Assembly: GCF_041355105.1 (NCBI RefSeq)
Contig: NZ_JBFUPK010000001.1
Span: forward strand, 868,001 to 932,000
DNA from: Terriglobus sp. RCC_193
GTDB taxonomy: Bacteria > Acidobacteriota > Terriglobia > Terriglobales > Acidobacteriaceae
Direction of reading: 5' to 3'
DNA length: 64,000 bases
Both the position numbers and the translations under genes were made by a program. Below the pieces are notes generated by a model that was not told the origin of the DNA, did not search any database, and saw only the letters and a list, made by a program, of their open reading frames with translations. The first letter of the stretch is position 1. Every line of letters begins with the position of its first letter. Positions 1 through 64,000 of the stretch are shown piece by piece.

Positions 1-55
1 CAAGGGGAAACAGTCCCGCTACCGCTGCAAGAACCAAACGTTTTACCTGGGACAT
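1..55 (-). CDS. 5' end of an exported protein (partial)
   Basis: Only the first 18 codons lie inside the window, reading MSQVKRLVLAAVAGLFPL. A basic N-terminus followed by an Ala/Leu/Val-rich stretch resembles the beginning of a signal peptide or membrane anchor. A purine-rich ribosome-binding site (AGAAGGAG) sits just upstream of the ATG at 55. The gene lies downstream of yebC on the same strand, about 76 bp away, but a hairpin between them may separate transcription. The family cannot be named from 18 residues. Confidence 0.55.
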   Translation of the reverse strand, partial: MSQVKRLVLAAVAGLFPL

Positions 56-84
56 TCCACTCCTTCTTCCGGTGACAGAGCAAA

Positions 85-103
85 GCCGCCGGTATACGGC
101 GGC
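85..103 (-). terminator. Hairpin downstream of yebC
   Basis: GCCGCCG (85-91) pairs perfectly with CGGCGGC (97-103) around a 5-nt loop. On the minus strand it is followed by a short T-containing tract (TTTGCT), 28 bp after the yebC stop codon. It looks like an intrinsic terminator with a weak U tract. Confidence 0.5.
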
Positions 104-131
104 CGTTTGCCCTCTGTGTTTTTCAAGCGAT

Positions 132-872
132 TTACGCGGTGACCGCAGCTTCATCCATGTCGAAGTTGCTGTAGACGTTCTGTGAATCGTCCAGATCTTC
201 CAGCACCTCCAGCAGACGCATCATGGCGTTTGCCTGAGAGCCTTCCAGCTTCTGGTAGGTACTGGGAATCATGGTGACTTCAGCGTGTTCGGGCTTGAAA
301 CCAGCCTTTTCGATGGCTTCCTTCACCGTAACGAAGTCCTTGGGCGTGGTGTAAATTTCCCAGTTCTCGCCTTCATCGTTCAGGTCGTCTGCACCTGCTT
401 CCAGAACCACTTCCGTCAACTTCTCTTCGTCTGCACCATCCTTGGCAATGACGATGATGCCCTTCTTCGAGAACATGTAGCCAACCGAGCCGGTTTCACC
501 CAGGTTGCCACCGTTCTTGCTGAAGGCATGGCGGATTTCGCTGACGGCGCGATTGCGGTTGTCGGTGAGCACCTCCACGATGACAGCAACGCCGCCAGGG
601 CCGTAGCCTTCGAAGGTGATCTCCTCGTAGGTGAGGCCTTCAATTTCGCCCGTGCCGCGCTGGGTGGCGCGCTTGATGTTGTCGGCCGGCATGTTCTCAG
701 CCTTGGCTGCCAGGATGGCAGTACGCAGACGCGGATTGCCGTCGGGATCGCCGCCGCCCTGCTTTGCTGCTACCGTGATTTCCTTGATCAGACGGGTGAA
801 GACCTTGCCACGCTTGGCGTCGGCTGCGCCCTTCTTATGCTTGATGGTTGCCCATTTTGAGTGGCCTGACAT
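132..872 (-). CDS. yebC: YebC/PmpR family regulator / translation factor
   Basis: A 246-residue cytoplasmic protein that starts with the family signature [14 protein letters not shown] and carries the conserved three-domain YebC layout at normal length (about 240-250). YebC-type proteins were long described as DNA-binding transcriptional regulators (PmpR). More recent work links family members to the ribosome and to relief of stalling at proline-rich stretches. Seen here: the N-terminal basic helical region, the [19 protein letters not shown] segment near residues 103-121, and the acidic C-terminal half. In many bacteria yebC sits beside ruvC; that partner is not visible here. The start is fixed by the signature. 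The family call is firm, but which role dominates in this organism cannot be read from sequence. Confidence 0.95.
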
Positions 873-956
873 GGAACAAAACCCTACTCTTTCCTATGAT
901 TCAACGCGCTCCGCCAGAAGTGGAGCGCAACAGGGAAAGTATAGCAAGCCGCACAG

Positions 957-1475
957 TTATTGCACCTGTGCAGGTATATCCACAGGAGCTTCCTTCGCAG
1001 CGGCCAGTATGGGGCGCAAATCGAGGGGACGCGTGATCATGCGGATGTTGCCGTCGGCATCCAGCGGCCACTCTTCTTTGGGCCGATCCCAATAGAGTTC
1101 CACTCCGTTGCTGTCAGGATCAGCGAGATAGATGGCTTCGCTGACGCCGTGGTCGGAGGCTCCGTGAATGGTGATGCCTGCGTTCAAGAGACGCTGTAGA
1201 GCTTTGCCCAGTTCCGCACGCGTGGGATACAGAATGGCGAGGTGATACAGGCCGGTGGTGCCTGCCGCAGGTGGTTGTCCTCCCTGACTTTCCCATGTGT
1301 TCAGGCCAATGTGATGGTGGTATCCGCCAGCAGAGACAAACGCGGCGCTGCTGCCGAAACGCTGCACGATTTCGAAGCCAAGTACCTCGTGATAGAACCA
1401 CAGGGCGCGATCCAGATCCGCCACCTTCAGGTGAACATGACCAATGCGCACGCCGGGATGAATTGCGTCACTCAT
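957..1475 (-). CDS. VOC-fold (glyoxalase/extradiol dioxygenase-like) protein
   Basis: A 172-residue protein with one recognisable vicinal-oxygen-chelate module over residues 9-130. Candidate metal ligands are visible: His13/His15 in IGHVHLKVADL, the HHH cluster near residue 54, and the Glu in NGVELYWDRP near residue 128. The VELYWDRP ending resembles CatE-type catechol 2,3-dioxygenases. The C-terminal tail (PLDLRPILAAAK) is common in small VOC proteins of soil bacteria. A dioxygenase or glyoxalase-like activity on an unknown substrate is plausible. The gene stands alone between yebC and a divergent gene, so context does not suggest a pathway. Confidence 0.85.
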   Translation of the reverse strand: MSDAIHPGVRIGHVHLKVADLDRALWFYHEVLGFEIVQRFGSSAAFVSAGGYHHHIGLNTWESQGGQPPAAGTTGLYHLAILYPTRAELGKALQRLLNAGITIHGASDHGVSEAIYLADPDSNGVELYWDRPKEEWPLDADGNIRMITRPLDLRPILAAAKEAPVDIPAQVQ

Positions 1476-1601
1476 GTGCCTTTAGATGATTTGACGTCGA
1501 AATGGATGCGGGTTGTGCGTTCTGGCGTTATAACGGTGCATCTAAGTTAGTCAGATAGTTTGGTCAGGTATTGCTGCTACATCTTGCATGGGGTTTCTGC
1601 T

Positions 1602-2534
1602 TTGAAGCGCATTTCCATAGTTGTTCTGTTGCTGATACTCCTCGTTGGAGGTGCGTGGTATGCGTACGTCGCCTTCTCCGTGGACGACGACACGCCGGAT
1701 ACTCCGCTGGCACAGATTCCACTCACGTTTGACGACCAGGTGGCCATGGCAAACCTTGCCTGCGGAGGCCATGCCAGCGTGGATGCGAAAAAAGTGATCG
1801 TATGCAGGACGTGTCCTCCGGGATCTGATTTTGCAGGGGAGAGCAGTGGGCCGGATGAAGGATGGAGCAACGGCGGCGTGCTGACCGGGAGTTTTACGGC
1901 ACCCGGTATGCAGGAAGCGCTGATGCGGGCTTCAGGATGCGAATCACACGCGAATAACATGGGCGGCGATTTTCTCTTTCGCAGGAACGGAAGCAAGTGG
2001 TCGCTGATTCGTTATGCGAAGTCCGCCATTGCGGATGACAAATGCCTGAAGGCGCTGTGGGGAGAGGGCAGGGATGCCGTGATCTGTGAGAGCGCCGATA
2101 TCCATCAGGGGATTGCCAGCAGTGGTGTGCAGTTGATGACGTTCGACGCAGCACCGCCATCGCCGCCTAAAGACAAGGAAATCTACCGGAAAGTGAACTT
2201 TGTCGTTACAGAGGATGGCAGCGGGAACTGCGGTTTTCCCATGGGGAATCCGCAGCAGACAATGCAATTCGACAAAGTGGATCGTGCGTACCTGGTGCCT
2301 ACCAATACAAGCCGGCCGAACGTGATCGTGAAGGTAACGCTGGCACGCGCAAAAGCTGGCAAACGGGGCGTGGCGACTTGTCCTGCCGCGCAACCGCAGA
2401 GCTATACCGTGACATGGAAAAACCTCGGCGACCATTTTGAGGCCGCCGAGGGGTATGTTGGATTGGCTGCGCGAGCCGAAGATCCTTGTTGCGATCTGAT
2501 GGTGGCGTCGCGCGTGGAACCGATCCGCTACTAA
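1602..2534 (+). CDS. Hypothetical membrane-anchored or secreted protein
   Basis: I do not recognise the family. From the TTG at 1602 the product is about 310 residues and begins LKRISIVVLLLILLVGG, a single N-terminal membrane anchor or uncleaved signal. The remainder looks extracytoplasmic and Cys-rich (CRTC near residue 69, CESH, CGF, and CC close to the C-terminus), so disulfides are likely. An upstream in-frame TTG (1560) would add 14 residues ahead of the hydrophobic segment; 1602 is preferred because it places the anchor at the N-terminus. The gene converges on lysA, and the two stop codons overlap at 2531-2534. Function unknown. Confidence 0.7.
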   Translation: MKRISIVVLLLILLVGGAWYAYVAFSVDDDTPDTPLAQIPLTFDDQVAMANLACGGHASVDAKKVIVCRTCPPGSDFAGESSGPDEGWSNGGVLTGSFTAPGMQEALMRASGCESHANNMGGDFLFRRNGSKWSLIRYAKSAIADDKCLKALWGEGRDAVICESADIHQGIASSGVQLMTFDAAPPSPPKDKEIYRKVNFVVTEDGSGNCGFPMGNPQQTMQFDKVDRAYLVPTNTSRPNVIVKVTLARAKAGKRGVATCPAAQPQSYTVTWKNLGDHFEAAEGYVGLAARAEDPCCDLMVASRVEPIRY

Positions 2535-3799
2535 AAAATCTCTGGTGCGAACAGCTCGTCGTAGGTTTCGCGACGGCGGATCAGGCGTGCGTTGCCGTCT
2601 TCGATCAGCACCTCTGCCGGACGGACCCGCGTGTTGTAGTTGGAGCTTAATGAGAGGCCGTAAGCTCCGGCATCGAGGATGGCGATGAGGTCGCCCTGTT
2701 CTGTCTGTTGCAGGGCGCGCGAACGGGCAAAGAAGTCGCCGCTTTCGCATACCGGGCCTACGATGTCCGCTTCTTCGGTTGCCGCAGCTTCGTTGCGAAC
2801 GACAGGCACAATCTCGTGGTGTGCCTGGTAGAGCGCTGGACGAATCAGGTCGTTCATTGCGGCGTCGACAATGGTGAATTTCTTGTCGCCGTTGGCCTTG
2901 CGATATAGCACACGTGTTATCAGTGCGCCTGCCTGACCGACGAGGAAGCGTCCCGGTTCCAGCAACAGATGCACGTCCATGCTGCCGAGTGCGGACTGCA
3001 GCGCCGCAGCATACTTCTGCACCTGCTGAGCCGCATCGAAGGTCTTGTCGCCGTACTCAATGCCGAGGCCGCCACCCGCGTCGACGTTGCGGATATTGTG
3101 GCCGTCTGCGCGAAGTTCACGGACGAGGTTCAGTGTCTTCTCAAGGGCTTCCGCGAATGGTTCCACTTGGCGAATCTGCGAACCGATATGGACGCTGACG
3201 CCTGTGGCTTCAATGGAAGGGAACTGCGCTGCGCGGGTATACACGGCACGGGCCAGTTGAATGCCGATGCCAAACTTGTGTGCACTGAGGCCGGTAGAGA
3301 TGTAGGGATGTGTCTCTGCGGAAACATCGGGGTTCACGCGCAGAGCGATGCGTGCTTTTTTCCCCAGGGCAGCGGCACGTGATGCCAGCAACTCGAGTTC
3401 CGGTTCGCTTTCCACATTGAACTGCAGGATGTCTGCGGCGAGTGCGGCGTCCATCTCTTCAGCGATTTTTCCTACGCCAGAGAAGACGACACGCGATGCG
3501 ACTTCCGGTCCGCCTGCCTTAAGTACGCGGGCAAGTTCACCACCGCTGACAATGTCAAAGCCGCATCCCTGCGCAGCAAGCATCTTGAGAATGGCAAGTG
3601 AGGAGTTCGCTTTCACCGCATAGCAAACGGTATGCGGTGTACCAGCGAAGGAGCTTTGAAACAGTCCGGCGCGGTCGGAGATCTGTTTTGCGGAATACAC
3701 ATACAACGGCGTGCCAAAGGTGTCGGCCAGCCCTGCTACATCAACGCCATCACATACGAGTCTCTGCCCGGAGTAGGCAAACGGTCTTCCCTGATCCAT
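2531..3799 (-). CDS. lysA: Diaminopimelate decarboxylase
   Basis: A 422-residue PLP enzyme catalysing the last step of lysine biosynthesis: meso-diaminopimelate to L-lysine plus CO2, in the cytoplasm. The N-terminal alanine-racemase-like barrel carries the PLP lysine in YAVKANSS (Lys63), an HIGSQI element and a GGGLGIEYG phosphate-binding loop. The C-terminal half has EPGRFLVGQAG and the CESGD motif whose Cys completes the active site across the dimer. Length matches the family. It lies 28 bp downstream of a PspC-like gene on the same strand, so the two may be co-transcribed. Confidence 0.96.
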   Translation of the reverse strand: MDQGRPFAYSGQRLVCDGVDVAGLADTFGTPLYVYSAKQISDRAGLFQSSFAGTPHTVCYAVKANSSLAILKMLAAQGCGFDIVSGGELARVLKAGGPEVASRVVFSGVGKIAEEMDAALAADILQFNVESEPELELLASRAAALGKKARIALRVNPDVSAETHPYISTGLSAHKFGIGIQLARAVYTRAAQFPSIEATGVSVHIGSQIRQVEPFAEALEKTLNLVRELRADGHNIRNVDAGGGLGIEYGDKTFDAAQQVQKYAAALQSALGSMDVHLLLEPGRFLVGQAGALITRVLYRKANGDKKFTIVDAAMNDLIRPALYQAHHEIVPVVRNEAAATEEADIVGPVCESGDFFARSRALQQTEQGDLIAILDAGAYGLSLSSNYNTRVRPAEVLIEDGNARLIRRRETYDELFAPEIF

Positions 3800-3827
3800 A
3801 GCTTCCAGAGTAACCGCTTGCAGCCTC

Positions 3828-4145
3828 TTACGAGGTTGCAGGCGGTTCTGCAGGAGGTGTGGGGGGTGTGTTTCCCGGATAAGGCTGTGTGTACTGCGGC
3901 GGGTAATTCGCCGGTGGGGGCGGAGGCGGATATTGGCCGGGATACGGATAGCTCATGCCAAGCGGTTCTTCTGGAATGACAATCCAGCACACGACATATG
4001 CCAGAAGGCCACCGCCACCGAAGAGCACCAACAACACAAGGATCAGTCGAACGGTGGTGGGGTCCCATCCATAGGAACGGGCAAATGCAGCACAGACACC
4101 AGCAACCTTGCGGTCATAACGAGGACGAATCAAAGGACCGTACAT
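3828..4145 (-). CDS. PspC-domain small membrane protein
   Basis: A 105-residue protein with the PspC signature. A basic, Tyr-containing N-terminus (RPRYDRKVAGVCAAFARSYG) is followed by a long hydrophobic segment with a Gly cluster (LVLLVLFGGGGLLAYVVCW, about residues 35-53) and a Pro/Tyr-rich cytoplasmic or periplasmic tail. PspC proteins take part in envelope stress responses in proteobacteria, but many standalone PspC-domain proteins, as here with no other psp gene nearby, have no assigned role. The Pro-rich tail (about 45 residues of P/Y/T/Q) is low complexity. Confidence 0.88.
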   Translation of the reverse strand: MYGPLIRPRYDRKVAGVCAAFARSYGWDPTTVRLILVLLVLFGGGGLLAYVVCWIVIPEEPLGMSYPYPGQYPPPPPPANYPPQYTQPYPGNTPPTPPAEPPATS

Positions 4146-4256
4146 GACGAAAACCCTCCCTTATGCGGCGTGTGGCTATTCTGCCACTAAGTGAGCCGTT
4201 GGGGAAGATTACGCAACAGATAGGTCTCTGGTTCCGTAACGTTTGCGCGCGAAACG

Positions 4257-5534
4257 CTAACCGCCACTGTAGGGCGACTTCATATATTTGCGCGCTGCAT
4301 CTGCCTGTGTTTGATCGCCGCCGGGAGCGGCAGCTTTCTGATACTGGGCCACAGCTTCATCGCGGCGGCCAAGTTTATCCAGCATCATGCCCGCGTTCAG
4401 GTTGGCGCGTTTGCGCATCCAGTCGCTGCAGTTGGGTTGATTCGCAGCGTTGAGATAGCTGGTGGCTGCATCCTGCACCTGGCCTTGTCCACGCTGCGTT
4501 TCCGCAAGGCCGAACCATGCAAGCTGCAGCCTTGGCTCAATGAAGTAACCCGGCTTTTCTGCGTCAGCAAGAACAGTTTTGTAGATGGCGATGGCTTGTG
4601 GGCCGTGGCCGGCATCCTTCATCAGGTTGGCTTCTTCCAGGCGGAAGAGGAAGTCATGTGGGTACTTTTGAGCCAGCTTCTGCGATACGGCGGAGGCCTC
4701 GTTGTATCGCTGATCGTGGCGCAAAAAGAGCGACAATGCCGTCTGCGATTCCACGCTGGTGACGGTGCCGTGCGCAGCGGATTCACGCAGCAGGTTAAGC
4801 CCCTCTTCCTTATTGCCACCAATGCCCGCAATGCCCACCAGAATGCGCACAAAGCGCGGCAGGCTGGCTACCGCGAATTTCTGAATACCGACGGCCATTT
4901 TCGCGTCGGCATAGTTCGGATCAAAACGGAGAACCTGTTCACTGTCATTACGCGCAGAGAGCCCCTGACGAGCTGCGCCGGTAAAGCTATGATCGGCAAG
5001 TGTCATCCACGCCGCGTGCATGCCTTTGGCATAACCCCGCGCAAAATAGGCGTCTTTGTCGTTGGGATTCGCTTTAATGCGTGCGTCGGCAAGGCTGATG
5101 GCGCGGTCTGTTAGATCATCGATGTGTTTGCGGGTGCTCTCCGGTATATCTGACTTGTGACCGGAGCTGAGGAAGTGCTCGCGCGCGTAATAGGTGGTAT
5201 CGAGCAGATCCTGCCGATAAAGTTCGCGGAAGATGGTATCCATCAGGATATAGCCTGCGGCCATGGGATCCTGTGGATGTTCACGCTGGACGGCCTCGAA
5301 GCGCTGCATGGCACCTTCGTAATCCAGGATGTAGAAATGCTGAAATCCATCGCGTACCGTGGGGTCGTTGTTCAGGGGATACGTGTTCTGCGCGGTTGCG
5401 GCGCCAAGTAGCACGAGGGAACCCAATGCCGTAGCCAGGAACTTCGTTCGGATCGTCACAGAGAGGTAGACGCAGATTGGATGCTTCCGGCTGCGTGCGA
5501 TCTCTAATGATTGACGGGTCTCTTGCGACGGCAT
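4257..5534 (-). CDS. Exported TPR-repeat protein
   Basis: About 425 residues from the ATG at 5534. An unusually long N-terminal leader precedes a hydrophobic signal core and an AxA-type site (LATALGSLVLLGAATAQ), then several tetratricopeptide-like helical pairs spanning most of the mature protein; the C-terminal pair, RDEAVAQYQKAAAPGG, is the clearest. The frame stays open upstream to 5990, but that stretch is antisense to another gene, so 5534 was chosen: it has an AAAGGTG site about 10 nt upstream. A GTG at 5459 directly before the signal peptide is an alternative without a visible site. Likely a periplasmic scaffold; function unknown. Confidence 0.8.
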   Translation of the reverse strand: MPSQETRQSLEIARSRKHPICVYLSVTIRTKFLATALGSLVLLGAATAQNTYPLNNDPTVRDGFQHFYILDYEGAMQRFEAVQREHPQDPMAAGYILMDTIFRELYRQDLLDTTYYAREHFLSSGHKSDIPESTRKHIDDLTDRAISLADARIKANPNDKDAYFARGYAKGMHAAWMTLADHSFTGAARQGLSARNDSEQVLRFDPNYADAKMAVGIQKFAVASLPRFVRILVGIAGIGGNKEEGLNLLRESAAHGTVTSVESQTALSLFLRHDQRYNEASAVSQKLAQKYPHDFLFRLEEANLMKDAGHGPQAIAIYKTVLADAEKPGYFIEPRLQLAWFGLAETQRGQGQVQDAATSYLNAANQPNCSDWMRKRANLNAGMMLDKLGRRDEAVAQYQKAAAPGGDQTQADAARKYMKSPYSGG

Positions 5535-5567
5535 ATTTTTATTCGCACCTTTGGGAGATATTGAAAA

Positions 5568-6044
5568 ATGACACGCGGTGAACTTCTCCACCTGCTGATC
5601 GGACAGGGACGAATCCAGGGATTCGAGTTCCGCCGGTGGTTTGTGCAGAATACCGGAGAGACGTGGAGTGGTTATCCCGAAGCCCTTCAATGGCTGACAA
5701 AAGGCAAACGTTCGCACATGCTTTTGTTCTCTCACGAGTTCGCCAAGCACTTCTTCCAGAGCGGGAGACGTATCCAATACGTGGTGGAACCGCAGACTTT
5801 TGAGCGGGTCACGGCCGACGGACGCAGTCTCACGGTGAATCGCAAGGCGCACCTGCGCCATTCCAGCAGGGACGATGTGTGGCGCTTCCATTTGCGCGAG
5901 ATGGCGGCCCGGGCAGAGCCACTGCATTACATCCGGCGATTTCTGATTACAGAAGAAACCATCGCAGCGGTATCGCGGCCTCCCGTTCAAGCTTCCGACG
6001 AAGATAATTACGACAACGAGAACCTGATCCGCGACATCGCATGA
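5568..6044 (+). CDS. Hypothetical protein, 158 aa
   Basis: I do not recognise this soluble, basic, Trp/His/Arg-rich protein. It has no signal peptide or membrane segment. The start ATG has a good GGGAGA ribosome-binding site 8-10 nt upstream. Its start lies only 33 bp from the start of the divergent TPR gene, so the two share a very short control region. The last 20 or so residues are acidic and Asn-rich (DEDNYDNENLIRD). It converges on another TPR gene, with 16 bp between stop codons. Acceptance as a gene rests on length, start signal and spacing. Confidence 0.7.
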   Translation: MTRGELLHLLIGQGRIQGFEFRRWFVQNTGETWSGYPEALQWLTKGKRSHMLLFSHEFAKHFFQSGRRIQYVVEPQTFERVTADGRSLTVNRKAHLRHSSRDDVWRFHLREMAARAEPLHYIRRFLITEETIAAVSRPPVQASDEDNYDNENLIRDIA

Positions 6045-6060
6045 AGCGGGTCTGCAGCAG

Positions 6061-6855
6061 CTATTTGGCAGAGATGCCCAGTTCGGTCAGCGCATGTCGC
6101 GATGCTTTATCGTGGTCCCCACCGGGGTCCAGCTTCAGGCATTCCTGATAGTTGGCCACGGCTTCCTCGCGATGCTTGAGCTTTGAGGCGGCTTCGGCCA
6201 GGTAGAAGCGCGCGTCGGGATCTTCGGGATCGTAACTGACGGCGTCCTTGAAACGCAGATACGCTCCCTGCGTGTTGCCGGTGTCCATGTAATATTTGCC
6301 AACCTTCAAGTCGTCTGGGACGCGCGTCTTGTCCAGCTTTTCGCGAATGATTTCGATGTTGTCCTTTGCACCGTAGTTCTTCAGGGGAGCCGATTTTACT
6401 GGTGCATTGGGCGCTTCGGTGGTCGGCGCTACATCGCTGTCGTCATCTGCCGAACTGGAACTACTGCTGCTGGAACCGGAGCTTGAACTGGAACCTGCCG
6501 CGTCATCGCCGCGCGGAATGCGCATAGGCTTTTCCGACTCGGCGGGAGGGTCGGGGACGGGGTCGGTGGGCATCTGCGGCAAGCCATTCTGCTTTGGTGC
6601 CTGAGCAGGCGGCGCGGCGGGTGTTCCGTCAGCATTATCGCCGTGTTTGGAATCTTCCGTCGGAAAAGGGAACTGGTCGGGCATCGACTGTGACTGGCCG
6701 GACGTGTCCGATGAAGACTGGGCGTTATTGCAGGCGGTGTCTTTTGGCTTGCACTTCTTCGCAGGTTTTGTGTCTTGCTGCGCGACGGCCATGCTGCAGC
6801 AGAGCATTGCGGCGGCAAGCGGAAGAAAACGGCGGATGGAGGCGCAGCGGAACAT
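6061..6855 (-). CDS. Exported Ser/Pro-rich TPR protein
   Basis: A 264-residue protein. A signal peptide (basic start, LPLAAAMLCCSMAVAQQ) is followed by a long low-complexity linker rich in Pro, Ser, Gln and Asp (about residues 28-160, including a run alternating Ser and Gly near 120-135). Two or three TPR units fill the C-terminal third (KVGKYYMDTGNTQGAYLRFKD, then DARFYLAEAASKLKHREEAV). This layout, a disordered spacer carrying a small TPR module, suggests a periplasmic or envelope-tethered adaptor. It has no close operon partner. Confidence 0.82.
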   Translation of the reverse strand: MFRCASIRRFLPLAAAMLCCSMAVAQQDTKPAKKCKPKDTACNNAQSSSDTSGQSQSMPDQFPFPTEDSKHGDNADGTPAAPPAQAPKQNGLPQMPTDPVPDPPAESEKPMRIPRGDDAAGSSSSSGSSSSSSSSADDDSDVAPTTEAPNAPVKSAPLKNYGAKDNIEIIREKLDKTRVPDDLKVGKYYMDTGNTQGAYLRFKDAVSYDPEDPDARFYLAEAASKLKHREEAVANYQECLKLDPGGDHDKASRHALTELGISAK

Positions 6856-6935
6856 AGTCTGTCACCAGCTTAGACGCAGGCGGTGCGGAAGTGCATCTGT
6901 ATCCGCACCGGCAATTGCCGTATACTCGCGCAACA

Positions 6936-7406
6936 ATGTTCCCACGGTTGATCCTTCGTTCCTCGCCGGTCCACGGCTGCGGCTGTTACACCCTTGACCC
7001 CATTCGCAGCGGCGCCCACGTGGCGGAATACGACGGCCCTCGTATGACCAAGGCCGAGGCCGACGAACGCTATGCTGACCGCGACATCACTTATCTCTTC
7101 GGCGTGCAGGACCGCGATACGGTCATCGACGGCTTCGGTACGGCCATGTTCATCAACCACTGCTGCGAGCCGAACTGCCAGACAGAAGAGGATGAAGAGG
7201 GACGCGTTTACATCCTGGCGCTGCGGAACATCGCCGCCGGTGAGGAACTGACCTACGAGTACCACCTCTACGATTCCGACGAAGACGACCAGCCCTGCTA
7301 CTGCAACACGGACGCCTGCCGGGGAACCATGTTCAGCGAGGCCGAAGTCCGTCGGCGGAAGAAGCTGGGACTGCCCATGACACTGAAGAAGAAATCACGC
7401 AAATAG
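6936..7406 (+). CDS. SET-domain protein (protein lysine methyltransferase-like)
   Basis: A 156-residue protein from the ATG at 6936 (upstream in-frame starts would add a non-homologous leader). It is essentially one SET domain. The N-terminal RSSPVHGCGCYT corresponds to the usual S-x-H/I-G-x-G entry. The knot motif appears as INHCCEPNCQ near residues 71-80, followed by the catalytic-Tyr region EELTYEYHL, and then a post-SET-like cysteine group (CYCNTDACRG). SET domains transfer methyl groups from S-adenosylmethionine to protein lysines. The target in bacteria is usually unknown. A TATACT hexamer at 6921-6926 lies so close to the ATG that the transcript could be nearly leaderless (inference). 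Confidence 0.88.
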   Translation: MFPRLILRSSPVHGCGCYTLDPIRSGAHVAEYDGPRMTKAEADERYADRDITYLFGVQDRDTVIDGFGTAMFINHCCEPNCQTEEDEEGRVYILALRNIAAGEELTYEYHLYDSDEDDQPCYCNTDACRGTMFSEAEVRRRKKLGLPMTLKKKSRK

Positions 7407-7438
7407 CCCCATTTGTTATTCTCGCAAAGAGGGATGCC

Positions 7439-7678
7439 ATGAAATTCCACGTGAAAATTGAGCAGGATGAAGATGGCTTTTTTCTTGCTTCGGTTCCAGC
7501 GTTGCCAGGTTGTTACTCAGATGGCAAAACTGAAGAAGAGGCCCATAGAAACATCCAGGAGGCAATGGAGCTTTGGCTGGAGGCCGAAGATGCTAAGGCT
7601 GTAGCCGCTTTACCGGAGGCAGAGCGAAAGATTCTGGTCGAGATCGCTCCTAGACTTCTGGAAGCAGAAGCCGCCTGA
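7439..7678 (+). CDS. hicB: HicB-family antitoxin
   Basis: A 79-residue protein with the partial RNase-H-like HicB fold: MKFHVKIEQDEDGFFLASVP, then LPGCYSDGKTEEEAHRNIQEA, the classic UPF0150 signature. HicB binds and blocks HicA and usually represses the operon. This one stops after the fold plus a short acidic helix (PEAERKILVEIAPRLLE) and has no obvious ribbon-helix-helix or helix-turn-helix DNA-binding domain. Autoregulation may therefore be weak or depend on the complex (inference). The stop overlaps the hicA start by one base (TGATG). The order hicB-hicA is the reverse of the E. coli locus. Confidence 0.9.
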   Translation: MKFHVKIEQDEDGFFLASVPALPGCYSDGKTEEEAHRNIQEAMELWLEAEDAKAVAALPEAERKILVEIAPRLLEAEAA

Positions 7679-7896
7679 TGGGGACGTTGGCGAATATTTC
7701 CACCGATGAAGCCATAAAGGTTTTCAAAAAGCTCGGATGGGATTTTGATCGCAAAAGAGGAAGCCATATCGTCCTTGTAAAGAGTGGTGCGAAGAATTTG
7801 GTCCTTCCGGAACGTAAGGAAATGAGGCCAGGAACACTCCGGGGTCTTATCCGCGATGCTGAGATCACCGTCGATGAGTTTCTGGCCCTCCACTAA
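7678..7896 (+). CDS. hicA: HicA-family mRNA interferase toxin
   Basis: A 72-residue protein with the double-stranded-RNA-binding-like HicA fold. It carries the catalytic histidine in the family GSH motif (RKRGSHIVL, His30), preceded by a lysine-rich helix and followed by the LRGLIRDAEITVDEFL helix. HicA toxins cleave mRNA and tmRNA without needing the ribosome. All recognisable key residues are present, so the toxin looks intact. It is translationally coupled to hicB and lies 33 bp upstream of dnaX on the same strand, so read-through into dnaX is possible. Confidence 0.92.
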   Translation: MGTLANISTDEAIKVFKKLGWDFDRKRGSHIVLVKSGAKNLVLPERKEMRPGTLRGLIRDAEITVDEFLALH

Positions 7897-7929
7897 ATCC
7901 ACCGCCTGACCCGATACACTAAGCCTGAC

Positions 7930-9999
7930 ATGTCGTATCAGGTTCTTGCCCGCAAATATCGTCCGCAACGCTTCGCTGATGTGGCGGGGCAGGACCACGT
8001 CACCCGAACGCTCCAGAATGCCCTGGAACAAGGCCGCATTGCGCATGGCTACATCTTCAGCGGACATCGCGGTATCGGTAAGACGACCATCGCACGCATC
8101 CTGGCTTGTGCGCTGAACTGTCGTAATGCGATTGGTTCGCCTGAGCGCCCCACACCGGAGCCTTGCCTGAAGTGCGATGCCTGCCTGGAAATTCGCGCAG
8201 GCAACGCCGTGGACGTCATTGAAATCGACGCCGCGACGAATCGTGGTATCGACGAGATACGTGAACTGCGCGATGCCGCGCGGTATCGCCCCGCGCGTGA
8301 TCGCTTCAAGATTTACATCCTTGACGAAGCGCACCAGATCACCGATGCCGCCTTTAATGCGTTGCTGAAGACGCTGGAGGAGCCACCCGATCACATCGTC
8401 TTCATGATGGCGACGACGGAACCCGAAAACATTCCGCAGACCATTCGGTCGCGCTGCCAGCACTTCAGCTTTCATGCGGTGAAGCTGGATGACATTCTGG
8501 GCGAGCTGCGCGGTATTGCAGCGCATGAAGGTGTTGCCGCGGATGAAGCCGCGCTGTCGCTGCTGGCCGAAGCGGGCGACGGCTCGATGCGCGATGCGCT
8601 GTCCATCATGGATCAGGCGATTGCGTCGGCCCCGGTAGTTGATGGCAAGGCGCAACTGAGCGTTGCAGAAATCCGCGAACTGATGGGCACTGTGCCCAAC
8701 ACGGTCTTTGAAGAGATTCTGGAATCCGTTGCACGCAACGATGCGGCGACTGTCCTGACCACAGCCGGACGGCTGCTGGATGCGGGCAATTCGCCTTCGC
8801 AGATTGCGCGACAGTTTGTGCGTTACCTGCGCAATTGCGTCGTAGCAAAAATTGCATCGCTGACCGAGGATGAAAACTCCAGTGACCTGCTGCAGATCAG
8901 CCCGGATGAACGTCGCCGCGCGGTGCGGACAGCGTTACTGTTCACGGAAGAGGAACTGACACGCTTTCTGAACGTGATGCTGCGCACGTTTGATGACCTT
9001 GGCTTCCGGCAGGAGCAGCGGCTGCACCTGGAGATGGGCCTGATCAAGCTGGTGCATCTGCAACGGCTGGTGCCGGTGGAGGAGTTCCTCGCACAATTGC
9101 CGAAGACGGCAGGAAACTCCACTCCGCGAGTTCTACCGCCGCAACGCGCGGCCATTCCAGTGGCCCCCGCGCCTGCTCCACGCCCCGCTGCCGCGCCATC
9201 ACGGTTCAGTGGATCGCCTGAACCTGCTACGCCGCGCTCCCAGGCCGCTCCCACGCCTTCCACTTCAACTTCGCCATTCACTTCTAACTCCGTGGAGTCA
9301 ACAGGGCGTCCTGTGGCCAGCGTTGCCTCGCAGCCGCAGACGGAAGGGAACCTGGCGCTGGCTTCAGAGCCCGTAAAAGAGCCTGCGAATGTTTCTCCGC
9401 TGGCCCAGCCCGGTGTCATCACCATGCCGGAGCCAAGCACGGGGTTGAATGCCCATGTGGAGCCGTCGCCCATCGTTCTGGAAGAGCCGATTGCGATCGC
9501 GGCACAGGCGGATGAGGACTATGACCCCTCGTGGGAGAGCATGACTCCCCCTGAGGCCGATCCAGAGGCCACCGAGCCTGCATCGCAGCCCGTAGCCACC
9601 AATTCTGCCGCAGCCGGTACAGCGGAATTACAGGCGGCCGCAGTCGAGGCACTGTTCGCCACGAAGAAGAACAACTCCGCGGCAGAGCAGTTGGAAGAGA
9701 GCCAGTGGACCATTGCCAATGGCGAAGTGAAAATTGAAGTTTCGCTCTCCAAGCCGATGATTGGCACCATCTTCCGCCCCGATGTGGAGGCGATCATCAA
9801 AACGGCGCTGCGCGAAAAAGGTCTGGTTGGTGTGAAGATCAGCGTCGTTTCCGCAGCCGTCGACAACAAACCAAAGGAGCCGAAGAAGCCTCGCTCCGGT
9901 TCCGTGCAGGCCAAAGCTTTGGAGCATCCTACGGTGCAGAAGGCGCAGAAGCTGTTTAACGCGGAGATCAGCACGGTGTTCGATCTCCGAAAGGATTAG
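7930..9999 (+). CDS. dnaX: DNA polymerase III subunit gamma/tau (clamp loader)
   Basis: A 689-residue AAA+ ATPase that loads the sliding clamp at the replication fork. P-loop GHRGIGKTT sits at residues 45-53, a four-Cys zinc module near 62-86 (CALNC then CLKCDAC), the Walker B-like DEAHQ near 132, and sensor/SRC arginine finger (TIRSRCQ) near 175. Domain III follows to about residue 375. A long Pro/Ala/Ser-rich linker (about 395-570) leads to a C-terminal tau-like domain. I see no A-AAA-AAG slippery heptamer, so a separate gamma form by frameshifting is not supported. ybaB follows after 10 bp, the usual dnaX-ybaB pairing. Confidence 0.97.
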   Translation: MSYQVLARKYRPQRFADVAGQDHVTRTLQNALEQGRIAHGYIFSGHRGIGKTTIARILACALNCRNAIGSPERPTPEPCLKCDACLEIRAGNAVDVIEIDAATNRGIDEIRELRDAARYRPARDRFKIYILDEAHQITDAAFNALLKTLEEPPDHIVFMMATTEPENIPQTIRSRCQHFSFHAVKLDDILGELRGIAAHEGVAADEAALSLLAEAGDGSMRDALSIMDQAIASAPVVDGKAQLSVAEIRELMGTVPNTVFEEILESVARNDAATVLTTAGRLLDAGNSPSQIARQFVRYLRNCVVAKIASLTEDENSSDLLQISPDERRRAVRTALLFTEEELTRFLNVMLRTFDDLGFRQEQRLHLEMGLIKLVHLQRLVPVEEFLAQLPKTAGNSTPRVLPPQRAAIPVAPAPAPRPAAAPSRFSGSPEPATPRSQAAPTPSTSTSPFTSNSVESTGRPVASVASQPQTEGNLALASEPVKEPANVSPLAQPGVITMPEPSTGLNAHVEPSPIVLEEPIAIAAQADEDYDPSWESMTPPEADPEATEPASQPVATNSAAAGTAELQAAAVEALFATKKNNSAAEQLEESQWTIANGEVKIEVSLSKPMIGTIFRPDVEAIIKTALREKGLVGVKISVVSAAVDNKPKEPKKPRSGSVQAKALEHPTVQKAQKLFNAEISTVFDLRKD

Positions 10000-10009
10000 G
10001 AGCCTTGCC

Positions 10010-10327
10010 ATGGATTTCAGCAAACTACAGGAAATGATGGGCCAGGCGCAGCACATGCAGGCTCAGATGGAAGAAAAGTTGGCCACCACCACGGCTGATG
10101 CTACTTCTGGCGGCGGTCTGGTGACGGCGCGGGTGAATGGTCGCAAGGAACTACTGCGGCTGAAGCTGGACCCGAACGTGCTGACGGCTGCTTCCGGTGA
10201 CATCGAAATGCTGGAAGACCTGATCACCGCCGCCATTAACGAAGCGGGCCGCAAAGCCGATGCGCAGATCCAGTCGGAAACGCAGGGTATGCTGGGCGGC
10301 ATGGATTTAGGCAAGCTGCTCGGATAG
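10010..10327 (+). CDS. ybaB: YbaB/EbfC nucleoid-associated protein
   Basis: A 105-residue protein that starts with an amphipathic helix (MDFSKLQEMMGQAQHMQAQM), followed by the GGGLVTARVNGRKELLRLKLD beta-hairpin core and the C-terminal helix ending in GMLGGMDLGKLLG. This is the full YbaB signature. Dimers bind DNA as tweezers and are nearly always encoded next to dnaX, and often recR, as here. An AGGAG site lies 8 nt before the ATG. It belongs to the dnaX operon. Confidence 0.95.
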   Translation: MDFSKLQEMMGQAQHMQAQMEEKLATTTADATSGGGLVTARVNGRKELLRLKLDPNVLTAASGDIEMLEDLITAAINEAGRKADAQIQSETQGMLGGMDLGKLLG

Positions 10328-10328
10328 C

Positions 10329-11351
10329 ATGGCGAACATGCCCCTCCGCATGTTCCATAAAACAATTCGAACACTCCTTCACGCCGCAGGATTCTCCTTG
10401 CTGGCTTACGGTTCTATTGCGATCGCGCAATCGCCGGACGCCGTTACAAGCGCGGTGCAGCAGATCATCGCGCAGCATCATGGCAAGGTCGCCGTCTATG
10501 CCCATCAGCTCAACACCGGCAAAACAATTGCAATCGATGCCGAGGTGCCCCTGCAGACAGCAAGCACGATCAAGCTCGCCATGCTGTGGACGGCCATGCG
10601 CGAAATTGGTCTGGGACGCGCCGCGTGGGACGAAAAGCTGACGCTGCAGCCGGGTGAAGGCGTGGGTGGCTCCGGCGTGTTGCATTTCTTCGATACGCCG
10701 TTGACCGTCACCTTGAAGGATGTGGCCACAATGATGGTTATCGTCAGCGACAATACTGCCACCAACATGATGATTGACCGCTTCACAACGAAGAAGGTCG
10801 ATGACAACATGACGGCGCTGGGTTTGGACCAAACGTGGCTCTACAAGAAAGTTTTCAAACCAGCGACTGGGCCCATGCCCGCGGACCAGAAAAAGTTTGG
10901 CCTGGGCAAGACGACAGCGCGTCAGGTCGGCACGGTGATGGAGAAGATTGGCCGCTGCGATTTGAACATTACAGGCCAACCCGTAGTCGATCCGGCAAAG
11001 GCGCAGGTGGCATGTAAGGCGGCCATCGAGATGCTTCGCAATCAGTTCTACCGCGACACCATTCCGCGTTATCTGGAGACGTTGGACAACACGGAAGCGG
11101 GAAGTGGTATTGCCAGTAAGACCGGATCGCTGGATGCCACACGGTCCGATGTGGCGATCGTTGCGGCGAAGTCTGGCCCCATCGTCCTGGCGGTGTACAC
11201 CTACGAGAATGCGGACAAAGGTTGGAGCGTGGACAACGAAGGCGAAGTTACCGTGGCGAAGATTGCAAAGGTGATTGTCAGCGCGTGGTCTCCCCAGGGG
11301 ATTGATGGAAAATCACTGACGCCGGGGCTTGGATTATCTGTCGCGAAATAA
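10329..11351 (+). CDS. Class A beta-lactamase-like serine hydrolase
   Basis: A 340-residue exported protein. The signal peptide ends near residue 34 (LLAYGSIAIAQ). The catalytic STIK tetrad (SxxK) follows near residue 79, with an SDN-type element (VIVSDNTATNMM) and a KTG triad (ASKTGSLDATRSD). The layout is that of the beta-lactamase2/class A fold. I cannot see a clear ExxLN omega-loop motif with confidence, so true beta-lactamase activity is uncertain; a DD-peptidase or esterase-like role is possible. It begins 1 bp after the ybaB stop, so it is probably the last gene of the dnaX-ybaB unit, and a strong hairpin follows. Confidence 0.87.
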   Translation: MANMPLRMFHKTIRTLLHAAGFSLLAYGSIAIAQSPDAVTSAVQQIIAQHHGKVAVYAHQLNTGKTIAIDAEVPLQTASTIKLAMLWTAMREIGLGRAAWDEKLTLQPGEGVGGSGVLHFFDTPLTVTLKDVATMMVIVSDNTATNMMIDRFTTKKVDDNMTALGLDQTWLYKKVFKPATGPMPADQKKFGLGKTTARQVGTVMEKIGRCDLNITGQPVVDPAKAQVACKAAIEMLRNQFYRDTIPRYLETLDNTEAGSGIASKTGSLDATRSDVAIVAAKSGPIVLAVYTYENADKGWSVDNEGEVTVAKIAKVIVSAWSPQGIDGKSLTPGLGLSVAK

Positions 11352-11366
11352 GTCGGATAGAAACAG

Positions 11367-11394
11367 GAAAGGCGACCCGGAAGAGTCGCCTTTC
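11367..11394. terminator. Intrinsic terminator between hydrolase gene and tRNA-Arg
   Basis: GAAAGGCGAC (11367-11376) pairs perfectly with GTCGCCTTTC (11385-11394) around an 8-nt loop, followed by TTAAGCTTT. The hairpin sits between a plus-strand gene and a minus-strand tRNA, and its A/T-ended stem can work in both directions. Confidence 0.8.
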
Positions 11395-11404
11395 TTAAGC
11401 TTTA

Positions 11405-11481
11405 TGGTGCACCCGGAAGGATTCGAACCTCCGACCTATTGGTTCGTAGCCAATTGCTCTATCCAGCTGAGCTACGGGTGC
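11405..11481 (-). tRNA. tRNA-Arg (ACG anticodon)
   Basis: On the minus strand the gene reads GCACCCG at the 5' end and CGGGTGC at the 3' end, plus discriminator A and an encoded CCA. The D arm (AGCTCAGCTGGATAGAGC), the anticodon arm TTGGC-TACGAAC-CAA region with ACG, and the T arm (GGAGGTTCGAATCCTTC) are all present. ACG is normally edited to ICG by TadA to read CGN codons. 77 nt including CCA. Confidence 0.95.
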
Positions 11482-11503
11482 ACACGCGCCGAAGCACTTA
11501 TTC

Positions 11504-11532
11504 AAGATAGCAAGATGCAGGGAATGTTGCAA
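11504..11532 (-). promoter_or_regulatory. Putative sigma70 promoter of tRNA-Arg
   Basis: Minus-strand TTGCAA (11527-11532), a 17-bp spacer, then TATCTT (11504-11509). The predicted transcription start lies about 15 bp upstream of the mature tRNA 5' end. Based on consensus match only. Confidence 0.5.
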
Positions 11533-11658
11533 CCCTTGCGCAGCCCTGTATGTGGATTACGCGGCGTCTCGAAAAGCAGGAATCCAGAGCTAAAACGCGG
11601 AAATAACCTGAGCCAATGCGGACGGGGCCAGATCGCGATGATCCACCCCGTCGTTGCA

Positions 11659-13935
11659 TTACGCAGTGAATGCGATGCGAGCCTGAACGGCAGCCTCGCA
11701 CATGTTCTTCAATGCTTCCACCGTTTCTGGCCAGCCACGCGTCTTCAAGCCGCAATCCGGATTGACCCAGACCTGTCCCGGTTTAAGGGCGTTGATCGCG
11801 AGGCCCAGTAACTCACCCATCTCTTCCGCAGAAGGCACGCGGGGCGAGTGGATGTCGTACACGCCCGGTCCGATCTCGTTGGGATAGCCATGTGCACGGA
11901 AGGCATCCAGCAGTTCCATTTGCGAACGCGCGGACTCCATCGAGATGACGTCCGCGTCGAGTGCGGCGATGGAAGGCAACACATCTTCAAACTCGCAGTA
12001 GCACATATGCGTGTGAATCTGCGTCTCGTCCTCAACGCCACTCGTGGAGAGGCGGAATGCTTTGACCGCCCAGTCCAGATAGGTTTCCCAATCGGCATGG
12101 CGCAGCGGCAAACCTTCACGCAATGCGGGCTCATCCACCTGGATGATGCGGATGCCCGCAGCTTCCAGATCGTTGACTTCCGAACGCAGCGCCAGGGCAA
12201 TCTGCCATGCTGTCTGCTGGCGCGGGATATCGTTGCGCACAAACGACCACTGCAGAATTGTGATGGGGCCGGTGAGCATACCCTTCATCGGACGCGACGT
12301 GAGCGAACGCGCATAGTTTGACCACGTCACCGTCATCGGACGCGGACGCGAGACATCGCCGAAGATGATGGGAGGCTTCACGCAGCGTGAACCATAGCTC
12401 TGCACCCAGCCGTTCTCCGTGAACACGAATCCTTCCAGGAATTCGGCGAAGTATTCGACCATGTCATTGCGTTCGAACTCGCCGTGAACCAGCACATCGA
12501 GGCCGATCTCTTCCTGCTGACGGATGCAATGTTCGGTGGCTTCGCGAAGGAATGCCTCGTATGCTTCTGCTGATTCATGGCCATGTTTGAATGCGGCACG
12601 ATGCTTACGCACTTCTGCTGTCTGCGGGAAGGATCCGATGGTCGTGGTGGGGAAGAGTGGCAAGCCGAGTGCGGCGCGTTGCTTTTCCGTGCGCTCGCTG
12701 TAAGGCGACCTGCGTGCGAAATCCGATTCCAACAGTGACGCAAGCTTCGACCGCACTTCCTGATTCGTGGAGGATTCCGCAGCTGCACGATCTGCAATCG
12801 CAGCCACATTTGCCGTGAATGCAGCTTCATCCGAAGAGGCGAGCGCCGCGATTTCTGCGAGCTTTTCTTCCGCGAAGCGCAGCCAGCTTTTGACACGCGC
12901 AGGCAGCCTGGTTTCGCTGCGCAGATCATGTGGCACGTGCAGCAGTGAGCAAGACGGTGCAACGATGACGCGCTCTGCTCCCAACGCAGCAACAGCCTTT
13001 GAAATCAACTCTCGAGCAACAGCAAAATCCGTCAGCCAGATGTTGCGTCCTTCCACTACACCGAGGCTCAGAACCTGCTCCGGCGAAAGCGTTGCGAGAA
13101 TTTCTTCCAATTGCTGCGGTGCACGAACAAGGTCAATGTGCACGCCTGCAGTGCGTGCCTCAACAGCGAGTGCGAGATTGCTGCCCAGGCGGTCGAAGTA
13201 AGTAGTCAACACCAGTTTGATCGGAGTCTTTGCCAGTTCCGCATAAGCGCTGCGGAAGAACTCTGCTGCGCCTTCGGGAAGATCCGTGGCAAGGATCGGC
13301 TCGTCAATCTGTATCCACTCGATGTTCTGCTGTGCCAACGCGTGAAGCACAGATTTATAGGCGGCGATAAGTTTCTCAGCAAGCGTGAAGGGATCAAAGC
13401 CATCCACACCTTTGCCCAGAAGCAGCAATGTCAGCGGTCCAATGAGAACAGGACGAGGCTCAATGCCGAGTGCGCGTGCCTCTGCAATTTCATTCAGAAG
13501 CTTCGCCGTATCGACGTTAAAGCCCAGTCCGGCGCTCCATTCGGGGACAAGGTAATGGTAGTTCGTATCGAACCACTTGGTCATCTCCATGGCGGTCTGT
13601 TCTTTGCTGTTGCGCGCCATAGCGAAGTAGCGCTCCAGCGTGACTTTGCCGGTGCCAAAGCGTTCCGGTGTAGCACCCATCAGAACCAGCGCGTCCAGCA
13701 CCTGGTCATATAGCGCGAAATCATTGGCGGGGATGAAATCAATGCCTGCAGCCTTCTGCAATCTCCAATGCTCGGCGCGAAGGGATGCTGCGGTGTCCAG
13801 AAGCTCTGCTTCGGTGCGCTTGCCCGCCCAGAATCCTTCCAGGGCAAACTTCAATTCACGCTGCCGTCCCATACGGGGGAAGCCGAGGTTTGCTGTCTTC
13901 AGACCGGCAAGTGTTGTGTATGCCTGTAATGCCAT
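11659..13935 (-). CDS. metE: Cobalamin-independent methionine synthase
   Basis: A 758-residue, two-barrel zinc enzyme that transfers a methyl group from 5-methyltetrahydropteroyl-tri-L-glutamate to homocysteine. The C-terminal barrel shows the zinc ligands in IHTHMCYCEF (His, Cys) and in WVNPDCGLKTRGW (the distal Cys), plus the IQVDEPALREGLPLR substrate loop. Length equals the family norm. Its 5' leader holds a cobalamin riboswitch and a hairpin over the ribosome-binding site. MetE should therefore be made when B12 is low, which implies that a B12-dependent MetH exists elsewhere in the genome (inference). The ribosome-binding site is CAGGAGAG, 8 nt before the ATG. Confidence 0.98.
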   Translation of the reverse strand: MALQAYTTLAGLKTANLGFPRMGRQRELKFALEGFWAGKRTEAELLDTAASLRAEHWRLQKAAGIDFIPANDFALYDQVLDALVLMGATPERFGTGKVTLERYFAMARNSKEQTAMEMTKWFDTNYHYLVPEWSAGLGFNVDTAKLLNEIAEARALGIEPRPVLIGPLTLLLLGKGVDGFDPFTLAEKLIAAYKSVLHALAQQNIEWIQIDEPILATDLPEGAAEFFRSAYAELAKTPIKLVLTTYFDRLGSNLALAVEARTAGVHIDLVRAPQQLEEILATLSPEQVLSLGVVEGRNIWLTDFAVARELISKAVAALGAERVIVAPSCSLLHVPHDLRSETRLPARVKSWLRFAEEKLAEIAALASSDEAAFTANVAAIADRAAAESSTNQEVRSKLASLLESDFARRSPYSERTEKQRAALGLPLFPTTTIGSFPQTAEVRKHRAAFKHGHESAEAYEAFLREATEHCIRQQEEIGLDVLVHGEFERNDMVEYFAEFLEGFVFTENGWVQSYGSRCVKPPIIFGDVSRPRPMTVTWSNYARSLTSRPMKGMLTGPITILQWSFVRNDIPRQQTAWQIALALRSEVNDLEAAGIRIIQVDEPALREGLPLRHADWETYLDWAVKAFRLSTSGVEDETQIHTHMCYCEFEDVLPSIAALDADVISMESARSQMELLDAFRAHGYPNEIGPGVYDIHSPRVPSAEEMGELLGLAINALKPGQVWVNPDCGLKTRGWPETVEALKNMCEAAVQARIAFTA

Positions 13936-13937
13936 TT

Positions 13938-13963
13938 GGTTCTCTCCTGATTACGAGGGAACC
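13938..13963 (-). promoter_or_regulatory. Hairpin sequestering the metE ribosome-binding site
   Basis: On the minus strand GGTTCCCTC (13955-13963) can pair with GAGAGAACC (13938-13946) with a single C-A mismatch, around an 8-nt loop. The 3' arm includes part of the AGGAGAG Shine-Dalgarno sequence just before the metE ATG. It is a plausible translational expression platform for the upstream riboswitch. Confidence 0.55.
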
Positions 13964-14081
13964 ACCCATGCGCAGGCATGCAACAACGCGCATAAACGCA
14001 CGGAAGCAGGCAGTGGTCACCGATCCAATCCACGAGAGCGGTAGGCCTCAAGCGCACCCACGGTCAGCGTTCTACGCTTCC

Positions 14082-14213
14082 ATGGTGGTGGCGGCAGGCC
14101 GGTAGTCGGACTTGGAGAAATTAAGATTTCCCATCACCGTTGCGGGACAGCGCCGGATTCACACCAGCTTCCCCATTTAACAGGCTGTCCGAAGACAGCC
14201 TGACCTGCACCAT
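14082..14213 (-). ncRNA. Cobalamin riboswitch (adenosylcobalamin aptamer)
   Basis: The minus strand carries the conserved blocks in order. P1 is ATGGTG-CAGG (14213-14204) pairing with CCTG..CACCAT at 14098-14082. A perfect 9-bp P2-type hairpin with a TTCG loop lies at 14202-14181. Then come TTAAATGGGGAAGCTGGTGT and GAATCCGGCGCTGTCCCGCA, and finally the B12 box AAGTCCGACTACCGGCCTGC (14113-14094). It lies in the 309-bp leader of metE. Binding of cobalamin should lower metE expression. It also occupies the space upstream of the divergent gene at 14245. Confidence 0.94.
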
Positions 14214-14244
14214 GACAGTTTACCGAATCCTTTATGCTGATCGC

Positions 14245-15006
14245 ATGATCCTGCGAGTAATGATGATGGTTCTCGGCTTGTCCGTCTCTGCCACGGCACA
14301 GATACAAGGTGTTGAGCATGCGCACATGGCCGATGTGCAATCGCTGCAAGGAACGGTGTTTCACGTGCAGGGCATTGACCTGGATAAGGAACACATCTGG
14401 GTAACGTCAGTCGATTCCACTGCGCACAAAGGTTATCTGCAGCAGTTCAATCGGAAGACAGGCATCTTCGAGCGGCAGGTGGATCTTAGCGATGGCGAAC
14501 GCTATCACCCCGGCGGGTTCTCCATCAGCGGTAATTCCATATGGGTACCCGTGGCGGAATATAAGCCGAACAGCAGCGCAACATTGTTGGAACTGGATAA
14601 GAAATCACTGAAGGTCAAACGAAAGATCTCGGTAGCCGATCACGTTGGTTGTGTCGCGGTAACAAAGGACAAGTTGATTGCAGGCAACTGGGGCAGCCGG
14701 AAGCTGTATGTCATTGGCATGGACGGCAAGGTGATTCGCGTGATGGATACGCCATCACAGAACCAATATCAGGACATCAAATTTGTGAACGGGATGCTGG
14801 TGGGCGGTGGCAATCTGACAAAGACCACAGGTGCCGTGGACTGGTATGAATGGCCGTCGATGAAGCCAGTACGCTCTCTTGCATCGGGAACGACGGATCG
14901 CAGCCGTCTATACAGCGCAGAAGGGATGACCCTTAAAGGAAACGATCTGTATCTACTGCCGGAGGATGGGCCGACGCGCGTGTTTCACTTTGTCATCGAC
15001 AAATAG
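14245..15006 (+). CDS. Exported DUF6454-like beta-propeller-type protein
   Basis: About 253 residues from the ATG at 14245, which gives a clean signal peptide (MILRVMMMVLGLSVSATAQ). Earlier in-frame starts would overlap the metE riboswitch and were rejected. The mature part has repeated short blade-like strands (GIDLDKEHIWVTSVD, GGFSISGNSIWVPVAEY, GCVAVTKDKLIAGNWG), as in quinoprotein or SMP30-like propellers. The pattern resembles the DUF6454 family as I remember it. Activity unknown. The stop is 1 bp from the stop of convergent holB, with no room for a separate terminator. Confidence 0.75.
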   Translation: MILRVMMMVLGLSVSATAQIQGVEHAHMADVQSLQGTVFHVQGIDLDKEHIWVTSVDSTAHKGYLQQFNRKTGIFERQVDLSDGERYHPGGFSISGNSIWVPVAEYKPNSSATLLELDKKSLKVKRKISVADHVGCVAVTKDKLIAGNWGSRKLYVIGMDGKVIRVMDTPSQNQYQDIKFVNGMLVGGGNLTKTTGAVDWYEWPSMKPVRSLASGTTDRSRLYSAEGMTLKGNDLYLLPEDGPTRVFHFVIDK

Positions 15007-15007
15007 T

Positions 15008-16138
15008 TCAACGACGGCTGCTGGACATGGATTCTGCGAAAGCGTCCAGCGAGAGCGACCGCAGCAGATTGCGACGCATACCGCTGATGACCTGGTCCAT
15101 GCCGCGCAGAGCGTTCTCCAGCCATTCGAAGGTGACGGAGTCAGCAAGCGTGTCGAGATCGCGGCGGATGTCCACGTTACGGATGCGGTCGGGTACGCCG
15201 CTGCGTAGCAGCAGCAGGTCCTCCAGCAATCCTGCGAGCGCCGCAAGCATGGCCTGCGTCTTCTGCTGTCCGTCCGCGCCAGCACGATACGTTTCCGTTG
15301 TCTTGAACAGGTCTGTATGTTCTGTATCAAGAACGGCAGAGCGGAGCAGAACCATAGCATCTGCGCGCGCTGCAAGATAACTTTCAAGATCAAAGCTGAG
15401 GGCCTTGCCCGCTGCTCCCTGCGCCAGACGCGCAATCAACTCTCGTTGTGCGGGTTTTACTTCGGGTTTGCGAGTCGCTAACAGCTCTTCAATCTCTGCG
15501 GCGGACAGGGCTCCGAGACGGACCGGCGCACAACGGCTGCGAATGGTGGGCAACAGTTCGCCGGGATGCTCGGCCATGAGAATGATGTGCGCGTAAGCAG
15601 GAGGTTCTTCCAGAACCTTCAGGAGGCTGTTTGCCGCTTCTTTCATGAATGCCGCAGAAGGGAACAGATAGACGCGGCTCTTGGCTTCGCCCGGCAGGGA
15701 ATAGATGCTGTGAATCAGCGAACGCACCTGGCCAAGTTTGACCAGAAGTTGCGGCGGATCGGGCGGGAGGATCAGCACATCCGGGTGGGTTTGAATCAGA
15801 ACGCGGGTTTCCTTCTTATCTGTTTCGCGAAGTTCCTCGCGTGCTGCGACTGCCGCATCGACCATCGCAGGAAGGTCCATAGCTTCTGCGATACGAGTGC
15901 AGTTGCGGCAATGCCCGCAGAAGTCAGCAAGGTCGCCATCGGCGTGCGCTTCGCGCGGCTGATTTTCGCAAAGCAGTGACATTGTCAGCAGCAGCGAAAG
16001 CGTGTACTTGCCGCTACCCGCGGGGCCGCTTAGCAGGATTGAAGACGGCAGGCGTCCTGAGGCGATGGCGCGACGAAGTTGCACCACCGTAGCGGTGTTG
16101 CCCACGAAATCAGAAAAGCGAAACATCCCTTCCAGCAT
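15008..16138 (-). CDS. holB: DNA polymerase III subunit delta' (clamp loader)
   Basis: A 376-residue AAA+ protein of the clamp-loader complex. P-loop-like GPAGSGKYT lies near residue 40, a CxxC..C cluster (CGHCRNC) near 93, a Walker B-like region, and the clamp-loader signature TIRSRCAPVRL near 205. E. coli delta' is ATPase-inactive, but this one keeps a P-loop, as in many non-proteobacteria. The start could also be the ATG at 16126, giving MFRFSDFVGN, the usual family N-terminus. tmk, a frequent neighbour, lies further along on the same strand but is separated here by two genes. Confidence 0.93.
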   Translation of the reverse strand: MLEGMFRFSDFVGNTATVVQLRRAIASGRLPSSILLSGPAGSGKYTLSLLLTMSLLCENQPREAHADGDLADFCGHCRNCTRIAEAMDLPAMVDAAVAAREELRETDKKETRVLIQTHPDVLILPPDPPQLLVKLGQVRSLIHSIYSLPGEAKSRVYLFPSAAFMKEAANSLLKVLEEPPAYAHIILMAEHPGELLPTIRSRCAPVRLGALSAAEIEELLATRKPEVKPAQRELIARLAQGAAGKALSFDLESYLAARADAMVLLRSAVLDTEHTDLFKTTETYRAGADGQQKTQAMLAALAGLLEDLLLLRSGVPDRIRNVDIRRDLDTLADSVTFEWLENALRGMDQVISGMRRNLLRSLSLDAFAESMSSSRR

Positions 16139-16294
16139 ACGGCGTTCCGAGGATTTCGTTCCGATAGCAGCTTCGGTGCTGGACAGCAGCGCGTTATTGC
16201 ATACGATGGCCTGTTCGATATGCTATACATACCAGGTCTGTTCTGTTGATTTTGCGAAGTAGAGAGTTTCGCGAGCGCCGGGAGGCTGATCCGC

Positions 16295-18511
16295 ATGGCT
16301 TCAACAGATAGCTGGATTCCAGCGCCGCTTCCGTATAACGAAGACGAGCGCCTCCGCGTTCTCAAAAGTTATTGCGTTCTGGATAGCAAGCCGGAACCGG
16401 GCTTCGACCATCTGACGCAGCTTGCAGCGGAACTCTTCCGTGTGCCGATCGTATTGATTTCGCTCATCGATGAACATCGGCAGTTTTTCAAATCTGCCAT
16501 CGGAATCACCTTTCGCGAAAGCCCTCGTGATACTTCATTTTGCGCCTATTCGATTTTGGGGAATGAACCGCTGGTAGTCCTGGACGCGCAAAACAATGAA
16601 TGCTTCCGGACCAATCCGTTTGTAACAGACGAGCCGCATATTCGGTTTTATGCAGGAGCACCTCTCATGGGGCGCGACGGTATGATGCTGGGTGGTTTTT
16701 CCATCATCGACAGGAAGCCACGCAGCGAGTTTTCAGAGCGTGAACGTGAATGTCTGAAGCAATTTGCAGCGCTGACGGTGCTTACCATGGAGCATCGTCT
16801 CTATCCGGAACGCCTGTCCCGCATTAACGATGAGATCGTTCGGGCGAACGAACGCTTCAAACTCGCTACGCAGGCCACCACGGAGGGCATCTGGGATTGG
16901 GATTGCGTTCGCGATTCCTTGTATCTGTCAGGCCGCGTCCGATCCATCGTGGGAGAAGAGGCTGTGGATGCTCACGTGAGCATTGAAGACTGGATGAGAA
17001 GGATTCATCCAGCAGACAGGCCTCGTGTCAACACACTTGCCGATATGCGCGCCACCAGTGAACTTTCGTTCTACAACGAATACCGCGTTAGCCATGAGGA
17101 CGGGCGCTGGCGGTGGATTGCAAATCGAGGAGTTGCAGTCAGAAACAGCGCGGGGGAACCCGTGCGTCTGGTCGGCGCCATGGTGGATATCACAGAACGT
17201 AAGACCGTGGATGTTCTTACGGGGTTATCGACCCGAACTTATCTGCTGGAACATCTGGAACGGCTGATGGATGCGGGCACGCACGTAGAAGACAATTTTG
17301 CGGTTTACGTGGTCAATCTGGATTCGTTCAAGTTGTTGAACAGCGGTCTGGGACGAGCTGCAGGAGACAGCGCGTTGCGAGAAGTCGGGCTGCGGCTTTC
17401 CAAGCTGGCATCGGTACATCCAGACAGCATCGCGGCTCGCCTCTCGGCAGATGAATTTGCCATTGTGCTGGGTGGAAAACAAGACGAACAGGAGGCGCTT
17501 CGCGTTGCAGAAGAACTCAGCATGTTGCTGGGAAGTTCTATCGCTCTGGACGACAAACGAATCTCACTCTCCGTAAGCATTGGGCTTGCGACGTGCGCTC
17601 ATCCCTGCGAAAGTGCGGCTGATCTGTTGCAATGTGCTGAGATTGCGCTTGGCGAGGCAAAACTGCAGGGAGGCGGAACATGGTTCCTGTTTGCCGAAAC
17701 CATGCGTCACGGAATGCTTCGTCAGATTGAGCTTTCTTCGGCACTCCAAAAGGCTATTTCCAACGAAGAGCTGGAGGTCTATTACCAGCCCAAATTACAC
17801 TTGCCGTCGCGTAAGGTCATTGGATTTGAAGCGCTCGTGCGATGGCATCATCCCAGGTTCGGCATGATCTCGGCGGAAGAGTTCATCGGCATTGCCGAAC
17901 AGTTCGATCTGATTGTGGAACTGGGGACGCTGGTGCTGACACGCGCCATTGAACAATTGGCGCAATGGCGTGAGCATGGCCTGGTGGACGATGACGTCTC
18001 CATGGCGGTGAATCTTTCGGCATTACAACTGGAGGATCGGCGGCTTGGCAGAATGTTGCGAGACCTTACCGAGAAGTATCGTGTTCCGCCCCGGTGCATT
18101 TCGCTGGAAGTTACAGAAGGCATCCTGATTGGCGATACAGAACGTGCCAACGCTCTGCTGGAAGAGCTCAAGAATACCGGCGTCTTGCTGGATCTTGATG
18201 ACTTCGGAACAGGCTATTCCTCGCTCAGTTATCTGCAACGCTTTCCGTTTGATGGCCTGAAGGTAGATCGTTCCTTCGTGATGAATATGCTGGAGAGCCG
18301 CGAAAAGGCCGCGTTAGTGCGCTCGATCATTGCGCTGGCACATGCGCTGCATCTCAATGTGATTGCAGAGGGAATTGAGACCGCGGAACAGCTCGAACTG
18401 CTTCGTGAAATGGGTTGCGAATACGGCCAGGGGTATTTATTTTCAAAGCCGCTGCCTGCGTCCGGCATGCAGACCTTTCTCTCAACGGCCGTGGCATCGC
18501 AGCTTCACTAA
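16295..18511 (+). CDS. GAF-PAS-GGDEF-EAL signalling protein (likely c-di-GMP phosphodiesterase)
   Basis: 738 residues, soluble. A GAF domain covers about residues 20-165 (VPIVLISLIDEHRQFFKS, RFYAGAPLMGRDG), a PAS/PAC pair about 180-305, a GGDEF domain about 305-465, and an EAL domain about 475-730. The GGDEF signature is replaced by SADEF near residue 385, so cyclase activity is unlikely, though the domain could still bind GTP. The EAL domain keeps FEALVRW near 510, the DDFGTGYSS loop, and the Lys/Asp in LKVDRSFV, so hydrolysis of cyclic di-GMP is expected. A GGGAGG site lies 9 nt before the ATG. No partner gene nearby. Confidence 0.93.
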   Translation: MASTDSWIPAPLPYNEDERLRVLKSYCVLDSKPEPGFDHLTQLAAELFRVPIVLISLIDEHRQFFKSAIGITFRESPRDTSFCAYSILGNEPLVVLDAQNNECFRTNPFVTDEPHIRFYAGAPLMGRDGMMLGGFSIIDRKPRSEFSERERECLKQFAALTVLTMEHRLYPERLSRINDEIVRANERFKLATQATTEGIWDWDCVRDSLYLSGRVRSIVGEEAVDAHVSIEDWMRRIHPADRPRVNTLADMRATSELSFYNEYRVSHEDGRWRWIANRGVAVRNSAGEPVRLVGAMVDITERKTVDVLTGLSTRTYLLEHLERLMDAGTHVEDNFAVYVVNLDSFKLLNSGLGRAAGDSALREVGLRLSKLASVHPDSIAARLSADEFAIVLGGKQDEQEALRVAEELSMLLGSSIALDDKRISLSVSIGLATCAHPCESAADLLQCAEIALGEAKLQGGGTWFLFAETMRHGMLRQIELSSALQKAISNEELEVYYQPKLHLPSRKVIGFEALVRWHHPRFGMISAEEFIGIAEQFDLIVELGTLVLTRAIEQLAQWREHGLVDDDVSMAVNLSALQLEDRRLGRMLRDLTEKYRVPPRCISLEVTEGILIGDTERANALLEELKNTGVLLDLDDFGTGYSSLSYLQRFPFDGLKVDRSFVMNMLESREKAALVRSIIALAHALHLNVIAEGIETAEQLELLREMGCEYGQGYLFSKPLPASGMQTFLSTAVASQLH

Positions 18512-18534
18512 TCCGTTTTTTGTAGTCTCGCCAC

Positions 18535-19278
18535 TTAGTTGTCCGATGGTTTCTCGATGTGATCCACGACCAACACCGGCATTGGCCCTTTCTGCGCTTC
18601 AAGCCGTAGTCCAAGCTGCTCTCGGATAGCAGTGAAGAGTGACGGCAGGTTCGTGTCGGAGTTCTGATCGGGGCTCCAGTTCAGAACGAAATCGTAGTTT
18701 CCTTTCAGGTCTGTCTGATCGATCACATACCGACCCAGCTGGTTAGCAAGGTTGGTCGACAGCTCCTGCATCGGCACGCCATCGCCTTTCATATTGACGC
18801 TGGTTGCCGTCTTTCTTGTATTCATGCCATGTCTCAGTGAATCGGTGTGGGACGTGATCTTTGGTTCACCCTTGTCACGGACCAGCACATACACAGGGGA
18901 GTCACGCGTCTCCCAATGCGCTTTCAAATGAAACCGATCTGCAAGGAGCGACTGTAGCAGAATCTTGAATTGGGCCTGCGTGATGATGTCAGGTGAGTCG
19001 ATTTTTGCGCGAATGTCGAAAGCATCTTCGTCGTCCCAACTTGGCGCGCCAGCAAGCTGGAACGGTAACAGGCCGTAGGCATTACGAAGCAGCGTGCGAG
19101 CCGTTGCATTCACTGCGATGAATTGACCCGGGCGCGAGAGATCCATCTGAGTGTTTCGCTCCCCCGTATGGTTCGGATGGATGACGACGACATCAAAGGA
19201 TTCTGGTGTTTGTTGTGGTGTCGTCAGCAGTACGGCAAAGGCGATAACTGGGGCACGAAGGTGCACAAGGACGTTCAT
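18535..19278 (-). CDS. TIGR03435 family exported protein
   Basis: A 247-residue protein with a hydrophobic N-terminus (LRAPVIAFAVLLTTPQQ) and the order of motifs I associate with TIGR03435: SFDVVVIHPNH, a GQFIAVNATARTLLRNAYGL block near residues 47-66, LLQSLLADRFHLKAHWETR, YVLVRDKGEPK, and VIDQTDLKGNYDFVLNWSPD with a C-terminal QLGLRLEAQKGPMPVLVVDHIEKP. The family is expanded in Acidobacteria and often linked to BlaR1-like or soil-associated loci. Its function is unknown. It is a useful lineage marker. Confidence 0.9.
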   Translation of the reverse strand: MNVLVHLRAPVIAFAVLLTTPQQTPESFDVVVIHPNHTGERNTQMDLSRPGQFIAVNATARTLLRNAYGLLPFQLAGAPSWDDEDAFDIRAKIDSPDIITQAQFKILLQSLLADRFHLKAHWETRDSPVYVLVRDKGEPKITSHTDSLRHGMNTRKTATSVNMKGDGVPMQELSTNLANQLGRYVIDQTDLKGNYDFVLNWSPDQNSDTNLPSLFTAIREQLGLRLEAQKGPMPVLVVDHIEKPSDN

Positions 19279-19358
19279 ATGAAATCAATACGCACCGCCA
19301 TGCCATAGCGACGGCAATTTTCAAGCGACTTGACCCGGTTCCAGAGTGGAGATGCGAA

Positions 19359-20060
19359 TTAGACGCTGTGCAGATGCTGTTCCAGACGTCCCGTTATGAT
19401 CTCGCGGATTCTTGCGGCGATGGCATCGATGCCATCATCCCCTGTGCCGGGACCGATCAGTGCAACCCGCTGCGGTTCGCGCGCTGCAATGCCTGCATAC
19501 GCGGCGTGAATGCGGCGGTAGAACGCCTCACCCTCGGCTTCAAAACGGTTTTCATCCGTGCCGGTCTGCTGGATGTTCCGCTGATTGCGGCGATGCGCAC
19601 GTTCCAGTGCCTTCTCCGCATCTGGAAGTAGAAGGATGGTCAGATCCGGCTGCAGATCGTCGCAAATAGCGCGATGCACGGCAAGCACACGATCGGAGCC
19701 AAGCCCGCGCCCTGCGCCCTGATATGCCTCGCTGGAATCGGTATAACGATCGCAAAGAATGACGCGACCTTCACGCAGCGCAGGTTGAATGATTTCGTGG
19801 ATCGACTGCGCGCGGTCTGCGAACATCAGCGCGAGTTCTGTAAGAGGTGATACCGGATCCTGCGCGCGCGAATCGAGCAGGATGGCGCGAATCTTTTCTC
19901 CCAGCGGCGTGCCACCCGGCTGACGTAGCAGAACAGGTTCGATATCCCGGCTGCGCAGCCACTCTACGGTGCGACGAATCTGCGTGGTCTTGCCGGAACC
20001 ATCCGGACCTTCAAACGTGATGAAAAAGCCGCGCCGCTGCTGCGAAAGGGAATCGCTCAC
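19359..20060 (-). CDS. tmk: Thymidylate kinase
   Basis: A 233-residue P-loop kinase phosphorylating dTMP to dTDP for DNA synthesis. P-loop FEGPDGSGKTT lies near residues 16-26, the DRYTDSSEAYQGAGRGL substrate/LID-type motif near 105-121, and the RQPGGTPLGEKIRAILLD segment near 43-60. Length is slightly above the usual 205-215 because of short termini. Its start overlaps the upstream lipoprotein gene by 4 bp (ATGA), so translation is coupled. It is probably the last gene of the run that includes lpxD. Confidence 0.95.
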   Translation of the reverse strand: MSDSLSQQRRGFFITFEGPDGSGKTTQIRRTVEWLRSRDIEPVLLRQPGGTPLGEKIRAILLDSRAQDPVSPLTELALMFADRAQSIHEIIQPALREGRVILCDRYTDSSEAYQGAGRGLGSDRVLAVHRAICDDLQPDLTILLLPDAEKALERAHRRNQRNIQQTGTDENRFEAEGEAFYRRIHAAYAGIAAREPQRVALIGPGTGDDGIDAIAARIREIITGRLEQHLHSV

Positions 20061-20404
20061 GGCTTCAGGCTCGGCTGGAAGTTGACCTGCGACTGCGAAG
20101 GGAAGTCAATGACCAATGTCCCCTCCTGTCCTTCATTCAGATGTGGCCCCTTCAGCGTGTGATCCTGACGTGAGGCATCCGTCCACGTCAGCTTCAGGTC
20201 GCCCGTGCCGAGGAGTTTGAAGCGGTAATGGAAGCTGCCGCCATCGGCAATGCGCTGTGTTCCAAAGGTGGCGCCAGGATACTCCACCTGAACCACGTTG
20301 ATGTCCGCGCCCGAGTGATTGTTGATGGTGGTCTGAATGTAATGTGAATGGCAGCCGGTAAGAAAGACGGCGCTGACGAACGAGGCTGCAGCGATACGGC
20401 GCAT
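20057..20404 (-). CDS. Small predicted lipoprotein
   Basis: A 115-residue protein with a signal peptide and lipobox-like end (ASFVSAVFLTGCHSH, Cys18 as the lipid site). The mature part looks like a single beta-sandwich (TTINNHSGADINVVQVEYPG, then SFHYRFKLLGTGDLKLTW). I cannot name the family. It is translationally coupled to tmk through a 4-bp overlap and follows the response-regulator gene after 32 bp, suggesting one transcript. Likely an outer- or inner-membrane-anchored periplasmic protein. Confidence 0.8.
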   Translation of the reverse strand: MRRIAAASFVSAVFLTGCHSHYIQTTINNHSGADINVVQVEYPGATFGTQRIADGGSFHYRFKLLGTGDLKLTWTDASRQDHTLKGPHLNEGQEGTLVIDFPSQSQVNFQPSLKP

Positions 20405-20436
20405 ACGTTGAGGTTAGCAGGTTGATGAGGCAAGCG

Positions 20437-21309
20437 TTACGCAATGAAGACAGGCGTACCGCTATTGCGTTCCAGGATGCGCGCACTCAGCACCACGCCA
20501 CTGCTACCGTCGTGCAGCATGATGGGGAATGCCAGTACGGACCACGTCGCCGCCACTTCCTCTGGGCGAGGTGCTGCCAGCAGCCCGCGGCGTGTGCGGT
20601 CGATGTACGTTTCGCGCGTGGTGGAGACGGCGTGCAATACATCGCGCCAGTCGCGCAGGCTATCGCTCATCTCTGCAAACATGTTGCGTCCCGGAAACCA
20701 CTCGCGAGGCTTCTCGAGATAGGCCGCAGCACTTTCATTGACGTAGTGCCAGGTGCCTTCAGGATCGAGAATCTGCACCAGCACATCGACGCCAATCGCC
20801 ATGGCAATGCGGCTGTAATAAAACTCTCGCGCATTGACCACCACAGGAGCGCCACGGCGTTTTGCCTCCAGACCTCGTAAAGCAGAAAGCAGATCCTCAG
20901 CAGAACTGTGCCCCTTCAACAGATGCATATCCTCCACACCACCGAAACGACGCTCCAGTGTGGCGGAAAGGATGATGATGGGCACTTCGGGCCGACGCTG
21001 GCGTAGCTTCGCGGCTACAGCCGTGCCAAATTTTCCATGTCCCAGGTGGTAGTCCAGAACAGCGATGTCTGTTTGCTCAAGATAGGCGTTCGCCTCCTCG
21101 ATCGTGCCCGCGGAGAGCACCTCGTAACCATTCTGGCGCAGGATCGCTGCGCGCAGGAGCAGATTTGCGGGATCGTCGTCGAGAAGTAAAACGCGGACAG
21201 GTGAACCGCTTTCTGCAGTAGATAGCGAGGCGGTTTCCGTTGTTCTTTGCTCGTCCATGCTCAACAGGTCTGATGCGAGGAGATATGGCACAGTCTCCCC
21301 GACGCACAT
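20437..21309 (-). CDS. Response regulator receiver protein with PAS-like domain
   Basis: Up to 290 residues. A receiver domain covers about residues 38-145 with the acidic pocket (LLLDDD), the phospho-acceptor Asp in AVLDYHLGHG, the Ser of IILSA and the Lys in LLKGHS, so it looks able to be phosphorylated. A PAS-like domain follows (about 170-285: VDVLVQILDPEGTWHYVNES). There is no DNA-binding or enzymatic output domain. The start is uncertain: ATG 21309 is 1 bp past the lpxD stop, and ATG 21258 gives MDEQRTTETAS. No histidine kinase is adjacent; the kinase must lie elsewhere. Confidence 0.85.
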   Translation of the reverse strand: MCVGETVPYLLASDLLSMDEQRTTETASLSTAESGSPVRVLLLDDDPANLLLRAAILRQNGYEVLSAGTIEEANAYLEQTDIAVLDYHLGHGKFGTAVAAKLRQRRPEVPIIILSATLERRFGGVEDMHLLKGHSSAEDLLSALRGLEAKRRGAPVVVNAREFYYSRIAMAIGVDVLVQILDPEGTWHYVNESAAAYLEKPREWFPGRNMFAEMSDSLRDWRDVLHAVSTTRETYIDRTRRGLLAAPRPEEVAATWSVLAFPIMLHDGSSGVVLSARILERNSGTPVFIA

Positions 21310-22332
21310 TTACACCGAACGGTCCTTGCGCAAAGTGCGCAGTTCACGCACCATCTCCGGCAGGCGGGCAAAAGCTGCCACCGAACGCAGCCAGAGCTTG
21401 TTGTCCATGGCGGGATAGCCGCTCACCACGCTGTTTGCCGCCACGTCGCTGGGGATGCCGCTTTGTGCCGTCGCAACGGCGCCATCGCCCACCTTGCAAT
21501 GCCCGGCAACACCGACCTGCCCGGCCAGAATGACGCGGCTGCCCACCTCTGTAGACCCCGCAAGGCCCACCTGTGCGCATAGCAACGTGTCCTGCCCGAC
21601 AGTGGAACCGTGACCCACCTGCACCAGGTTGTCGATCTTGCTACCGTCGCCAATACGTGTTTCACCGATGCTTGCCCTGTCGATACATGCATTTGCCTGC
21701 ACTTCAACGCGATCACCAAGAACAGCAGCACCGGACTGCACGATCTTGGTCCAGCCACCGGCAGTTTCGCGAGCATAGCCGAAGCCATCCGCGCCAATGA
21801 CCGCCCCATTCTGCAGGACTACGTCATCACCCAGGCGGCAGAACTCGCGGACTACGGCGTGGGCGTGTGCGAAGAAACGGCTACCGATTACGGCTCCAGC
21901 ATAGATGACACTGTGAGGAAGGAGAACAGCATCTTCTCCAATCACCACATCCGACCCGATTACCACATATGCGCCAATGTGGGCGTTGGAACCGATCTTT
22001 GCCGAGGGGTCAACGACCGCCGTGGGATGGATACCCGATGCATACTTTGGCGGGTGATAGAAGAACGTAATGGCCTGGGCGAAAGCCCGATAGCAGTTCT
22101 GGATGCGAAGCGTCGCAGTACCATCCAGAGCAGGAAAATCCGGCTCCACCAGAATGGCAGCGGCCCTGGTGGTCTTTGCCTGCGCGGTGTACTTCGGATT
22201 GGCGATGAAGGTAATCTCTGAGGCGCTGGCGTGCTCAATCCCGGCAACCCCGGTGATCTCCACATCGCCGTTGCCGCCTACCAGTTCGGCACCCAACCGT
22301 TGCGCAATTTCCGCTAACTTCATGCCGTCCAT
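21310..22332 (-). CDS. lpxD: UDP-3-O-acylglucosamine N-acyltransferase
   Basis: A 340-residue left-handed beta-helix acyltransferase that adds the amide-linked hydroxyacyl chain in lipid A synthesis, so the organism makes an LPS-type outer membrane. The N-terminal uridine-binding domain (MKLAEIAQRLGAELVGGNG) is followed by hexapeptide repeats through about residue 310. They include the catalytic His region VQVGHGSTVGQDTLL and the GADGFGYARETAGGW loop. Length matches E. coli LpxD (341). It lies 8 bp downstream of the DUF6982-like gene and 1 bp upstream of the response regulator. Other lpx genes are not in the window. Confidence 0.97.
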   Translation of the reverse strand: MDGMKLAEIAQRLGAELVGGNGDVEITGVAGIEHASASEITFIANPKYTAQAKTTRAAAILVEPDFPALDGTATLRIQNCYRAFAQAITFFYHPPKYASGIHPTAVVDPSAKIGSNAHIGAYVVIGSDVVIGEDAVLLPHSVIYAGAVIGSRFFAHAHAVVREFCRLGDDVVLQNGAVIGADGFGYARETAGGWTKIVQSGAAVLGDRVEVQANACIDRASIGETRIGDGSKIDNLVQVGHGSTVGQDTLLCAQVGLAGSTEVGSRVILAGQVGVAGHCKVGDGAVATAQSGIPSDVAANSVVSGYPAMDNKLWLRSVAAFARLPEMVRELRTLRKDRSV

Positions 22333-22340
22333 GGTACTCG

Positions 22341-22883
22341 CTAGTGGGTGCGCGAGTCAGGCGGTAGAGGCATGCTGAACAGGTCAGGCTGTTGCGTTTC
22401 CTCCGCTGGAATCGGGGTGGAGGCCTTTCGTTTTGATGGACTCGTGACTACCGCCAGTACCTCCATCTGCTCGATGGCCGCGCGGGGAATGTAAAGCCTC
22501 TGCGTATTGCCGCGGATGTCAGGAGGGACCAATTGAACTCCCATATCCTCCACCCAGCCGTCGGCCAGGGTCAGGTCCAGCGGGGCCAGACCTTCGATCC
22601 GGTCGCCGTCGCGCAGAGTCAACCGCAGCCACAAACCTTCGGTGCGGGGCCGCGCCAGAAATGTCTTCCGCAGCAGTCTTTCCGGGGTGGACGTGTCGTT
22701 CGTATTAAAGTCGCGTACGAACGCGGCATACTTCACCTCGGACAACGGAACTTGCTGCACCCTGCCGCTGAGGTCCAGCAAGTCAAGGCAATCAGCATGG
22801 ATGAAGCCGCTGGGGGGAAGATAGCCCCACAGCAATCCGGGGGAGAAGCGGCGAAGAACGACCTTTTTCTGCGATCCCGGCAT
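22341..22883 (-). CDS. DUF6982-like protein
   Basis: A 180-residue soluble protein with a two-part core: KKVVLRRFSPGLLWGYLPP, then DLSGRVQQVPLSEVKYAAFV followed by RDFNTNDTSTPERLLRKTF, and later RLTLRDGDRIEGLAPLDL. This resembles the DUF6982 family as I recall it from Acidobacteria. Function unknown. It begins the minus-strand cluster with lpxD (8-bp gap). Charged, no signal peptide. Confidence 0.65.
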   Translation of the reverse strand: MPGSQKKVVLRRFSPGLLWGYLPPSGFIHADCLDLLDLSGRVQQVPLSEVKYAAFVRDFNTNDTSTPERLLRKTFLARPRTEGLWLRLTLRDGDRIEGLAPLDLTLADGWVEDMGVQLVPPDIRGNTQRLYIPRAAIEQMEVLAVVTSPSKRKASTPIPAEETQQPDLFSMPLPPDSRTH

Positions 22884-23115
22884 TGCTCTCCCATTCGGAC
22901 TTGAACCGTTGATTGTGGCCGGTCGAAGCTATTGTGGCGTCATACCGCACTCTCCGCAACAAAATGTGTGCACAGGGGTATTCAGGGTGCCAGCAGCATG
23001 CTACACTCAGATTTTGTGCTGAGCTTTTCAGCGCCGCCTAACATGCTGAATTGGCGCTGTTTACCGGCAACGCGCACGGCAGTTTGAACCGGCGCTTTGG
23101 AGACTGGAACGGTAC

Positions 23116-25167
23116 ATGGCTGATTATATCTATCTGCTGGAAAACCGCCTTTCGCACGCGCAGCAGAAGGCCGTCGGTGCACTCCGCACCATTGCTCGCG
23201 AGAGCGATGCCACTATTTTCCTCACAGGCGGCGCAGTCCGCGACCTGACTGCGGGGGCTTCCGTCCGGGATATCGACCTGACCATTCAGGGCGACTTGTC
23301 TCGCATACGAAAAGGCTTAGGGGCTGCTGGATTTGAGATTGTGGGCGAAAATGCCTCCGCTCACCAGCTTTTCCTGACCTATTCCGGTGGTGTCCGGCTG
23401 GAACTTAGCTCGGCCGTTACCGTTTCGTGGCCGAAGCCGGGCAAGCCGAAATACGAGCCGGGCAGCCTCATCGACGACCTTCGCGGCCGCGACTTTACCG
23501 CGAATGCGATGGCCATCTCGCTGAACGAAGGTTCCTACGGCCTGTTGATGGACCCGCTGAACGGCGTTGCGGACATTGAAAACCGGGAACTGCGCCTCGT
23601 CAGCAACTATGGGTTTATTGAGGAGCCTTCGCGGCTGATGCGTGCCGTTCGGTTGATGTCGCGACTGGGCTGGCAGTTGGAAGAGAAGACCCGTCAGCGT
23701 TATGAGACTGCAAAAGAAGAAGGTTACATCTCCGCTCTGAGCGCCTGGAACAAGGGATACGAGCTGGAGGAGATCTTCCACGAAGAAGACCCGGTGCGCG
23801 TACTGCGCGCTCTGGAAGCAGAAGGCTGGATGCAGCACCTGTTCCCGGCACTGCAGTCGGCGAAGGTAAACACGGCTTCGCTCTCGGACCTGTACACCCG
23901 CCAGGGCGAATTACAGATACAGGGCGTCCTCGGTCATATTGCCGCCATCGCATTTCCGTTGGTGACGGGCAAGATGTCCGCAGGCGACGTTTCCTCGTTA
24001 AAGAAACTGATCGCGCGGCAGGGGTTTGTCCGGGAGATTGAGTCTCTGGACGCCCGCGTGAAGGACTTTGCTGCAAAACTCACGGCAAAGGAAGCCGCCG
24101 CGCCGTCTGTTGCCTGGAAGTTACTGCACGCAACTGAACCAGATCTGGTTCTGGCCACGTACTTCAGCAGCAAGAGTGCTCCGGTACAGGCGCGCCTGAA
24201 GACCTTCCTCACAGAGTCTCCGAACGCACGGCAACGCATCCCATATCCGTTGCTTACGGAGATGCGGATTACTCCGGATCTTCCGGGTTATAACGAACTT
24301 CTGGATAAGCTGTTCTTCGAACTGATGGATGGGCGGCTTGCGACTCCGGAAGAGATGAAGGCCTTCCTGGAGCCGTATTCACCCCCGGCACCTCCGCCGC
24401 CGCCGAACCTGCGTCGTGCTCGTGCACGCAAGGAACCCAAAGGCCGCGGTAAGAAGAAAGCAGTCGAGGTCGATATCGAGGGCTCCGACCTGGAAGGCAT
24501 TCCTCTGACTGTTGCAGCGGAAGAGGAACTGGCTGGCCTGGAAACCGGCCTGACCGAAGAGGGCGATCTCACGGGGCCGAATCGTGGTCCTGAGCCAAGC
24601 AGGAAAGAGCCGATCGAGAAGGTGGCTCCGCTTCCGGCAAAGGGCGCTCCGAAAGATAAGAAGGTAGCCAAGGCCGTTGCGGAAAAGAAAGCTCCTGCCA
24701 AGGCAGTTCCGACGGCCAAGCCTGCGGCGAAACCTGCTGTAATTGTGAAGCCTTCTATCCCTGCGAAGAAGACGACACCAGCCAAAGCGGCTGCGCCTGT
24801 AAAGGCTGCTGCTCCGGCAAAGAAGGTGGCTGCAAAGCCGTCTGCCCCAACAAAGAAAGCGCCAGCCAAAGCTGTGACGAAGACCGTCGCGGCAAAACAA
24901 CCGGTCAAGAAAGTTGCTGCCAAGCCCATTAAGAAGGCAGCACCGGTCAAGAAGGCTTCCGCTAAGCCCGTCAAGAAGCCTGTGAAAGCAAAGCCAGCCA
25001 AAGCCGTCGCGAAGAAAGTCGTCGCGGTGAAGAAGGCCCCCGCCAAAGTAGTCAAAAAAGCGGCCCCGGCTAAACCGGCGAAGGCACCTGCGAAAAAGGC
25101 AGCTCCAGCAAAGAAGGTAGCTGCCAAACCGGCAAAGAAGGCTCCTGCCAAAAAGGCGCGCCGGTAA
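23116..25167 (+). CDS. tRNA nucleotidyltransferase/poly(A) polymerase-family protein with histone-H1-like tail
   Basis: 683 residues in three parts. Residues 1-150 form a class II nucleotidyltransferase head (LTGGAVRDL near 36-44, the DIDLTI carboxylates near 54, GRDFTANAMAI near 127). Residues 150-420 form the helical RNA-binding body (NRELRLVSNYGFIEEPSRLM). From about 420 a charged linker leads into a Lys/Ala/Pro-rich region (about 505-683) of PAKKA/AKKVA units like eukaryotic histone H1 or AlgP-type tails. The family adds CCA or poly(A) to RNA 3' ends. All tRNAs here already encode CCA, so repair is the likely role. The ATG has a GGAGACTGGAACGG upstream. Confidence 0.88.
   Translation: MADYIYLLENRLSHAQQKAVGALRTIARESDATIFLTGGAVRDLTAGASVRDIDLTIQGDLSRIRKGLGAAGFEIVGENASAHQLFLTYSGGVRLELSSAVTVSWPKPGKPKYEPGSLIDDLRGRDFTANAMAISLNEGSYGLLMDPLNGVADIENRELRLVSNYGFIEEPSRLMRAVRLMSRLGWQLEEKTRQRYETAKEEGYISALSAWNKGYELEEIFHEEDPVRVLRALEAEGWMQHLFPALQSAKVNTASLSDLYTRQGELQIQGVLGHIAAIAFPLVTGKMSAGDVSSLKKLIARQGFVREIESLDARVKDFAAKLTAKEAAAPSVAWKLLHATEPDLVLATYFSSKSAPVQARLKTFLTESPNARQRIPYPLLTEMRITPDLPGYNELLDKLFFELMDGRLATPEEMKAFLEPYSPPAPPPPPNLRRARARKEPKGRGKKKAVEVDIEGSDLEGIPLTVAAEEELAGLETGLTEEGDLTGPNRGPEPSRKEPIEKVAPLPAKGAPKDKKVAKAVAEKKAPAKAVPTAKPAAKPAVIVKPSIPAKKTTPAKAAAPVKAAAPAKKVAAKPSAPTKKAPAKAVTKTVAAKQPVKKVAAKPIKKAAPVKKASAKPVKKPVKAKPAKAVAKKVVAVKKAPAKVVKKAAPAKPAKAPAKKAAPAKKVAAKPAKKAPAKKARR
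24640..25164 (+). repeat. Low-complexity Lys/Ala/Pro codon repeat tract
   Basis: About 525 bp of imperfect AAG/GCN/CCN repeats inside the nucleotidyltransferase gene encode about 175 residues of PAKKA-like units. Codon choice at third positions varies (GCC/GCT/GCA/GCG), which argues for selection on the protein and not recent DNA slippage. The reverse strand is open over long stretches because of the biased composition, and these are not genes. Confidence 0.85.
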
Positions 25168-25183
25168 ACGAAAGAGAGACAAC

Positions 25184-25231
25184 AGAGAAGGGCGGCGCAT
25201 GCTAGGGTTGGCCTATGCGCCGCCTTTCTCT
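25184..25231 (+). promoter_or_regulatory. 17-bp hairpin enclosing the start codon of the YdcF-like gene
   Basis: 25184-25200 pairs with 25215-25231 over 17 bp with one G-T wobble, closing a 14-nt loop. The 3' arm contains the ATG (25215) and the first codons of the next gene. The loop contains AGGG, a candidate ribosome-binding site. A T-rich run (TTTCTCTTT) is part of and follows the 3' arm. The structure can serve as a terminator for the upstream gene, as a translational control element, or both. Confidence 0.6.
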
Positions 25232-25844
25232 TTGGCTTCTGGGCATTGTTGTCTGTGCCGCTCTTCTGTATTTCCTTGTTCCCATCGTTTCTTATGAGAC
25301 GATTCCTAGTCGCAATACCAACGCTGCCCACTTTGATACGTTGATCGTCCTGGGACATCCTGCGCAGGCCGATGGCTCTCCTGATCCCGAAATGCGGGAG
25401 CGGGTGGAAGAAGCCGTCCGAGAGTATCGCGCCGGCATAGCCCCAAACATCATCATGAGTGGCAGTTCGGCCCACAACCACTTTGTTGAAGCGAAGGTTA
25501 TGGCGGACCTGGCAGAGCATGAGGGCGTCCCTGCGAATGCGGTGATTGAAGAGGATAAGGCTCAGGACACGATCCAGAACATCTGGTACAGCCGCGTGAT
25601 CATGCAACAGAGGGGATGGAACTCAGCGGAAGTGATCAGTTCTGCTTATCATCTACCCAGAACATCACTGATCCTGCAGCATTACACCGGCCCGCTCGCA
25701 TTCTCCTGGCGGACACACGCTTCTCTTTGGCCATCGGAATATGGGGCATGGAAGCGGATTCAGTATCGCTGGCATGAGGCGTTAGGCAGCGTGAAACTGC
25801 GCCTCTATGGCTTCGGCCATCGTAAATATCTTCCGCAGGCATAA
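25215..25844 (+). CDS. YdcF-like (DUF218) membrane-anchored protein
   Basis: A 209-residue protein: an N-terminal transmembrane anchor (LWLLGIVVCAALLYFLVP, about residues 5-22) and a DUF218 domain with HFDTLIVLGHPAQADGSPD, IIMSGSSAHNHFVEA, ANAVIEEDKAQDTIQN and SSAYHLPRTSLIL. Family members such as SanA, YdcF and ElyC are linked to envelope barrier and peptidoglycan functions in Enterobacteria. The biochemical activity is not settled. The start codon lies in a strong hairpin. If that hairpin is a true terminator, the real start might be an internal GTG, but the membrane anchor supports the ATG at 25215. Confidence 0.85.
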   Translation: MRRLSLWLLGIVVCAALLYFLVPIVSYETIPSRNTNAAHFDTLIVLGHPAQADGSPDPEMRERVEEAVREYRAGIAPNIIMSGSSAHNHFVEAKVMADLAEHEGVPANAVIEEDKAQDTIQNIWYSRVIMQQRGWNSAEVISSAYHLPRTSLILQHYTGPLAFSWRTHASLWPSEYGAWKRIQYRWHEALGSVKLRLYGFGHRKYLPQA

Positions 25845-25917
25845 GTGGAATCAAGTTGAGCAACACAACTCTGTTCAGCTGAAGTTACGGATGCAATACC
25901 TCGCATAAGCATCTGAT

Positions 25918-26544
25918 TCAAAGAAGGAAGGGGTTTCGTTGGAGTTCATGTTCGAGTGTTGTGTCGGAACCATGTCCAGCGATCACGTGTGTCGTCTCTG
26001 GTAGCGGTAACAGCTTTTCGCGGATCGAAGCGATGATCTGTTTGCCATCACCGCCTGGGAGGTCCGTACGACCGATACCTTCGCGGAAGAGGGTATCGCC
26101 AGCCAGCAGCAGGTTACTCTGCGGAAAGTAGAGCGAGATGCTGCCCTCTGTATGACCCGGCGTATGCAGAACCTCTCCTGCCTCGGAGCCGACGTGGAGT
26201 TTCATACCCTCCACCGCTTCGATGTCAGGTGGCCCTGTTTTCGGCACCGGGACGCCCATCCACGCGGCCTGCTGCTCCATCCAGGAAAGCTGGAAGATGT
26301 CCGCAGGATGGAAAACGACCGGCGCGCCTGTTTGTTCGGACAAAAGTTTTGCCCCGGCGATGTGATCCAGGTGGCCGTGCGTGACGACGATCTGTCGCAG
26401 CGTGAGAGTTCGGGCGGCGAGGAAGCCGACGATGCGCAGAATATCTGATCCCGGATCAACAACCGTGGCGTCGGATGTCGACGAATCGAAAAGGATGGAG
26501 CAGTTGCAGCCAAGCGGTGCTACGGGGAAGGTTTCGCGCTGCAT
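25918..26544 (-). CDS. MBL-fold metallo-hydrolase (glyoxalase II-like)
   Basis: About 208 residues from the ATG at 26544, chosen because it has a near-perfect Shine-Dalgarno (CAGGAGGACTTC). A 16-residue upstream extension lacks one. The metallo-beta-lactamase fold is shown by VVDPGSD, the metal site THGHLDHIAG, the His in LHTPGHTEGSIS, LLAGDTLFREGIGRTDLPGGD and the final HVIAGHGSDTTL. These are the motifs of the YcbL/glyoxalase II-like branch, which hydrolyses thioesters such as S-lactoylglutathione. The substrate here is not provable. Confidence 0.92.
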   Translation of the reverse strand: MQRETFPVAPLGCNCSILFDSSTSDATVVDPGSDILRIVGFLAARTLTLRQIVVTHGHLDHIAGAKLLSEQTGAPVVFHPADIFQLSWMEQQAAWMGVPVPKTGPPDIEAVEGMKLHVGSEAGEVLHTPGHTEGSISLYFPQSNLLLAGDTLFREGIGRTDLPGGDGKQIIASIREKLLPLPETTHVIAGHGSDTTLEHELQRNPFLL

Positions 26545-26567
26545 GAAGTCCTCCTGTGGCAATGAGA

Positions 26568-26599
26568 AAAGGGTGCAGGCAGCAGCGCCCACACCCTTT
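26568..26599 (-). terminator. Hairpin downstream of secG
   Basis: AAAGGGTG (26568-26575) pairs with CACCCTTT (26592-26599). On the minus strand the stem follows the secG stop by about 24 bp and ends in CCCTTTTCTC, a weak U tract. It lies between secG and the metallo-hydrolase gene. Confidence 0.55.
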
Positions 26600-26622
26600 C
26601 AAAAAAATCGAACGTGCCGAGA

Positions 26623-26919
26623 TTACTTCTTCGTCGTGGTCTGTTGCGTCTTGATACCGGAGAGTACCGAGCGATCGTTGGAGCGCGACATCAGAATCGT
26701 CAGGCTGATCGATGTGAGCATGAACAGAACCGCGGACCAGGTGGTCAGGCGAGTGAGCAGGTTTGCCGTGCCGCGCGGACCGAAAGCGGTCTGCGATCCG
26801 GCACCGCCGAAAGCTCCTGCCAGATCGGCGCTCTTGCCCTGCTGAATGAGGACAACACCGATCAAGAACAGGCAAACGATCACGTGAAGAACGATGAGAA
26901 ATGCTACGAGGAAGGTCAT
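26623..26919 (-). CDS. secG: Preprotein translocase subunit SecG
   Basis: A 98-residue inner-membrane protein with two transmembrane helices (about residues 3-22 and 55-73) linked by the conserved cytoplasmic loop [20 protein letters not shown], then [16 protein letters not shown], which is diagnostic for SecG. It is a non-essential partner of SecYE that assists SecA-driven export. The linkage to tRNA-Leu immediately upstream is the common secG-tRNA-Leu arrangement of many bacteria. Confidence 0.96.
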
Positions 26920-26963
26920 CAGGTGTGTTGCCGTTCTGTGGTTCTTTCTAGGAAAGTGTGGAG

Positions 26964-27048
26964 TGGTGCGGAAGACGGGACTTGAACCCGTATGGAATTA
27001 CCCGCTAGCACCTCAAGCTAGTGCGTCTGCCAATTTCGCCACCTCCGC
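26964..27048 (-). tRNA. tRNA-Leu (GAG anticodon)
   Basis: The minus-strand gene reads GCGGAGG ... CTTCCGC with A discriminator and encoded CCA (85 nt), with a long variable arm as expected for leucine. The anticodon arm CTAGC-TTGAGGT-GCTAG gives GAG. The T arm is ACGGGTTCAAGTCCCGT. One G-T pair in the acceptor stem is normal. Confidence 0.95.
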
Positions 27049-27100
27049 ATCGGTTACACATGACTTACTGTGTGTCCGGCGTGTGCGCCATCCAGAACGA

Positions 27101-27128
27101 AGTATAGCAGAGAAACGGCTTCACCCAA
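27101..27128 (-). promoter_or_regulatory. Putative promoter for tRNA-Leu/secG
   Basis: Minus-strand TTGGGT (27123-27128), a 16-bp spacer and a perfect TATACT (27101-27106), about 45 bp before tRNA-Leu(GAG). It overlaps the 3' end of the HAD gene. Consensus-based inference. Confidence 0.45.
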
Positions 27129-27906
27129 AATGGTGCAAAAGCTCGCGAAAGTTCGCCAGATGCAGCAGGCGGCGGCCTGTCTTTGGGCTGCCGATGGGTT
27201 CGCGTTCCAGCACCCATGTACTGGGGTGCGGAAGGTATACCGCGTGCATTCCAGCAGCGAGGGCCGGGTTGGTATCGCTGCGCGGACTGTTGCCAATCAT
27301 CCAGGAATGGGCAGGGTCGCAGTCATAACGCTGGAGAAGGGTTTCGTATGCTGCGGTGTGTTTTTCATGCAGCACTTCCACGTGGTGAAAGTGGTCGGCC
27401 AGGCCGGAACGCAATAGCTTGCCATGTTGCTCTTCGTGGTCGCCTTTGGTGACCAGGATGACAGTGTGTTTTTCCGAGAGACGAGGGAGTGTCTCCTGCA
27501 CGCCATCCAGCAGAGCAAGGTCTGCGGAGCGGATGCTCTCTGCGCAACATGCAAGTTGTGCAGCAATCTGGTGGGTGCAGGATGAGCAGGTGAGATGTTC
27601 GTAGCTGGCGATCAGCGAATGATGGAAGGCGCGGGTGCCATAACCATGCGTGTGAACGCGAGAGGCTTCCAGGGCATCGAAGGCTGCGCGCACTTCAACA
27701 TCATTCAGTTCTGGGTGGTCGACGATGCGGATGAACTCTTCAATGGCGCGTTCGAAGTAGATATTGTTCTCCCACAATGTGTCATCCGCGTCGATCATGA
27801 GGACTTGTGACGTGGGGAGGGAGGTGCGAGATGAAGAATTGGAGTGGTTCATTGAACGGTCGTTTCGCCTTGCACGCAGGAGCTTGACTTTGCGTGGAAA
27901 TTGCAT
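27121..27906 (-). CDS. HAD-superfamily hydrolase
   Basis: Up to 261 residues. The HAD signature DxDxT appears as MIDADDTLWENN near residue 37 (nucleophile Asp, then Asp, then Thr). Motif II Thr/Ser follows in VILVTKGDHEEQ, the motif III Lys near HVEVLHEKHTAAY, and motif IV-like acidic residues in SWMIGNSPRSDTNPALAAG. A four-helix cap lies between motifs I and II. Substrate unknown. An internal ATG at 27852 (MNHSNSSS) is an equally possible start, because neither has a strong ribosome-binding site. The gene ends just before the tRNA-Leu promoter region. Confidence 0.88.
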   Translation of the reverse strand: MQFPRKVKLLRARRNDRSMNHSNSSSRTSLPTSQVLMIDADDTLWENNIYFERAIEEFIRIVDHPELNDVEVRAAFDALEASRVHTHGYGTRAFHHSLIASYEHLTCSSCTHQIAAQLACCAESIRSADLALLDGVQETLPRLSEKHTVILVTKGDHEEQHGKLLRSGLADHFHHVEVLHEKHTAAYETLLQRYDCDPAHSWMIGNSPRSDTNPALAAGMHAVYLPHPSTWVLEREPIGSPKTGRRLLHLANFRELLHHFG

Positions 27907-28026
27907 TTTCAGCCGGGTTTGCGGACGCTGTCTTCAGTATATGATTGCCCGGTGGGCAGGGGATAAGTTGAGCGGAAGCTCCAATTTCCGCAGCGCTTTT
28001 CCGATCCGGCAGGGAAAGGGAATCAG

Positions 28027-30909
28027 ATGGAGGGTCACGGCCCACGGCAATACGGGCCCTACGTCGTACTCGAACAGATTGGCTCTGGTGGCATGGGGGC
28101 TGTGTATCGCGCTCGGGATCGCCGTTTAGAGCGCGACGTGGCCATTAAGGTGTTGCACCGGAACCTGGAAATGGCAGGGGCACGTGAACGCTTCCTGCGC
28201 GAGGCCCGCGCCGTATCCTCGTTGAACCATCCGAACATCTCTACCATCTTCGACATTGGGGAACAGGACGGTGATCCCTACCTGGTCATGGAGATGCTGC
28301 ATGGTGAGTCGCTGAAGGAGCGACTCCATGACGGTGTGCCGGTGTCGGAAGAGGAACTGATCTCCATTGCCACACAGGCGGCGCAGGCATTGGCCGCGGC
28401 GCATGCGAAGGGGATCGTCCACCGCGATATTAAGCCCGCAAACCTCTTCCTGGTGGACGGCCCACCTGGTGAACCGCAGCTCAAGGTGTTGGACTTCGGT
28501 TTGGCGAAGGTGGAGCATGAGCGCATTCTGCTTGGGCCTTCCGGGCTGACACGTACTGGTGCAACCGTGGGCACAGTGGAATACATGTCGCCTGAGCAGG
28601 CGCGCGGAGAAGATCTGGATCCTCGCTCGGATCTGTTCTCGCTGGGGGCGGTGTTGTATGAACTGGCTACGGGTGACGTCCCGTTTCGCGGAGCTACCAG
28701 CGCGGTAGTGTTCGCGGAACTTCTGGGGTCTGATCCGGTTCCTCCACGTAAGGTCAACACCGAGTTATCGCCGGGGATGGACTCCATCATTCGACGCCTT
28801 CTGCAAAAGAAGCGTGAGAGTCGCATTCCTTCTGCAAACGCGCTACTGGAGGAACTGCGAAAACTGAAGGAACCTTCAGTTCCTATTCGGCACAGTAGTT
28901 CGAAGCTAATGGCGGCCTCTTCTCGCGCGAGCGCAACTTCTTCAGCACGCGAATTTCATGAATCGGTGTCGCTGTCTGATCCAACGGCCAGGAGCATCCG
29001 TGGACACACCCCGTCCGGCAGCAGGCCCTCCGCAGTGCATTCAGCGTCGAATATCTCAGTATCCAGAGATGTGACGCGGGAGCAGGCGCCGGGCTCCACC
29101 TCGTCCTATGACCATGAGATCGCAGCCGGAGGTATACGCTGGTGGATTCCGGCCATTGCAGTGGCAGTGATTCTGGCAGCAGTGGGGGCCTTTCTGTTTC
29201 TTCGTCAACATGGCGGTTCGGTAGGTGGCCAGGGTGTGGTCAGCACAGGGTTGCAGATCACGCAGTTTGATAACAGCACTGGCGACAATGTTCTGCAGGA
29301 CGTTCCTGCGGTTGCTATGCAGATTCTGCTGCGCGAGATGCCATCGTTGCACGTGACGGGGTATGCGCCCGCGTTGAATACGGTGGAGATGGATGCGCAG
29401 GATATGGCACGGCGCAGCGGTGCGGATGCTTACCTGACCGGCAATATCTCTCGTGACGGCAGCAACTATCACATTCATTCGGAGATCCTGCGCACGTCAG
29501 ACAACGGAAAGCTTGCAACAGAAGAGGTAGATGCATCCTCCGCCGTGGAGATTCCGAATGCCTTGAGTCACCTTGCTGTGGCGTTGCGTACGCATCTTGG
29601 AGAAAGCCCCGAGCAGGCCTCTGCGAACACCGTTTCACTCGCCAGCGAGGCTACGAATTCACTGAATGCGTTGAGCCTTTATGCGCGAGGGATTTCCTAT
29701 CTCAGAGTTGGACAGACGACGAATGCGATTGACGAACTGAATCGCGCGCTGGCAGATGATCCGGCCTTTGTGCCTGCACGACTTGAGTTGGTGGAAGCGT
29801 TACGTGAGTCCGGCGCGGAGACGGAACGTCTGTCTGCTGCAGCCGCGTTGAAAGCATCATCAAGTAAGGGAAGTTCATGCCAGCAGAGCCGCATTGCCTA
29901 CGAAACAACAGGCACGATGACAGCAGCGATGAGCGCTGCACAGTTCTGGCGAAACCTGTGTAGCCTTCAGCCGGAAGCGCAGGTGGCTATGGCACGTTCA
30001 CTCCTTGCCGCAGGACGCACCGCAGAGGCTGAAAGCACGGGGATGCGAGCCATTGAACTCGACCGTGTCGGACGCGTGGCTGTGTCTGTGGCAACGGAGA
30101 CAATGATTGCGCAAGCCCACTACGAGTCAGCCCAGAAAGAGCAGAGCAGGGCCGCAAATTCAAACGCTGCTTCGCCAGGGCTTGCATTGCTCGCAGCGTA
30201 TCTACGGAACGACCGCGCAGCGGAAACACAATGGGCAGCAGCGGCAGCAGCAGCCAATACCTTCAGCGATGATTGGTACTACCTGACCTACCTAGGGGAT
30301 CGTGGACGCTTAGCGGAGGCGCACAGTTTTGGCACGGCTGCGATCCAGCGGCTCAGTGCGCAGACACAGGTTGCTTCGTCTGCATTGCTCCTGCTTGCGC
30401 GATTGGAAGCCATGGAGGCGATGGCGGGACATTGCCAGAACAAACCACTCTCAGTTGCCGATGCAGGGGATGCAACTAAATTTTTTGCGAGCCTTGCGCA
30501 AGCATGGTGCAAGCATTCTGCAAGCGACAATGCCCCAACCGATCCCATGGAACAAACGTTGATCCGAGCAGCGTTGCTGTGGAGCACGGGGGATGCGCAG
30601 GGTTCATTAAATCTGTTGCAGGAAGATAAGACCAGCGCTCAATCCACTGTGACTGCGCTGCTTCGGGGCGAGTCACATTTGAAACTCGGGCAACCGGTGT
30701 TGGCCATCGGCGATTTCAAGGCTGCACTCACACGGCATGGCGAAGCACTGCTCACGGGAACATTGGCGTATCCCGTGGCACAGGCAGGATTGGCAACTGC
30801 CTATCGCACGATGGGGGATGACCCCAACGCGAGCCGCGCAGAAGACGATTTGAAGAAACTTTGGCAGGACGCCGATCCATCCGAACCGCTGCTGCGCGGA
30901 TCGAAGTAG
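28027..30909 (+). CDS. Membrane Ser/Thr protein kinase with TPR-like sensor region
   Basis: 960 residues. A Hanks-type kinase domain covers about 9-285: Gly loop IGSGGMGAVYRA, Lys41 in VAIKVLHRN, catalytic loop IVHRDIKPANLF near 131, DFGLAK near 155, and APE-like SPEQARGEDLDPRSDLFS. A Ser/Thr-rich juxtamembrane stretch follows, then one transmembrane helix (WWIPAIAVAVILAAVGAFLF, about 375-394). The 560-residue extracytoplasmic part contains helical TPR-like repeats (NAIDELNRALADDPAFVPAR). It resembles PknB-type receptor kinases that are numerous in Acidobacteria. The partner or ligand is unknown. All catalytic residues are present. It converges on the FG-GAP gene after 6 bp. Confidence 0.93.
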   Translation: MEGHGPRQYGPYVVLEQIGSGGMGAVYRARDRRLERDVAIKVLHRNLEMAGARERFLREARAVSSLNHPNISTIFDIGEQDGDPYLVMEMLHGESLKERLHDGVPVSEEELISIATQAAQALAAAHAKGIVHRDIKPANLFLVDGPPGEPQLKVLDFGLAKVEHERILLGPSGLTRTGATVGTVEYMSPEQARGEDLDPRSDLFSLGAVLYELATGDVPFRGATSAVVFAELLGSDPVPPRKVNTELSPGMDSIIRRLLQKKRESRIPSANALLEELRKLKEPSVPIRHSSSKLMAASSRASATSSAREFHESVSLSDPTARSIRGHTPSGSRPSAVHSASNISVSRDVTREQAPGSTSSYDHEIAAGGIRWWIPAIAVAVILAAVGAFLFLRQHGGSVGGQGVVSTGLQITQFDNSTGDNVLQDVPAVAMQILLREMPSLHVTGYAPALNTVEMDAQDMARRSGADAYLTGNISRDGSNYHIHSEILRTSDNGKLATEEVDASSAVEIPNALSHLAVALRTHLGESPEQASANTVSLASEATNSLNALSLYARGISYLRVGQTTNAIDELNRALADDPAFVPARLELVEALRESGAETERLSAAAALKASSSKGSSCQQSRIAYETTGTMTAAMSAAQFWRNLCSLQPEAQVAMARSLLAAGRTAEAESTGMRAIELDRVGRVAVSVATETMIAQAHYESAQKEQSRAANSNAASPGLALLAAYLRNDRAAETQWAAAAAAANTFSDDWYYLTYLGDRGRLAEAHSFGTAAIQRLSAQTQVASSALLLLARLEAMEAMAGHCQNKPLSVADAGDATKFFASLAQAWCKHSASDNAPTDPMEQTLIRAALLWSTGDAQGSLNLLQEDKTSAQSTVTALLRGESHLKLGQPVLAIGDFKAALTRHGEALLTGTLAYPVAQAGLATAYRTMGDDPNASRAEDDLKKLWQDADPSEPLLRGSK

Positions 30910-30915
30910 ATTGGA

Positions 30916-32157
30916 TCAGCGCCGTCCGTTTTTCACCGGCGATTTCGTAAGGTTCTCAGCAAGAAACAGGCCAGATTTGTTTGCGCTGACCAGATCGATA
31001 TCGCCGTCGCCATCGATGTCCACCGCCACTGTCTGAACACCGCCACCCATGCGTCCGCCGTAATCGACGATATGGCGGATCCATTCCACGCCGCCATTCT
31101 GCGCGGTTGGAGATACTTTCCGCCACTCATACCAGTAGAGCCCAACGGGTTCGCGCTCGCCAGGATCGCCGCCATTGTGTGCGAAGTATCGCTTGCCAAT
31201 CACCAGGTCTGGCTGTCCGTCGCCGTTCATGTCTACGAGCTGCGATGCGTGCGCCTGCGACCATGAACTGTCGATCACATGTTGCATCCAGCGGCCATCC
31301 GCAGTCTGTTCGTACCACGCCAGGCCATAGTCGTGCGCCATACCGGTTAACAGATCCTTGCGGCCATCGCCATTGATGTCCAGCAGGTGCATATAGCCGA
31401 ACTGCGCTCCCGCACGTTGCGCAGCCGCGGAAAGCTTCATCTCATCGGCGGGTGTTCCCGAAGGAGGAATGTACTTCCATCCCCAATCGGTTGGGTGGAA
31501 CTTCCAGTAGCCTTCCGCCCGAACATCCGCCGGTGCTTCCAGCCAGCCCTTGGGTGTGAGAATGTCGTTGCGGCCATCGCCATTGACATCGCCTACGCCG
31601 ATGCCGTGACCATAGCTCTGCGGAGCGACAACATGTTTGATCCACTTGCCATCACGGTGTTCAAACCATGCTGCAGGAACATTGGGACGATCGAACTCTG
31701 GAAGTAGCTCGTTTGCTTTTCCGTCGTTATCCAGATCAACCAGGAAAGCGAATTCCGTGGGGCCGCTGTTGTCGATCTCGCTTGCTTTCCACTCGCCACC
31801 TGACTTGCCGGGGTTCTTCAGCCACACGATATTGTGCGCGAAGTAGCCGAACTGGATGATGTCGGTCCAGCCATCGCCATCCACATCCATTGCAAGGTCG
31901 GCGAAGTTGTCGATATAGCCGTTGGCGTAGTTGATTGAACGCAGAGGATGTTTGGTCCATCCGGGCGCTTCGAACCAGTGTTCACCCGAGACAATGTCCA
32001 ACTTGCCGTCGCGATTGACGTCTGCAACCGTGACTGTTTCGCCGTAGCCGGGATCGATCATCTGCACACGAAAAGCGATGTCCGCAGGGCGGCTGGCGCC
32101 GAGTAAGACAACGGCAGAGACAACTGCAGCAAGGGAAGTGGAAGCTGGCCAGCGCAT
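30916..32157 (-). CDS. Exported FG-GAP/VCBS repeat protein
   Basis: About 413 residues from the ATG at 32157, which gives a signal peptide (MRWPASTSLAAVVSAVVLLG). An upstream extension to 32229 lacks one. At least six calcium-binding DxDxDGxxD-type loops are visible (DVNRDGKLDIVSG, DVDGDGWTDIIQF, DVNGDGRNDILTP, DINGDGRKDLLTG, DMNGDGQPDLVIG, DIDGDGDIDLVSA), each in an FG-GAP blade with WFE/WYE aromatic motifs. This predicts a seven-bladed, integrin-like propeller in the periplasm or outside the cell. Function is not assignable; carbohydrate or protein binding is likely. Confidence 0.9.
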   Translation of the reverse strand: MRWPASTSLAAVVSAVVLLGASRPADIAFRVQMIDPGYGETVTVADVNRDGKLDIVSGEHWFEAPGWTKHPLRSINYANGYIDNFADLAMDVDGDGWTDIIQFGYFAHNIVWLKNPGKSGGEWKASEIDNSGPTEFAFLVDLDNDGKANELLPEFDRPNVPAAWFEHRDGKWIKHVVAPQSYGHGIGVGDVNGDGRNDILTPKGWLEAPADVRAEGYWKFHPTDWGWKYIPPSGTPADEMKLSAAAQRAGAQFGYMHLLDINGDGRKDLLTGMAHDYGLAWYEQTADGRWMQHVIDSSWSQAHASQLVDMNGDGQPDLVIGKRYFAHNGGDPGEREPVGLYWYEWRKVSPTAQNGGVEWIRHIVDYGGRMGGGVQTVAVDIDGDGDIDLVSANKSGLFLAENLTKSPVKNGRR

Positions 32158-32302
32158 GAACAGAGTGCCTTCGATTCGTAAGAATGCAGTGCGCGGCCAT
32201 TCTAACGGTTGCGGCACAGAACATGGCAACTACCCCCTCCTGCAAACGCGTGGCGATGGGCAAGCAGCCACAGGCCTCTGCGTGTTACGATACCCAAGAA
32301 GC

Positions 32303-32390
32303 GGAGAGATGGCCGAGTGGCTTAAGGCGCACGCTTGGAAAGCGTGTATACCGCAAGGTATCCAGGGTTCGAATCCCTGTCTCTCCGCCA
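32303..32390 (+). tRNA. tRNA-Ser (GGA anticodon)
   Basis: GGAGAGA (32303-32309) pairs with TCTCTCC (32380-32386), followed by G discriminator and encoded CCA. The anticodon arm CACGC-TTGGAAA-GCGTG gives GGA. A long variable arm (TATACCGCAAGGTATC) and the T arm AGGGTTCGAATCCCT complete an 88-nt class II tRNA. Confidence 0.96.
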
Positions 32391-32583
32391 CTCCCTCTTT
32401 TATCCCCTTAACAATTCAGAGATCGATGGCACACGGATATGGCGGAACTGTTCTGTTCTGCATTACAAGTGCTCCCATCGCGGAAGATGCGAATGTGTCT
32501 CTTTCTTTAGCGTGCATGTCCCGGTAAGATGCTTTTGCTACGTGTGGGCTTCCCAGCACGATCCCAGATTGTGAGTCTCCTCT

Positions 32584-34470
32584 TTGAGTTTTGCCGGAAT
32601 TCTGCTTCCGACGGACGGCCCCGCGAGTGCTGCACTGCACTCCGTTCTGCTCCCACGCAGCGGCCAAGATGACGTTCCCACAATTACATCCGCGGGGCCA
32701 TGTGGTATCACTGCAAATCGTCATGCAGAAAGTTGGCAAGGGCATGAGGGCTTTTTGGTGCTTGCCGGCAAGCTTTTTGAGCTGGACGTGCTGATCAGCG
32801 ATCTCGGATTGCCTGCAGAGACTTCCGCTGCACAAACGGTATTCCGTGCCTACCAGGCGTGGGGTAACGACTTTGCGGACAAACTCTACGGGGAGTTCAG
32901 CTTTACATTATGGGACGCGTCATCGCGGCGGTTGATCCTGGCGAGGGACGCTATGGCGCGCTTGCCACTTTTCTACGTCATGCGCGGAAAAGACGTGATC
33001 TTCAGCACAGACATTGAGCCACTGTTTTCGTTCGAAGGTGTCACCCGAGAACTCGACGAAGAGGTGTTCTGTGCCGTTATGAGCATTGAACCCATGCCAG
33101 GACGTACGTTGTATCGCGGGATCCGCTCCGTGGAGGGAGCCCACACTGTCACCATTCGCCACGGAGAAGAACCGGTATCGCGCCGTTACTGGTTTCCGCT
33201 GCGTCAGGAACAGCTACATCTGAAGGATGAGAGAGAGTATTCGGAGGCCCTTCATGCGCATTTTCTACGCGCCGTAGAGCTACGGATTCCGCGTGAAGGG
33301 TTGGTGGCATCCCATCTCAGTTCTGGTTTCGATAGCTCTGGAGTCACTGCGCTGACAGCGCAAGTGCTCGCCCGTCAGAACCGACCGCTGGTGTCCTATA
33401 CCGCAGTGCCCACGATACCCACCGACGCTTGCGAAATTGTCACCAACCGCTTTGACAACGAGTGGCCGCTTGCATCGCAGGTGGCTACGATGTACCCCAA
33501 TGTCGAACATGTGGCGATTCGCAATGATGGCGCGGACTGGCTGGACGCCATCGACTCGATGATTATCCATGCCGGGATGCCTCCGGTCTTTATTCGAAAC
33601 TCGCGGTGGTTTTATGCGATTCAGAAGGACGCGCAGAGCCGCGGCATCGTTACGCTGATGGAGGGGCAGGCGGGTAACCTGACCACGAGCTATGACGGCG
33701 GGTTCGATCTCTTCGATCTCCGACGTCGTGGGCAATGGGCCGAGTTCGTAAGTGCGCTGCTCGCGAAAAAACGCAATGGTGAAAAGTGGAAGAGCCTGCT
33801 GCGAAGTGTCTGGATGCCAGGTCTGAAAGCCTCGTCGCTCATCAATCGGGTGCGGCGCCGCGAGATCCCCGGTCTGTTCGATCTCAGTATGATGCGCAGT
33901 GAACTTTACGAACGCATTATGCCGCACGGCCGTAAAAATTCCGTAATGGGCGGCGTCATGGAAGGTGATCGAACCAGTGGAGCGAGTTGGCGGTTCTCGA
34001 TTTTGCAGCGCCTCGACACCGGCGGAATGTATTCGCTGTATCGCAATGGCTTCAACATCGAACGTGCTGATCCGACCGCTGACCGCCGCCTCGTGGAACT
34101 CTGTCTTCGCATTCCGGATGTAAAGTTCTCTCCGAATGGCCGGAAGAAAAAGATGTATCGGGATGCTATGCGCAATGACCTGCCGGTCGATCTGCTTGCC
34201 GAGACTCGGCGTGGCCTGCAGGGCAGCGACTTCCTCCAGATGTTTGAAGAAGCATCGCCTGTATGGCACGAAGAACTGCGTACACAGGAGGCATCTGAGT
34301 ACGTGGGCAAATATCTGGATCTGCCTCGTATGCGCGCACTGCTGGAACAATTCCAGGACAATGTGACTGCGAACCGCGGTAAGGCAGACATGTTGTACAA
34401 CTACACCTTTGGCGGCGCCATCTCTATGGGACGTCTGCTAAAGACATTCGCCCGGCAGGAAAAGATTTAG
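32584..34470 (+). CDS. Asparagine synthetase-like amidotransferase lacking the glutaminase cysteine
   Basis: 628 residues from a TTG start; the frame is closed by a stop at 32572, so no earlier start exists. An N-terminal Ntn-hydrolase-like domain (about 1-200: SFAGILL, YGEFSFTLWDASSRRLILARD) is fused to an ATP-pyrophosphatase domain with the PP-loop LSSGFDSSGVTAL (about 244-256) and a C-terminal RRGLQGSDFL region. The canonical second-residue Cys (MCGI) is replaced by Ser-Phe-Ala, so glutamine hydrolysis is unlikely. Such paralogues activate a carboxylate by adenylation, as in beta-lactam synthetases and lasso-peptide cyclases. The gene stands alone after tRNA-Ser; the substrate is unknown. 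Confidence 0.85.
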   Translation: MSFAGILLPTDGPASAALHSVLLPRSGQDDVPTITSAGPCGITANRHAESWQGHEGFLVLAGKLFELDVLISDLGLPAETSAAQTVFRAYQAWGNDFADKLYGEFSFTLWDASSRRLILARDAMARLPLFYVMRGKDVIFSTDIEPLFSFEGVTRELDEEVFCAVMSIEPMPGRTLYRGIRSVEGAHTVTIRHGEEPVSRRYWFPLRQEQLHLKDEREYSEALHAHFLRAVELRIPREGLVASHLSSGFDSSGVTALTAQVLARQNRPLVSYTAVPTIPTDACEIVTNRFDNEWPLASQVATMYPNVEHVAIRNDGADWLDAIDSMIIHAGMPPVFIRNSRWFYAIQKDAQSRGIVTLMEGQAGNLTTSYDGGFDLFDLRRRGQWAEFVSALLAKKRNGEKWKSLLRSVWMPGLKASSLINRVRRREIPGLFDLSMMRSELYERIMPHGRKNSVMGGVMEGDRTSGASWRFSILQRLDTGGMYSLYRNGFNIERADPTADRRLVELCLRIPDVKFSPNGRKKKMYRDAMRNDLPVDLLAETRRGLQGSDFLQMFEEASPVWHEELRTQEASEYVGKYLDLPRMRALLEQFQDNVTANRGKADMLYNYTFGGAISMGRLLKTFARQEKI

Positions 34471-34484
34471 CATTTCCTGCCGGG
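34451..34484. terminator. 12-bp hairpin spanning the end of the AsnB-like gene
   Basis: CCCGGCAGGAAA (34451-34462) pairs perfectly with TTTCCTGCCGGG (34473-34484) over a 10-nt loop that holds the TAG stop codon. No long T run follows on either strand, so it may be a weak intrinsic terminator or a 3'-end stabiliser shared by the convergent genes. Confidence 0.5.
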
Positions 34485-34494
34485 GTATAGAAGG

Positions 34495-37400
34495 CTAAGC
34501 AGTCTCTTCTTCGAAGTTCCTGGGTAGCCTCCGCGCCATCAGTGGAGTAAGGCACAAGATGGAGAACACGGTAGTGATCATGCCGCCCACCACCACGCGT
34601 GCCAGCGGTTGTTGTGCCTGTGCTCCAATGCCGTTACTGATCGCAGCCGGCAACAGACCAAGCCCCGCTGACATACATGCCATCAAAACAGGGCGCATTT
34701 CATCCAGGCAACCTTCGCGAAGGCCATGACGTGCGCCATGACGCTTCTGCGCCCGGCGGATGCCGGAGAGGAAGACCACAGCACCCAGTGTCGCCACACC
34801 CGTCAGCGAAGTAAAACCGACTGCTGCCGAAATGGAAAACGCAGTGTGCGTGATGAGCAGCGCAAGGATGCCGCCGATAGCCGCGAAGGGAAGCGTTGTG
34901 AGTACGATCAGTGCATCCAGCCACGTGTTGAACTGCGTATACAGAAGGATCAGAATGGCCAGCAGACTGATCGGAATGATCACGGACAGGCGCTTCTGTT
35001 CTTTCTTCAACGAGTCGAATTCACCAGCCCAGGCGTAGGTGTAGCCGTTTGGTAGTTGAATCTTTTGCTTCAACTGCGCCTGCAGATCGGTGATCGTCGC
35101 AGCAAGATCGCGTCCGCGAACGCTGAACTTGATGGGAATGTAACGGCGGCCTGCTTCACGGAAAATCTGGAAGCTGCCTTGCCGCACACCTATGTCCGCA
35201 ACCTCACTGAGCGGCACGGAAGATCCATCACCAGCGGGCAGAAGAATCCTGCCAACTGAATCAGGATTATCGCGATAGCTCCTGGGATAACGAACAGTGA
35301 TATCGAAGCGTCGATCGCCTTCGATCAATTGTGTGATACCGGCTCCGCCAACGGCAGCCTGAATGGCTGCATTCACATCGGCAGGAGCGATGTTGTATCG
35401 TGCAGCCTTCGCACGATCCACACGGATAACTAATGACGGCTGACCATCGACTTTGAAGATGCCAACGTCCTGCACGCCCTGCACCTTCTCCATCACATTC
35501 TGTACGGCAACAGCCTGTTTCGAGAGTTCGTTGAGATCGTCACCGAAAATCTTCAATGAGTTCTCGCCTTTGACGCCGGACATGGCTTCTTCCACGTTGT
35601 CCTGAATCTGCTGTGAGAAGCCAAACACAACACCGGGATATTTGCTGAGTGCGTGTTGCATCTGCCCAATCAGTTTTTCCTTGCTGCCATGAACATCAGC
35701 AGGCCAGGTGCTTTCGTCTTTTAGATCAACGAGGAATTCCAAGTTGTTGAAGGTGGTGACGTCCGTTCCATCGTTCGGACGGCCAAGCTGCGAGACCACC
35801 TGCTTTACTTCCGGGAAGCGCTGAAAGTCTTCTCGCAGGCTGTCGACGGTAGAGGAAGCGACATCAAAAGAGACGTCCTGCGGAAGCGTTGCACGTACCC
35901 ACAGGTTGCCTTCTTCCAGTGGAGGCATAAATTCGCCGCCAACGCCGTAGACGAAAATAAAGCCCGAGACGATGAGCGCAATGATTGCGACGCCCCACAC
36001 AAACCTGGAGCGACGCAGTGTGAGCGAGAAGATGCGGTTGTAATGATGACGGAAGAAGTTGGAAAGCCATGTACCTTCACCGGCATGAGCATCATTCTCT
36101 TCCGGACGCGCCGGTGGAGGCCCCTTGGGCGCCAGCACCATTGCCAGCACTGGCGCAAAGACCAGGCCGAAAAGCAATGCGCCAATCAACGCAAAACCAT
36201 ACGTAACGGACATGGGCGCGAAGATTTTGCCCGGCACACCTTCCATGGTGAACAGCGGAATGAACGCCACCAGAATGATGACCGTGGAGAAGAGAACCGG
36301 ACGTGATGCTTCCTGTACGCCTTCAATGATGAGCGTTGCAAGATCGTCTTCCGGCAATCGCCGAGAGAGTTTGCGATGGATATTTTCCAGCACCACGATG
36401 GAAGCGTCGACAAGAATGCCGAAATCAATCGCGCCGATGGAGATGAGGTTTGCGGAGTGACCCGTCATGGCCATCATGGAAAACGCAAACAACACTGCGA
36501 AGGGAATGGTTGCCGCAGCGATGACGGTTGTGCGTACATCGCCGAGCATGAACAGCAGAATCAACGTCACCAGAACAAGGCCGGTGATGATGACGTGCTT
36601 CACCGTGTGTTCCGTGCGATCGATCAGGTTGGTGCGATCGCTGATCGTGTCGATATGCATTCCCGGTGGCAACAGGCCATGATTCAGATCGTGAATCTTG
36701 ACCTTCAGCGCTTCCAAAGCGGGGATGGATTCTTCGTTCTTGTTGAGTAGAACGATGCCTTCCACTACATCCGTATCGTGGTTGCGACCGATCTTACCCA
36801 TGCGCTGCTGCGAACCGATCTTGACTTCGGCAACATCGCCCACAAGCACAGGCACGCCGCGGTTGCTGGCAACGACAACCTGCTTAATGTCGTCCATGGT
36901 ATGCAACTGACCAACAGCACGCACGTTGACGCTCTGTTCGCCCAGCGAGATGTAGTTACCGCCCGCATTGGCATTCGAGTTCTGCACCGCAGCCGTAACC
37001 TGCGGCAGCGTAACACCGTGTGCCAGTAACTTCTGCGGATCGGCTTCAATCTGGTATTGCTTCACATCGCCGCCGAAAGTAGTGACGTCGATGATGCCCG
37101 GCACCTGCTTCATCTCACGTGTCACAAGCCAGTCCTGCGTGGCTGTCAGGTCGTACAACGTGTAAGGACCGGTCAGTTGATAACGGTAGATTTCACCGAT
37201 AGGCGACCACGGCGAAAGCTGCGGCTCCAGGTTGTTCGGAAGCTGCAACAGTTGCAGGCGGTCAAGGACTTCCTGCTTGTCATGGAAGTAATCGCTGTCA
37301 AAGGTGAAGTACAACTTCACGTCGGACAGGCCGAAGATGGAGATGGAGCGGATGCCGTTGAGATGTTGCACGCCGTACAGCGCCGTTTCGACAGGGGCTG

Positions 37401-37593
37401 TAACCTGCTGCTCCATTTCTTCGGCAGACCATGCGGGATTTTGCGTGATGATTTCGACCAGTGGTGGCGAGGGATCGGGATATGCCTCGACATCAAGCTG
37501 CATGGCGCCGAAGGTTCCTGCGACCAGCATGCACGCCAGCACAATCAGAACCAGCGCACGCATGCGCAGAAGAATGCGGATGAGAGCGGACAT
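34495..37593 (-). CDS. Heavy-metal RND efflux pump, inner-membrane transporter (CzcA/CusA type)
   Basis: A 1032-residue, 12-helix RND transporter that uses the proton gradient to export metal ions. It shows a typical N-terminal helix, two large periplasmic loops, and the TM4 segment with the proton-relay acidic residues in the HME-family form AIDFGILVDASIVVLENIHR near residue 405. The adaptor and TolC-type genes lie immediately upstream and make the tripartite unit. The DFGxxVD TM4 pattern is closer to CzcA (Zn/Co/Cd) than to CusA (Cu/Ag), but specificity cannot be settled from sequence alone. The start is 4 bp after the adaptor stop. Confidence 0.94.
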   Translation of the reverse strand: MSALIRILLRMRALVLIVLACMLVAGTFGAMQLDVEAYPDPSPPLVEIITQNPAWSAEEMEQQVTAPVETALYGVQHLNGIRSISIFGLSDVKLYFTFDSDYFHDKQEVLDRLQLLQLPNNLEPQLSPWSPIGEIYRYQLTGPYTLYDLTATQDWLVTREMKQVPGIIDVTTFGGDVKQYQIEADPQKLLAHGVTLPQVTAAVQNSNANAGGNYISLGEQSVNVRAVGQLHTMDDIKQVVVASNRGVPVLVGDVAEVKIGSQQRMGKIGRNHDTDVVEGIVLLNKNEESIPALEALKVKIHDLNHGLLPPGMHIDTISDRTNLIDRTEHTVKHVIITGLVLVTLILLFMLGDVRTTVIAAATIPFAVLFAFSMMAMTGHSANLISIGAIDFGILVDASIVVLENIHRKLSRRLPEDDLATLIIEGVQEASRPVLFSTVIILVAFIPLFTMEGVPGKIFAPMSVTYGFALIGALLFGLVFAPVLAMVLAPKGPPPARPEENDAHAGEGTWLSNFFRHHYNRIFSLTLRRSRFVWGVAIIALIVSGFIFVYGVGGEFMPPLEEGNLWVRATLPQDVSFDVASSTVDSLREDFQRFPEVKQVVSQLGRPNDGTDVTTFNNLEFLVDLKDESTWPADVHGSKEKLIGQMQHALSKYPGVVFGFSQQIQDNVEEAMSGVKGENSLKIFGDDLNELSKQAVAVQNVMEKVQGVQDVGIFKVDGQPSLVIRVDRAKAARYNIAPADVNAAIQAAVGGAGITQLIEGDRRFDITVRYPRSYRDNPDSVGRILLPAGDGSSVPLSEVADIGVRQGSFQIFREAGRRYIPIKFSVRGRDLAATITDLQAQLKQKIQLPNGYTYAWAGEFDSLKKEQKRLSVIIPISLLAILILLYTQFNTWLDALIVLTTLPFAAIGGILALLITHTAFSISAAVGFTSLTGVATLGAVVFLSGIRRAQKRHGARHGLREGCLDEMRPVLMACMSAGLGLLPAAISNGIGAQAQQPLARVVVGGMITTVFSILCLTPLMARRLPRNFEEETA

Positions 37594-37597
37594 CGCG

Positions 37598-38677
37598 TTA
37601 GTCTCCCGTCGCCGGTGCGCGCAGGAAACTGGCGCCCGTCTTCACGATAGTTTCGCCGCCTTGCAGACCGTTGAGAATCTCAACGTCGTCTCCGTGTGCC
37701 GCGCCAACCTTCACCTGTCGCAGATTGAAATTGTTATCTGCGCCCTTCACGTAAACCCCAGTGCTTTCGCCGTCGTGGATCACTGCGGTACTTGGTACCA
37801 GTACCGCGTTTTGCGATGGACGTGCAACCTTCAGGCTCGCAAACATCGCAGGCTTCAAACGATGGCCGGGGTTCGGCAGGACCACCCGCGCACGTAAGGT
37901 GTGCGTTGTGGGATCGAAGGTGTCGCCTACGTTGGCCACCTTGCCATGAAATGTTTCGTTGGGATACGCCTGCACGGTGACGTCGACGTTCTCTGATTGC
38001 TTGAGCAGTGCAATATCGCGCTCAAAGACTTCGCCAACAATCCATACGGAATCAAGATTCGCGATGGTGACAATGCCGTTGGTGGCGTTATCGACGGACT
38101 TCTGCAACTCACCGTTTGCTGTGCCTACGTCAATGACAGTGCCGGAGATGGGCGAGGTAATAGGCGCAACGTCGGACGTTCCGTTCTCGCTGAATCCAAG
38201 CTCGTGCAGACGCTGACGCGTGCGTTCCAGCTCGGCATGACCGGAGGCCGCAGTGGCCTGCAATTCCAGATACGCGGCCTGTGAAAGCACCTCGTGATCC
38301 AGCAGCAACTTGCCTCGAGCCAGTGCACGATCGGCACGGTCAGACTCGGTCTTTGCTTTCTCGAAATCGGAACGCGCAGAAGCGACATCGCCGCTCTGCA
38401 GCAGGGCGACAACCTGTCCCTTACGGACTTCCTGTCCTGCAACGACTTTCATTTCGACGATGCGACCAGACAGTGGCGGATAGATGTGCACCGTCTGTGT
38501 GGGGTTCGCTTCAATGTGCGCTGGCACTGCGAGCGAATCGTTCAATGTGGTCGCCCGAGCCGTGGTGGTCACAATGTTCGCGGCAGGCAGGTCTGCCTCG
38601 GGTTTTTCTTTCTTATTGCAGCCGGTAGCCATCAACGTGGCAGACAACAGCAGGGCGACGCTTCGCGTCCTCATCAT
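37598..38677 (-). CDS. RND efflux periplasmic adaptor (membrane fusion protein, CzcB type)
   Basis: A 359-residue lipoprotein (signal and Cys in LLLSATLMATGCNKKEK) of the HlyD-like family. It has a biotinyl-lipoyl half motif (VVAGQEVRKGQVVALLQSGD), a short coiled-coil hairpin (SDFEKAKTESDRADRALARG), the second lipoyl half (ITSPISGTVIDVGTANG) and beta-barrel region (VDVTVQAYPNETFHGKVANV). It bridges the inner-membrane pump and the outer-membrane channel. Its start overlaps the TolC-type stop by 4 bp and its stop is 4 bp before the pump gene. I see no His/Met-rich metal-binding N-terminus. Confidence 0.93.
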   Translation of the reverse strand: MMRTRSVALLLSATLMATGCNKKEKPEADLPAANIVTTTARATTLNDSLAVPAHIEANPTQTVHIYPPLSGRIVEMKVVAGQEVRKGQVVALLQSGDVASARSDFEKAKTESDRADRALARGKLLLDHEVLSQAAYLELQATAASGHAELERTRQRLHELGFSENGTSDVAPITSPISGTVIDVGTANGELQKSVDNATNGIVTIANLDSVWIVGEVFERDIALLKQSENVDVTVQAYPNETFHGKVANVGDTFDPTTHTLRARVVLPNPGHRLKPAMFASLKVARPSQNAVLVPSTAVIHDGESTGVYVKGADNNFNLRQVKVGAAHGDDVEILNGLQGGETIVKTGASFLRAPATGD

Positions 38678-39930
38678 GGATTCACCTCAGTCGCCGTAGC
38701 GTAGGAGAGCTGGTGCAGCGCATTCTGCGCGTTAGCCTGCGCATTCAGCGCGGCAAGGTTGGTCTGGCGGTAGTCCTGCAATGCGGACAGGTAGTCCAGC
38801 AATGTGGCGTTGCCATTGCGATAGGCAAATTGAATGTTGTCGCGGACATGTGCGGCTTCCGCCAGATACTTTTGCTGATAGCGCGCGTTCTGCTGCACAG
38901 CCGCCTGGTATGCAGCATAGGACTGATCCACGTCGCTGATCACCTGATTGCGAGCCTGCTGCAACAGCAACCGGCTCGATTCAGCTTCGCGACGTGTGCG
39001 CTCCTTTTCTCCCTGGTTGCGATCGAAGATGCGCAACGGGATCTGCAGGTTCGCACCTACCGTGCTCGCGGTGCCGCTGTGTTCGTATTCCACACCGAAC
39101 TGGGGATCGGTCTTTCCCATCGCGTCGGCAAGGTGAATGGCAGCATCGTTCGCGTTCACCTGACGCTGCGCCGCGACCAGGTCAGGCCGCGCAGCCAATG
39201 CTGCATTTTCCAATTGCTCCAGGGAGCTTCCCAGCGCAGGAAGATCGAGCGAACCACTGACATCGAAGGTCGACAGCACCGTGGGTTCGCCCAGCAGGAC
39301 CTGCAACTGTTCGCTGGCTTGCGTCAGGTTGAGTTGCGCATTCGTCTGATCGTTTTCAAAGCCTGCAAGCTGCAGTTCTACTCGTTCAAAGTCCGTGCGG
39401 TCCACATCTCCTGCGTCCAGACGAACCTGCATCAGCTCCACCGTCTTGCGGTAGTCGGCGAGGTTATCGTTCGCAATCGTAAGCGCAAGCTTTGCCTGTA
39501 ACATGCCGGTGAACGCTTGTTTTACTGCCAGGTCAAGCCCGCGTTTCTGGTCGTCCACCTGCGCTGACGCGACCCCGGTATTGGCCTTTGCCGCAGCAAT
39601 GCGAAGGGATCGCTTGCCACCGACTTCGAATGTCCGCTGCAGCCCCACGCCATAAAATGGTGGGCCGTTCGGATCATTGTTAGAGAGACTCACCTGCGTG
39701 CCTTCTGCCACAAGGTTCGGGTTCAGCCGCAACCCCGCGGTGATTTCGTTCGCCTGAATCGCCGACAAATGCGCCTGGGCACCCAGCAGCCCGGGGCTAT
39801 GCAGTCGCGCGTACGCCACTGCCTGTTGCAGCGTGAGAGGCTGTGGCGGTGGAGGAGGGGAGGCTGCCGCCTGTGCATAGACCGCGGGCTGCAGCAAAAG
39901 CAGTCCCGCAGACAGCAAGATTCGTTTCAT
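38674..39930 (-). CDS. TolC-family outer-membrane efflux channel (CzcC type)
   Basis: About 418 residues from the ATG at 39930, which begins a signal peptide (MKRILLSAGLLLLQPAVYAQ). A 10-residue upstream extension is possible. The protein consists of two repeats of long alpha-helical hairpins and short beta segments (LTLQQAVAYARLHSPGLLGAQAHL, then LVAAQRQVNANDAAIHLADAM in the second half), typical of outer-membrane efflux proteins. A GGAGG lies 14 nt before the ATG. It forms the exit duct for the downstream adaptor and pump. Confidence 0.92.
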   Translation of the reverse strand: MKRILLSAGLLLLQPAVYAQAAASPPPPPQPLTLQQAVAYARLHSPGLLGAQAHLSAIQANEITAGLRLNPNLVAEGTQVSLSNNDPNGPPFYGVGLQRTFEVGGKRSLRIAAAKANTGVASAQVDDQKRGLDLAVKQAFTGMLQAKLALTIANDNLADYRKTVELMQVRLDAGDVDRTDFERVELQLAGFENDQTNAQLNLTQASEQLQVLLGEPTVLSTFDVSGSLDLPALGSSLEQLENAALAARPDLVAAQRQVNANDAAIHLADAMGKTDPQFGVEYEHSGTASTVGANLQIPLRIFDRNQGEKERTRREAESSRLLLQQARNQVISDVDQSYAAYQAAVQQNARYQQKYLAEAAHVRDNIQFAYRNGNATLLDYLSALQDYRQTNLAALNAQANAQNALHQLSYATATEVNP

Positions 39931-40009
39931 AGATATGTCGATTTCCTCCGCGCTCAGCAATGATTGCGGATGCTTCTACTTGTCAATGTGAATGAGACTC
40001 GAAAGACTG

Positions 40010-40486
40010 CTAAGCGATGCAGACAGAGGGTGGCGGTCGCGGCGACTGTGGCCGGACGGCAACCAACTCATGCATCTTCCACGCCTGACGTCGGCGCGAA
40101 AGCGACTCCATTCGCCGCATGACGGCGCCAAACAACATGGCCAGAAGCAGGAAGGGAAGCAGGGCAACAGCGGCAGCAGGTCCATCCTGACGCGTGCCCG
40201 AAAAGAAACTTCCATTTGCCTGTTGCCAGGACGACTCTGCTGCCATTTTTGCGCGCTGAAGGTCGTCGGTCATGGAGACAGCCGGAAACAGCACGATAGC
40301 AAGCAGAGCAACTACACCCAGAGCTACAGGAAGCGAACAGCGCAGCATTCCTCGACGGTTGCACACAACCGTACCCGTGAACAGAACGCTCACGACGGTC
40401 AACCACAACAGATTGAGTAAAAGCGCCACTGTACGAATGATATCCGAGAAAAAACAAGCTGGTATGAGGTTTTCCTGTAACGGCAC
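40010..40486 (-). CDS. Hypothetical membrane protein at the head of the metal-efflux operon
   Basis: A 158-residue protein starting at GTG 40486. Three hydrophobic segments are visible (about 18-36 TVALLLNLLWLTVVSVLFT, 52-68 VALGVVALLAIVLFPAV, 105-120 VALLPFLLLAMLFGAV), with a periplasmic loop between the second and third and a basic C-terminus ending in RPPPSVCIA. It lies about 80 bp upstream of the TolC-type gene on the same strand. I do not recognise the family. Its position suggests an accessory or sensing role in metal efflux, which is inference only. The start is uncertain. Confidence 0.6.
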   Translation of the reverse strand: MPLQENLIPACFFSDIIRTVALLLNLLWLTVVSVLFTGTVVCNRRGMLRCSLPVALGVVALLAIVLFPAVSMTDDLQRAKMAAESSWQQANGSFFSGTRQDGPAAAVALLPFLLLAMLFGAVMRRMESLSRRRQAWKMHELVAVRPQSPRPPPSVCIA

Positions 40487-40551
40487 CTTTGGGATGAAAT
40501 ACGTTCCATGAGCACTGCAGGTTTCCCATCAATACAATCTGGAGGAACCTC

Positions 40552-40746
40552 GTGAGCAGCATGGCTCAAATTGTCTGGTTTCAACTTTGCGGCGATAGCC
40601 ACAAGGTTGAAACCAATTCTGTAAGTAGACGAGGTTTTTGGTATCCACGACCGGTGTCTGCGGACAAGACGGACATCGTCATGAGGAGTGGGAGGTACAA
40701 CAGATTCCTCAGATGCGTTACGTCCGATAATGCATATTCTGTATAG
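40552..40746 (+). CDS. Possible small protein, 64 aa
   Basis: A short open frame with a GTG start preceded by an excellent Shine-Dalgarno (GGAGG, 8 nt upstream). It encodes a 64-residue, basic, Cys/Trp-containing product that I do not recognise. It occupies the only gap over 300 bp without a firm gene (40487-40846). A long hairpin inside the frame (40576-40615) argues that the DNA may instead encode an RNA element. Low confidence. Confidence 0.25.
   Translation: MSSMAQIVWFQLCGDSHKVETNSVSRRGFWYPRPVSADKTDIVMRSGRYNRFLRCVTSDNAYSV
40576..40615. repeat. 14-bp inverted repeat (hairpin) in the gap before the glycosyltransferase
   Basis: TGGTTTCAACTTTG (40576-40589) pairs with CAAGGTTGAAACCA (40602-40615), 13 Watson-Crick pairs and one G-T, around a 12-nt loop. 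No T tract follows. It could be a stable RNA stem or a protein-binding inverted repeat. Apart from this and a small open frame, 40487-40846 shows nothing I can assign. Confidence 0.6.
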
Positions 40747-40846
40747 TTAAGCTGCGACAGCCTAATCTGCAGGCCCATCCCCGCTCCCAGCGCCCCTGCT
40801 GTGATGCCTTCGACCAGCCACTCTGCTACCATCCGGCTAAGTCTTC

Positions 40847-42007
40847 ATGCGAATTGTCCAAACAGTTTTTGGGGTCTTCCATCACTTTGATCTGGCACGT
40901 CAGCTTTATCGCCGAGGCCATCTGGAACGGATTTATTCGACCTGGCCGTGGCGACGGATTCAACGCGAAGGTATCCCACACGATAAGGTCCGGACATTCC
41001 CGTGGGTTCATACGCCAGAGTTCCTGATGAAGCGTGCGGGTCTGCTGCCACGTCCTGTGGAAGATATCACCGGCTACATGAATGCCCTCAGCTTCGACGA
41101 ATACACGACACGTACGCTGCCGGAATGCGATGCTCTGATTGGCATTTCAGGCTCCTCATTGAAGGCCGGTCAACTGCTACAGAAACGCGGTGGAATGTTC
41201 TTCTGCGATCGCGGCTCTTCGCACCAGCGCTATCAGGAACAGCTTGTCTCTGGTGAGTTTCGTGCCTGGGGCGTCCAGGCCCCCGTCAGCGACCTTCGCG
41301 ACACGGCGCGTGAGGAAGAAATTTACGCGATGGCGGACGGCATTACGGTGCCATCCAGCTTTGCGGCTCGATCGTTTGTAGAGACGGGTGTGCCGGCCGC
41401 CAAAGTGCACACCATCCCCTATGGGGTGCGGCTGGAACGCTTTCAGCCAACCGGCGAACCACCGGCGGACCGTCTGGAGATTCTTTTTGTAGGCAACGTT
41501 GGCTTGCGTAAAGGAGTGCCCTATCTGTTGGAAGCATTCGCGCGGCTGCGTCATCCAAACAAGCGGCTGCGAATTGTTGGAGCCATGAGTCGCGAGTTTC
41601 CACCGGTGTTGGAGCGGCTACCCAAAGAACATGTTGAGTTCACCGGCATTCTTCCGCAGCAGCAAGTGGCCGAGATGATGAGCCGCAGCCATCTACTGGT
41701 ATTGCCCAGCATTGAAGAAGGTCTCGCCTTGGTTCAGGGCCAGGCACTTGCCTGTGGATGCCCTGTTCTGGCCACCACAAACACTGGCGGAGAAGACCTG
41801 TTTCACGATGAAGTGGAAGGGTTTATCGTTCCCATCCGGGACGTCGATGCCCTGACAGACCGCATGGAACGGATTGCCCAGGACCCCTCGTTGCAGCAAC
41901 GACTGCGCGCAGCCGGACTGGAGCGGGTCAAGCACCTTGGCGGATGGGAAACCTACGGCGACCGCTGGGAGGCGCTCCTGCAAAGCAGTCTCGCCGAAAA
42001 GCGTTAG
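40847..42007 (+). CDS. Glycosyltransferase, GT4 family
   Basis: A 386-residue GT-B-fold enzyme using a nucleotide-sugar donor. The C-terminal Rossmann domain is clear: LFVGNVGLRKGVPYLLEAF near residue 220, and the E-x7-E-type donor motif PSIEEGLALVQGQALACGCP near 286-305 followed by VLATTNTGGEDL. The N-terminal acceptor domain begins MRIVQTVFGVFHHFDLARQL. There is no membrane segment, so it probably acts at the cytoplasmic face. It stands alone, so the polysaccharide or lipid acceptor cannot be inferred. It overlaps convergent thiS by 4 bp at the stops. Confidence 0.92.
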   Translation: MRIVQTVFGVFHHFDLARQLYRRGHLERIYSTWPWRRIQREGIPHDKVRTFPWVHTPEFLMKRAGLLPRPVEDITGYMNALSFDEYTTRTLPECDALIGISGSSLKAGQLLQKRGGMFFCDRGSSHQRYQEQLVSGEFRAWGVQAPVSDLRDTAREEEIYAMADGITVPSSFAARSFVETGVPAAKVHTIPYGVRLERFQPTGEPPADRLEILFVGNVGLRKGVPYLLEAFARLRHPNKRLRIVGAMSREFPPVLERLPKEHVEFTGILPQQQVAEMMSRSHLLVLPSIEEGLALVQGQALACGCPVLATTNTGGEDLFHDEVEGFIVPIRDVDALTDRMERIAQDPSLQQRLRAAGLERVKHLGGWETYGDRWEALLQSSLAEKR

Positions 42008-42231
42008 CTCCGACCGCCACCGACAAAGTGAACCAACTCAATCCGGTCGCCGGAAACCAGATGCGTGTCCGCCCAGGCGGTGCGCGGTACGATGTCGCCA
42101 TTGCGTTCCAAAGCGACGCGATCCGCCCGGAACCCAAGAGATGTGATCAACTCTGCAACCGTTGGTTGATGGCCCAGTTCGGTGAGGTGGCGTTCGCTCC
42201 CGTTGAGCGTGACAACAATCGGTTCCGACAT
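42004..42231 (-). CDS. thiS: ThiS-type sulfur carrier protein
   Basis: A 75-residue ubiquitin-like fold: IVVTLNGSERHL, then PTVAELITSLGF, VALERNGDIVPRTAWADTHL, and GDRIELVHFVGGG, the ThiS ending. ThiS carries sulfur as a C-terminal thiocarboxylate for thiazole synthesis. Here two residues (Arg-Ser) follow the GGG, so the Gly-Gly is not strictly terminal. Either it is trimmed or this carrier is unusual. It is not next to thiG or thiF, but thiD lies 400 bp away on the same strand. Confidence 0.88.
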   Translation of the reverse strand: MSEPIVVTLNGSERHLTELGHQPTVAELITSLGFRADRVALERNGDIVPRTAWADTHLVSGDRIELVHFVGGGRS

Positions 42232-42259
42232 GCTTTCAGCTTACCAAGCTGACCTGCGC

Positions 42260-42601
42260 CTAGCGAGTGGGGTTGGGGGAGGAATGCAAACGACGCATCA
42301 GGGTGCGTTGCAGCCGTTGTTGCCAGCTCATAACCTCTTCGCAATCTGCAAATACTGCGCGCGAATATGCCATAAGCGTGTGGACAGCTTCCGCATCGGC
42401 TGGCGAATCCCACGTCTCGTAGAGCCGCGAATCGACCAGGTATTCAATGGCATGGCCCAGGATCTCCAGGGCATGTCCCTGTTCAAGCGATGGTCTGCGA
42501 CGTGTTGGCGAAGGTCGCTGCGGCTGCTGCGACGGTAGCTTCGTTGCAAACTGGGGGCGCGGAAGCATCGGGGCGGAGAGGACGTTGGCAGCGGTGGACA
42601 T
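42260..42601 (-). CDS. Hypothetical protein, 113 aa
   Basis: Not recognised. The N-terminal third is Pro/Gln/Arg-rich and probably disordered; the rest is helical (LEQGHALEILGHAIEYLVD, then VHTLMAYSRAVFADCEEVM). There is no signal peptide. It lies between thiD and thiS on the same strand with short gaps (32 and 28 bp), suggesting a shared transcript, but nothing links it to thiamine synthesis. Confidence 0.6.
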   Translation of the reverse strand: MSTAANVLSAPMLPRPQFATKLPSQQPQRPSPTRRRPSLEQGHALEILGHAIEYLVDSRLYETWDSPADAEAVHTLMAYSRAVFADCEEVMSWQQRLQRTLMRRLHSSPNPTR

Positions 42602-42633
42602 GTCTCGCTCATCGGCGCATGGGGACGGTCACG

Positions 42634-43449
42634 TTAGCGCACTGAGTGTCGCAAAATAGGCCACAGCAAGTTCATGGGGCCACGTCCGCTGCCATGAGGT
42701 GTTGCGGAACGCATTGCCTCCGTAACAAAGGCCTTAGCCTCGCGCGCCGCATCCACCGCAGGCAACCCTTGTAACAGATGACAAAGCATGGACGAAGAAA
42801 AGGCACATCCGGTTCCATGCGTCGCTCTTGTCACAATGTGCTGTCCGCTCAAGCGTGTCCAGACTCCATCTGCAAACACAAAATCATCCGGTTTTTCACG
42901 ATCCCCGCCAGTCACCACCACGACACACCCAAATTGCAGCGCAAGTTGCTCTGCGGCGGATTGAATGCTGGTGTCATCGTCACACGGCGAATCTGTCAGG
43001 AGCGCGAGCTCTCCAACATTGGGCGTAACGACATCCACCAAAGGCAGTAGTTCCTCACGAAGTTGCTGCAGTCCATCCGCATCCAGCAAAGGCGCGCCTG
43101 AGGACGAGCGGATCACAGGGTCAAGAACAACGACAGGCCGCTTCCCTTCGCAGCCGCCGAGATAGCGAACCACTTCTGCGACCTGTTCCGCTCCGCCCAG
43201 CATGCCAATCTTGATGCCGTCCGGTGGCAGATCCTCGTGCAATGTTTCGAGTGTTTCGTGCAACAACACGGCATCTACTGGCTGAATCTTTCGCACGCCC
43301 AGCGTGGATTGCACGGTCAACGCGCTGATGGCAGATATGCCGAAGACACCGTGCGCCGCAAACACCTGCAGGTCTGCAGTGATACCTGCGCCGGATGACG
43401 GATCGAAACCCGCAATCGTAAGCGCTGTCCGGTCTGCCCTGCCATCCAT
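42634..43449 (-). CDS. thiD: Hydroxymethylpyrimidine/phosphomethylpyrimidine kinase
   Basis: About 271 residues from the ATG at 43449 (GAGAGG directly upstream). The frame is open much further back, but that part overlaps divergent pyrF. This ribokinase-fold enzyme phosphorylates HMP and HMP-P in thiamine synthesis. Motifs: TIAGFDPSSGAGITADLQVF at residues 10-29, VLDPVIRSSSGAPLLDADG, VVTPNVGELALL, the anion hole/catalytic ATHGTGCAFSSSMLCHL. The call is firm. No TPP riboswitch is visible upstream. Confidence 0.95.
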   Translation of the reverse strand: MDGRADRTALTIAGFDPSSGAGITADLQVFAAHGVFGISAISALTVQSTLGVRKIQPVDAVLLHETLETLHEDLPPDGIKIGMLGGAEQVAEVVRYLGGCEGKRPVVVLDPVIRSSSGAPLLDADGLQQLREELLPLVDVVTPNVGELALLTDSPCDDDTSIQSAAEQLALQFGCVVVVTGGDREKPDDFVFADGVWTRLSGQHIVTRATHGTGCAFSSSMLCHLLQGLPAVDAAREAKAFVTEAMRSATPHGSGRGPMNLLWPILRHSVR

Positions 43450-43479
43450 ACCTCTCAGCATAGCCGCTACACTGGAAGC

Positions 43480-44187
43480 ATGAACCCAGCCGATCATCTC
43501 ATTGTGGCCCTTGATGTTCCCAATCGCGCACAGGCGCTGGACATGGTGGAGCGCCTGGAGGGCAACATCCGTTGGTTCAAGGTTGGACTGGAACTGTATC
43601 TGGCGGAGGGGCGCCCCATCGTGGAAGCCATTCGCGAACGCGGCTTTGAAGTTTTTCTGGATCTGAAACTCCACGACATCCCGAACACTGTCGCGGGCGC
43701 TGTCCGCACTGCATCGGCGAGTGGCGCAAGTCTGCTGACCCTGCACGCCGTTGGAGGCCCGGTGATGCTGGCTGCTGCAAGAGAAGCCGCAGAGGGACTG
43801 GCACAGAAACCGCGTCTGCTGGCAGTTACCGTGCTCACCAGCATGGACGCCACCCAGCTTCACGCTACTGGAATCGCAGCCACACCTGCGGAACAGGTGA
43901 TCCGCCTCGCAGAGATGGCGACAGATGCCGGCATCGCCGGGCTCGTCTGCTCACCGGAAGAGGTTGTCAGCCTCCGCTCCAGCCGGGCGAAAGAAGCGCT
44001 ACTGGTTGTGCCGGGGATTCGCCCTGCGTCAAGCGTCAAGGACGATCAGAACCGCATTGCGACGCCCGCGGATGCGATACGTCGTGGCGCAAACATGCTG
44101 GTGGTGGGTCGGCCGATTACAGGCGCGGCTGATCCCGCGGGTGCCGCCGCTGCCATTCTTCACGAGATCGCTGCAGCAAAAGCCTGA
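43480..44187 (+). CDS. pyrF: Orotidine 5'-phosphate decarboxylase
   Basis: A 235-residue TIM-barrel enzyme making UMP from OMP, the last step of pyrimidine synthesis. It contains HLIVALDVPNRAQALDMV at the N-terminus, the catalytic DLKLHDIPNTV motif near residues 65-75, VPGIRPASS and the C-terminal GRPITGAADPAGAA phosphate loop. Normal length. Divergent from thiD with a 30-bp gap, followed by a strong terminator. Confidence 0.97.
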   Translation: MNPADHLIVALDVPNRAQALDMVERLEGNIRWFKVGLELYLAEGRPIVEAIRERGFEVFLDLKLHDIPNTVAGAVRTASASGASLLTLHAVGGPVMLAAAREAAEGLAQKPRLLAVTVLTSMDATQLHATGIAATPAEQVIRLAEMATDAGIAGLVCSPEEVVSLRSSRAKEALLVVPGIRPASSVKDDQNRIATPADAIRRGANMLVVGRPITGAADPAGAAAAILHEIAAAKA

Positions 44188-44204
44188 GACAGGCCCAGCA
44201 AAAA

Positions 44205-44235
44205 AGAGAAAAGCCCGGGAATCCCGGGCTTTCGC
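44205..44235. terminator. Bidirectional intrinsic terminator after pyrF
   Basis: AAAGCCCGGGA (44210-44220) is an almost perfect inverted repeat of TCCCGGGCTTT (44222-44232), with A-rich and T-rich flanks. It separates pyrF (+) from the small zinc-ribbon gene (-), whose stop is at 44253, so it can serve both. Confidence 0.85.
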
Positions 44236-44252
44236 ATACTTCAAGTCCTGGT

Positions 44253-44432
44253 TTAGAGGCGCTCGAAGAAGTCGCACGCAGAGCAGGAGATATACATGCC
44301 GCCCGGGGTGCCGCGGTCGCGGTCCTTCACGCGCTTCACGATACGGGTCGGCTTGCCGCATTTCGGGCAGTCCGTGCTCTTGGTGGTGTCCATCGCCTTC
44401 TTGCGATCACCGGTCTTGGCAATCTTCGCCAT
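44253..44432 (-). CDS. Small zinc-ribbon protein, 59 aa
   Basis: A short frame encoding 59 residues, starting MAKIAKTGDRKKAMD. Two Cys pairs, CPKC at residues 22-25 and CSAC at 50-53, form a zinc ribbon spaced by a basic segment (RIVKRVKDRDRG). The second pair lies next to a Phe-Phe-Glu-Arg-Leu terminus. A GAAGGGA ribosome-binding site lies 6-8 nt upstream of the ATG, and a terminator follows the stop. The pattern resembles ribosomal or transcription zinc ribbons, so an RNA- or DNA-binding role is possible. The function is unknown. Confidence 0.8.
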   Translation of the reverse strand: MAKIAKTGDRKKAMDTTKSTDCPKCGKPTRIVKRVKDRDRGTPGGMYISCSACDFFERL

Positions 44433-44579
44433 GGGTAGTTCCCTTCAGTTTGGCGTCTTCCTTGCGCCGGAAAATGTGATTCGCGAGTGGTCCCGGATAG
44501 CAATCATCCAGTCTGCGGGCAGCCACGTGGAGTTCGCAGGCCCTGTCGCGCAACTTTTTCATTCTATCGCAGCCGAAAG

Positions 44580-45692
44580 CTACTGAAGATGCGGTGCATC
44601 ATTCGTGGCAATCTTATCCGCTTTTGGCCGCGTTGGTGCTGGAACGGCTTGATCCGCCGATCGCTCAGAAGGAAGTTTCAGCGAAGGAGCCTTTGGTTTC
44701 GCTTCCGTTTCCTCGGTTCCCGCCTTTGCATCGCCCAGTGAAACTTCATGCGTCAACGCTGGGTCGCGGTATCCGGCAAGTTCGTCTTTGTCATGCACTT
44801 CAATGGGTTTGCCCAGCGCGGCGAGTTTCGTCAGCACTACGCGGTCAGCACGAAAACGAACAAAGCGAATTGATTGTGGAGTCTTGCCGTAGATCCATTC
44901 TTCGAAGACTTCACCGTCGTTGCTTTCCGCTGCGCGTTCGCGGAGTTTGGTGTCCGGCTGTCCCAGCGATGCCAGCACCATCCGACGATTCATCCCAACA
45001 AGAACTTCGTGTTCCTGGATGGCGTTGCGGATGGGATCGGGCAGCGTATCGGCATAGGCCTGTTCCGAACTCTTCAAGCCAAAGTCGAGCAAAGGTTCCA
45101 GCAACGCCTTCACCTCCGCTGCAGACACACGCGGGGTGCGCCCTTCAAACAACAGGGTGATGCGCGTTCCCGTGGGGCGCTCGCCCATAACACCGTCGCC
45201 TGCCAGCGGAACGTCGTTGATGGAGATATGGCGGAGGAAACGATGCGGCAGGTAAGGGCCGCCGTTGATGTCGATATCGATGCGGTCTCCGAGCACGTTG
45301 ATGTCAGTAACCATGATGCGGTCACCCGCAGCAGCGCTCATGCCGTCCTTGAACATGCGTTTCTTCAGACTGTCGTTATCGACGGTGAGTCGCCCGTTCG
45401 CATGCAGGACCAACCCAGGTGCGCCCAATGGCAGTGATCGATGCGCGAATCCCTGCTCCATCAGCAGCATGCGCACCAGTTCACGCCTGCCCGCAATGTC
45501 CATGGGATCCTGCGTGTATTCCACGCGGGTTGGTTTGAAGTCACGAAGAGGATCGCCGACAGAGGTATCCGGGCCAACCACGAAAACATCGCGCTGCGGC
45601 AGCGGCCCTAATGTCTGCGTCTGTTGCGCAGAGAGAACGCAACTGCCTGCGGCAGTGATACCAAGCACGACGGCGGCAATCCTGTGACGCAT
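44580..45692 (-). CDS. Exported hypothetical protein, about 370 aa
   Basis: From the ATG at 45692 the product has a signal peptide (MRHRIAAVVLGITAAGSCVL). The mature part contains DINGGPYLPHRFLRHISIN and HEVLVGMNRRMVLASLGQPD, the latter like a lipoprotein-SmpA/OmlA-type motif (GMxxxxVxxxLGxPD) near residues 230-250. The C-terminal 60 residues are Lys/Pro/Ala-rich and probably disordered. I cannot assign a named family; a periplasmic or outer-membrane assembly role would fit the OmlA-like motif but is speculative. An upstream open stretch overlapping the next gene was excluded. Confidence 0.75.
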   Translation of the reverse strand: MRHRIAAVVLGITAAGSCVLSAQQTQTLGPLPQRDVFVVGPDTSVGDPLRDFKPTRVEYTQDPMDIAGRRELVRMLLMEQGFAHRSLPLGAPGLVLHANGRLTVDNDSLKKRMFKDGMSAAAGDRIMVTDINVLGDRIDIDINGGPYLPHRFLRHISINDVPLAGDGVMGERPTGTRITLLFEGRTPRVSAAEVKALLEPLLDFGLKSSEQAYADTLPDPIRNAIQEHEVLVGMNRRMVLASLGQPDTKLRERAAESNDGEVFEEWIYGKTPQSIRFVRFRADRVVLTKLAALGKPIEVHDKDELAGYRDPALTHEVSLGDAKAGTEETEAKPKAPSLKLPSERSADQAVPAPTRPKADKIATNDAPHLQ

Positions 45693-45771
45693 GGGACGGG
45701 CACCCCGATGACACGCACTGTAGACCCAATACATGCCCTGATGCAAGTCGAGAACGCCGGGTGGCCTGTCC

Positions 45772-46779
45772 CTACGCTGAATCGCGAGGTTCGCTATAAG
45801 GAATCTGCGGCGCCTGCAATCCGCCAATCTGGATCAGCGGAGCCGCTGCGGCCTGAATCTTCTCTTCCCGGAGATGCTCTGCCGGCGGCGGCACATCCAT
45901 CGGATGCCCAGCGCCCTCCAGCGGCTGCCATGTGTAATGCCACGCGTAGTCCTTTGTAAGGCGGAATGCGACGACCAGAGCGGCAACCAGAACAAGTACG
46001 GCAACAAGGGATGCTTCCGGGCCAAACGGTCCACCGGTTAACCAGATAGGACCGTCCGTTCCACTTTGAATGAAGCCAAACGTGACCGGGGTATACGCAG
46101 AGGTAGCACCGAACAGGATCTGCAAGACGATGGACCAGCCAAGTTGCACGCCCAGCGAAAACCAAAGAGCACGTGTTCGTAGAAAGCCCGTCAGGAAAAT
46201 GGATGCTGCCAACACCATAATCGGCAGTGTTCTTCCCTGCGACGCCGTGCCGGTAATGGCAAGCATGGTCACAACAAAGATGACCGCAGAGGCGGCCCAG
46301 CCGGGGCTGGAGGCTTTAACCAACATCTGCAGCGGCAGCCCTGCAAGAACAAGTTGAACCACCAGCGCAAATGCAATCAGAGTAGCGATACTCAATAAAG
46401 TCCGCAGCAGTGTTTGCGCGTCAAAGGCAAACTGCATGGAGAGATTGCCGGTCAGGAGTGGCGGCAGAACCAGTGCGATTGCAATTCCCCAACCCAATGC
46501 GACGCCACGGCCGAGTTCCCCTGCGATTCCTGGACGACGTACAAACCCAAGACTGCTGAGCGGTCGCAAATCAGGTACCCAGACCCGCGCCATGGCATAG
46601 AACCCACCCGCCAGGAGAAGCGCCGTTACCATCTCGCGGGCAAAGTCTGTCCACATCGCTGGCACAAGCTGTGACAGTTCGCTGGCAGAGAGCAGCGAAA
46701 GCACGATCCATGCGGCGGACAGGAGAAATGTCGCCGCTGGACGTGATGGTTTGTGCAGAGAATGTTTTGCAAATGGCAT
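45772..46779 (-). CDS. CPBP-like polytopic membrane protein with a degenerate active site
   Basis: A 335-residue protein with about eight hydrophobic segments, then a hydrophilic Pro-rich C-terminus. Two stretches align by eye with CPBP (Rce1/CAAX-protease-like) motifs: ALVVQLVLAGLPLQMLV near 140-156, where the family has EExxxRG, and LRTRALWFSLGVQLGWSIV near 200-218, where it has a catalytic His and Asn. Here the two Glu, the Arg, the His and the Asn appear replaced (Val-Gln, Ala, Gln, Ser). If correct, this is a non-proteolytic member. It follows accA on the same strand after 46 bp. Confidence 0.7.
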   Translation of the reverse strand: MPFAKHSLHKPSRPAATFLLSAAWIVLSLLSASELSQLVPAMWTDFAREMVTALLLAGGFYAMARVWVPDLRPLSSLGFVRRPGIAGELGRGVALGWGIAIALVLPPLLTGNLSMQFAFDAQTLLRTLLSIATLIAFALVVQLVLAGLPLQMLVKASSPGWAASAVIFVVTMLAITGTASQGRTLPIMVLAASIFLTGFLRTRALWFSLGVQLGWSIVLQILFGATSAYTPVTFGFIQSGTDGPIWLTGGPFGPEASLVAVLVLVAALVVAFRLTKDYAWHYTWQPLEGAGHPMDVPPPAEHLREEKIQAAAAPLIQIGGLQAPQIPYSEPRDSA

Positions 46780-46825
46780 CCGTGTCGCCTTCCCAGAAGG
46801 GTTCCGGTATTAGACGAAGGCAGCC

Positions 46826-47665
46826 TCAGGCCGTCGCGTAAAACGCAGCAATGTTACGAAACTTGTTGTAGCGCGCTGCGAGGAGTTCACCCAGCGATTG
46901 AGACCGCAGTTCAGCGTAATTCTTTTCCAGCGCTGCACGAACCAGTGCAATCGCCTCGTCCTGGTTAGCCTGAGCGCCACCTGCGGGTTCAGCGATGACG
47001 CCATCCACGCAGCCAAGCCGTGAAACTGTTTCTGAGGTGTACTTCAAGGCTGCCGCAGCATCCTGGCGCTTTGAGGCGTCCTTCCACATGATGGCTGCGC
47101 AGGCCTCTGGCGAGATGACAGAGTACATGGCATTTTCCAGCATCAATACGCGGTCCGCCACGGCCAAAGCGAGCGCTCCACCAGAGCCACCTTCGCCGGT
47201 GATGACGGTGATGGTCGGCACCCGCAGCCGCGACATCTCAATCAGGTTACGGGCAATCGCCTCGCCCTGTCCGCGCTCCTCTGCTCCAAGACCGGGATAG
47301 GCACCAGCAAGGTCCAGAAAGCTGAATACCGGCTTATTGAACTTCTCCGCAATCTTCATGGCGCGCAGGGCCTTGCGATAGCCTTCCGGTTCCGGAGAAC
47401 CGAAGCGGTACTGCATGCGCTCTTTCGTGGTGCGGCCCTTGCGATTGCAGAGAACCAGGACCTCGTCATCGTTGAAGCGAGCCATACCGGCAAACATAGC
47501 TGCATCATCGCCAAAGCTGCGATCGCCGTGAATTTCGCTCTGGTCGGTAAAGATCGCGTCAATGAAATTCATGGGATGGAGGCGCTGCGGGTCCCGTGCT
47601 ACCTCAGTCTTACGCCACGCCTCCGGCACTGGAGCGGCAACGGGCTTTGCTTCTGTCTCTGCCAT
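46826..47665 (-). CDS. accA: Acetyl-CoA carboxylase carboxyltransferase subunit alpha
   Basis: A 279-residue subunit that, with AccD, transfers carboxyl from biotin to acetyl-CoA for fatty acid synthesis. The crotonase-like core has ARDPQRLHPMNFIDAIF, DLAGAYPGLGAEERGQGEAI, and TGEGGSGGALALAVADRV then SVISPEACAAIMWKDA. It is about 40 residues shorter than E. coli AccA (319): the usual N-terminal helical region is replaced by a short Ala/Pro leader. DoxX-like and CPBP-like genes flank it on the same strand. Confidence 0.96.
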   Translation of the reverse strand: MAETEAKPVAAPVPEAWRKTEVARDPQRLHPMNFIDAIFTDQSEIHGDRSFGDDAAMFAGMARFNDDEVLVLCNRKGRTTKERMQYRFGSPEPEGYRKALRAMKIAEKFNKPVFSFLDLAGAYPGLGAEERGQGEAIARNLIEMSRLRVPTITVITGEGGSGGALALAVADRVLMLENAMYSVISPEACAAIMWKDASKRQDAAAALKYTSETVSRLGCVDGVIAEPAGGAQANQDEAIALVRAALEKNYAELRSQSLGELLAARYNKFRNIAAFYATA

Positions 47666-47720
47666 CAGGGTTTATATCCAAACGCCCGCAAGGGCTTCTG
47701 CCGATTATACCGGCTGCCTC

Positions 47721-48134
47721 TCACTTACGGCGCGCCAGGAATCCATCTACGGATAGGGCATTTGCCTCCAGCAGCCACAACATGGCAAAGAAGATGAAGC
47801 TGTACATCAGTTGCGTGCCTGCACCGTTCCAGTTCTGCACTGAGGTTGTGCCAAACGTCAGCACGATCATTAGCAATGCACCTGAGATCAGCGCAAACCG
47901 GGTGAACAACCCCAGGATCAGCAGTAAACCGAGCGTGAATTCGATCCACGGAATGCAATAGCCAAAGCTCAGTGTGAGCACATGCGGCAATGGGCCTTTG
48001 TCCATTCCCTGCACCATCCCATTCGCGAAGTTTCCAACGCCGCTCAGGATGCGGAAGAATCCATGTCCGAAGACATTCACACCCAGCGCCAGCCGCATGA
48101 TCACGTACGCAACGGTCTTGTTATCACGAAACAT
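47721..48134 (-). CDS. DoxX-family membrane protein
   Basis: A 137-residue, four-helix membrane protein with the DoxX pattern: VIMRLALGVNVFGHGFFRIL in helix 1, then PHVLTLSFGYCIPWIEFTLGLLLILG in helix 2-3, and ALLMIVLTFGTTS in helix 4. The family is poorly characterised; members associate with redox partners or oxidoreductases in other organisms. It is 55 bp upstream of accA on the same strand. Confidence 0.9.
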   Translation of the reverse strand: MFRDNKTVAYVIMRLALGVNVFGHGFFRILSGVGNFANGMVQGMDKGPLPHVLTLSFGYCIPWIEFTLGLLLILGLFTRFALISGALLMIVLTFGTTSVQNWNGAGTQLMYSFIFFAMLWLLEANALSVDGFLARRK

Positions 48135-48249
48135 TGCACCACCATCCTTGTCCGTGAGACGGAAGACGAAGCGATTGTAGCGTTTGTGGCGCGATTCTTC
48201 AGAGCATCTCTTTAAAAAGAGAGCGTCTTACTGTTATGGAGGTGTTTGC

Positions 48250-48819
48250 ATGAGCAGACCCACATGGTTGTTTCGTTTCGCGGTCCTATTCGCGCTGGCT
48301 GGTTCATTGAATGTTGCGAAAGCCCAGGATGTTCGTACGGATTACGACCACGAAGCGAATTTCCAGCAATATCACACTTTTTCTGTCTACCGTGTTCACG
48401 CGTCGGACGGCATTATTGAGAAGCGCCTGAGGAGCAACATTGCTGCATCGCTGACGGAACGCGGATTCCATGAAGTGCCGCAGGGCGGTGATCTTGCCGT
48501 GACCGCCATCGGCGGCGTTCGCAATCGTCAGGAATACACCACGTTCTACAACGGCTTTGGACCCGGTTGGGGATATGGAGGCTGGGGTGGATGGTACGGA
48601 TGGGGACGCTGGGGCGGAGGTCCCGCCAGCACAACGGTTTACAACATTCCTGTTGGAACGTTGGCAATCGATGTGTATGACGCGCGGACGCATCAGTTAA
48701 TCTTCCGGGGAACTGCCACCGATGATCTTTCAAAAAATCCCGACAAGAACGCGAAAAAGGGTGAGAAAGCAGTCGACAAAATCTTTGACAAGATGCCCGG
48801 CATACACAAAGTAGGTTAG
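48250..48819 (+). CDS. DUF4136 exported protein
   Basis: About 189 residues from the ATG at 48250, which has a strong GGAGGTG site 7 nt upstream and gives a signal peptide (FRFAVLFALAGSLNVAKAQ). The mature protein matches DUF4136: DVRTDYDHEANFQQYHTFSVY, an ILxAxxxL-like region, a Gly/Trp-rich insert (GPGWGYGGWGGWYGWGRWG, residues about 100-118), and VGTLAIDVYDARTHQLIFRG. A periplasmic or lipid-associated role is usual but not defined. The Gly/Trp insert is notable. Confidence 0.9.
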   Translation: MSRPTWLFRFAVLFALAGSLNVAKAQDVRTDYDHEANFQQYHTFSVYRVHASDGIIEKRLRSNIAASLTERGFHEVPQGGDLAVTAIGGVRNRQEYTTFYNGFGPGWGYGGWGGWYGWGRWGGGPASTTVYNIPVGTLAIDVYDARTHQLIFRGTATDDLSKNPDKNAKKGEKAVDKIFDKMPGIHKVG

Positions 48820-48837
48820 TTCACATTCGAAATGAAT

Positions 48838-48876
48838 CGGGGTCACGGAGATGTTCTTCCATGACCCCGTTTTCAT
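48838..48876 (+). terminator. Terminator between DUF4136 gene and dnaE
   Basis: CGGGGTCA (48838-48845) pairs with TGACCCCG (48862-48869), followed by TTTTCATTTT. It lies between convergent genes and ends the plus-strand transcript; on the minus strand the flank is A/T-poor. Confidence 0.75.
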
Positions 48877-48890
48877 TTTCGTATCTGGAG

Positions 48891-51800
48891 TTAGTTAATT
48901 ACCTTTACAGCTCCAGCACCGATCAAATCCTCCACCTGATCAATGAAAAGCCTGTCTGCGCAAACGCTGAATCCCTGCGGCTCCAGCACGGCACGGAACT
49001 CACCGGGTTCTTCCAAATCAAGCAGCAGCTTGCCGGGGCCAGGACGTTCCTGAAACAGTGTTGCCAATTTCTCCAGTAGCGCCACGTCAGGGTGATGCAA
49101 CGGCACCAGGATACGCAGAGCTTCCGGCAACTTGATCTGTACATCTTCCAGCGCTGTAATCCCCGTAACGGAAAGCTTTGGAGCGGAGTCTTCTTCACCG
49201 CGCAGCGAACCACGCACCAGCACCGGCACATCGATCTTGAGCTTTTCCTGCAGCTTTTCGTAATCCTTCGGAAACGCAATCAGGTCGATCTTGCCAACAG
49301 TATCTTCCAGAATGGCAGAGGCATACATCTCGCCGCTGCGTTTGCTCTTTGCAGCTTTCAGACCAGAGATGACGCCTGCGATCTGAATTTCATTCTGCGG
49401 TTCGCGCTGGCCCCGTTGAAAGACAACGGGCTCCGGCTTCATTTCACAGGCAGTGGCTGTGTCGAGAACGCCTTTGAGATTACGCAGCTTTTCGCGGTAT
49501 TTATCCATGGGATGGCCGCTGACAAAGAAGCCGAGGACTTCTTTTTCATTCTGCAGCCGCTCATGCTCATCCCAGTCCGGCGCCTTCGGCAGATCGTCTT
49601 CCGGCGCTGCCGTGGCGTCGGCAAAAGGCGACGCGTCAAACAAGCCAAAGAGACCGCTTTGACCACTGGCTGCATCACGCTGCGACTTCTGCGCTCGTTC
49701 CATCGCCTTGTCAACTGCAGCAAACACACGGGCACGCGGACCAAAGGTATCCATAGCGCCTGCTTTGATCAGCGATTCCAGCACGCGTTTGTTCAGAAGG
49801 CGAAGCTCTACCTGCTCGCAGAAGTCCCATAGCGAACTAAAGCCTGTCTCCCCTTCCTCCTTCAGTTTGTTTCGTGAACTAACGATAGTTTCAATAGCAT
49901 TGCCACCAACGTTCTTAATGGCTGCCAGACCGAAACGGATGGCATCTTGATTGGGGGTGAAGTTCGCATCGGAAATCTGCACGTCTGGCGGCAGCACGGT
50001 AATGCCCATTTCACGGCATTCCTGAATGTACTTCACTACGTTTTCCGGCTTGGAAGTTTCACTGGTCAGCAGTGCTGCCATGAACTCCACCGGGTAATGC
50101 GTCTTCAGATATGCCGTGTGATACGCGAGCAATGCATACGCCGATGAGTGCGATTTATTGAAGCCATATCCCGCAAACTGCAGAATAAGATCGAACAGCG
50201 CGCCTGCCTTTTCCTTGGGATGCTTGCGTTCGGCTGCGCCCTTCATGAAGATTTCGCGCTGCTCGGCCATCGCTGCGGGATCTTTTTTACCCATCGCTCG
50301 ACGCAGAAGATCAGCGCCACCGAGCGAGTAGCCAGCGATGACAGATGAAATCTGCATCACCTGCTCCTGATAGACGATGACGCCCAGCGTCTCCTTCAGC
50401 AGCGGTTCCAGACCGTCCAGCAGATACTCCACCGGACGTCTTCCCCACTTGCGTTCGATGAAGTCATCGATCATGCCGCCCTGAATTGGACCAGGGCGAT
50501 ACAACGCATTAAGAGCGGTCAGGTCTTCTACGGTCGTGGGCTTATAGCGGCGCAGAACGTCACGCATACCGCCCGATTCAAACTGGAACACACCACTGGT
50601 CAGCGCCTTATGGAAGACCTTCTCGTAAGTCTCCGCATCGTCCAGCGGAATCTTATCCATCTCCACGATGTCGCCGCGATTGCTCTTAATTAACTTCAGG
50701 CAGTCGTCGATCACAGTCAGAGTGGTAAGCCCAAGAAAGTCCATCTTGAGCAGTCCCATTTTTTCGACGGCCTTCATGTCATACGCGGTGACCAGATCGT
50801 CAGTCTTCGTCAGCGTGACGGGAACCAATTCCGTCAGAGGCTGCGGTGCAATCACAACACCGGCGGCATGAACACCAGCGCCGCGCACCAACCCCTCAAG
50901 CCGCAAGGCATTGTCGATGATCTCTCGAACCTGCGGATTGCTTTCGTAGGCCTGCGCCAGCGGCGGTGAATCTTTCAGCGCCTGATCGATGGTGATACCG
51001 ATAGTCGCGGGAATCATCTTGGCGATGCGATCCACTTCGCCGTAAGGCATTTCCAGTGCACGGCCAACGTCCTTAATGGCAGCCTTTGCAGCCATCGTGT
51101 TGAACGTGATGATCTGTGCCACCTGGTCCGCGCCGTACTTGCGCTTCACATACTCGATGACTTCGCCACGACGATTCATGCAGAAGTCGATATCGATATC
51201 CGGCATGCTGATACGTTCGGGGTTCAGGAAGCGCTCAAACAGCAATTCGTTCTGCAACGGATCAACGTCCGTAATCTCCATCACATATGCGACGAGCGAT
51301 CCCGCAGCCGAACCACGACCCGGTCCTACAGGGATACTCTGTTCCTTCGCATATCGAATGAAGTCCCACACGATCATGAAGTAGCCGGGGAACTTCATGC
51401 TTTTAATGCAATCGATTTCGCGCTGCAGACGTGCTTCGTAGTCTGCAATTTCATATCTCAGAAGACCGCGCGAACGCAGATGCGCAACGGCTGTATCAAG
51501 ACGCTTCTTCAGGCCTTCGCGACACACGCTCTCAAAGTAATCGTCCAGCGACATACCATCCGGCACAGGAAAGCGCGGGAATGGATTCTTCACCTTCGTC
51601 AGCTTCACATTGCAGCGGTCGACAAACTGGTTGGTGCGTTCGCAGACTTCTTCGTGGCCCTGGAAGGTGCGGTACATCTCCTCCGCAGACTTGATGTAAA
51701 ACTCCTGCGTATCGAACTTAAAGCGGTTCGGATCGTTCATCGAACCCGCCGTCTGTACACAGAGCAAAATCTCGTGCGCACGGCTGTCATCGCTGCCAAC

Positions 51801-52424
51801 ATAGTGCGCGTCGTTCGTCGCGATCAGAGGGATATCAAGATCCTTCTCCATGCGATACAGCGCTTCACAAACGCCCTTGTCCGGCTCCAGGTTGTGGTCC
51901 TGAATTTCAAGGAAGAAGTTGTTCTTGCCGAACATGTCCTGGAACATTCCCGCGGACTTCTTGGCCTCGTCGTACTTCCCTGCCATGAGGTGCTGATTGA
52001 CTTCACCGGCAAGGCATCCGCTGAAAGCAATGAGACCTTCTGTGTGCTTCGACAGAAACTCTTTCGACACACGCGGCTTGCGATAGAAGCCATGCACAGC
52101 GGCTTCGCTCGTCAGGCGGACAAGGTTGCGGTATCCCTCATCATTTTCTGCTATCAACAGAAAATGGTTGTAGCCGCCGCTCATCTCGCGATGGTCCGCG
52201 GTCTGCGACAGGTACAACTCACATCCGATGATGGGCTTAATGCCCTTCTTTTGCATGGCATCGGCAAAGTGCACAGCGCCATAGATGTTGCCGTGATCGG
52301 TCATCGCGGCGGCCTTCTGGCCCAGCTTGCTCAGGTGCGCGGCAAGCTTATCGACATCGCATGCGCCGTCTAGCAGGCTGTAATCGGTGTGAAGGTGGAG
52401 ATGGGTAAATTCGCGATCCGCCAT
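48891..52424 (-). CDS. dnaE: DNA polymerase III subunit alpha
   Basis: 1177 residues, normal length for the replicative polymerase of the DnaE1 type. A PHP domain opens it (LHLHTDYSLLDGACDVDKL near residue 8). The palm catalytic aspartates are in PDIDIDFCMNRRGEV near 405, with the third in a distant motif. A helix-hairpin-helix region and the OB-fold (IQIAGVISGLKAAKSKRSGE) lie towards the C-terminus, followed by a tau-binding-like end. With dnaX and holB in the same window, three holoenzyme subunits are present but in separate transcripts. An aminotransferase gene lies 62 bp upstream on the same strand. Confidence 0.98.
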   Translation of the reverse strand: MADREFTHLHLHTDYSLLDGACDVDKLAAHLSKLGQKAAAMTDHGNIYGAVHFADAMQKKGIKPIIGCELYLSQTADHREMSGGYNHFLLIAENDEGYRNLVRLTSEAAVHGFYRKPRVSKEFLSKHTEGLIAFSGCLAGEVNQHLMAGKYDEAKKSAGMFQDMFGKNNFFLEIQDHNLEPDKGVCEALYRMEKDLDIPLIATNDAHYVGSDDSRAHEILLCVQTAGSMNDPNRFKFDTQEFYIKSAEEMYRTFQGHEEVCERTNQFVDRCNVKLTKVKNPFPRFPVPDGMSLDDYFESVCREGLKKRLDTAVAHLRSRGLLRYEIADYEARLQREIDCIKSMKFPGYFMIVWDFIRYAKEQSIPVGPGRGSAAGSLVAYVMEITDVDPLQNELLFERFLNPERISMPDIDIDFCMNRRGEVIEYVKRKYGADQVAQIITFNTMAAKAAIKDVGRALEMPYGEVDRIAKMIPATIGITIDQALKDSPPLAQAYESNPQVREIIDNALRLEGLVRGAGVHAAGVVIAPQPLTELVPVTLTKTDDLVTAYDMKAVEKMGLLKMDFLGLTTLTVIDDCLKLIKSNRGDIVEMDKIPLDDAETYEKVFHKALTSGVFQFESGGMRDVLRRYKPTTVEDLTALNALYRPGPIQGGMIDDFIERKWGRRPVEYLLDGLEPLLKETLGVIVYQEQVMQISSVIAGYSLGGADLLRRAMGKKDPAAMAEQREIFMKGAAERKHPKEKAGALFDLILQFAGYGFNKSHSSAYALLAYHTAYLKTHYPVEFMAALLTSETSKPENVVKYIQECREMGITVLPPDVQISDANFTPNQDAIRFGLAAIKNVGGNAIETIVSSRNKLKEEGETGFSSLWDFCEQVELRLLNKRVLESLIKAGAMDTFGPRARVFAAVDKAMERAQKSQRDAASGQSGLFGLFDASPFADATAAPEDDLPKAPDWDEHERLQNEKEVLGFFVSGHPMDKYREKLRNLKGVLDTATACEMKPEPVVFQRGQREPQNEIQIAGVISGLKAAKSKRSGEMYASAILEDTVGKIDLIAFPKDYEKLQEKLKIDVPVLVRGSLRGEEDSAPKLSVTGITALEDVQIKLPEALRILVPLHHPDVALLEKLATLFQERPGPGKLLLDLEEPGEFRAVLEPQGFSVCADRLFIDQVEDLIGAGAVKVIN

Positions 52425-52486
52425 ATGTCGATTTTAGGGCTCGCGCCATATGGTAGGGGCTGCGGAAAACGAGGTACGAATTTTGC

Positions 52487-53635
52487 TTACAGCAGAGGCA
52501 GCATCCGTTGCAGCCCGGTCACAAACTGCTTCGGATTCCCGAGAAGGCTGACGACGAGCCAGCCTTTCGATGGAAAGCCATAAAACGAGCCCGGATGTAC
52601 GGCCACGGACACCTCTTCCAGCAACCGGATCGCCAGCGCCTCATCGTCGGTGACGGCAGGCACGCGCAACACTGCGCACCATCCACCTTCTACTTTGAGT
52701 CGGTTGACCACAGTTCCATGTATGCAGGTATCTAACACGACCAGATTCGCGTGAATGCGTTGCAGTATCTGCTGCTGAATCCGCTCTCGCACGGATAGCC
52801 ATGCAGGAAGCGCTGCCTGTACCGGCGTTGCCACGGAAAGAAAGGTATCGGTGACCACCTCAAGCCTCTCCAACGCATTGGCAACGTCTTCCGCGGGACC
52901 GCAGACGACTGTCCATGCAAGCTTCATCTGCGGCAACGCGAGCAGCTTACTCAATCCGCCCATGACAAAGGTCAACACAGGTGCGTCTATCTTTGCGAAG
53001 CTGTGTCCTGATTTTTCTACGCTGTACTCCAGAAAGACTTCATCCACAATCAGCGGAAGACCGTGTCGCTGCGCAACGTCATACAGCACGGTGCGATCTG
53101 TCTCACTGCAGTAATGTCCTGTGGGATTGTTCGGATGAATGGCAACGATGGCGCGTGTGCGTTCTGTTACAGCAGCTTCCAGCGAGGCAGGATCAATCTG
53201 CCAGCCGTCGTGATAGACCAGCGGATACTTGATAAGTTCCACATCGTGCAGGCGCGACAGCAGATCAAACAATGGATAACTCGGTGACGGTACAAGCACC
53301 GCGTCCCCGGGTTCACAGAGGAGCTTGAAGAGATAACCGTACGCCTCGCTCGTACTCGCCGTGAAAAATATCTGTTCCGCGTCCATGCCGTCATACAGGC
53401 CCGCAATGGCGGTGCGTGCCGCCTGCATACCGAAAGGGGCCGCGTCGTAACGAAGCGATGTCTCCTCGGCCAGGGCGTGCAGTGGAATGGCAGAATAATC
53501 GAAGCCACACCGGGTTGGGTTCGATATCGTAAGGTCGATGAATTCCGGATGCTGCTTTGCACGCTGCAGCGCGTCCCCGAAGGGCGAAGAGTCATTGCCA
53601 AAGTCTGTACGCGAGGCAAAGTGCATAGAGCTCAT
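52487..53635 (-). CDS. PLP-dependent aminotransferase, class I/II
   Basis: About 382 residues from the ATG at 53635 (53626 and 53671 are alternatives). The fold-type I pattern is clear: ISNPTRCGFDYSAIP, LVPSPSYPLFDLLSRL near the substrate region, IVAIHPNNPTGHYCSE (the conserved NNPTG), IVDEVFLEYS and the PLP lysine in MGGLSKLLALPQMKLAW. The family includes alanine, aspartate and histidinol-phosphate aminotransferases and C-S lyases, so the substrate is open. The start region is shared with the divergent HAD gene. Confidence 0.9.
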   Translation of the reverse strand: MSSMHFASRTDFGNDSSPFGDALQRAKQHPEFIDLTISNPTRCGFDYSAIPLHALAEETSLRYDAAPFGMQAARTAIAGLYDGMDAEQIFFTASTSEAYGYLFKLLCEPGDAVLVPSPSYPLFDLLSRLHDVELIKYPLVYHDGWQIDPASLEAAVTERTRAIVAIHPNNPTGHYCSETDRTVLYDVAQRHGLPLIVDEVFLEYSVEKSGHSFAKIDAPVLTFVMGGLSKLLALPQMKLAWTVVCGPAEDVANALERLEVVTDTFLSVATPVQAALPAWLSVRERIQQQILQRIHANLVVLDTCIHGTVVNRLKVEGGWCAVLRVPAVTDDEALAIRLLEEVSVAVHPGSFYGFPSKGWLVVSLLGNPKQFVTGLQRMLPLL

Positions 53636-53669
53636 GCTATCGAAAGAACTCACAGCTACAATCAACCGC

Positions 53670-54308
53670 ATGTCCCAGATTCATGCCGTCCTCTTCGACT
53701 TTGGTAAAGTTCTGAGTCTTGCCCCTGATCCACGCGTATGGGAGCAGATCCGCGCTCTTTCGCAACTGTCCGAAGAGGAACTGCAGGACGGCTATTGGAA
53801 GTACCGCGATGACTATGACGCAGGCATCCTGACGGGCAATGCGTATTGGCATCTCGTTGCGGGCACAGCTATTTCCGATGACGTATTGCACGACCTGAAA
53901 GCTGCGGACGTTGCGCTTTGGACGCAGATGAACCAACCCATGCTGCAATGGGTGGCTGCTCTGCACCGGTATGGCTTCCGCACGGGAATTCTCTCGAACA
54001 TGCCGGACGCCATGGCAGAGGGTATTGTTGCGCAGTTTGACTGGATTGCAAATTTTCATCACACGGTATGGTCGTATGCGCTGAAGCTGCGGAAGCCGCA
54101 GTCGGAGATTTATGCTGCCGCCGCAGACGGCCTGAAGACTGCCCCGGAACACATCCTTTTCATCGACGACAAGCTGGAAAATACGGCTGCTGCAGAGGCG
54201 TTTGGGATGCACGCCATCCTCTACGACAACCACGATGACTTTGTTGCGGAGATGCATTCCCGTGGTTTCGGACACCTGCTCGAACCGTCCAGCATCGTTC
54301 CTGTATAG
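53670..54308 (+). CDS. HAD-superfamily phosphatase (YihX-like)
   Basis: About 212 residues from the ATG at 53670. Motif I is HAVLFDFGKVLSLAPD. The second Asp of the usual DxDxT is Gly, as in the YihX/epoxide-hydrolase-type subfamily that carries DFGGVL. Motif II Ser follows in TGILSNMPDAM, the motif III Lys in LKLRKPQSEIYAAAADGL and the motif IV pair in ILFIDDKLENTAAAEAFG. Sugar-phosphate phosphatase activity is typical, but the substrate is not determinable. Its ATG forms a CATG palindrome with an alternative start of the divergent aminotransferase. Confidence 0.9.
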   Translation: MSQIHAVLFDFGKVLSLAPDPRVWEQIRALSQLSEEELQDGYWKYRDDYDAGILTGNAYWHLVAGTAISDDVLHDLKAADVALWTQMNQPMLQWVAALHRYGFRTGILSNMPDAMAEGIVAQFDWIANFHHTVWSYALKLRKPQSEIYAAAADGLKTAPEHILFIDDKLENTAAAEAFGMHAILYDNHDDFVAEMHSRGFGHLLEPSSIVPV

Positions 54309-54463
54309 TTCCCGTACCCCGCCAAATGACCACTGTTCCGAATTGGGACAGCTTCGAACCACAAAGGTGTACCCGTCACAGAACAGGACACCCGCCAATT
54401 GCTTCTCCGTGGGTAAATGATCGTAGCCGCCATTCCAGTGCGGCCGGGAACCTGCCTGCGCAT

Positions 54464-57400
54464 ATGCGATTGAAATTCAGATTTTGTGCCTCTCTTACAG
54501 TGTTCCTTGCAATCGCAGGATTCGCCTGCGCGCAACAGGTATCACTGCTGGGGCTGCGCTCGCTGAACCACGCGGGAGCGTTCCGCTCCTTGAAGCAGGA
54601 TGCTGCAGGAAATCTCTATACGCTGTTCGACGCCCATGACGGTGTCCGCATTCTGAAACTAAGCGCCGATGGATCGCAACTACTTGCGCAAACCCAGCTT
54701 GGCCAGGCAGGCGATACAGCCATCGCACTGGCACTGGACAGCACCGGCAACATTTACGTAACCGGCACATCAACTTCCACCGGAAGCCTATCCGGTACCA
54801 GCGGCGCAGCATTTCCCAGCCGCGCAGACAGCACAACCAATTCATTTGTCGCCCGCTTCTCACCCACGTTTACATTGCAGTGGTTGAGTTTCGCGGGCAG
54901 CGGCAAAACGGCCGTTACGGCCATTGATGCGACCACCTCTACCGTTTACATCACGGGCGGCATTTATGCGGCGACACTACCGGTAACCTCCGGTGGCATT
55001 CAGCAGGTACCCGCCGTGAATAGTAGCGGCAATGGTTTTGTAGAAGCATTCCATACGGCGAACGGCACGCTGCAATACGCAACCTACTTAACGGGTGCTA
55101 ATGGTGACACGCAACCCGCTGCCATCGTTGCAGACAGTACCGGTGCGGCTTATATTGCAGGCACCACAACGGCCACTGGTTATCCCACCACATCGGCACT
55201 CACTCCCGTTATGCGCTATGCGGCGAGTTATCCCGTATCAGGGTTCGTAACGAAGCTGACTGCTGCTGGCGATGGCTTTCTCTTCTCCACCTTCATTCCC
55301 GGCAACGGATTGACCTCCGCTGCACTGGACGGCAGCGGTTCCTTGCTGCTTTCGGGCAACATCGCCCCTGGCCTGTTCCCTCTTACCGTTGCGCAACAGC
55401 CAATCGCCAGCGGCCTCAGCTATCAAAGCGCCGTGCGACTGTCGCTGGATGGGGCACAGGTCCTTTCATCCACGTTATTGGCACCCTCTTCCCTCACCTC
55501 GGTTTCATCCATCGCACCCGGTAACAACGGACAGGCATGGGTGTTTGCATCTTCGATCCCTGCTTCTCTACTGCCGGTGCAGCCGCTCGAAAACCTTGGA
55601 GATGCCGCAGCATTCCGCGTGGGGTCTGACGGTAAAGTGGACCGTATTACCCGTATCGGCGGGATTCCCGTCAACAATAGCGGTTACGCCAGCCTTCCCG
55701 TCACCGAGGGCGGCATTCTGTTGCAGAACTCCGGTCATGTTGCGCTTGCCGCTTCCATTGCGCCGACGCTTAGTTCTGAGCTGTTGCCAACGGAACATTA
55801 CGACCTTGCACTGGCCCAGGCTCCAAACAACGTATTGCCTTCGACTGTGCGGGATGCGCTTCCTCTGGCAAGCTGCAGTGGAAGTGCATGTAGCGGGTCT
55901 GCCGCGCTTCTCGCCCAACTCGCGCCAGACGCCGTTACACCACAACTGGCATTGAGCATCGACGATCATCCCAATCTGGTTCTCCGCAATCTTGGACCTG
56001 CGGATGCAACTGGGGTGCAGATTAGCGCGACGAATTACATCGTGACCAACGGATGCGGCAGCACGTTGGCCGCCGGGGCCGAATGCAGTATTACGCTTGC
56101 TGGAACAACTGCGGGGTCCATCACGGTGCAGGCAACGAATGCGCCTGCATTCACAACCGCTCTCCCTTCCACATCACGTACCTCCGATGCGATCGTTGTG
56201 ACGCCACATGCGTTGGATTTCGGGATCTCCACTGCTGCCAGCACTCCCAACACGCGCACGCTTACCATCCGTAACCTGAGCAATACGGCACAAACCTTTC
56301 TCTCTGCGCGGATCAATACAGGTTCCAGCGCCTACTCTCTTGCGCAATCGGCAAGTACATGCAGCACCACTACAGATGGCTTGCAGAAGACGCTTGCACC
56401 TAACAGTTCCTGCACCATTACGCTCGCGTTGACACCCTCTGCGATCAGCGGAAACGATGCCGCAGTCTCCGCCACATGGCAAGTAGGCAACTACGATATT
56501 CCGCTGACGGGCTATGCGCAGGCCGCTGCAACATCACTGTCTGCCACCACAATCGACTTCGGTCGCCAGTACGTAAACGGCATACGCACGCCGCGTTATC
56601 TGTATCTGAGCAACGCCAGCGATACCGCACAGGCACATGCCGCCGTAGCATCCACCAATGCCGTATTCACCGTGACCGATGAATGCTCTGCAATGCTGCA
56701 GCCACGCTCCATCTGCCGCATTGCCATCGGCTATCTCTCCACTGCAGCACCAGGCAGCGATGCTCTATCACTCGTGGTCGATGGCACAGCGGTCACAGTG
56801 TTGGGAGAAACATTACCCCAGCCCTCCATCACAGGCTCTTCCACAAATCCGAACCTGACTGTTTCCGCGACATCGCTGGTGTTCAGCGATCTGGTTACAG
56901 TGACAACCGCGTCCACCGCAGTCCAGACAGTGATCGTCGGCAATATCGGCGCGGTTGCCTTTGCGCTTCAGGTTGCCATCACCGGTGACTTTACGCAGAC
57001 CACCGATTGCCCTGCGCTGCTAGCAGGTGGCGCTACCTGCAAGGTGAACGTTATGTTCACTCCATCTGCCGCAGGATTGCGCCAGGGATTGCTGGCAGTG
57101 ACTGCAGGCTCAGCAGGACCGGCTTATGTTTCGCTTAGTGGTACGGGCACCGCCATCCTGCCGCAAAACAATGGCCTCGCCTACGGTGACATACCGCTCA
57201 ATACACCATCCGTCCAATGGTTAAAGGTACAACAGGGATTCGTGTCGGCGACGGCATCGTCCAGCGATGCAGCGTACAAAGTCATCCTGGTCGAAGACAT
57301 TGGCTATGGTCACGGCCAGCCCACAGCCAGCAGCTTTTCATCGACGGCGACAGGCTCATGCCTGAACTGCTGGCTCGGCATACAGTTTCAACCAGCAACA

Positions 57401-60343
57401 ACCGGAACAGACATTGCCACGGTTTCCTTGAGTTCCTCAAGCGCTGGCAAACCTGCGTCCGTGGTCGTCAGCGGCAATGGTGTACCGCTGACGGGGTTAA
57501 TCCTGACGCCTTTGACCGAAGACTTTGGTCCGATTGCGGTGCATACCACCAGCACCGCCACTGTATTTCAGCTGACCAACGCGACCTCCGCAGCCATCGC
57601 AACCATGGGCGCAACGATAACAGACGACTTCAATGCCAGCGCGGAGGCTACCGGAGGTATGTCCTGCGCTGCTGCCACGGTGCAGCCCGGTGCAAGCTGT
57701 TTCGTCCCGGTGCGCTTCGTTCCTACCGCAGCAGGGACACGCAGTGGCAAGTTAACTGTGCAGACTTCAACTGGCAACGCCACTGCAACTCTGACAGGAA
57801 CCGGCTCGGACGATCCAGGAATCAGCTTCACTCCCGGAGAACTGCGTTTCGACAATGTGCCCGCCCTCACAGCGACACAACAGACGATCACGCTGACGAA
57901 CACAAGCGTGATCCCCGAGAGCATCGGCACACCTGCCAGTAGCGACTCGCACTTCACGGTCAGCAGTGGTTGTTCCACCCTTGCGGCTGGCGCATCCTGC
58001 ACGCTGACAGTTACCTATCAGGCGATAGCCGCGCTCAGCAGCGGTGTCCTTATCATTCCCGTTACCACATCGCCTGCCGGTGCCGCATCCACGGCGACAT
58101 ACGCCATTGCACTCACCGGTCAGTACACCTCGGAATCTGCGGGGATTCAGATCATTCCGGGGGAACACACCACCGTCAATTTCGGATCGGCTGCAACGAA
58201 CAGTGTCGCCGAGAGTCGCGTGTTGCACGTGAATAATCTCAGTGGCAAAGCGCTGACGCTCAGCGTTGCAGCGCCACGTAACTTTTCCGTCGCGTCCAGT
58301 AACTGCGGAGGACTTGCAGTAGGCGGAAGCTGCGACCTGACAGTGCAGTTTGTGCCGCAAATCAGTGGCAGCATCACCGGTACTCTCTTCCTGTCAGGAA
58401 CGCCGACCGATGGCTCAGCAACACAAAACGGCCTTGGATACCTCGAAGGATACGGCGAGGGCGTTGGAAACCTCAGCGTTACTGGCAATATCTCTCCCCT
58501 GGGCGTGCTGCAGTTTGGGCAAGCCACATCGGGGCAGACCGCATCGCAGACGCTTACCGTAACCAATCCCATAACTACAGGCGCTGGCACCGATATCACA
58601 GTCCGTCGCATCCGGTCTGAAGCGCCATTTCTTACTGAGAGCAACTGTGGACAGCCGCTTGCCCCGGGACAGAACTGCACCATCACCGTGGCGTATGCAC
58701 CGGTGTATCAGGTGACCGGGAGTACGGCGCTGCTGACCGGGCGCAGTGATACCTCCAGCATCACCATAGAAAGTGATGCGAGCAATGCGCCCCAGTTCGT
58801 TGCATTGAGTGGGCAGGCTGCTCCAATCACATCGTCTACCGCGAGCAGCGGTGGAATTCTGCAGACCTATTCGCTCAGCCAGAGTTCACTTACTTTCGTC
58901 AACACAGCAGTCGGTGGCAGCTCCCCGGCGCAGATAATTGAACTGGCCAATACGGGTACGACCACAGTTCATATCCAGAAGCTCATTACGTCATCGGGCT
59001 TCATTGCTTCAGGCAACTGTGCCACGCTTTCTGCGGGGAATACGTGCAGTATCGTCGTGAACTATCAGCCGCAATCAACCGGCATGACAACCGGCACGCT
59101 GGAGATTCAGAGCGACGCAGTCGCATCTCTGGAATTCGTAACACTAGTGGGTACCGGCAGCGCGGCTTCTGTTTCTCTTACGCCGCAACCCATCGACTTT
59201 GGCCGCGTCCTGGTGGGTGCAAGCAGTTCTCAATTCGCGACGCTCACCAATACCGGCGCCGTCCCCGTCACGATGAATAGCGTGGGCATTGCAGGCGCGA
59301 ACTTCTCGCTGGCAACGTCATCTTCTTCGTCGACCGCGTGTCCCACTTCTGGCGGCGCATTGAACGCAGGCGCATCCTGCACCGTTGCCGTTGTGTTCAC
59401 ACCGACCTCTACAGGTACACTCCGGGGCACACTGTCCGTCGCAACTTCGGCTACCTCGTTGCCGTTGCTGGTTGCATTGTCCGGTGTGGGTACTCAACCA
59501 CTGCTCACTGTAACGCCAACCTCGCTCGGATTCGGTAATGTTCCCCTTGGCTCCAACAAGACGCTTTCGCTGACGCTGCGCAATGTCGGATCGGACCCTG
59601 TTGATGGTCTCGGATTCACTGCCAGTAAATACTTCAGCGTGACCAGCACCTGCGGTATCACGACGCTGAATGCGTCGTCGTCCTGCTCTGTGAGCATCAC
59701 TTTTACTCCCTCCACCACAGGTGCCGTGAACGGCACGCTTACCATTCGAAGCACGGACCCGGCCTCGCCATTGAACGTCCCTTTAACTGCAAGTGGTATC
59801 GCGGGTGGCGGAGGTGGCGGACTTCTATTGACAGTGAATGGCGGCTCCAGTGCTTCGGTAACGGTACAGCAAGGCATTGCCGCGACCTACTCGCTCAGCG
59901 TTGCCCCCACAAACGGGTTTGCTGGCTCCGTCGCGCTTACCTGCACACCGGACGCTACCGTCGCGTATGCCACCTGTTCTCTATTGCCTTCTACGGTGAC
60001 ATTGAGTAGCGGGTCGCAATCATCCGTTGCCACCATCACGACTGTAACGGCCGTCAATTCGAACACTGCGAAGCTTGAGTCGAACTCCCGTGGTGGAATC
60101 GTCCTCGCTTGCATCCTGCCTGCGGGGGGAATGCTCCTCTGGCTGCGCCGCCGCAGGCTTCAGGGCATCCTTCCGTTGTGCCTGTTCTGCATCTCACTGA
60201 TCGGTTGTGGCAGCGGGGGCGACCTGCGTATCCGTTATGTCGAACCCGGCACGTACACGTTCCACGTCACAGCGAGCGCCACAAACGGCACGCCAGCTTC
60301 GCAATCCGTCAAACTTACGCTTGTGGTAACCCCTCGAACCTAA
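54464..60343 (+). CDS. Giant exported choice-of-anchor D (ASH/Hydin-like) repeat protein
   Basis: About 1959 residues from the ATG at 54464, which gives a signal peptide (RFCASLTVFLAIAGFACAQ). An N-terminal propeller region (about 25-400, SBBP-like: AGNLYTLFDAHDGVRILKL) is followed by around twelve Ig-like ASH modules of 90-110 residues, each ending near GASCTVxVxFxPTxxG (for example AGGATCKVNVMFTPSAAG, NAGASCTVAVVFTPTSTG). The last domain (TVQQGIAATYSLSVAP) is interrupted by two hydrophobic stretches joined by an Arg-rich turn (LACILPAGGMLLWLRRRR, then LPLCLFCISLIGCGSGG) before its final strand. A cell-surface adhesion role is likely. Confidence 0.9.
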   Translation: MRLKFRFCASLTVFLAIAGFACAQQVSLLGLRSLNHAGAFRSLKQDAAGNLYTLFDAHDGVRILKLSADGSQLLAQTQLGQAGDTAIALALDSTGNIYVTGTSTSTGSLSGTSGAAFPSRADSTTNSFVARFSPTFTLQWLSFAGSGKTAVTAIDATTSTVYITGGIYAATLPVTSGGIQQVPAVNSSGNGFVEAFHTANGTLQYATYLTGANGDTQPAAIVADSTGAAYIAGTTTATGYPTTSALTPVMRYAASYPVSGFVTKLTAAGDGFLFSTFIPGNGLTSAALDGSGSLLLSGNIAPGLFPLTVAQQPIASGLSYQSAVRLSLDGAQVLSSTLLAPSSLTSVSSIAPGNNGQAWVFASSIPASLLPVQPLENLGDAAAFRVGSDGKVDRITRIGGIPVNNSGYASLPVTEGGILLQNSGHVALAASIAPTLSSELLPTEHYDLALAQAPNNVLPSTVRDALPLASCSGSACSGSAALLAQLAPDAVTPQLALSIDDHPNLVLRNLGPADATGVQISATNYIVTNGCGSTLAAGAECSITLAGTTAGSITVQATNAPAFTTALPSTSRTSDAIVVTPHALDFGISTAASTPNTRTLTIRNLSNTAQTFLSARINTGSSAYSLAQSASTCSTTTDGLQKTLAPNSSCTITLALTPSAISGNDAAVSATWQVGNYDIPLTGYAQAAATSLSATTIDFGRQYVNGIRTPRYLYLSNASDTAQAHAAVASTNAVFTVTDECSAMLQPRSICRIAIGYLSTAAPGSDALSLVVDGTAVTVLGETLPQPSITGSSTNPNLTVSATSLVFSDLVTVTTASTAVQTVIVGNIGAVAFALQVAITGDFTQTTDCPALLAGGATCKVNVMFTPSAAGLRQGLLAVTAGSAGPAYVSLSGTGTAILPQNNGLAYGDIPLNTPSVQWLKVQQGFVSATASSSDAAYKVILVEDIGYGHGQPTASSFSSTATGSCLNCWLGIQFQPATTGTDIATVSLSSSSAGKPASVVVSGNGVPLTGLILTPLTEDFGPIAVHTTSTATVFQLTNATSAAIATMGATITDDFNASAEATGGMSCAAATVQPGASCFVPVRFVPTAAGTRSGKLTVQTSTGNATATLTGTGSDDPGISFTPGELRFDNVPALTATQQTITLTNTSVIPESIGTPASSDSHFTVSSGCSTLAAGASCTLTVTYQAIAALSSGVLIIPVTTSPAGAASTATYAIALTGQYTSESAGIQIIPGEHTTVNFGSAATNSVAESRVLHVNNLSGKALTLSVAAPRNFSVASSNCGGLAVGGSCDLTVQFVPQISGSITGTLFLSGTPTDGSATQNGLGYLEGYGEGVGNLSVTGNISPLGVLQFGQATSGQTASQTLTVTNPITTGAGTDITVRRIRSEAPFLTESNCGQPLAPGQNCTITVAYAPVYQVTGSTALLTGRSDTSSITIESDASNAPQFVALSGQAAPITSSTASSGGILQTYSLSQSSLTFVNTAVGGSSPAQIIELANTGTTTVHIQKLITSSGFIASGNCATLSAGNTCSIVVNYQPQSTGMTTGTLEIQSDAVASLEFVTLVGTGSAASVSLTPQPIDFGRVLVGASSSQFATLTNTGAVPVTMNSVGIAGANFSLATSSSSSTACPTSGGALNAGASCTVAVVFTPTSTGTLRGTLSVATSATSLPLLVALSGVGTQPLLTVTPTSLGFGNVPLGSNKTLSLTLRNVGSDPVDGLGFTASKYFSVTSTCGITTLNASSSCSVSITFTPSTTGAVNGTLTIRSTDPASPLNVPLTASGIAGGGGGGLLLTVNGGSSASVTVQQGIAATYSLSVAPTNGFAGSVALTCTPDATVAYATCSLLPSTVTLSSGSQSSVATITTVTAVNSNTAKLESNSRGGIVLACILPAGGMLLWLRRRRLQGILPLCLFCISLIGCGSGGDLRIRYVEPGTYTFHVTASATNGTPASQSVKLTLVVTPRT

Positions 60344-60373
60344 AGCGGTTGCGAGCGCGATTAGCCTTCTGGA

Positions 60374-61531
60374 TCAGACAGCTTTGACGACTTCGCTCAT
60401 GGGAATTTGTTCTGCAATCTCGACACCAAAGCCCTGTAATGCGGGAACGTGTGTAGGACGCGATACAAGCAACCGCAGCCGATGAATCCCCAGGTCCGAA
60501 AGTATCTGCCCACCAATGCCGGTGTGCCGCAGCGTCTGCGTCTGATCCTTCCCGCGTGGCGCACCGTCACGATGCAACACCATGCGAGGCGGCGTCACCG
60601 TGCGGTCGATGCCAAAACCACGGCTGCCATTGTGGAGGTAGACCAGTGCACCGCGACCCTCTTCGCCAATCAGACGCAACGCCTTTTCAATGCTTTGCTT
60701 GCACTCGCAACTGTCATGGCAAAAGATGCCGCCCGCCAGACAATGCGTATGAACACGAACCAGTGGCGCTTCTGCACCGCCCGCAGCCGTGACGTCGCCC
60801 ATGACGAGCGCGAGATGGCTTTCACCCTCCTCCACATCGCTGGCGTAGGCAATGGTGCGGAATTCTCCCCAGGGTGTGCGCAGCAGCGTCTCTGCCTCGC
60901 GATGAATGTAGCGCTCATGCTGTAGCCGATAGCGAATCAGCTCCGCGACGGTCAGCATCGCCATATCGTGTTCGCGGCAGAAAGTAACCAGGTCCGGCAC
61001 CCGCGCCATGGTGCCGTCTTCGTTCATGATTTCGCAGATCACACCGGCAGGAATCAAGCCGGACATGCGTGCCAGATCGACGGATGCTTCCGTTTGTCCT
61101 GCCCGCACCAGCACGCCGCCCTTCCGAGCGCGCAAAGGAAACACATGGCCCGGACGCGCCAGATCGGCAGCGGTGCTTCCCGGATTCACCGCCGTAAGAA
61201 TCGTATGCGCTCGGTCGGCAGCGGAAATACCCGTTGTTACGCCTTCGCGAGCTTCAATGCTCTCCGTAAACGCTGTGCCGAAGCGCGAAGTATTCTCGCT
61301 GGCCATGGGCAGCAGACGTAGATAATCGGCGCGCTCCTCGGTAAGCGTCAGGCAGATCAATCCGCGACCGTGCTTCGCCATGAAATTGATCGCCTCTGGC
61401 GTGACGTGTTCCGCCGCAAGGGTCAGGTCGCCCTCATTTTCGCGGTCTTCATCGTCCACCACAACGATCATCTTCCCCGCGGCAAACTGACGCAGCGCTT
61501 CCGGTACATCGACAAACGGGCTCTCAGGCAT
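60374..61531 (-). CDS. ribB: RibBA-type protein: DHBP synthase with a degenerate GTP cyclohydrolase II domain
   Basis: 385 residues from the ATG at 61531 (TGGAG site upstream; an open stretch further upstream is not homologous). The N-terminal domain keeps the DHBP-synthase signature [18 protein letters not shown] and [13 protein letters not shown], so it should make 3,4-dihydroxy-2-butanone 4-phosphate for riboflavin. The C-terminal half looks like GTP cyclohydrolase II ([20 protein letters not shown] keeps three Cys), but the RQEGRNIGLLNKI loop and the DERDF catalytic region of E. coli RibA are replaced by [13 protein letters not shown] and a shorter segment. GTP hydrolysis is therefore doubtful. 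Confidence 0.9.
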
Positions 61532-61594
61532 ACGGCTCCAGTGTAATCTTCCCTTCTTTCGGATGCGCCAAGGAAAGAAAGGCTTCGAAAAAGC

Positions 61595-61624
61595 AAAGGG
61601 CTTCGCCCGAAGACGAAGCCCTTT
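61595..61624 (-). terminator. Terminator of the 75-aa gene
   Basis: AAAGGGCTTCG (61595-61605) pairs with CGAAGCCCTTT (61614-61624) around an 8-nt loop. On the minus strand the stem is followed by GCTTTTTCG. It lies 20 bp after the stop of the small gene at 61644. Confidence 0.8.
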
Positions 61625-61643
61625 CATTACTGATTTCAATTCC

Positions 61644-61871
61644 TTACAGGGTGGACTCGATTTCAAATCCCCACGCTTCTAACAGCGCCTCTGGAATGTA
61701 CTTCGAGTTCTTGTTACGACGAGCCCACTCACGCAACCGCGTAGACCGCACATACTGGTCCGGGGTCAGCTTGTATTCCTTCACGATCAGCTCAAACGAT
61801 GTCACCGTCGGGACGACCGGCCCAATCGGCTCCGGCTTGCCCCAGTTCGGATTGCCACGACGCTTCGCCAT
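61644..61871 (-). CDS. Hypothetical protein, 75 aa
   Basis: A small soluble, basic protein (RRGNPNWGKPEPIGP then FELIVKEYKLTPDQYVRST, and LREWARRNKNSKYIPEALLE). I do not recognise it. It is flanked by its own strong-looking promoter and terminator, so it is an independent gene. The conserved-looking helical core suggests a nucleic-acid- or protein-binding role, which is speculation. It may be an acidobacterial orphan family. Confidence 0.75.
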   Translation of the reverse strand: MAKRRGNPNWGKPEPIGPVVPTVTSFELIVKEYKLTPDQYVRSTRLREWARRNKNSKYIPEALLEAWGFEIESTL

Positions 61872-61939
61872 GCACGCTCCCTCACGTCAATTCGTTGGCC
61901 ACTGCTCAGCGCATTTCGCGAACCCGCAGCCAACACCTT

Positions 61940-61968
61940 AGTATACCTCGATTTTGGCCTGATTCCAA
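61940..61968 (-). promoter_or_regulatory. Sigma70-like promoter of the 75-aa gene
   Basis: Minus-strand TTGGAA (61963-61968), a 17-bp spacer and a perfect TATACT (61940-61945), about 60 bp upstream of the ATG at 61871. This is the best consensus match I saw in the window. Confidence 0.6.
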
Positions 61969-62030
61969 GTCGAAGCACCCGCCCATCCTCACGGCACGCT
62001 AAGATGTCTATCGGAACAAGGAGTTGCCGA

Positions 62031-63446
62031 TTGGATCGTCGGGATTTTCTTCGAAAAAGTGGAATTGCAGCAGCCGCACTGACCGCCAGCGGTGAGATGC
62101 CGGCCCAGCAGACGCCTCGGCGCCGACCGAACATCATCCTGTATCTTTCAGACCAGTTCCGGTGGGACTTTGTAGGAGCGAACGGAGCCAATAGTTCCAC
62201 GCGGACTCCCAATCTGGATGCCATGGCGCGTCGCGGGACCAATTTCACGCACGCCATCACCAATCAGCCGGTCTGTGCTCCCTCGCGCTCGGTCCTGTTC
62301 ACCAGTCGTTATGCCACGGAAACCGGTGTGTGGCAGAACGGCCCCGGAATGCGGCAGGATCTGCCCACACTGGCCGGCGAACTGCGCAAGGCTGGCTACA
62401 CCGCAAACCTGATTGGCAAATGGCATCTGGCTCCCGGCAATGCAAAGCAAGGTGGTCCCGGTGCCGTGGCTCCGGAATGGCGCGGCGGGTTTGACGATTT
62501 ATGGGAGGGTGCAAACGCGTTGGAGCATACCAGCCATCCCTATGAAGGCACTCTCTACGACCGCGATGGCAAGGAGATCACCTACAAAGACCGTTACCGC
62601 GTGGACTTTCTAACCGATCGCGCCGAACAGTTCCTGCGGCAGAAGCATGACAAGCCCTTCTTTCTCTTCGTGTCGCAACTGGAACCGCATCAGCAGAACG
62701 ACCTGAATCGCATGGTCGGCCCCAAGGGATCGGCAGAGCGATTTATCAATGCCTACGTCCCTCCTGATCTGCGCGCATTCCCCGGTGATTGGCACCAGCA
62801 GTTGCCGGACTATTACGGAGCCTGCGAAAGCATTGATGCTTCTGTGGGCCGTTTGCACAACGTGCTGAAGGAAACCGGACAGGACGAAGACACCATCTTC
62901 ATCTTCTTCTCAGACCACGGCTGCCACTTCATGACACGCAATACGGAATACAAACGCTCCACGCACAACAGCAGCATCCGTGTACCCATGATCATCGACG
63001 GCGCGGGCTTCAACGGAGCGCAGCAGATCAGCCAGCTCGTGGGCATCATCGATATGGCACCGACGCTGCTACAGGCCGCAGGCGTCCCAGTTCCCTCTTC
63101 ATGGAAGGGTCGCAGTTTTCTGCCTCTGTTGCAGGACGGAGCCGCACGCACCGCATGGCCAGATCAGCAACTGGTACAGATCAGCGAGTCCATGACGGCA
63201 CGTGCTCTTCGCACACAGGACTGGACCTATTGCGTAGCCGATATCTCCGGCGTCAGGAACGCCGCAAGTCCGCAGTACATGGAATGGCAGATGTACGACC
63301 AGCGCAACGATCCGCACGAACTGGTAAACCTTGCCGGACGCAAAGAGTATCGCGAAAAAGCGAAGGAGTTAAAGGCACTCCTTTTGGAACACATGAAGTA
63401 TGCCGGTGAGAGCGCCGAGATTAAAGATGCGACGCTCTACCACTAA
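62031..63446 (+). CDS. Sulfatase (Tat-exported arylsulfatase family)
   Basis: About 471 residues from a TTG at 62031, preferred over the ATG at 62004 because AAGGAG lies 7 nt upstream. Either start keeps the Tat-type signal RRDFLRKSGIAAAALTASG. The alkaline-phosphatase-like fold has NIILYLSDQFRWDFVGANG, the formylglycine site CAPSR (Cys about residue 82) in PVCAPSRSVLFTSRYATETG, and the metal-binding SDHGCHFMTRNTEYKRS. Oxidation of the Cys to formylglycine by an FGE or anSME enzyme is required; neither gene is in the window. Substrate unknown; probably a sulfated glycan. Confidence 0.93.
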   Translation: MDRRDFLRKSGIAAAALTASGEMPAQQTPRRRPNIILYLSDQFRWDFVGANGANSSTRTPNLDAMARRGTNFTHAITNQPVCAPSRSVLFTSRYATETGVWQNGPGMRQDLPTLAGELRKAGYTANLIGKWHLAPGNAKQGGPGAVAPEWRGGFDDLWEGANALEHTSHPYEGTLYDRDGKEITYKDRYRVDFLTDRAEQFLRQKHDKPFFLFVSQLEPHQQNDLNRMVGPKGSAERFINAYVPPDLRAFPGDWHQQLPDYYGACESIDASVGRLHNVLKETGQDEDTIFIFFSDHGCHFMTRNTEYKRSTHNSSIRVPMIIDGAGFNGAQQISQLVGIIDMAPTLLQAAGVPVPSSWKGRSFLPLLQDGAARTAWPDQQLVQISESMTARALRTQDWTYCVADISGVRNAASPQYMEWQMYDQRNDPHELVNLAGRKEYREKAKELKALLLEHMKYAGESAEIKDATLYH

Positions 63447-63507
63447 CGCCACATCACCATCAGCATTCCACAGCACGAGCCTGCGGCGGACTCTACAATA
63501 GATGCAA

Positions 63508-63594
63508 GCCCGGATGGTGAAATCGGCAGACACAGCGGACTTAAAATCCGCAGACCGCAAGGTCGTGGGGGTTCAAGTCCCCCTCCGGGCACCA
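63508..63594 (+). tRNA. tRNA-Leu (UAA anticodon)
   Basis: GCCCGGA ... TCCGGGC with A discriminator and encoded CCA, 87 nt, with a long variable arm. The anticodon arm GCGGA-CTTAAAA-TCCGC gives TAA (UAA), reading Leu UUA/UUG. The T arm is GGGGGTTCAAGTCCCCC. A TACAAT hexamer at 63494-63499 is a possible -10 element. Confidence 0.96.
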
Positions 63595-63699
63595 CAATGA
63601 TGAGAGTCGAGGCAGCAACTTTCCAGTCCGGGAAATGGACGGAAGGCAATATGCTTCCGCGCGAACAATGTAAGAACATCTCCCAAGTACACTGACTGT

Positions 63700-64000
63700 A
63701 TGATCATCGCCGCGCGCATCTTTCGTCTGCTGGCTCTTGCTGTCTGGCTTGGTGGCATCGTCTATTTCGGAGCAGTCGTCGCGCCCGGTGCGGCCGGTAT
63801 TTTTGGCACCACGGAGCGCTTCGCTGACTTCATTGGCCGCTCCATTCTTATGCTGCACATGATCGGCATTTACTGCGGCATTGTCATGCTGGTTGCGCTG
63901 CGGTTCCTGAATAACCGCGCCTTCAAGCCGCTGTGGCAGGGCGTGCTCATCCTGCTCATGCTAGTGCTTACGTTCGTATCGAATCGCGCCATCGTTCTGC
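63700..64000 (+). CDS. DUF4149 membrane protein (partial, runs off the window)
   Basis: The first 100 codons of a membrane protein. Helix 1 is RIFRLLALAVWLGGIVYFGA, helix 2 MLHMIGIYCGIVMLVALRFL, and helix 3 LWQGVLILLMLVLTFVSNRA, matching DUF4149 (its F/Y-x-G..AP then LxRxxxxLxxxG/IG pattern). Function unknown; the family is widespread and often paired with export or lipid genes. The 3' end lies outside the window. Confidence 0.85.
   Translation, partial: MIIAARIFRLLALAVWLGGIVYFGAVVAPGAAGIFGTTERFADFIGRSILMLHMIGIYCGIVMLVALRFLNNRAFKPLWQGVLILLMLVLTFVSNRAIVL

Follow-up and report, generated by a model that had tools for sequence, protein, structure and literature searches.

A predicted second class II nucleotidyltransferase of Terriglobia with a long cationic C-terminal tail

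The window analyzed here is a 64,000-nucleotide stretch of the Terriglobus sp. RCC_193 genome. It holds a gene for a putative class II nucleotidyltransferase with a cationic C-terminal tail, next to a divergently transcribed DUF6982 gene (Table 1). The nucleotidyltransferase gene is a single unbroken ATG open reading frame of 683 codons. Its start is conserved as M[AP]DY, with M1 and D3 invariant in two alignments.

Table 1. Features of the locus (window positions)
Feature	Position	Strand	Description
Whole gene	23116..25167	+	Putative class II nucleotidyltransferase paralogue of 683 aa that ends in a cationic tail
Folded core (head, neck, body, tail domain)	23116..24375	+	Residues 1-420; predicted class II nucleotidyltransferase, from pLDDT and fold matches
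Motif A, GGAVRD...DID	23227..23277	+	Residues 38-54; catalytic Asp52 and Asp54 correspond to TmCCA Asp55/Asp57 (alignment; accessible part of PMC3925840)
Glu96	23401..23403	+	Third catalytic carboxylate; corresponds to TmCCA Asp99 (alignment; accessible part of PMC3925840)
Motif B, GRDFTANA	23485..23508	+	Residues 124-131
Base-reading motif, EEPSR	23620..23634	+	Residues 169-173; EDxxR in most relatives
Linker	24376..24603	+	Residues 421-496; a proline-rich start gives way to basic (LRRARARK) and then acidic sequence; pLDDT is low beyond about residue 431
Lys/Ala/Pro tail	24604..25164	+	Residues 497-683; net +54; predicted disordered
DUF6982 (PF22478) gene	22341..22883	-	Divergently transcribed; 180 aa; Pfam; model of two small beta-barrels

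PolyA_pol (PF01743) is the sole Pfam domain of the protein, matching residues 34-160 with 59.1 bits against a cut-off of 23. An AlphaFold2 model was built from 54 sequences; the structure alignment took 53 of the 72 listed named orthologues. Confidence was high throughout the core (pLDDT 93-98 in 10-residue blocks 2-42, 85 in block 1 and 86 in block 43), and the remainder was predicted to be unstructured, with pLDDT of about 50. Residues 1-422 of the model aligned with solved class II enzymes at Z scores from 24.7 down to 16. The top match in both sequence and fold was the Thermotoga maritima CCA-adding enzyme (3h37/3h38), with 113.5 bits and, for 3h38, a Z score of 24.7 (rmsd 15.8, 405 residues), at about 21-22% identity over the fold alignment. 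Next came 4wby and 1vfg, which we take to be the Aquifex A-adding enzyme (about 101 bits; Z 23.7 to 4wby), followed by the poly(A) polymerase entry 3aqm (36 bits; Z 18.2). Sequence and fold scores thus gave the same order, and domain and modeled fold place the core in the class II nucleotidyltransferase superfamily. The best NCBIfam match was the A-adding model NF041569, with 109.8 bits for residues 5-413 on model positions 453-868, which is far below the equivalog cut-off of 1440. The window protein shares the nucleotidyltransferase head and neck with this DHH-CBS A-adding enzyme, but it lacks DHH, DHHA1 and CBS and has gained a disordered cationic tail. The solved T. maritima chain, at 441 residues, has no such tail.

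The genome carries a further PF01743 gene. It lies at C2:90241 and encodes an HD domain as well as an EEDKLR motif. Its protein best matches CCA-adding enzymes, scoring 169 bits with 6ibp and with 1miv and 97 with 3wfo, an entry of the CC-adding type. The window gene is therefore neither the sole nor the canonical CCA gene of its genome. A check for PF01743 covered 11 of the 40 class genomes that lack the window type; 10 of the 11 had exactly one gene, and none was found in G020. Those 10 single genes were all of the canonical type, scoring 308-447 bits to the canonical enzyme of this genome. Because one canonical-type gene is present in 10 of these 11 genomes, and because all four tRNA genes in the window encode CCA, the window protein is probably not needed for CCA ends. 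By sequence comparison the core belongs to a second, divergent paralogue in a genome whose CCA-type enzyme is intact. An earlier note on this DNA had called the enzyme core ordinary. That description did not hold, given the CCA-type gene elsewhere and the catalytic residues altered or lost in several sister lineages.

G020 (family f4) is estimated to be 100% complete, and PF01743 was not found there at E ≤ 0.001; either the draft has a gap there, or the genome lacks any detectable class II nucleotidyltransferase.

The gene was present in 18/19 genomes of the genus, its own included. The other 17 copies share 60-95% identity with it and lie in open frames of 584-804 aa. One genome, G016, lacked it: in this draft of 320 contigs the canonical paralogue alone was seen. 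Across the class, the core was found at E ≤ 1e-30 in 259 of 299 sampled genomes. C-terminal extensions were measured from where the phmmer match to a 445-residue query stops and hence include the linker; the window's own row was cut at the locus end, giving 215 instead of 238. In the window's family (f1, window included), all 69 distinct sequences had an extension of 54-281 aa, with a median of 188. These were net positive in 66 cases, the remaining three standing at -45, -5 and 0. Named relatives with an intact DxD pair include Edaphobacter lichenicola, Granulicella aggregans and Silvibacterium bohemicum, with extensions of 191, 211 and 218. Other families had short extensions (f7, 43-91 aa in 13/13; f15, 73 and 79; f12, 114; f5, 24, 33 and 55) or none (f6 and f8, 2-12 aa in 10/10; f3, 24). 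The long tail is typical of family f1 and sits atop an older core. The architecture that the earlier note proposed to look for in related acidobacterial proteins is family-wide. None of the outcomes it named as fatal was seen: the tail is not a separate gene, the frame is not shifted, and close orthologues carry the tail.

In one altered-motif relative, L069 (G268), Asp makes up 23% of the extension, which is acidic instead of cationic (net -45) and stands in the same register after a conserved PPAPPPP-basic linker.

Beyond the class, the phylum gave 64 matches, of which 30 lay in open frames of at least 850 aa; among the 20 strongest the figure was 13. Four phylum proteins from outside the class were scanned. 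Three combined DHH and DHHA1 with the nucleotidyltransferase, two of these also with CBS, and the fourth (454 aa) had the head domain alone. With NF041569 the three DHH proteins scored 597-817 and the fourth 151, all below the cut-off of 1440. The simplest history would be that the DHH-CBS part was lost and the tails were gained afterward.

The tail itself is 187 aa long and consists largely of 56 K, 58 A, 29 P and 22 V (30% K, 31% A, 16% P). It is preceded by a linker segment (residues 431-496, 66 aa, net charge -2), first basic and then acidic, that follows a proline-rich stretch. No other stretch in the six frames of the window passed the K/A/P filter. Lysine is encoded by 19 AAA and 37 AAG codons, and alanine is spread over its four codons with 12-17 each. 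Compared with 500 synonymous shuffles, the tail DNA contained 4 repeated 12-mers (shuffled mean 4.4) and a longest exact repeat of 13 nt (mean 13.6), and TRF reported just one 2-copy 12-mer. With no excess of repeats by either measure, a recent tandem expansion of DNA as the origin of the tail was ruled out. A tandem-repeat or frameshift artefact was likewise ruled out by the extensions found in many separate genomes. Across eight close pairs, dN/dS was 0.06-0.17 in the tail and 0.02-0.07 in the core; the sequence and length of the tail diverge faster than the core. Because the DNA is no more repetitive than its shuffles and tail dN/dS is low, the amino-acid make-up of the tail appears to be maintained by purifying selection. 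The long Lys/Ala/Pro tail described in the earlier note was thus confirmed, as was its suggestion, drawn from varied synonymous codons, that the protein sequence is under selection. To see whether other proteins of the genome share the tail, it was searched against the own genome (1e-6, and E up to 10). Both searches returned this gene alone, the second row at the looser limit lying in the same open reading frame, in a setting where composition correction may hide others.

Two antisense open reading frames lie opposite the tail, at 24288-25607 (-), encoding 439 aa rich in Phe, Ala and Gly, and at 24379-25200 (-). We take both as a mechanical shadow of the Lys/Ala/Pro codons; the former could be mis-annotated as a gene.

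According to the accessible part of PMC3925840, the catalytic carboxylates of the T. maritima enzyme (TmCCA) are Asp55, Asp57 and Asp99, and its base-reading residues are Asp174 and Arg177. By alignment, these five residues correspond to Asp52, Asp54, Glu96, Glu170 and Arg173 of the window protein. All three carboxylates are therefore kept in the window copy, and the base-reading site departs from the canonical EDxxR, with Glu170 in place of Asp and Arg173 retained. Conservation among relatives was assessed with 184 cores, reduced to 164 distinct ones (65 from 80 named loci), a convenience sample and not a random one. All five residues were strictly kept in 77/164 cores and the base-reading Asp in 110/164. 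The three carboxylates (Asp, Asp, Asp/Glu) were kept in 95 cores, and at least one was missing in 69 by this strict count; an acidic residue stood at all three places in 117/164.

A FastTree phylogeny of the 164 cores, with local supports and with long branches flagged (L182 with L201 among them), required six changes to explain the absence of the DxD pair in 29 rows, against a shuffled mean of 27. Twenty-one of these 29 rows formed one clade with local support of 100, all sharing GG -> GD and Asp54 -> Glu. At residue 173 this clade has Leu in 16 rows and Thr in one, with Arg kept in four. Every genome sampled from genera g2 and g14, nine in total, falls in this clade. Its members retain the fold, an intact motif B and extensions of 184-286 aa. 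Pairwise dN/dS within g2/g14 was 0.04-0.28 (32/36 pairs computable), with dS mostly saturated. A canonical-type gene with intact motif A was found in 5/5 searched genomes of the clade. Conservation of head versus body was 0.73 versus 0.70 in the clade, 0.77 versus 0.59 in active sisters and 0.83 versus 0.70 in a Granulicella-like set. Near-equal conservation of the two parts is as expected if constraint in this clade had shifted from catalysis to binding.

The other eight rows without a DxD pair were scattered, and L071 and L090 differ by Asp52 -> Glu alone. Three loci on named Acidobacteria MAG contigs (L167, L182 and L201) have GGPMRD, with Thr, His or Val at the first catalytic Asp, and their motif B is changed from RRDF to RRGF, SRGF or similar; one of them still carries a 176-aa cationic extension. 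The third carboxylate is replaced by Ser in families f7 (13/13), f8 (4/4) and f15 (2/2); in f7 (13/13) the base-reading Asp is also replaced, by Gln, Ala or Lys. The altered lineages are predicted to be inactive; we word this as a prediction because exchanges between Asp and Glu can be tolerated and the alignment of the third column is less sure in distant rows.

In the window's own genus, Ala takes the place of the first catalytic Asp in L011 (G015; VRALDFT), with the rest of the gene intact, in a fragmented draft where one error is possible.

The explanation we consider best, and hold at a little less than even confidence, is that Terriglobia have here a second class II nucleotidyltransferase, akin to the nucleotidyltransferase part of DHH-CBS A-adding enzymes, whose main task is to hold RNA and which possibly still adds A. 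The folded core would grip the 3' ends of tRNA or similar RNA. The disordered Lys/Ala/Pro tail would hold the RNA backbone electrostatically and independently of sequence, slowing release, and the acidic linker may hold the tail away from the core when RNA is not bound. Because its catalytic carboxylates are intact, the protein of the window species probably still adds A, or another nucleotide, through a base-reading site altered from Asp to Glu. Several sister lineages have probably lost transfer while fold and extension persist, and RNA holding is for this reason taken as the more conserved function; nucleotide addition would not be essential to the wider family.

This RNA-holding explanation draws on the core fold and its nearest relatives, on a tail that is long, charged, selected and predicted disordered, and on the near-universal positive charge of the f1 extensions. 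It also accords with the canonical CCA-type paralogue, present in the own genome and found alone in most checked genomes without the window type. The cores with missing carboxylates point the same way, among them the 21-row clade, which keeps fold and extension with dN/dS of 0.04-0.28 and conserves head and body equally where active sisters favor the head. Several observations weigh against it. Catalysis may be the main job of the window copy, since its three carboxylates are intact, and Asp/Glu exchanges may leave activity in other members, given the 117 cores with acidic residues at all three places. Motif B is intact in the 21-row clade, where dS is saturated for most pairs. The f6 and f8 cores are tail-less, so the tail is unnecessary for core function there, and one f1 extension is strongly acidic, with two others at or below zero.

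Tethering to nucleic acid is a plausible idea for the tail and, by analogy, would be its likeliest role. According to the accessible part of PMC6821194, proteins of prokaryotes that bind DNA or RNA are enriched in low-complexity regions rich in lysine and arginine. The window tail, at 187 aa, 30% K, net +54 and pLDDT of about 50, has the properties of a long, disordered, lysine-rich C-terminal extension. The closest precedent is the topoisomerase I of Streptomyces and other actinobacteria, which acts on nucleic acid and ends in an H1-like extension rich in lysine; the lysine repeats stabilize the Streptomyces enzyme on DNA and raise its processivity (accessible part of PMC7398561). Its core acts on DNA and is unrelated to the window core, and we imply no homology between the tails. 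This precedent serves RNA holding, and it also serves the proposal of a nucleoid or DNA tether of the histone H1 or AlgP kind, with the enzyme acting on RNA near DNA or having a role on DNA. The H1-like composition of the tail agrees with such a tether, but the attached core has the fold of an RNA-end enzyme, and Pfam and NCBIfam gave no H1-type family match for the protein at E ≤ 0.001. We consider a DNA tether quite improbable. The least probable account sees the tail as low-complexity sequence that is tolerated and serves no specific purpose. Its faster divergence and its short or absent counterparts in other families would fit, but tolerated sequence is at odds with the low tail dN/dS, the lack of DNA repeat excess and the presence of an extension, mostly net positive, in every f1 sequence.

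Two further explanations leave catalysis at the center. An RNA-decay enzyme that works like a poly(A) polymerase would place A tails on RNA fragments and use its tail for affinity to non-tRNA substrates, in parallel to E. coli PcnB. The protein does belong to the same superfamily as bacterial PcnB, it is a second nucleotidyltransferase beside a CCA-type enzyme, and its carboxylates are intact. The C-terminal end of E. coli PcnB, acidic and then Arg-rich, resembles a short version of the layout, although its basic part is Arg-rich and spans only about 25 residues. The PAP I signature given in the accessible part of PMC8208693, which E. coli PcnB carries as judged by eye, matched 0/164 cores, the window protein among the negatives. 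Together with the weak similarity to 3aqm and the altered carboxylates of many relatives, this makes a poly(A) polymerase an unlikely reading. The other explanation casts the protein as the A-adding half of a split CC-/A-adding pathway of tRNA maturation. Its best NCBIfam match is an A-adding model, and the closest structures include a solved A-adding enzyme (an identity that fits the accessible part of PMC3925840). The remaining gene of the genome nevertheless resembles full CCA-adding enzymes more than the CC-adding type, 10 of the 11 checked genomes have a single gene, of the canonical type, many members have altered base-reading and catalytic residues, and the tRNA genes in the window encode CCA. 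We regard a split pathway as improbable, though less so than the DNA tether and the tolerated tail.

If RNA holding is the correct reading, a protein that occurs through most of a class of abundant soil bacteria, and that could easily pass as a poly(A) polymerase or tRNA nucleotidyltransferase, is an RNA-binding paralogue that combines a selected cationic tail with repeated natural changes at catalytic residues. Its intact, altered and apparently broken members, tailed and tail-less, would form a comparative series for the role of the tRNA nucleotidyltransferase fold without nucleotide transfer. The non-ordinary core is the more interesting part of the finding. Among the matches listed in searches of the open literature, with subscription journals mostly outside their scope, we found no paper on the acidobacterial protein, and the matches listed for pseudoenzymes held no tRNA nucleotidyltransferase.

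The DUF6982 neighbor offers a lead. Within fetched flanks of 1.5-4 kb, counting loci at contig ends, DUF6982 was found at 17/18 loci of the genus, 28/30 further f1 loci and 15/30 loci of other families, and within the flanks of named loci at 36/44 and 31/36. It lay on the strand opposite the nucleotidyltransferase in 49/49 named loci with a delimitable open reading frame. PF22478 was detected in 107/151 class genomes and was absent from 14 control genomes. An obligate partnership was ruled out by G021, G030 and G038 (f5), which have the nucleotidyltransferase without PF22478, and by G071, G095, G100 and G157, which show the reverse. The link is therefore one of neighborhood and not of strict co-occurrence, and we treat the association, partly linked across genomes, as a lead only. 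A broader scenario, which we think unlikely, would have an A-adding-type enzyme turned into an RNA chaperone or scaffold in Terriglobia, non-catalytic in some lineages, working with an Sm-like two-barrel DUF6982 in RNA quality control or decay, with nucleotide addition as an optional relic. The open literature searched returned no paper naming DUF6982. Its model, from an alignment that took 40 of the 49 listed proteins, shows two small beta-barrels with a mean pLDDT of 88. Fold searches gave no match at Foldseek E ≤ 0.001 and no VIA Z of at least 5. Among the weak matches were Tudor, Hfq, LSm, YaeO and lipoprotein barrels; the top Foldseek rows were 53BP1 tandem Tudor domains, with Synechocystis Hfq lower (1.1 Å over 49 columns, 26% identity, E 0.04).
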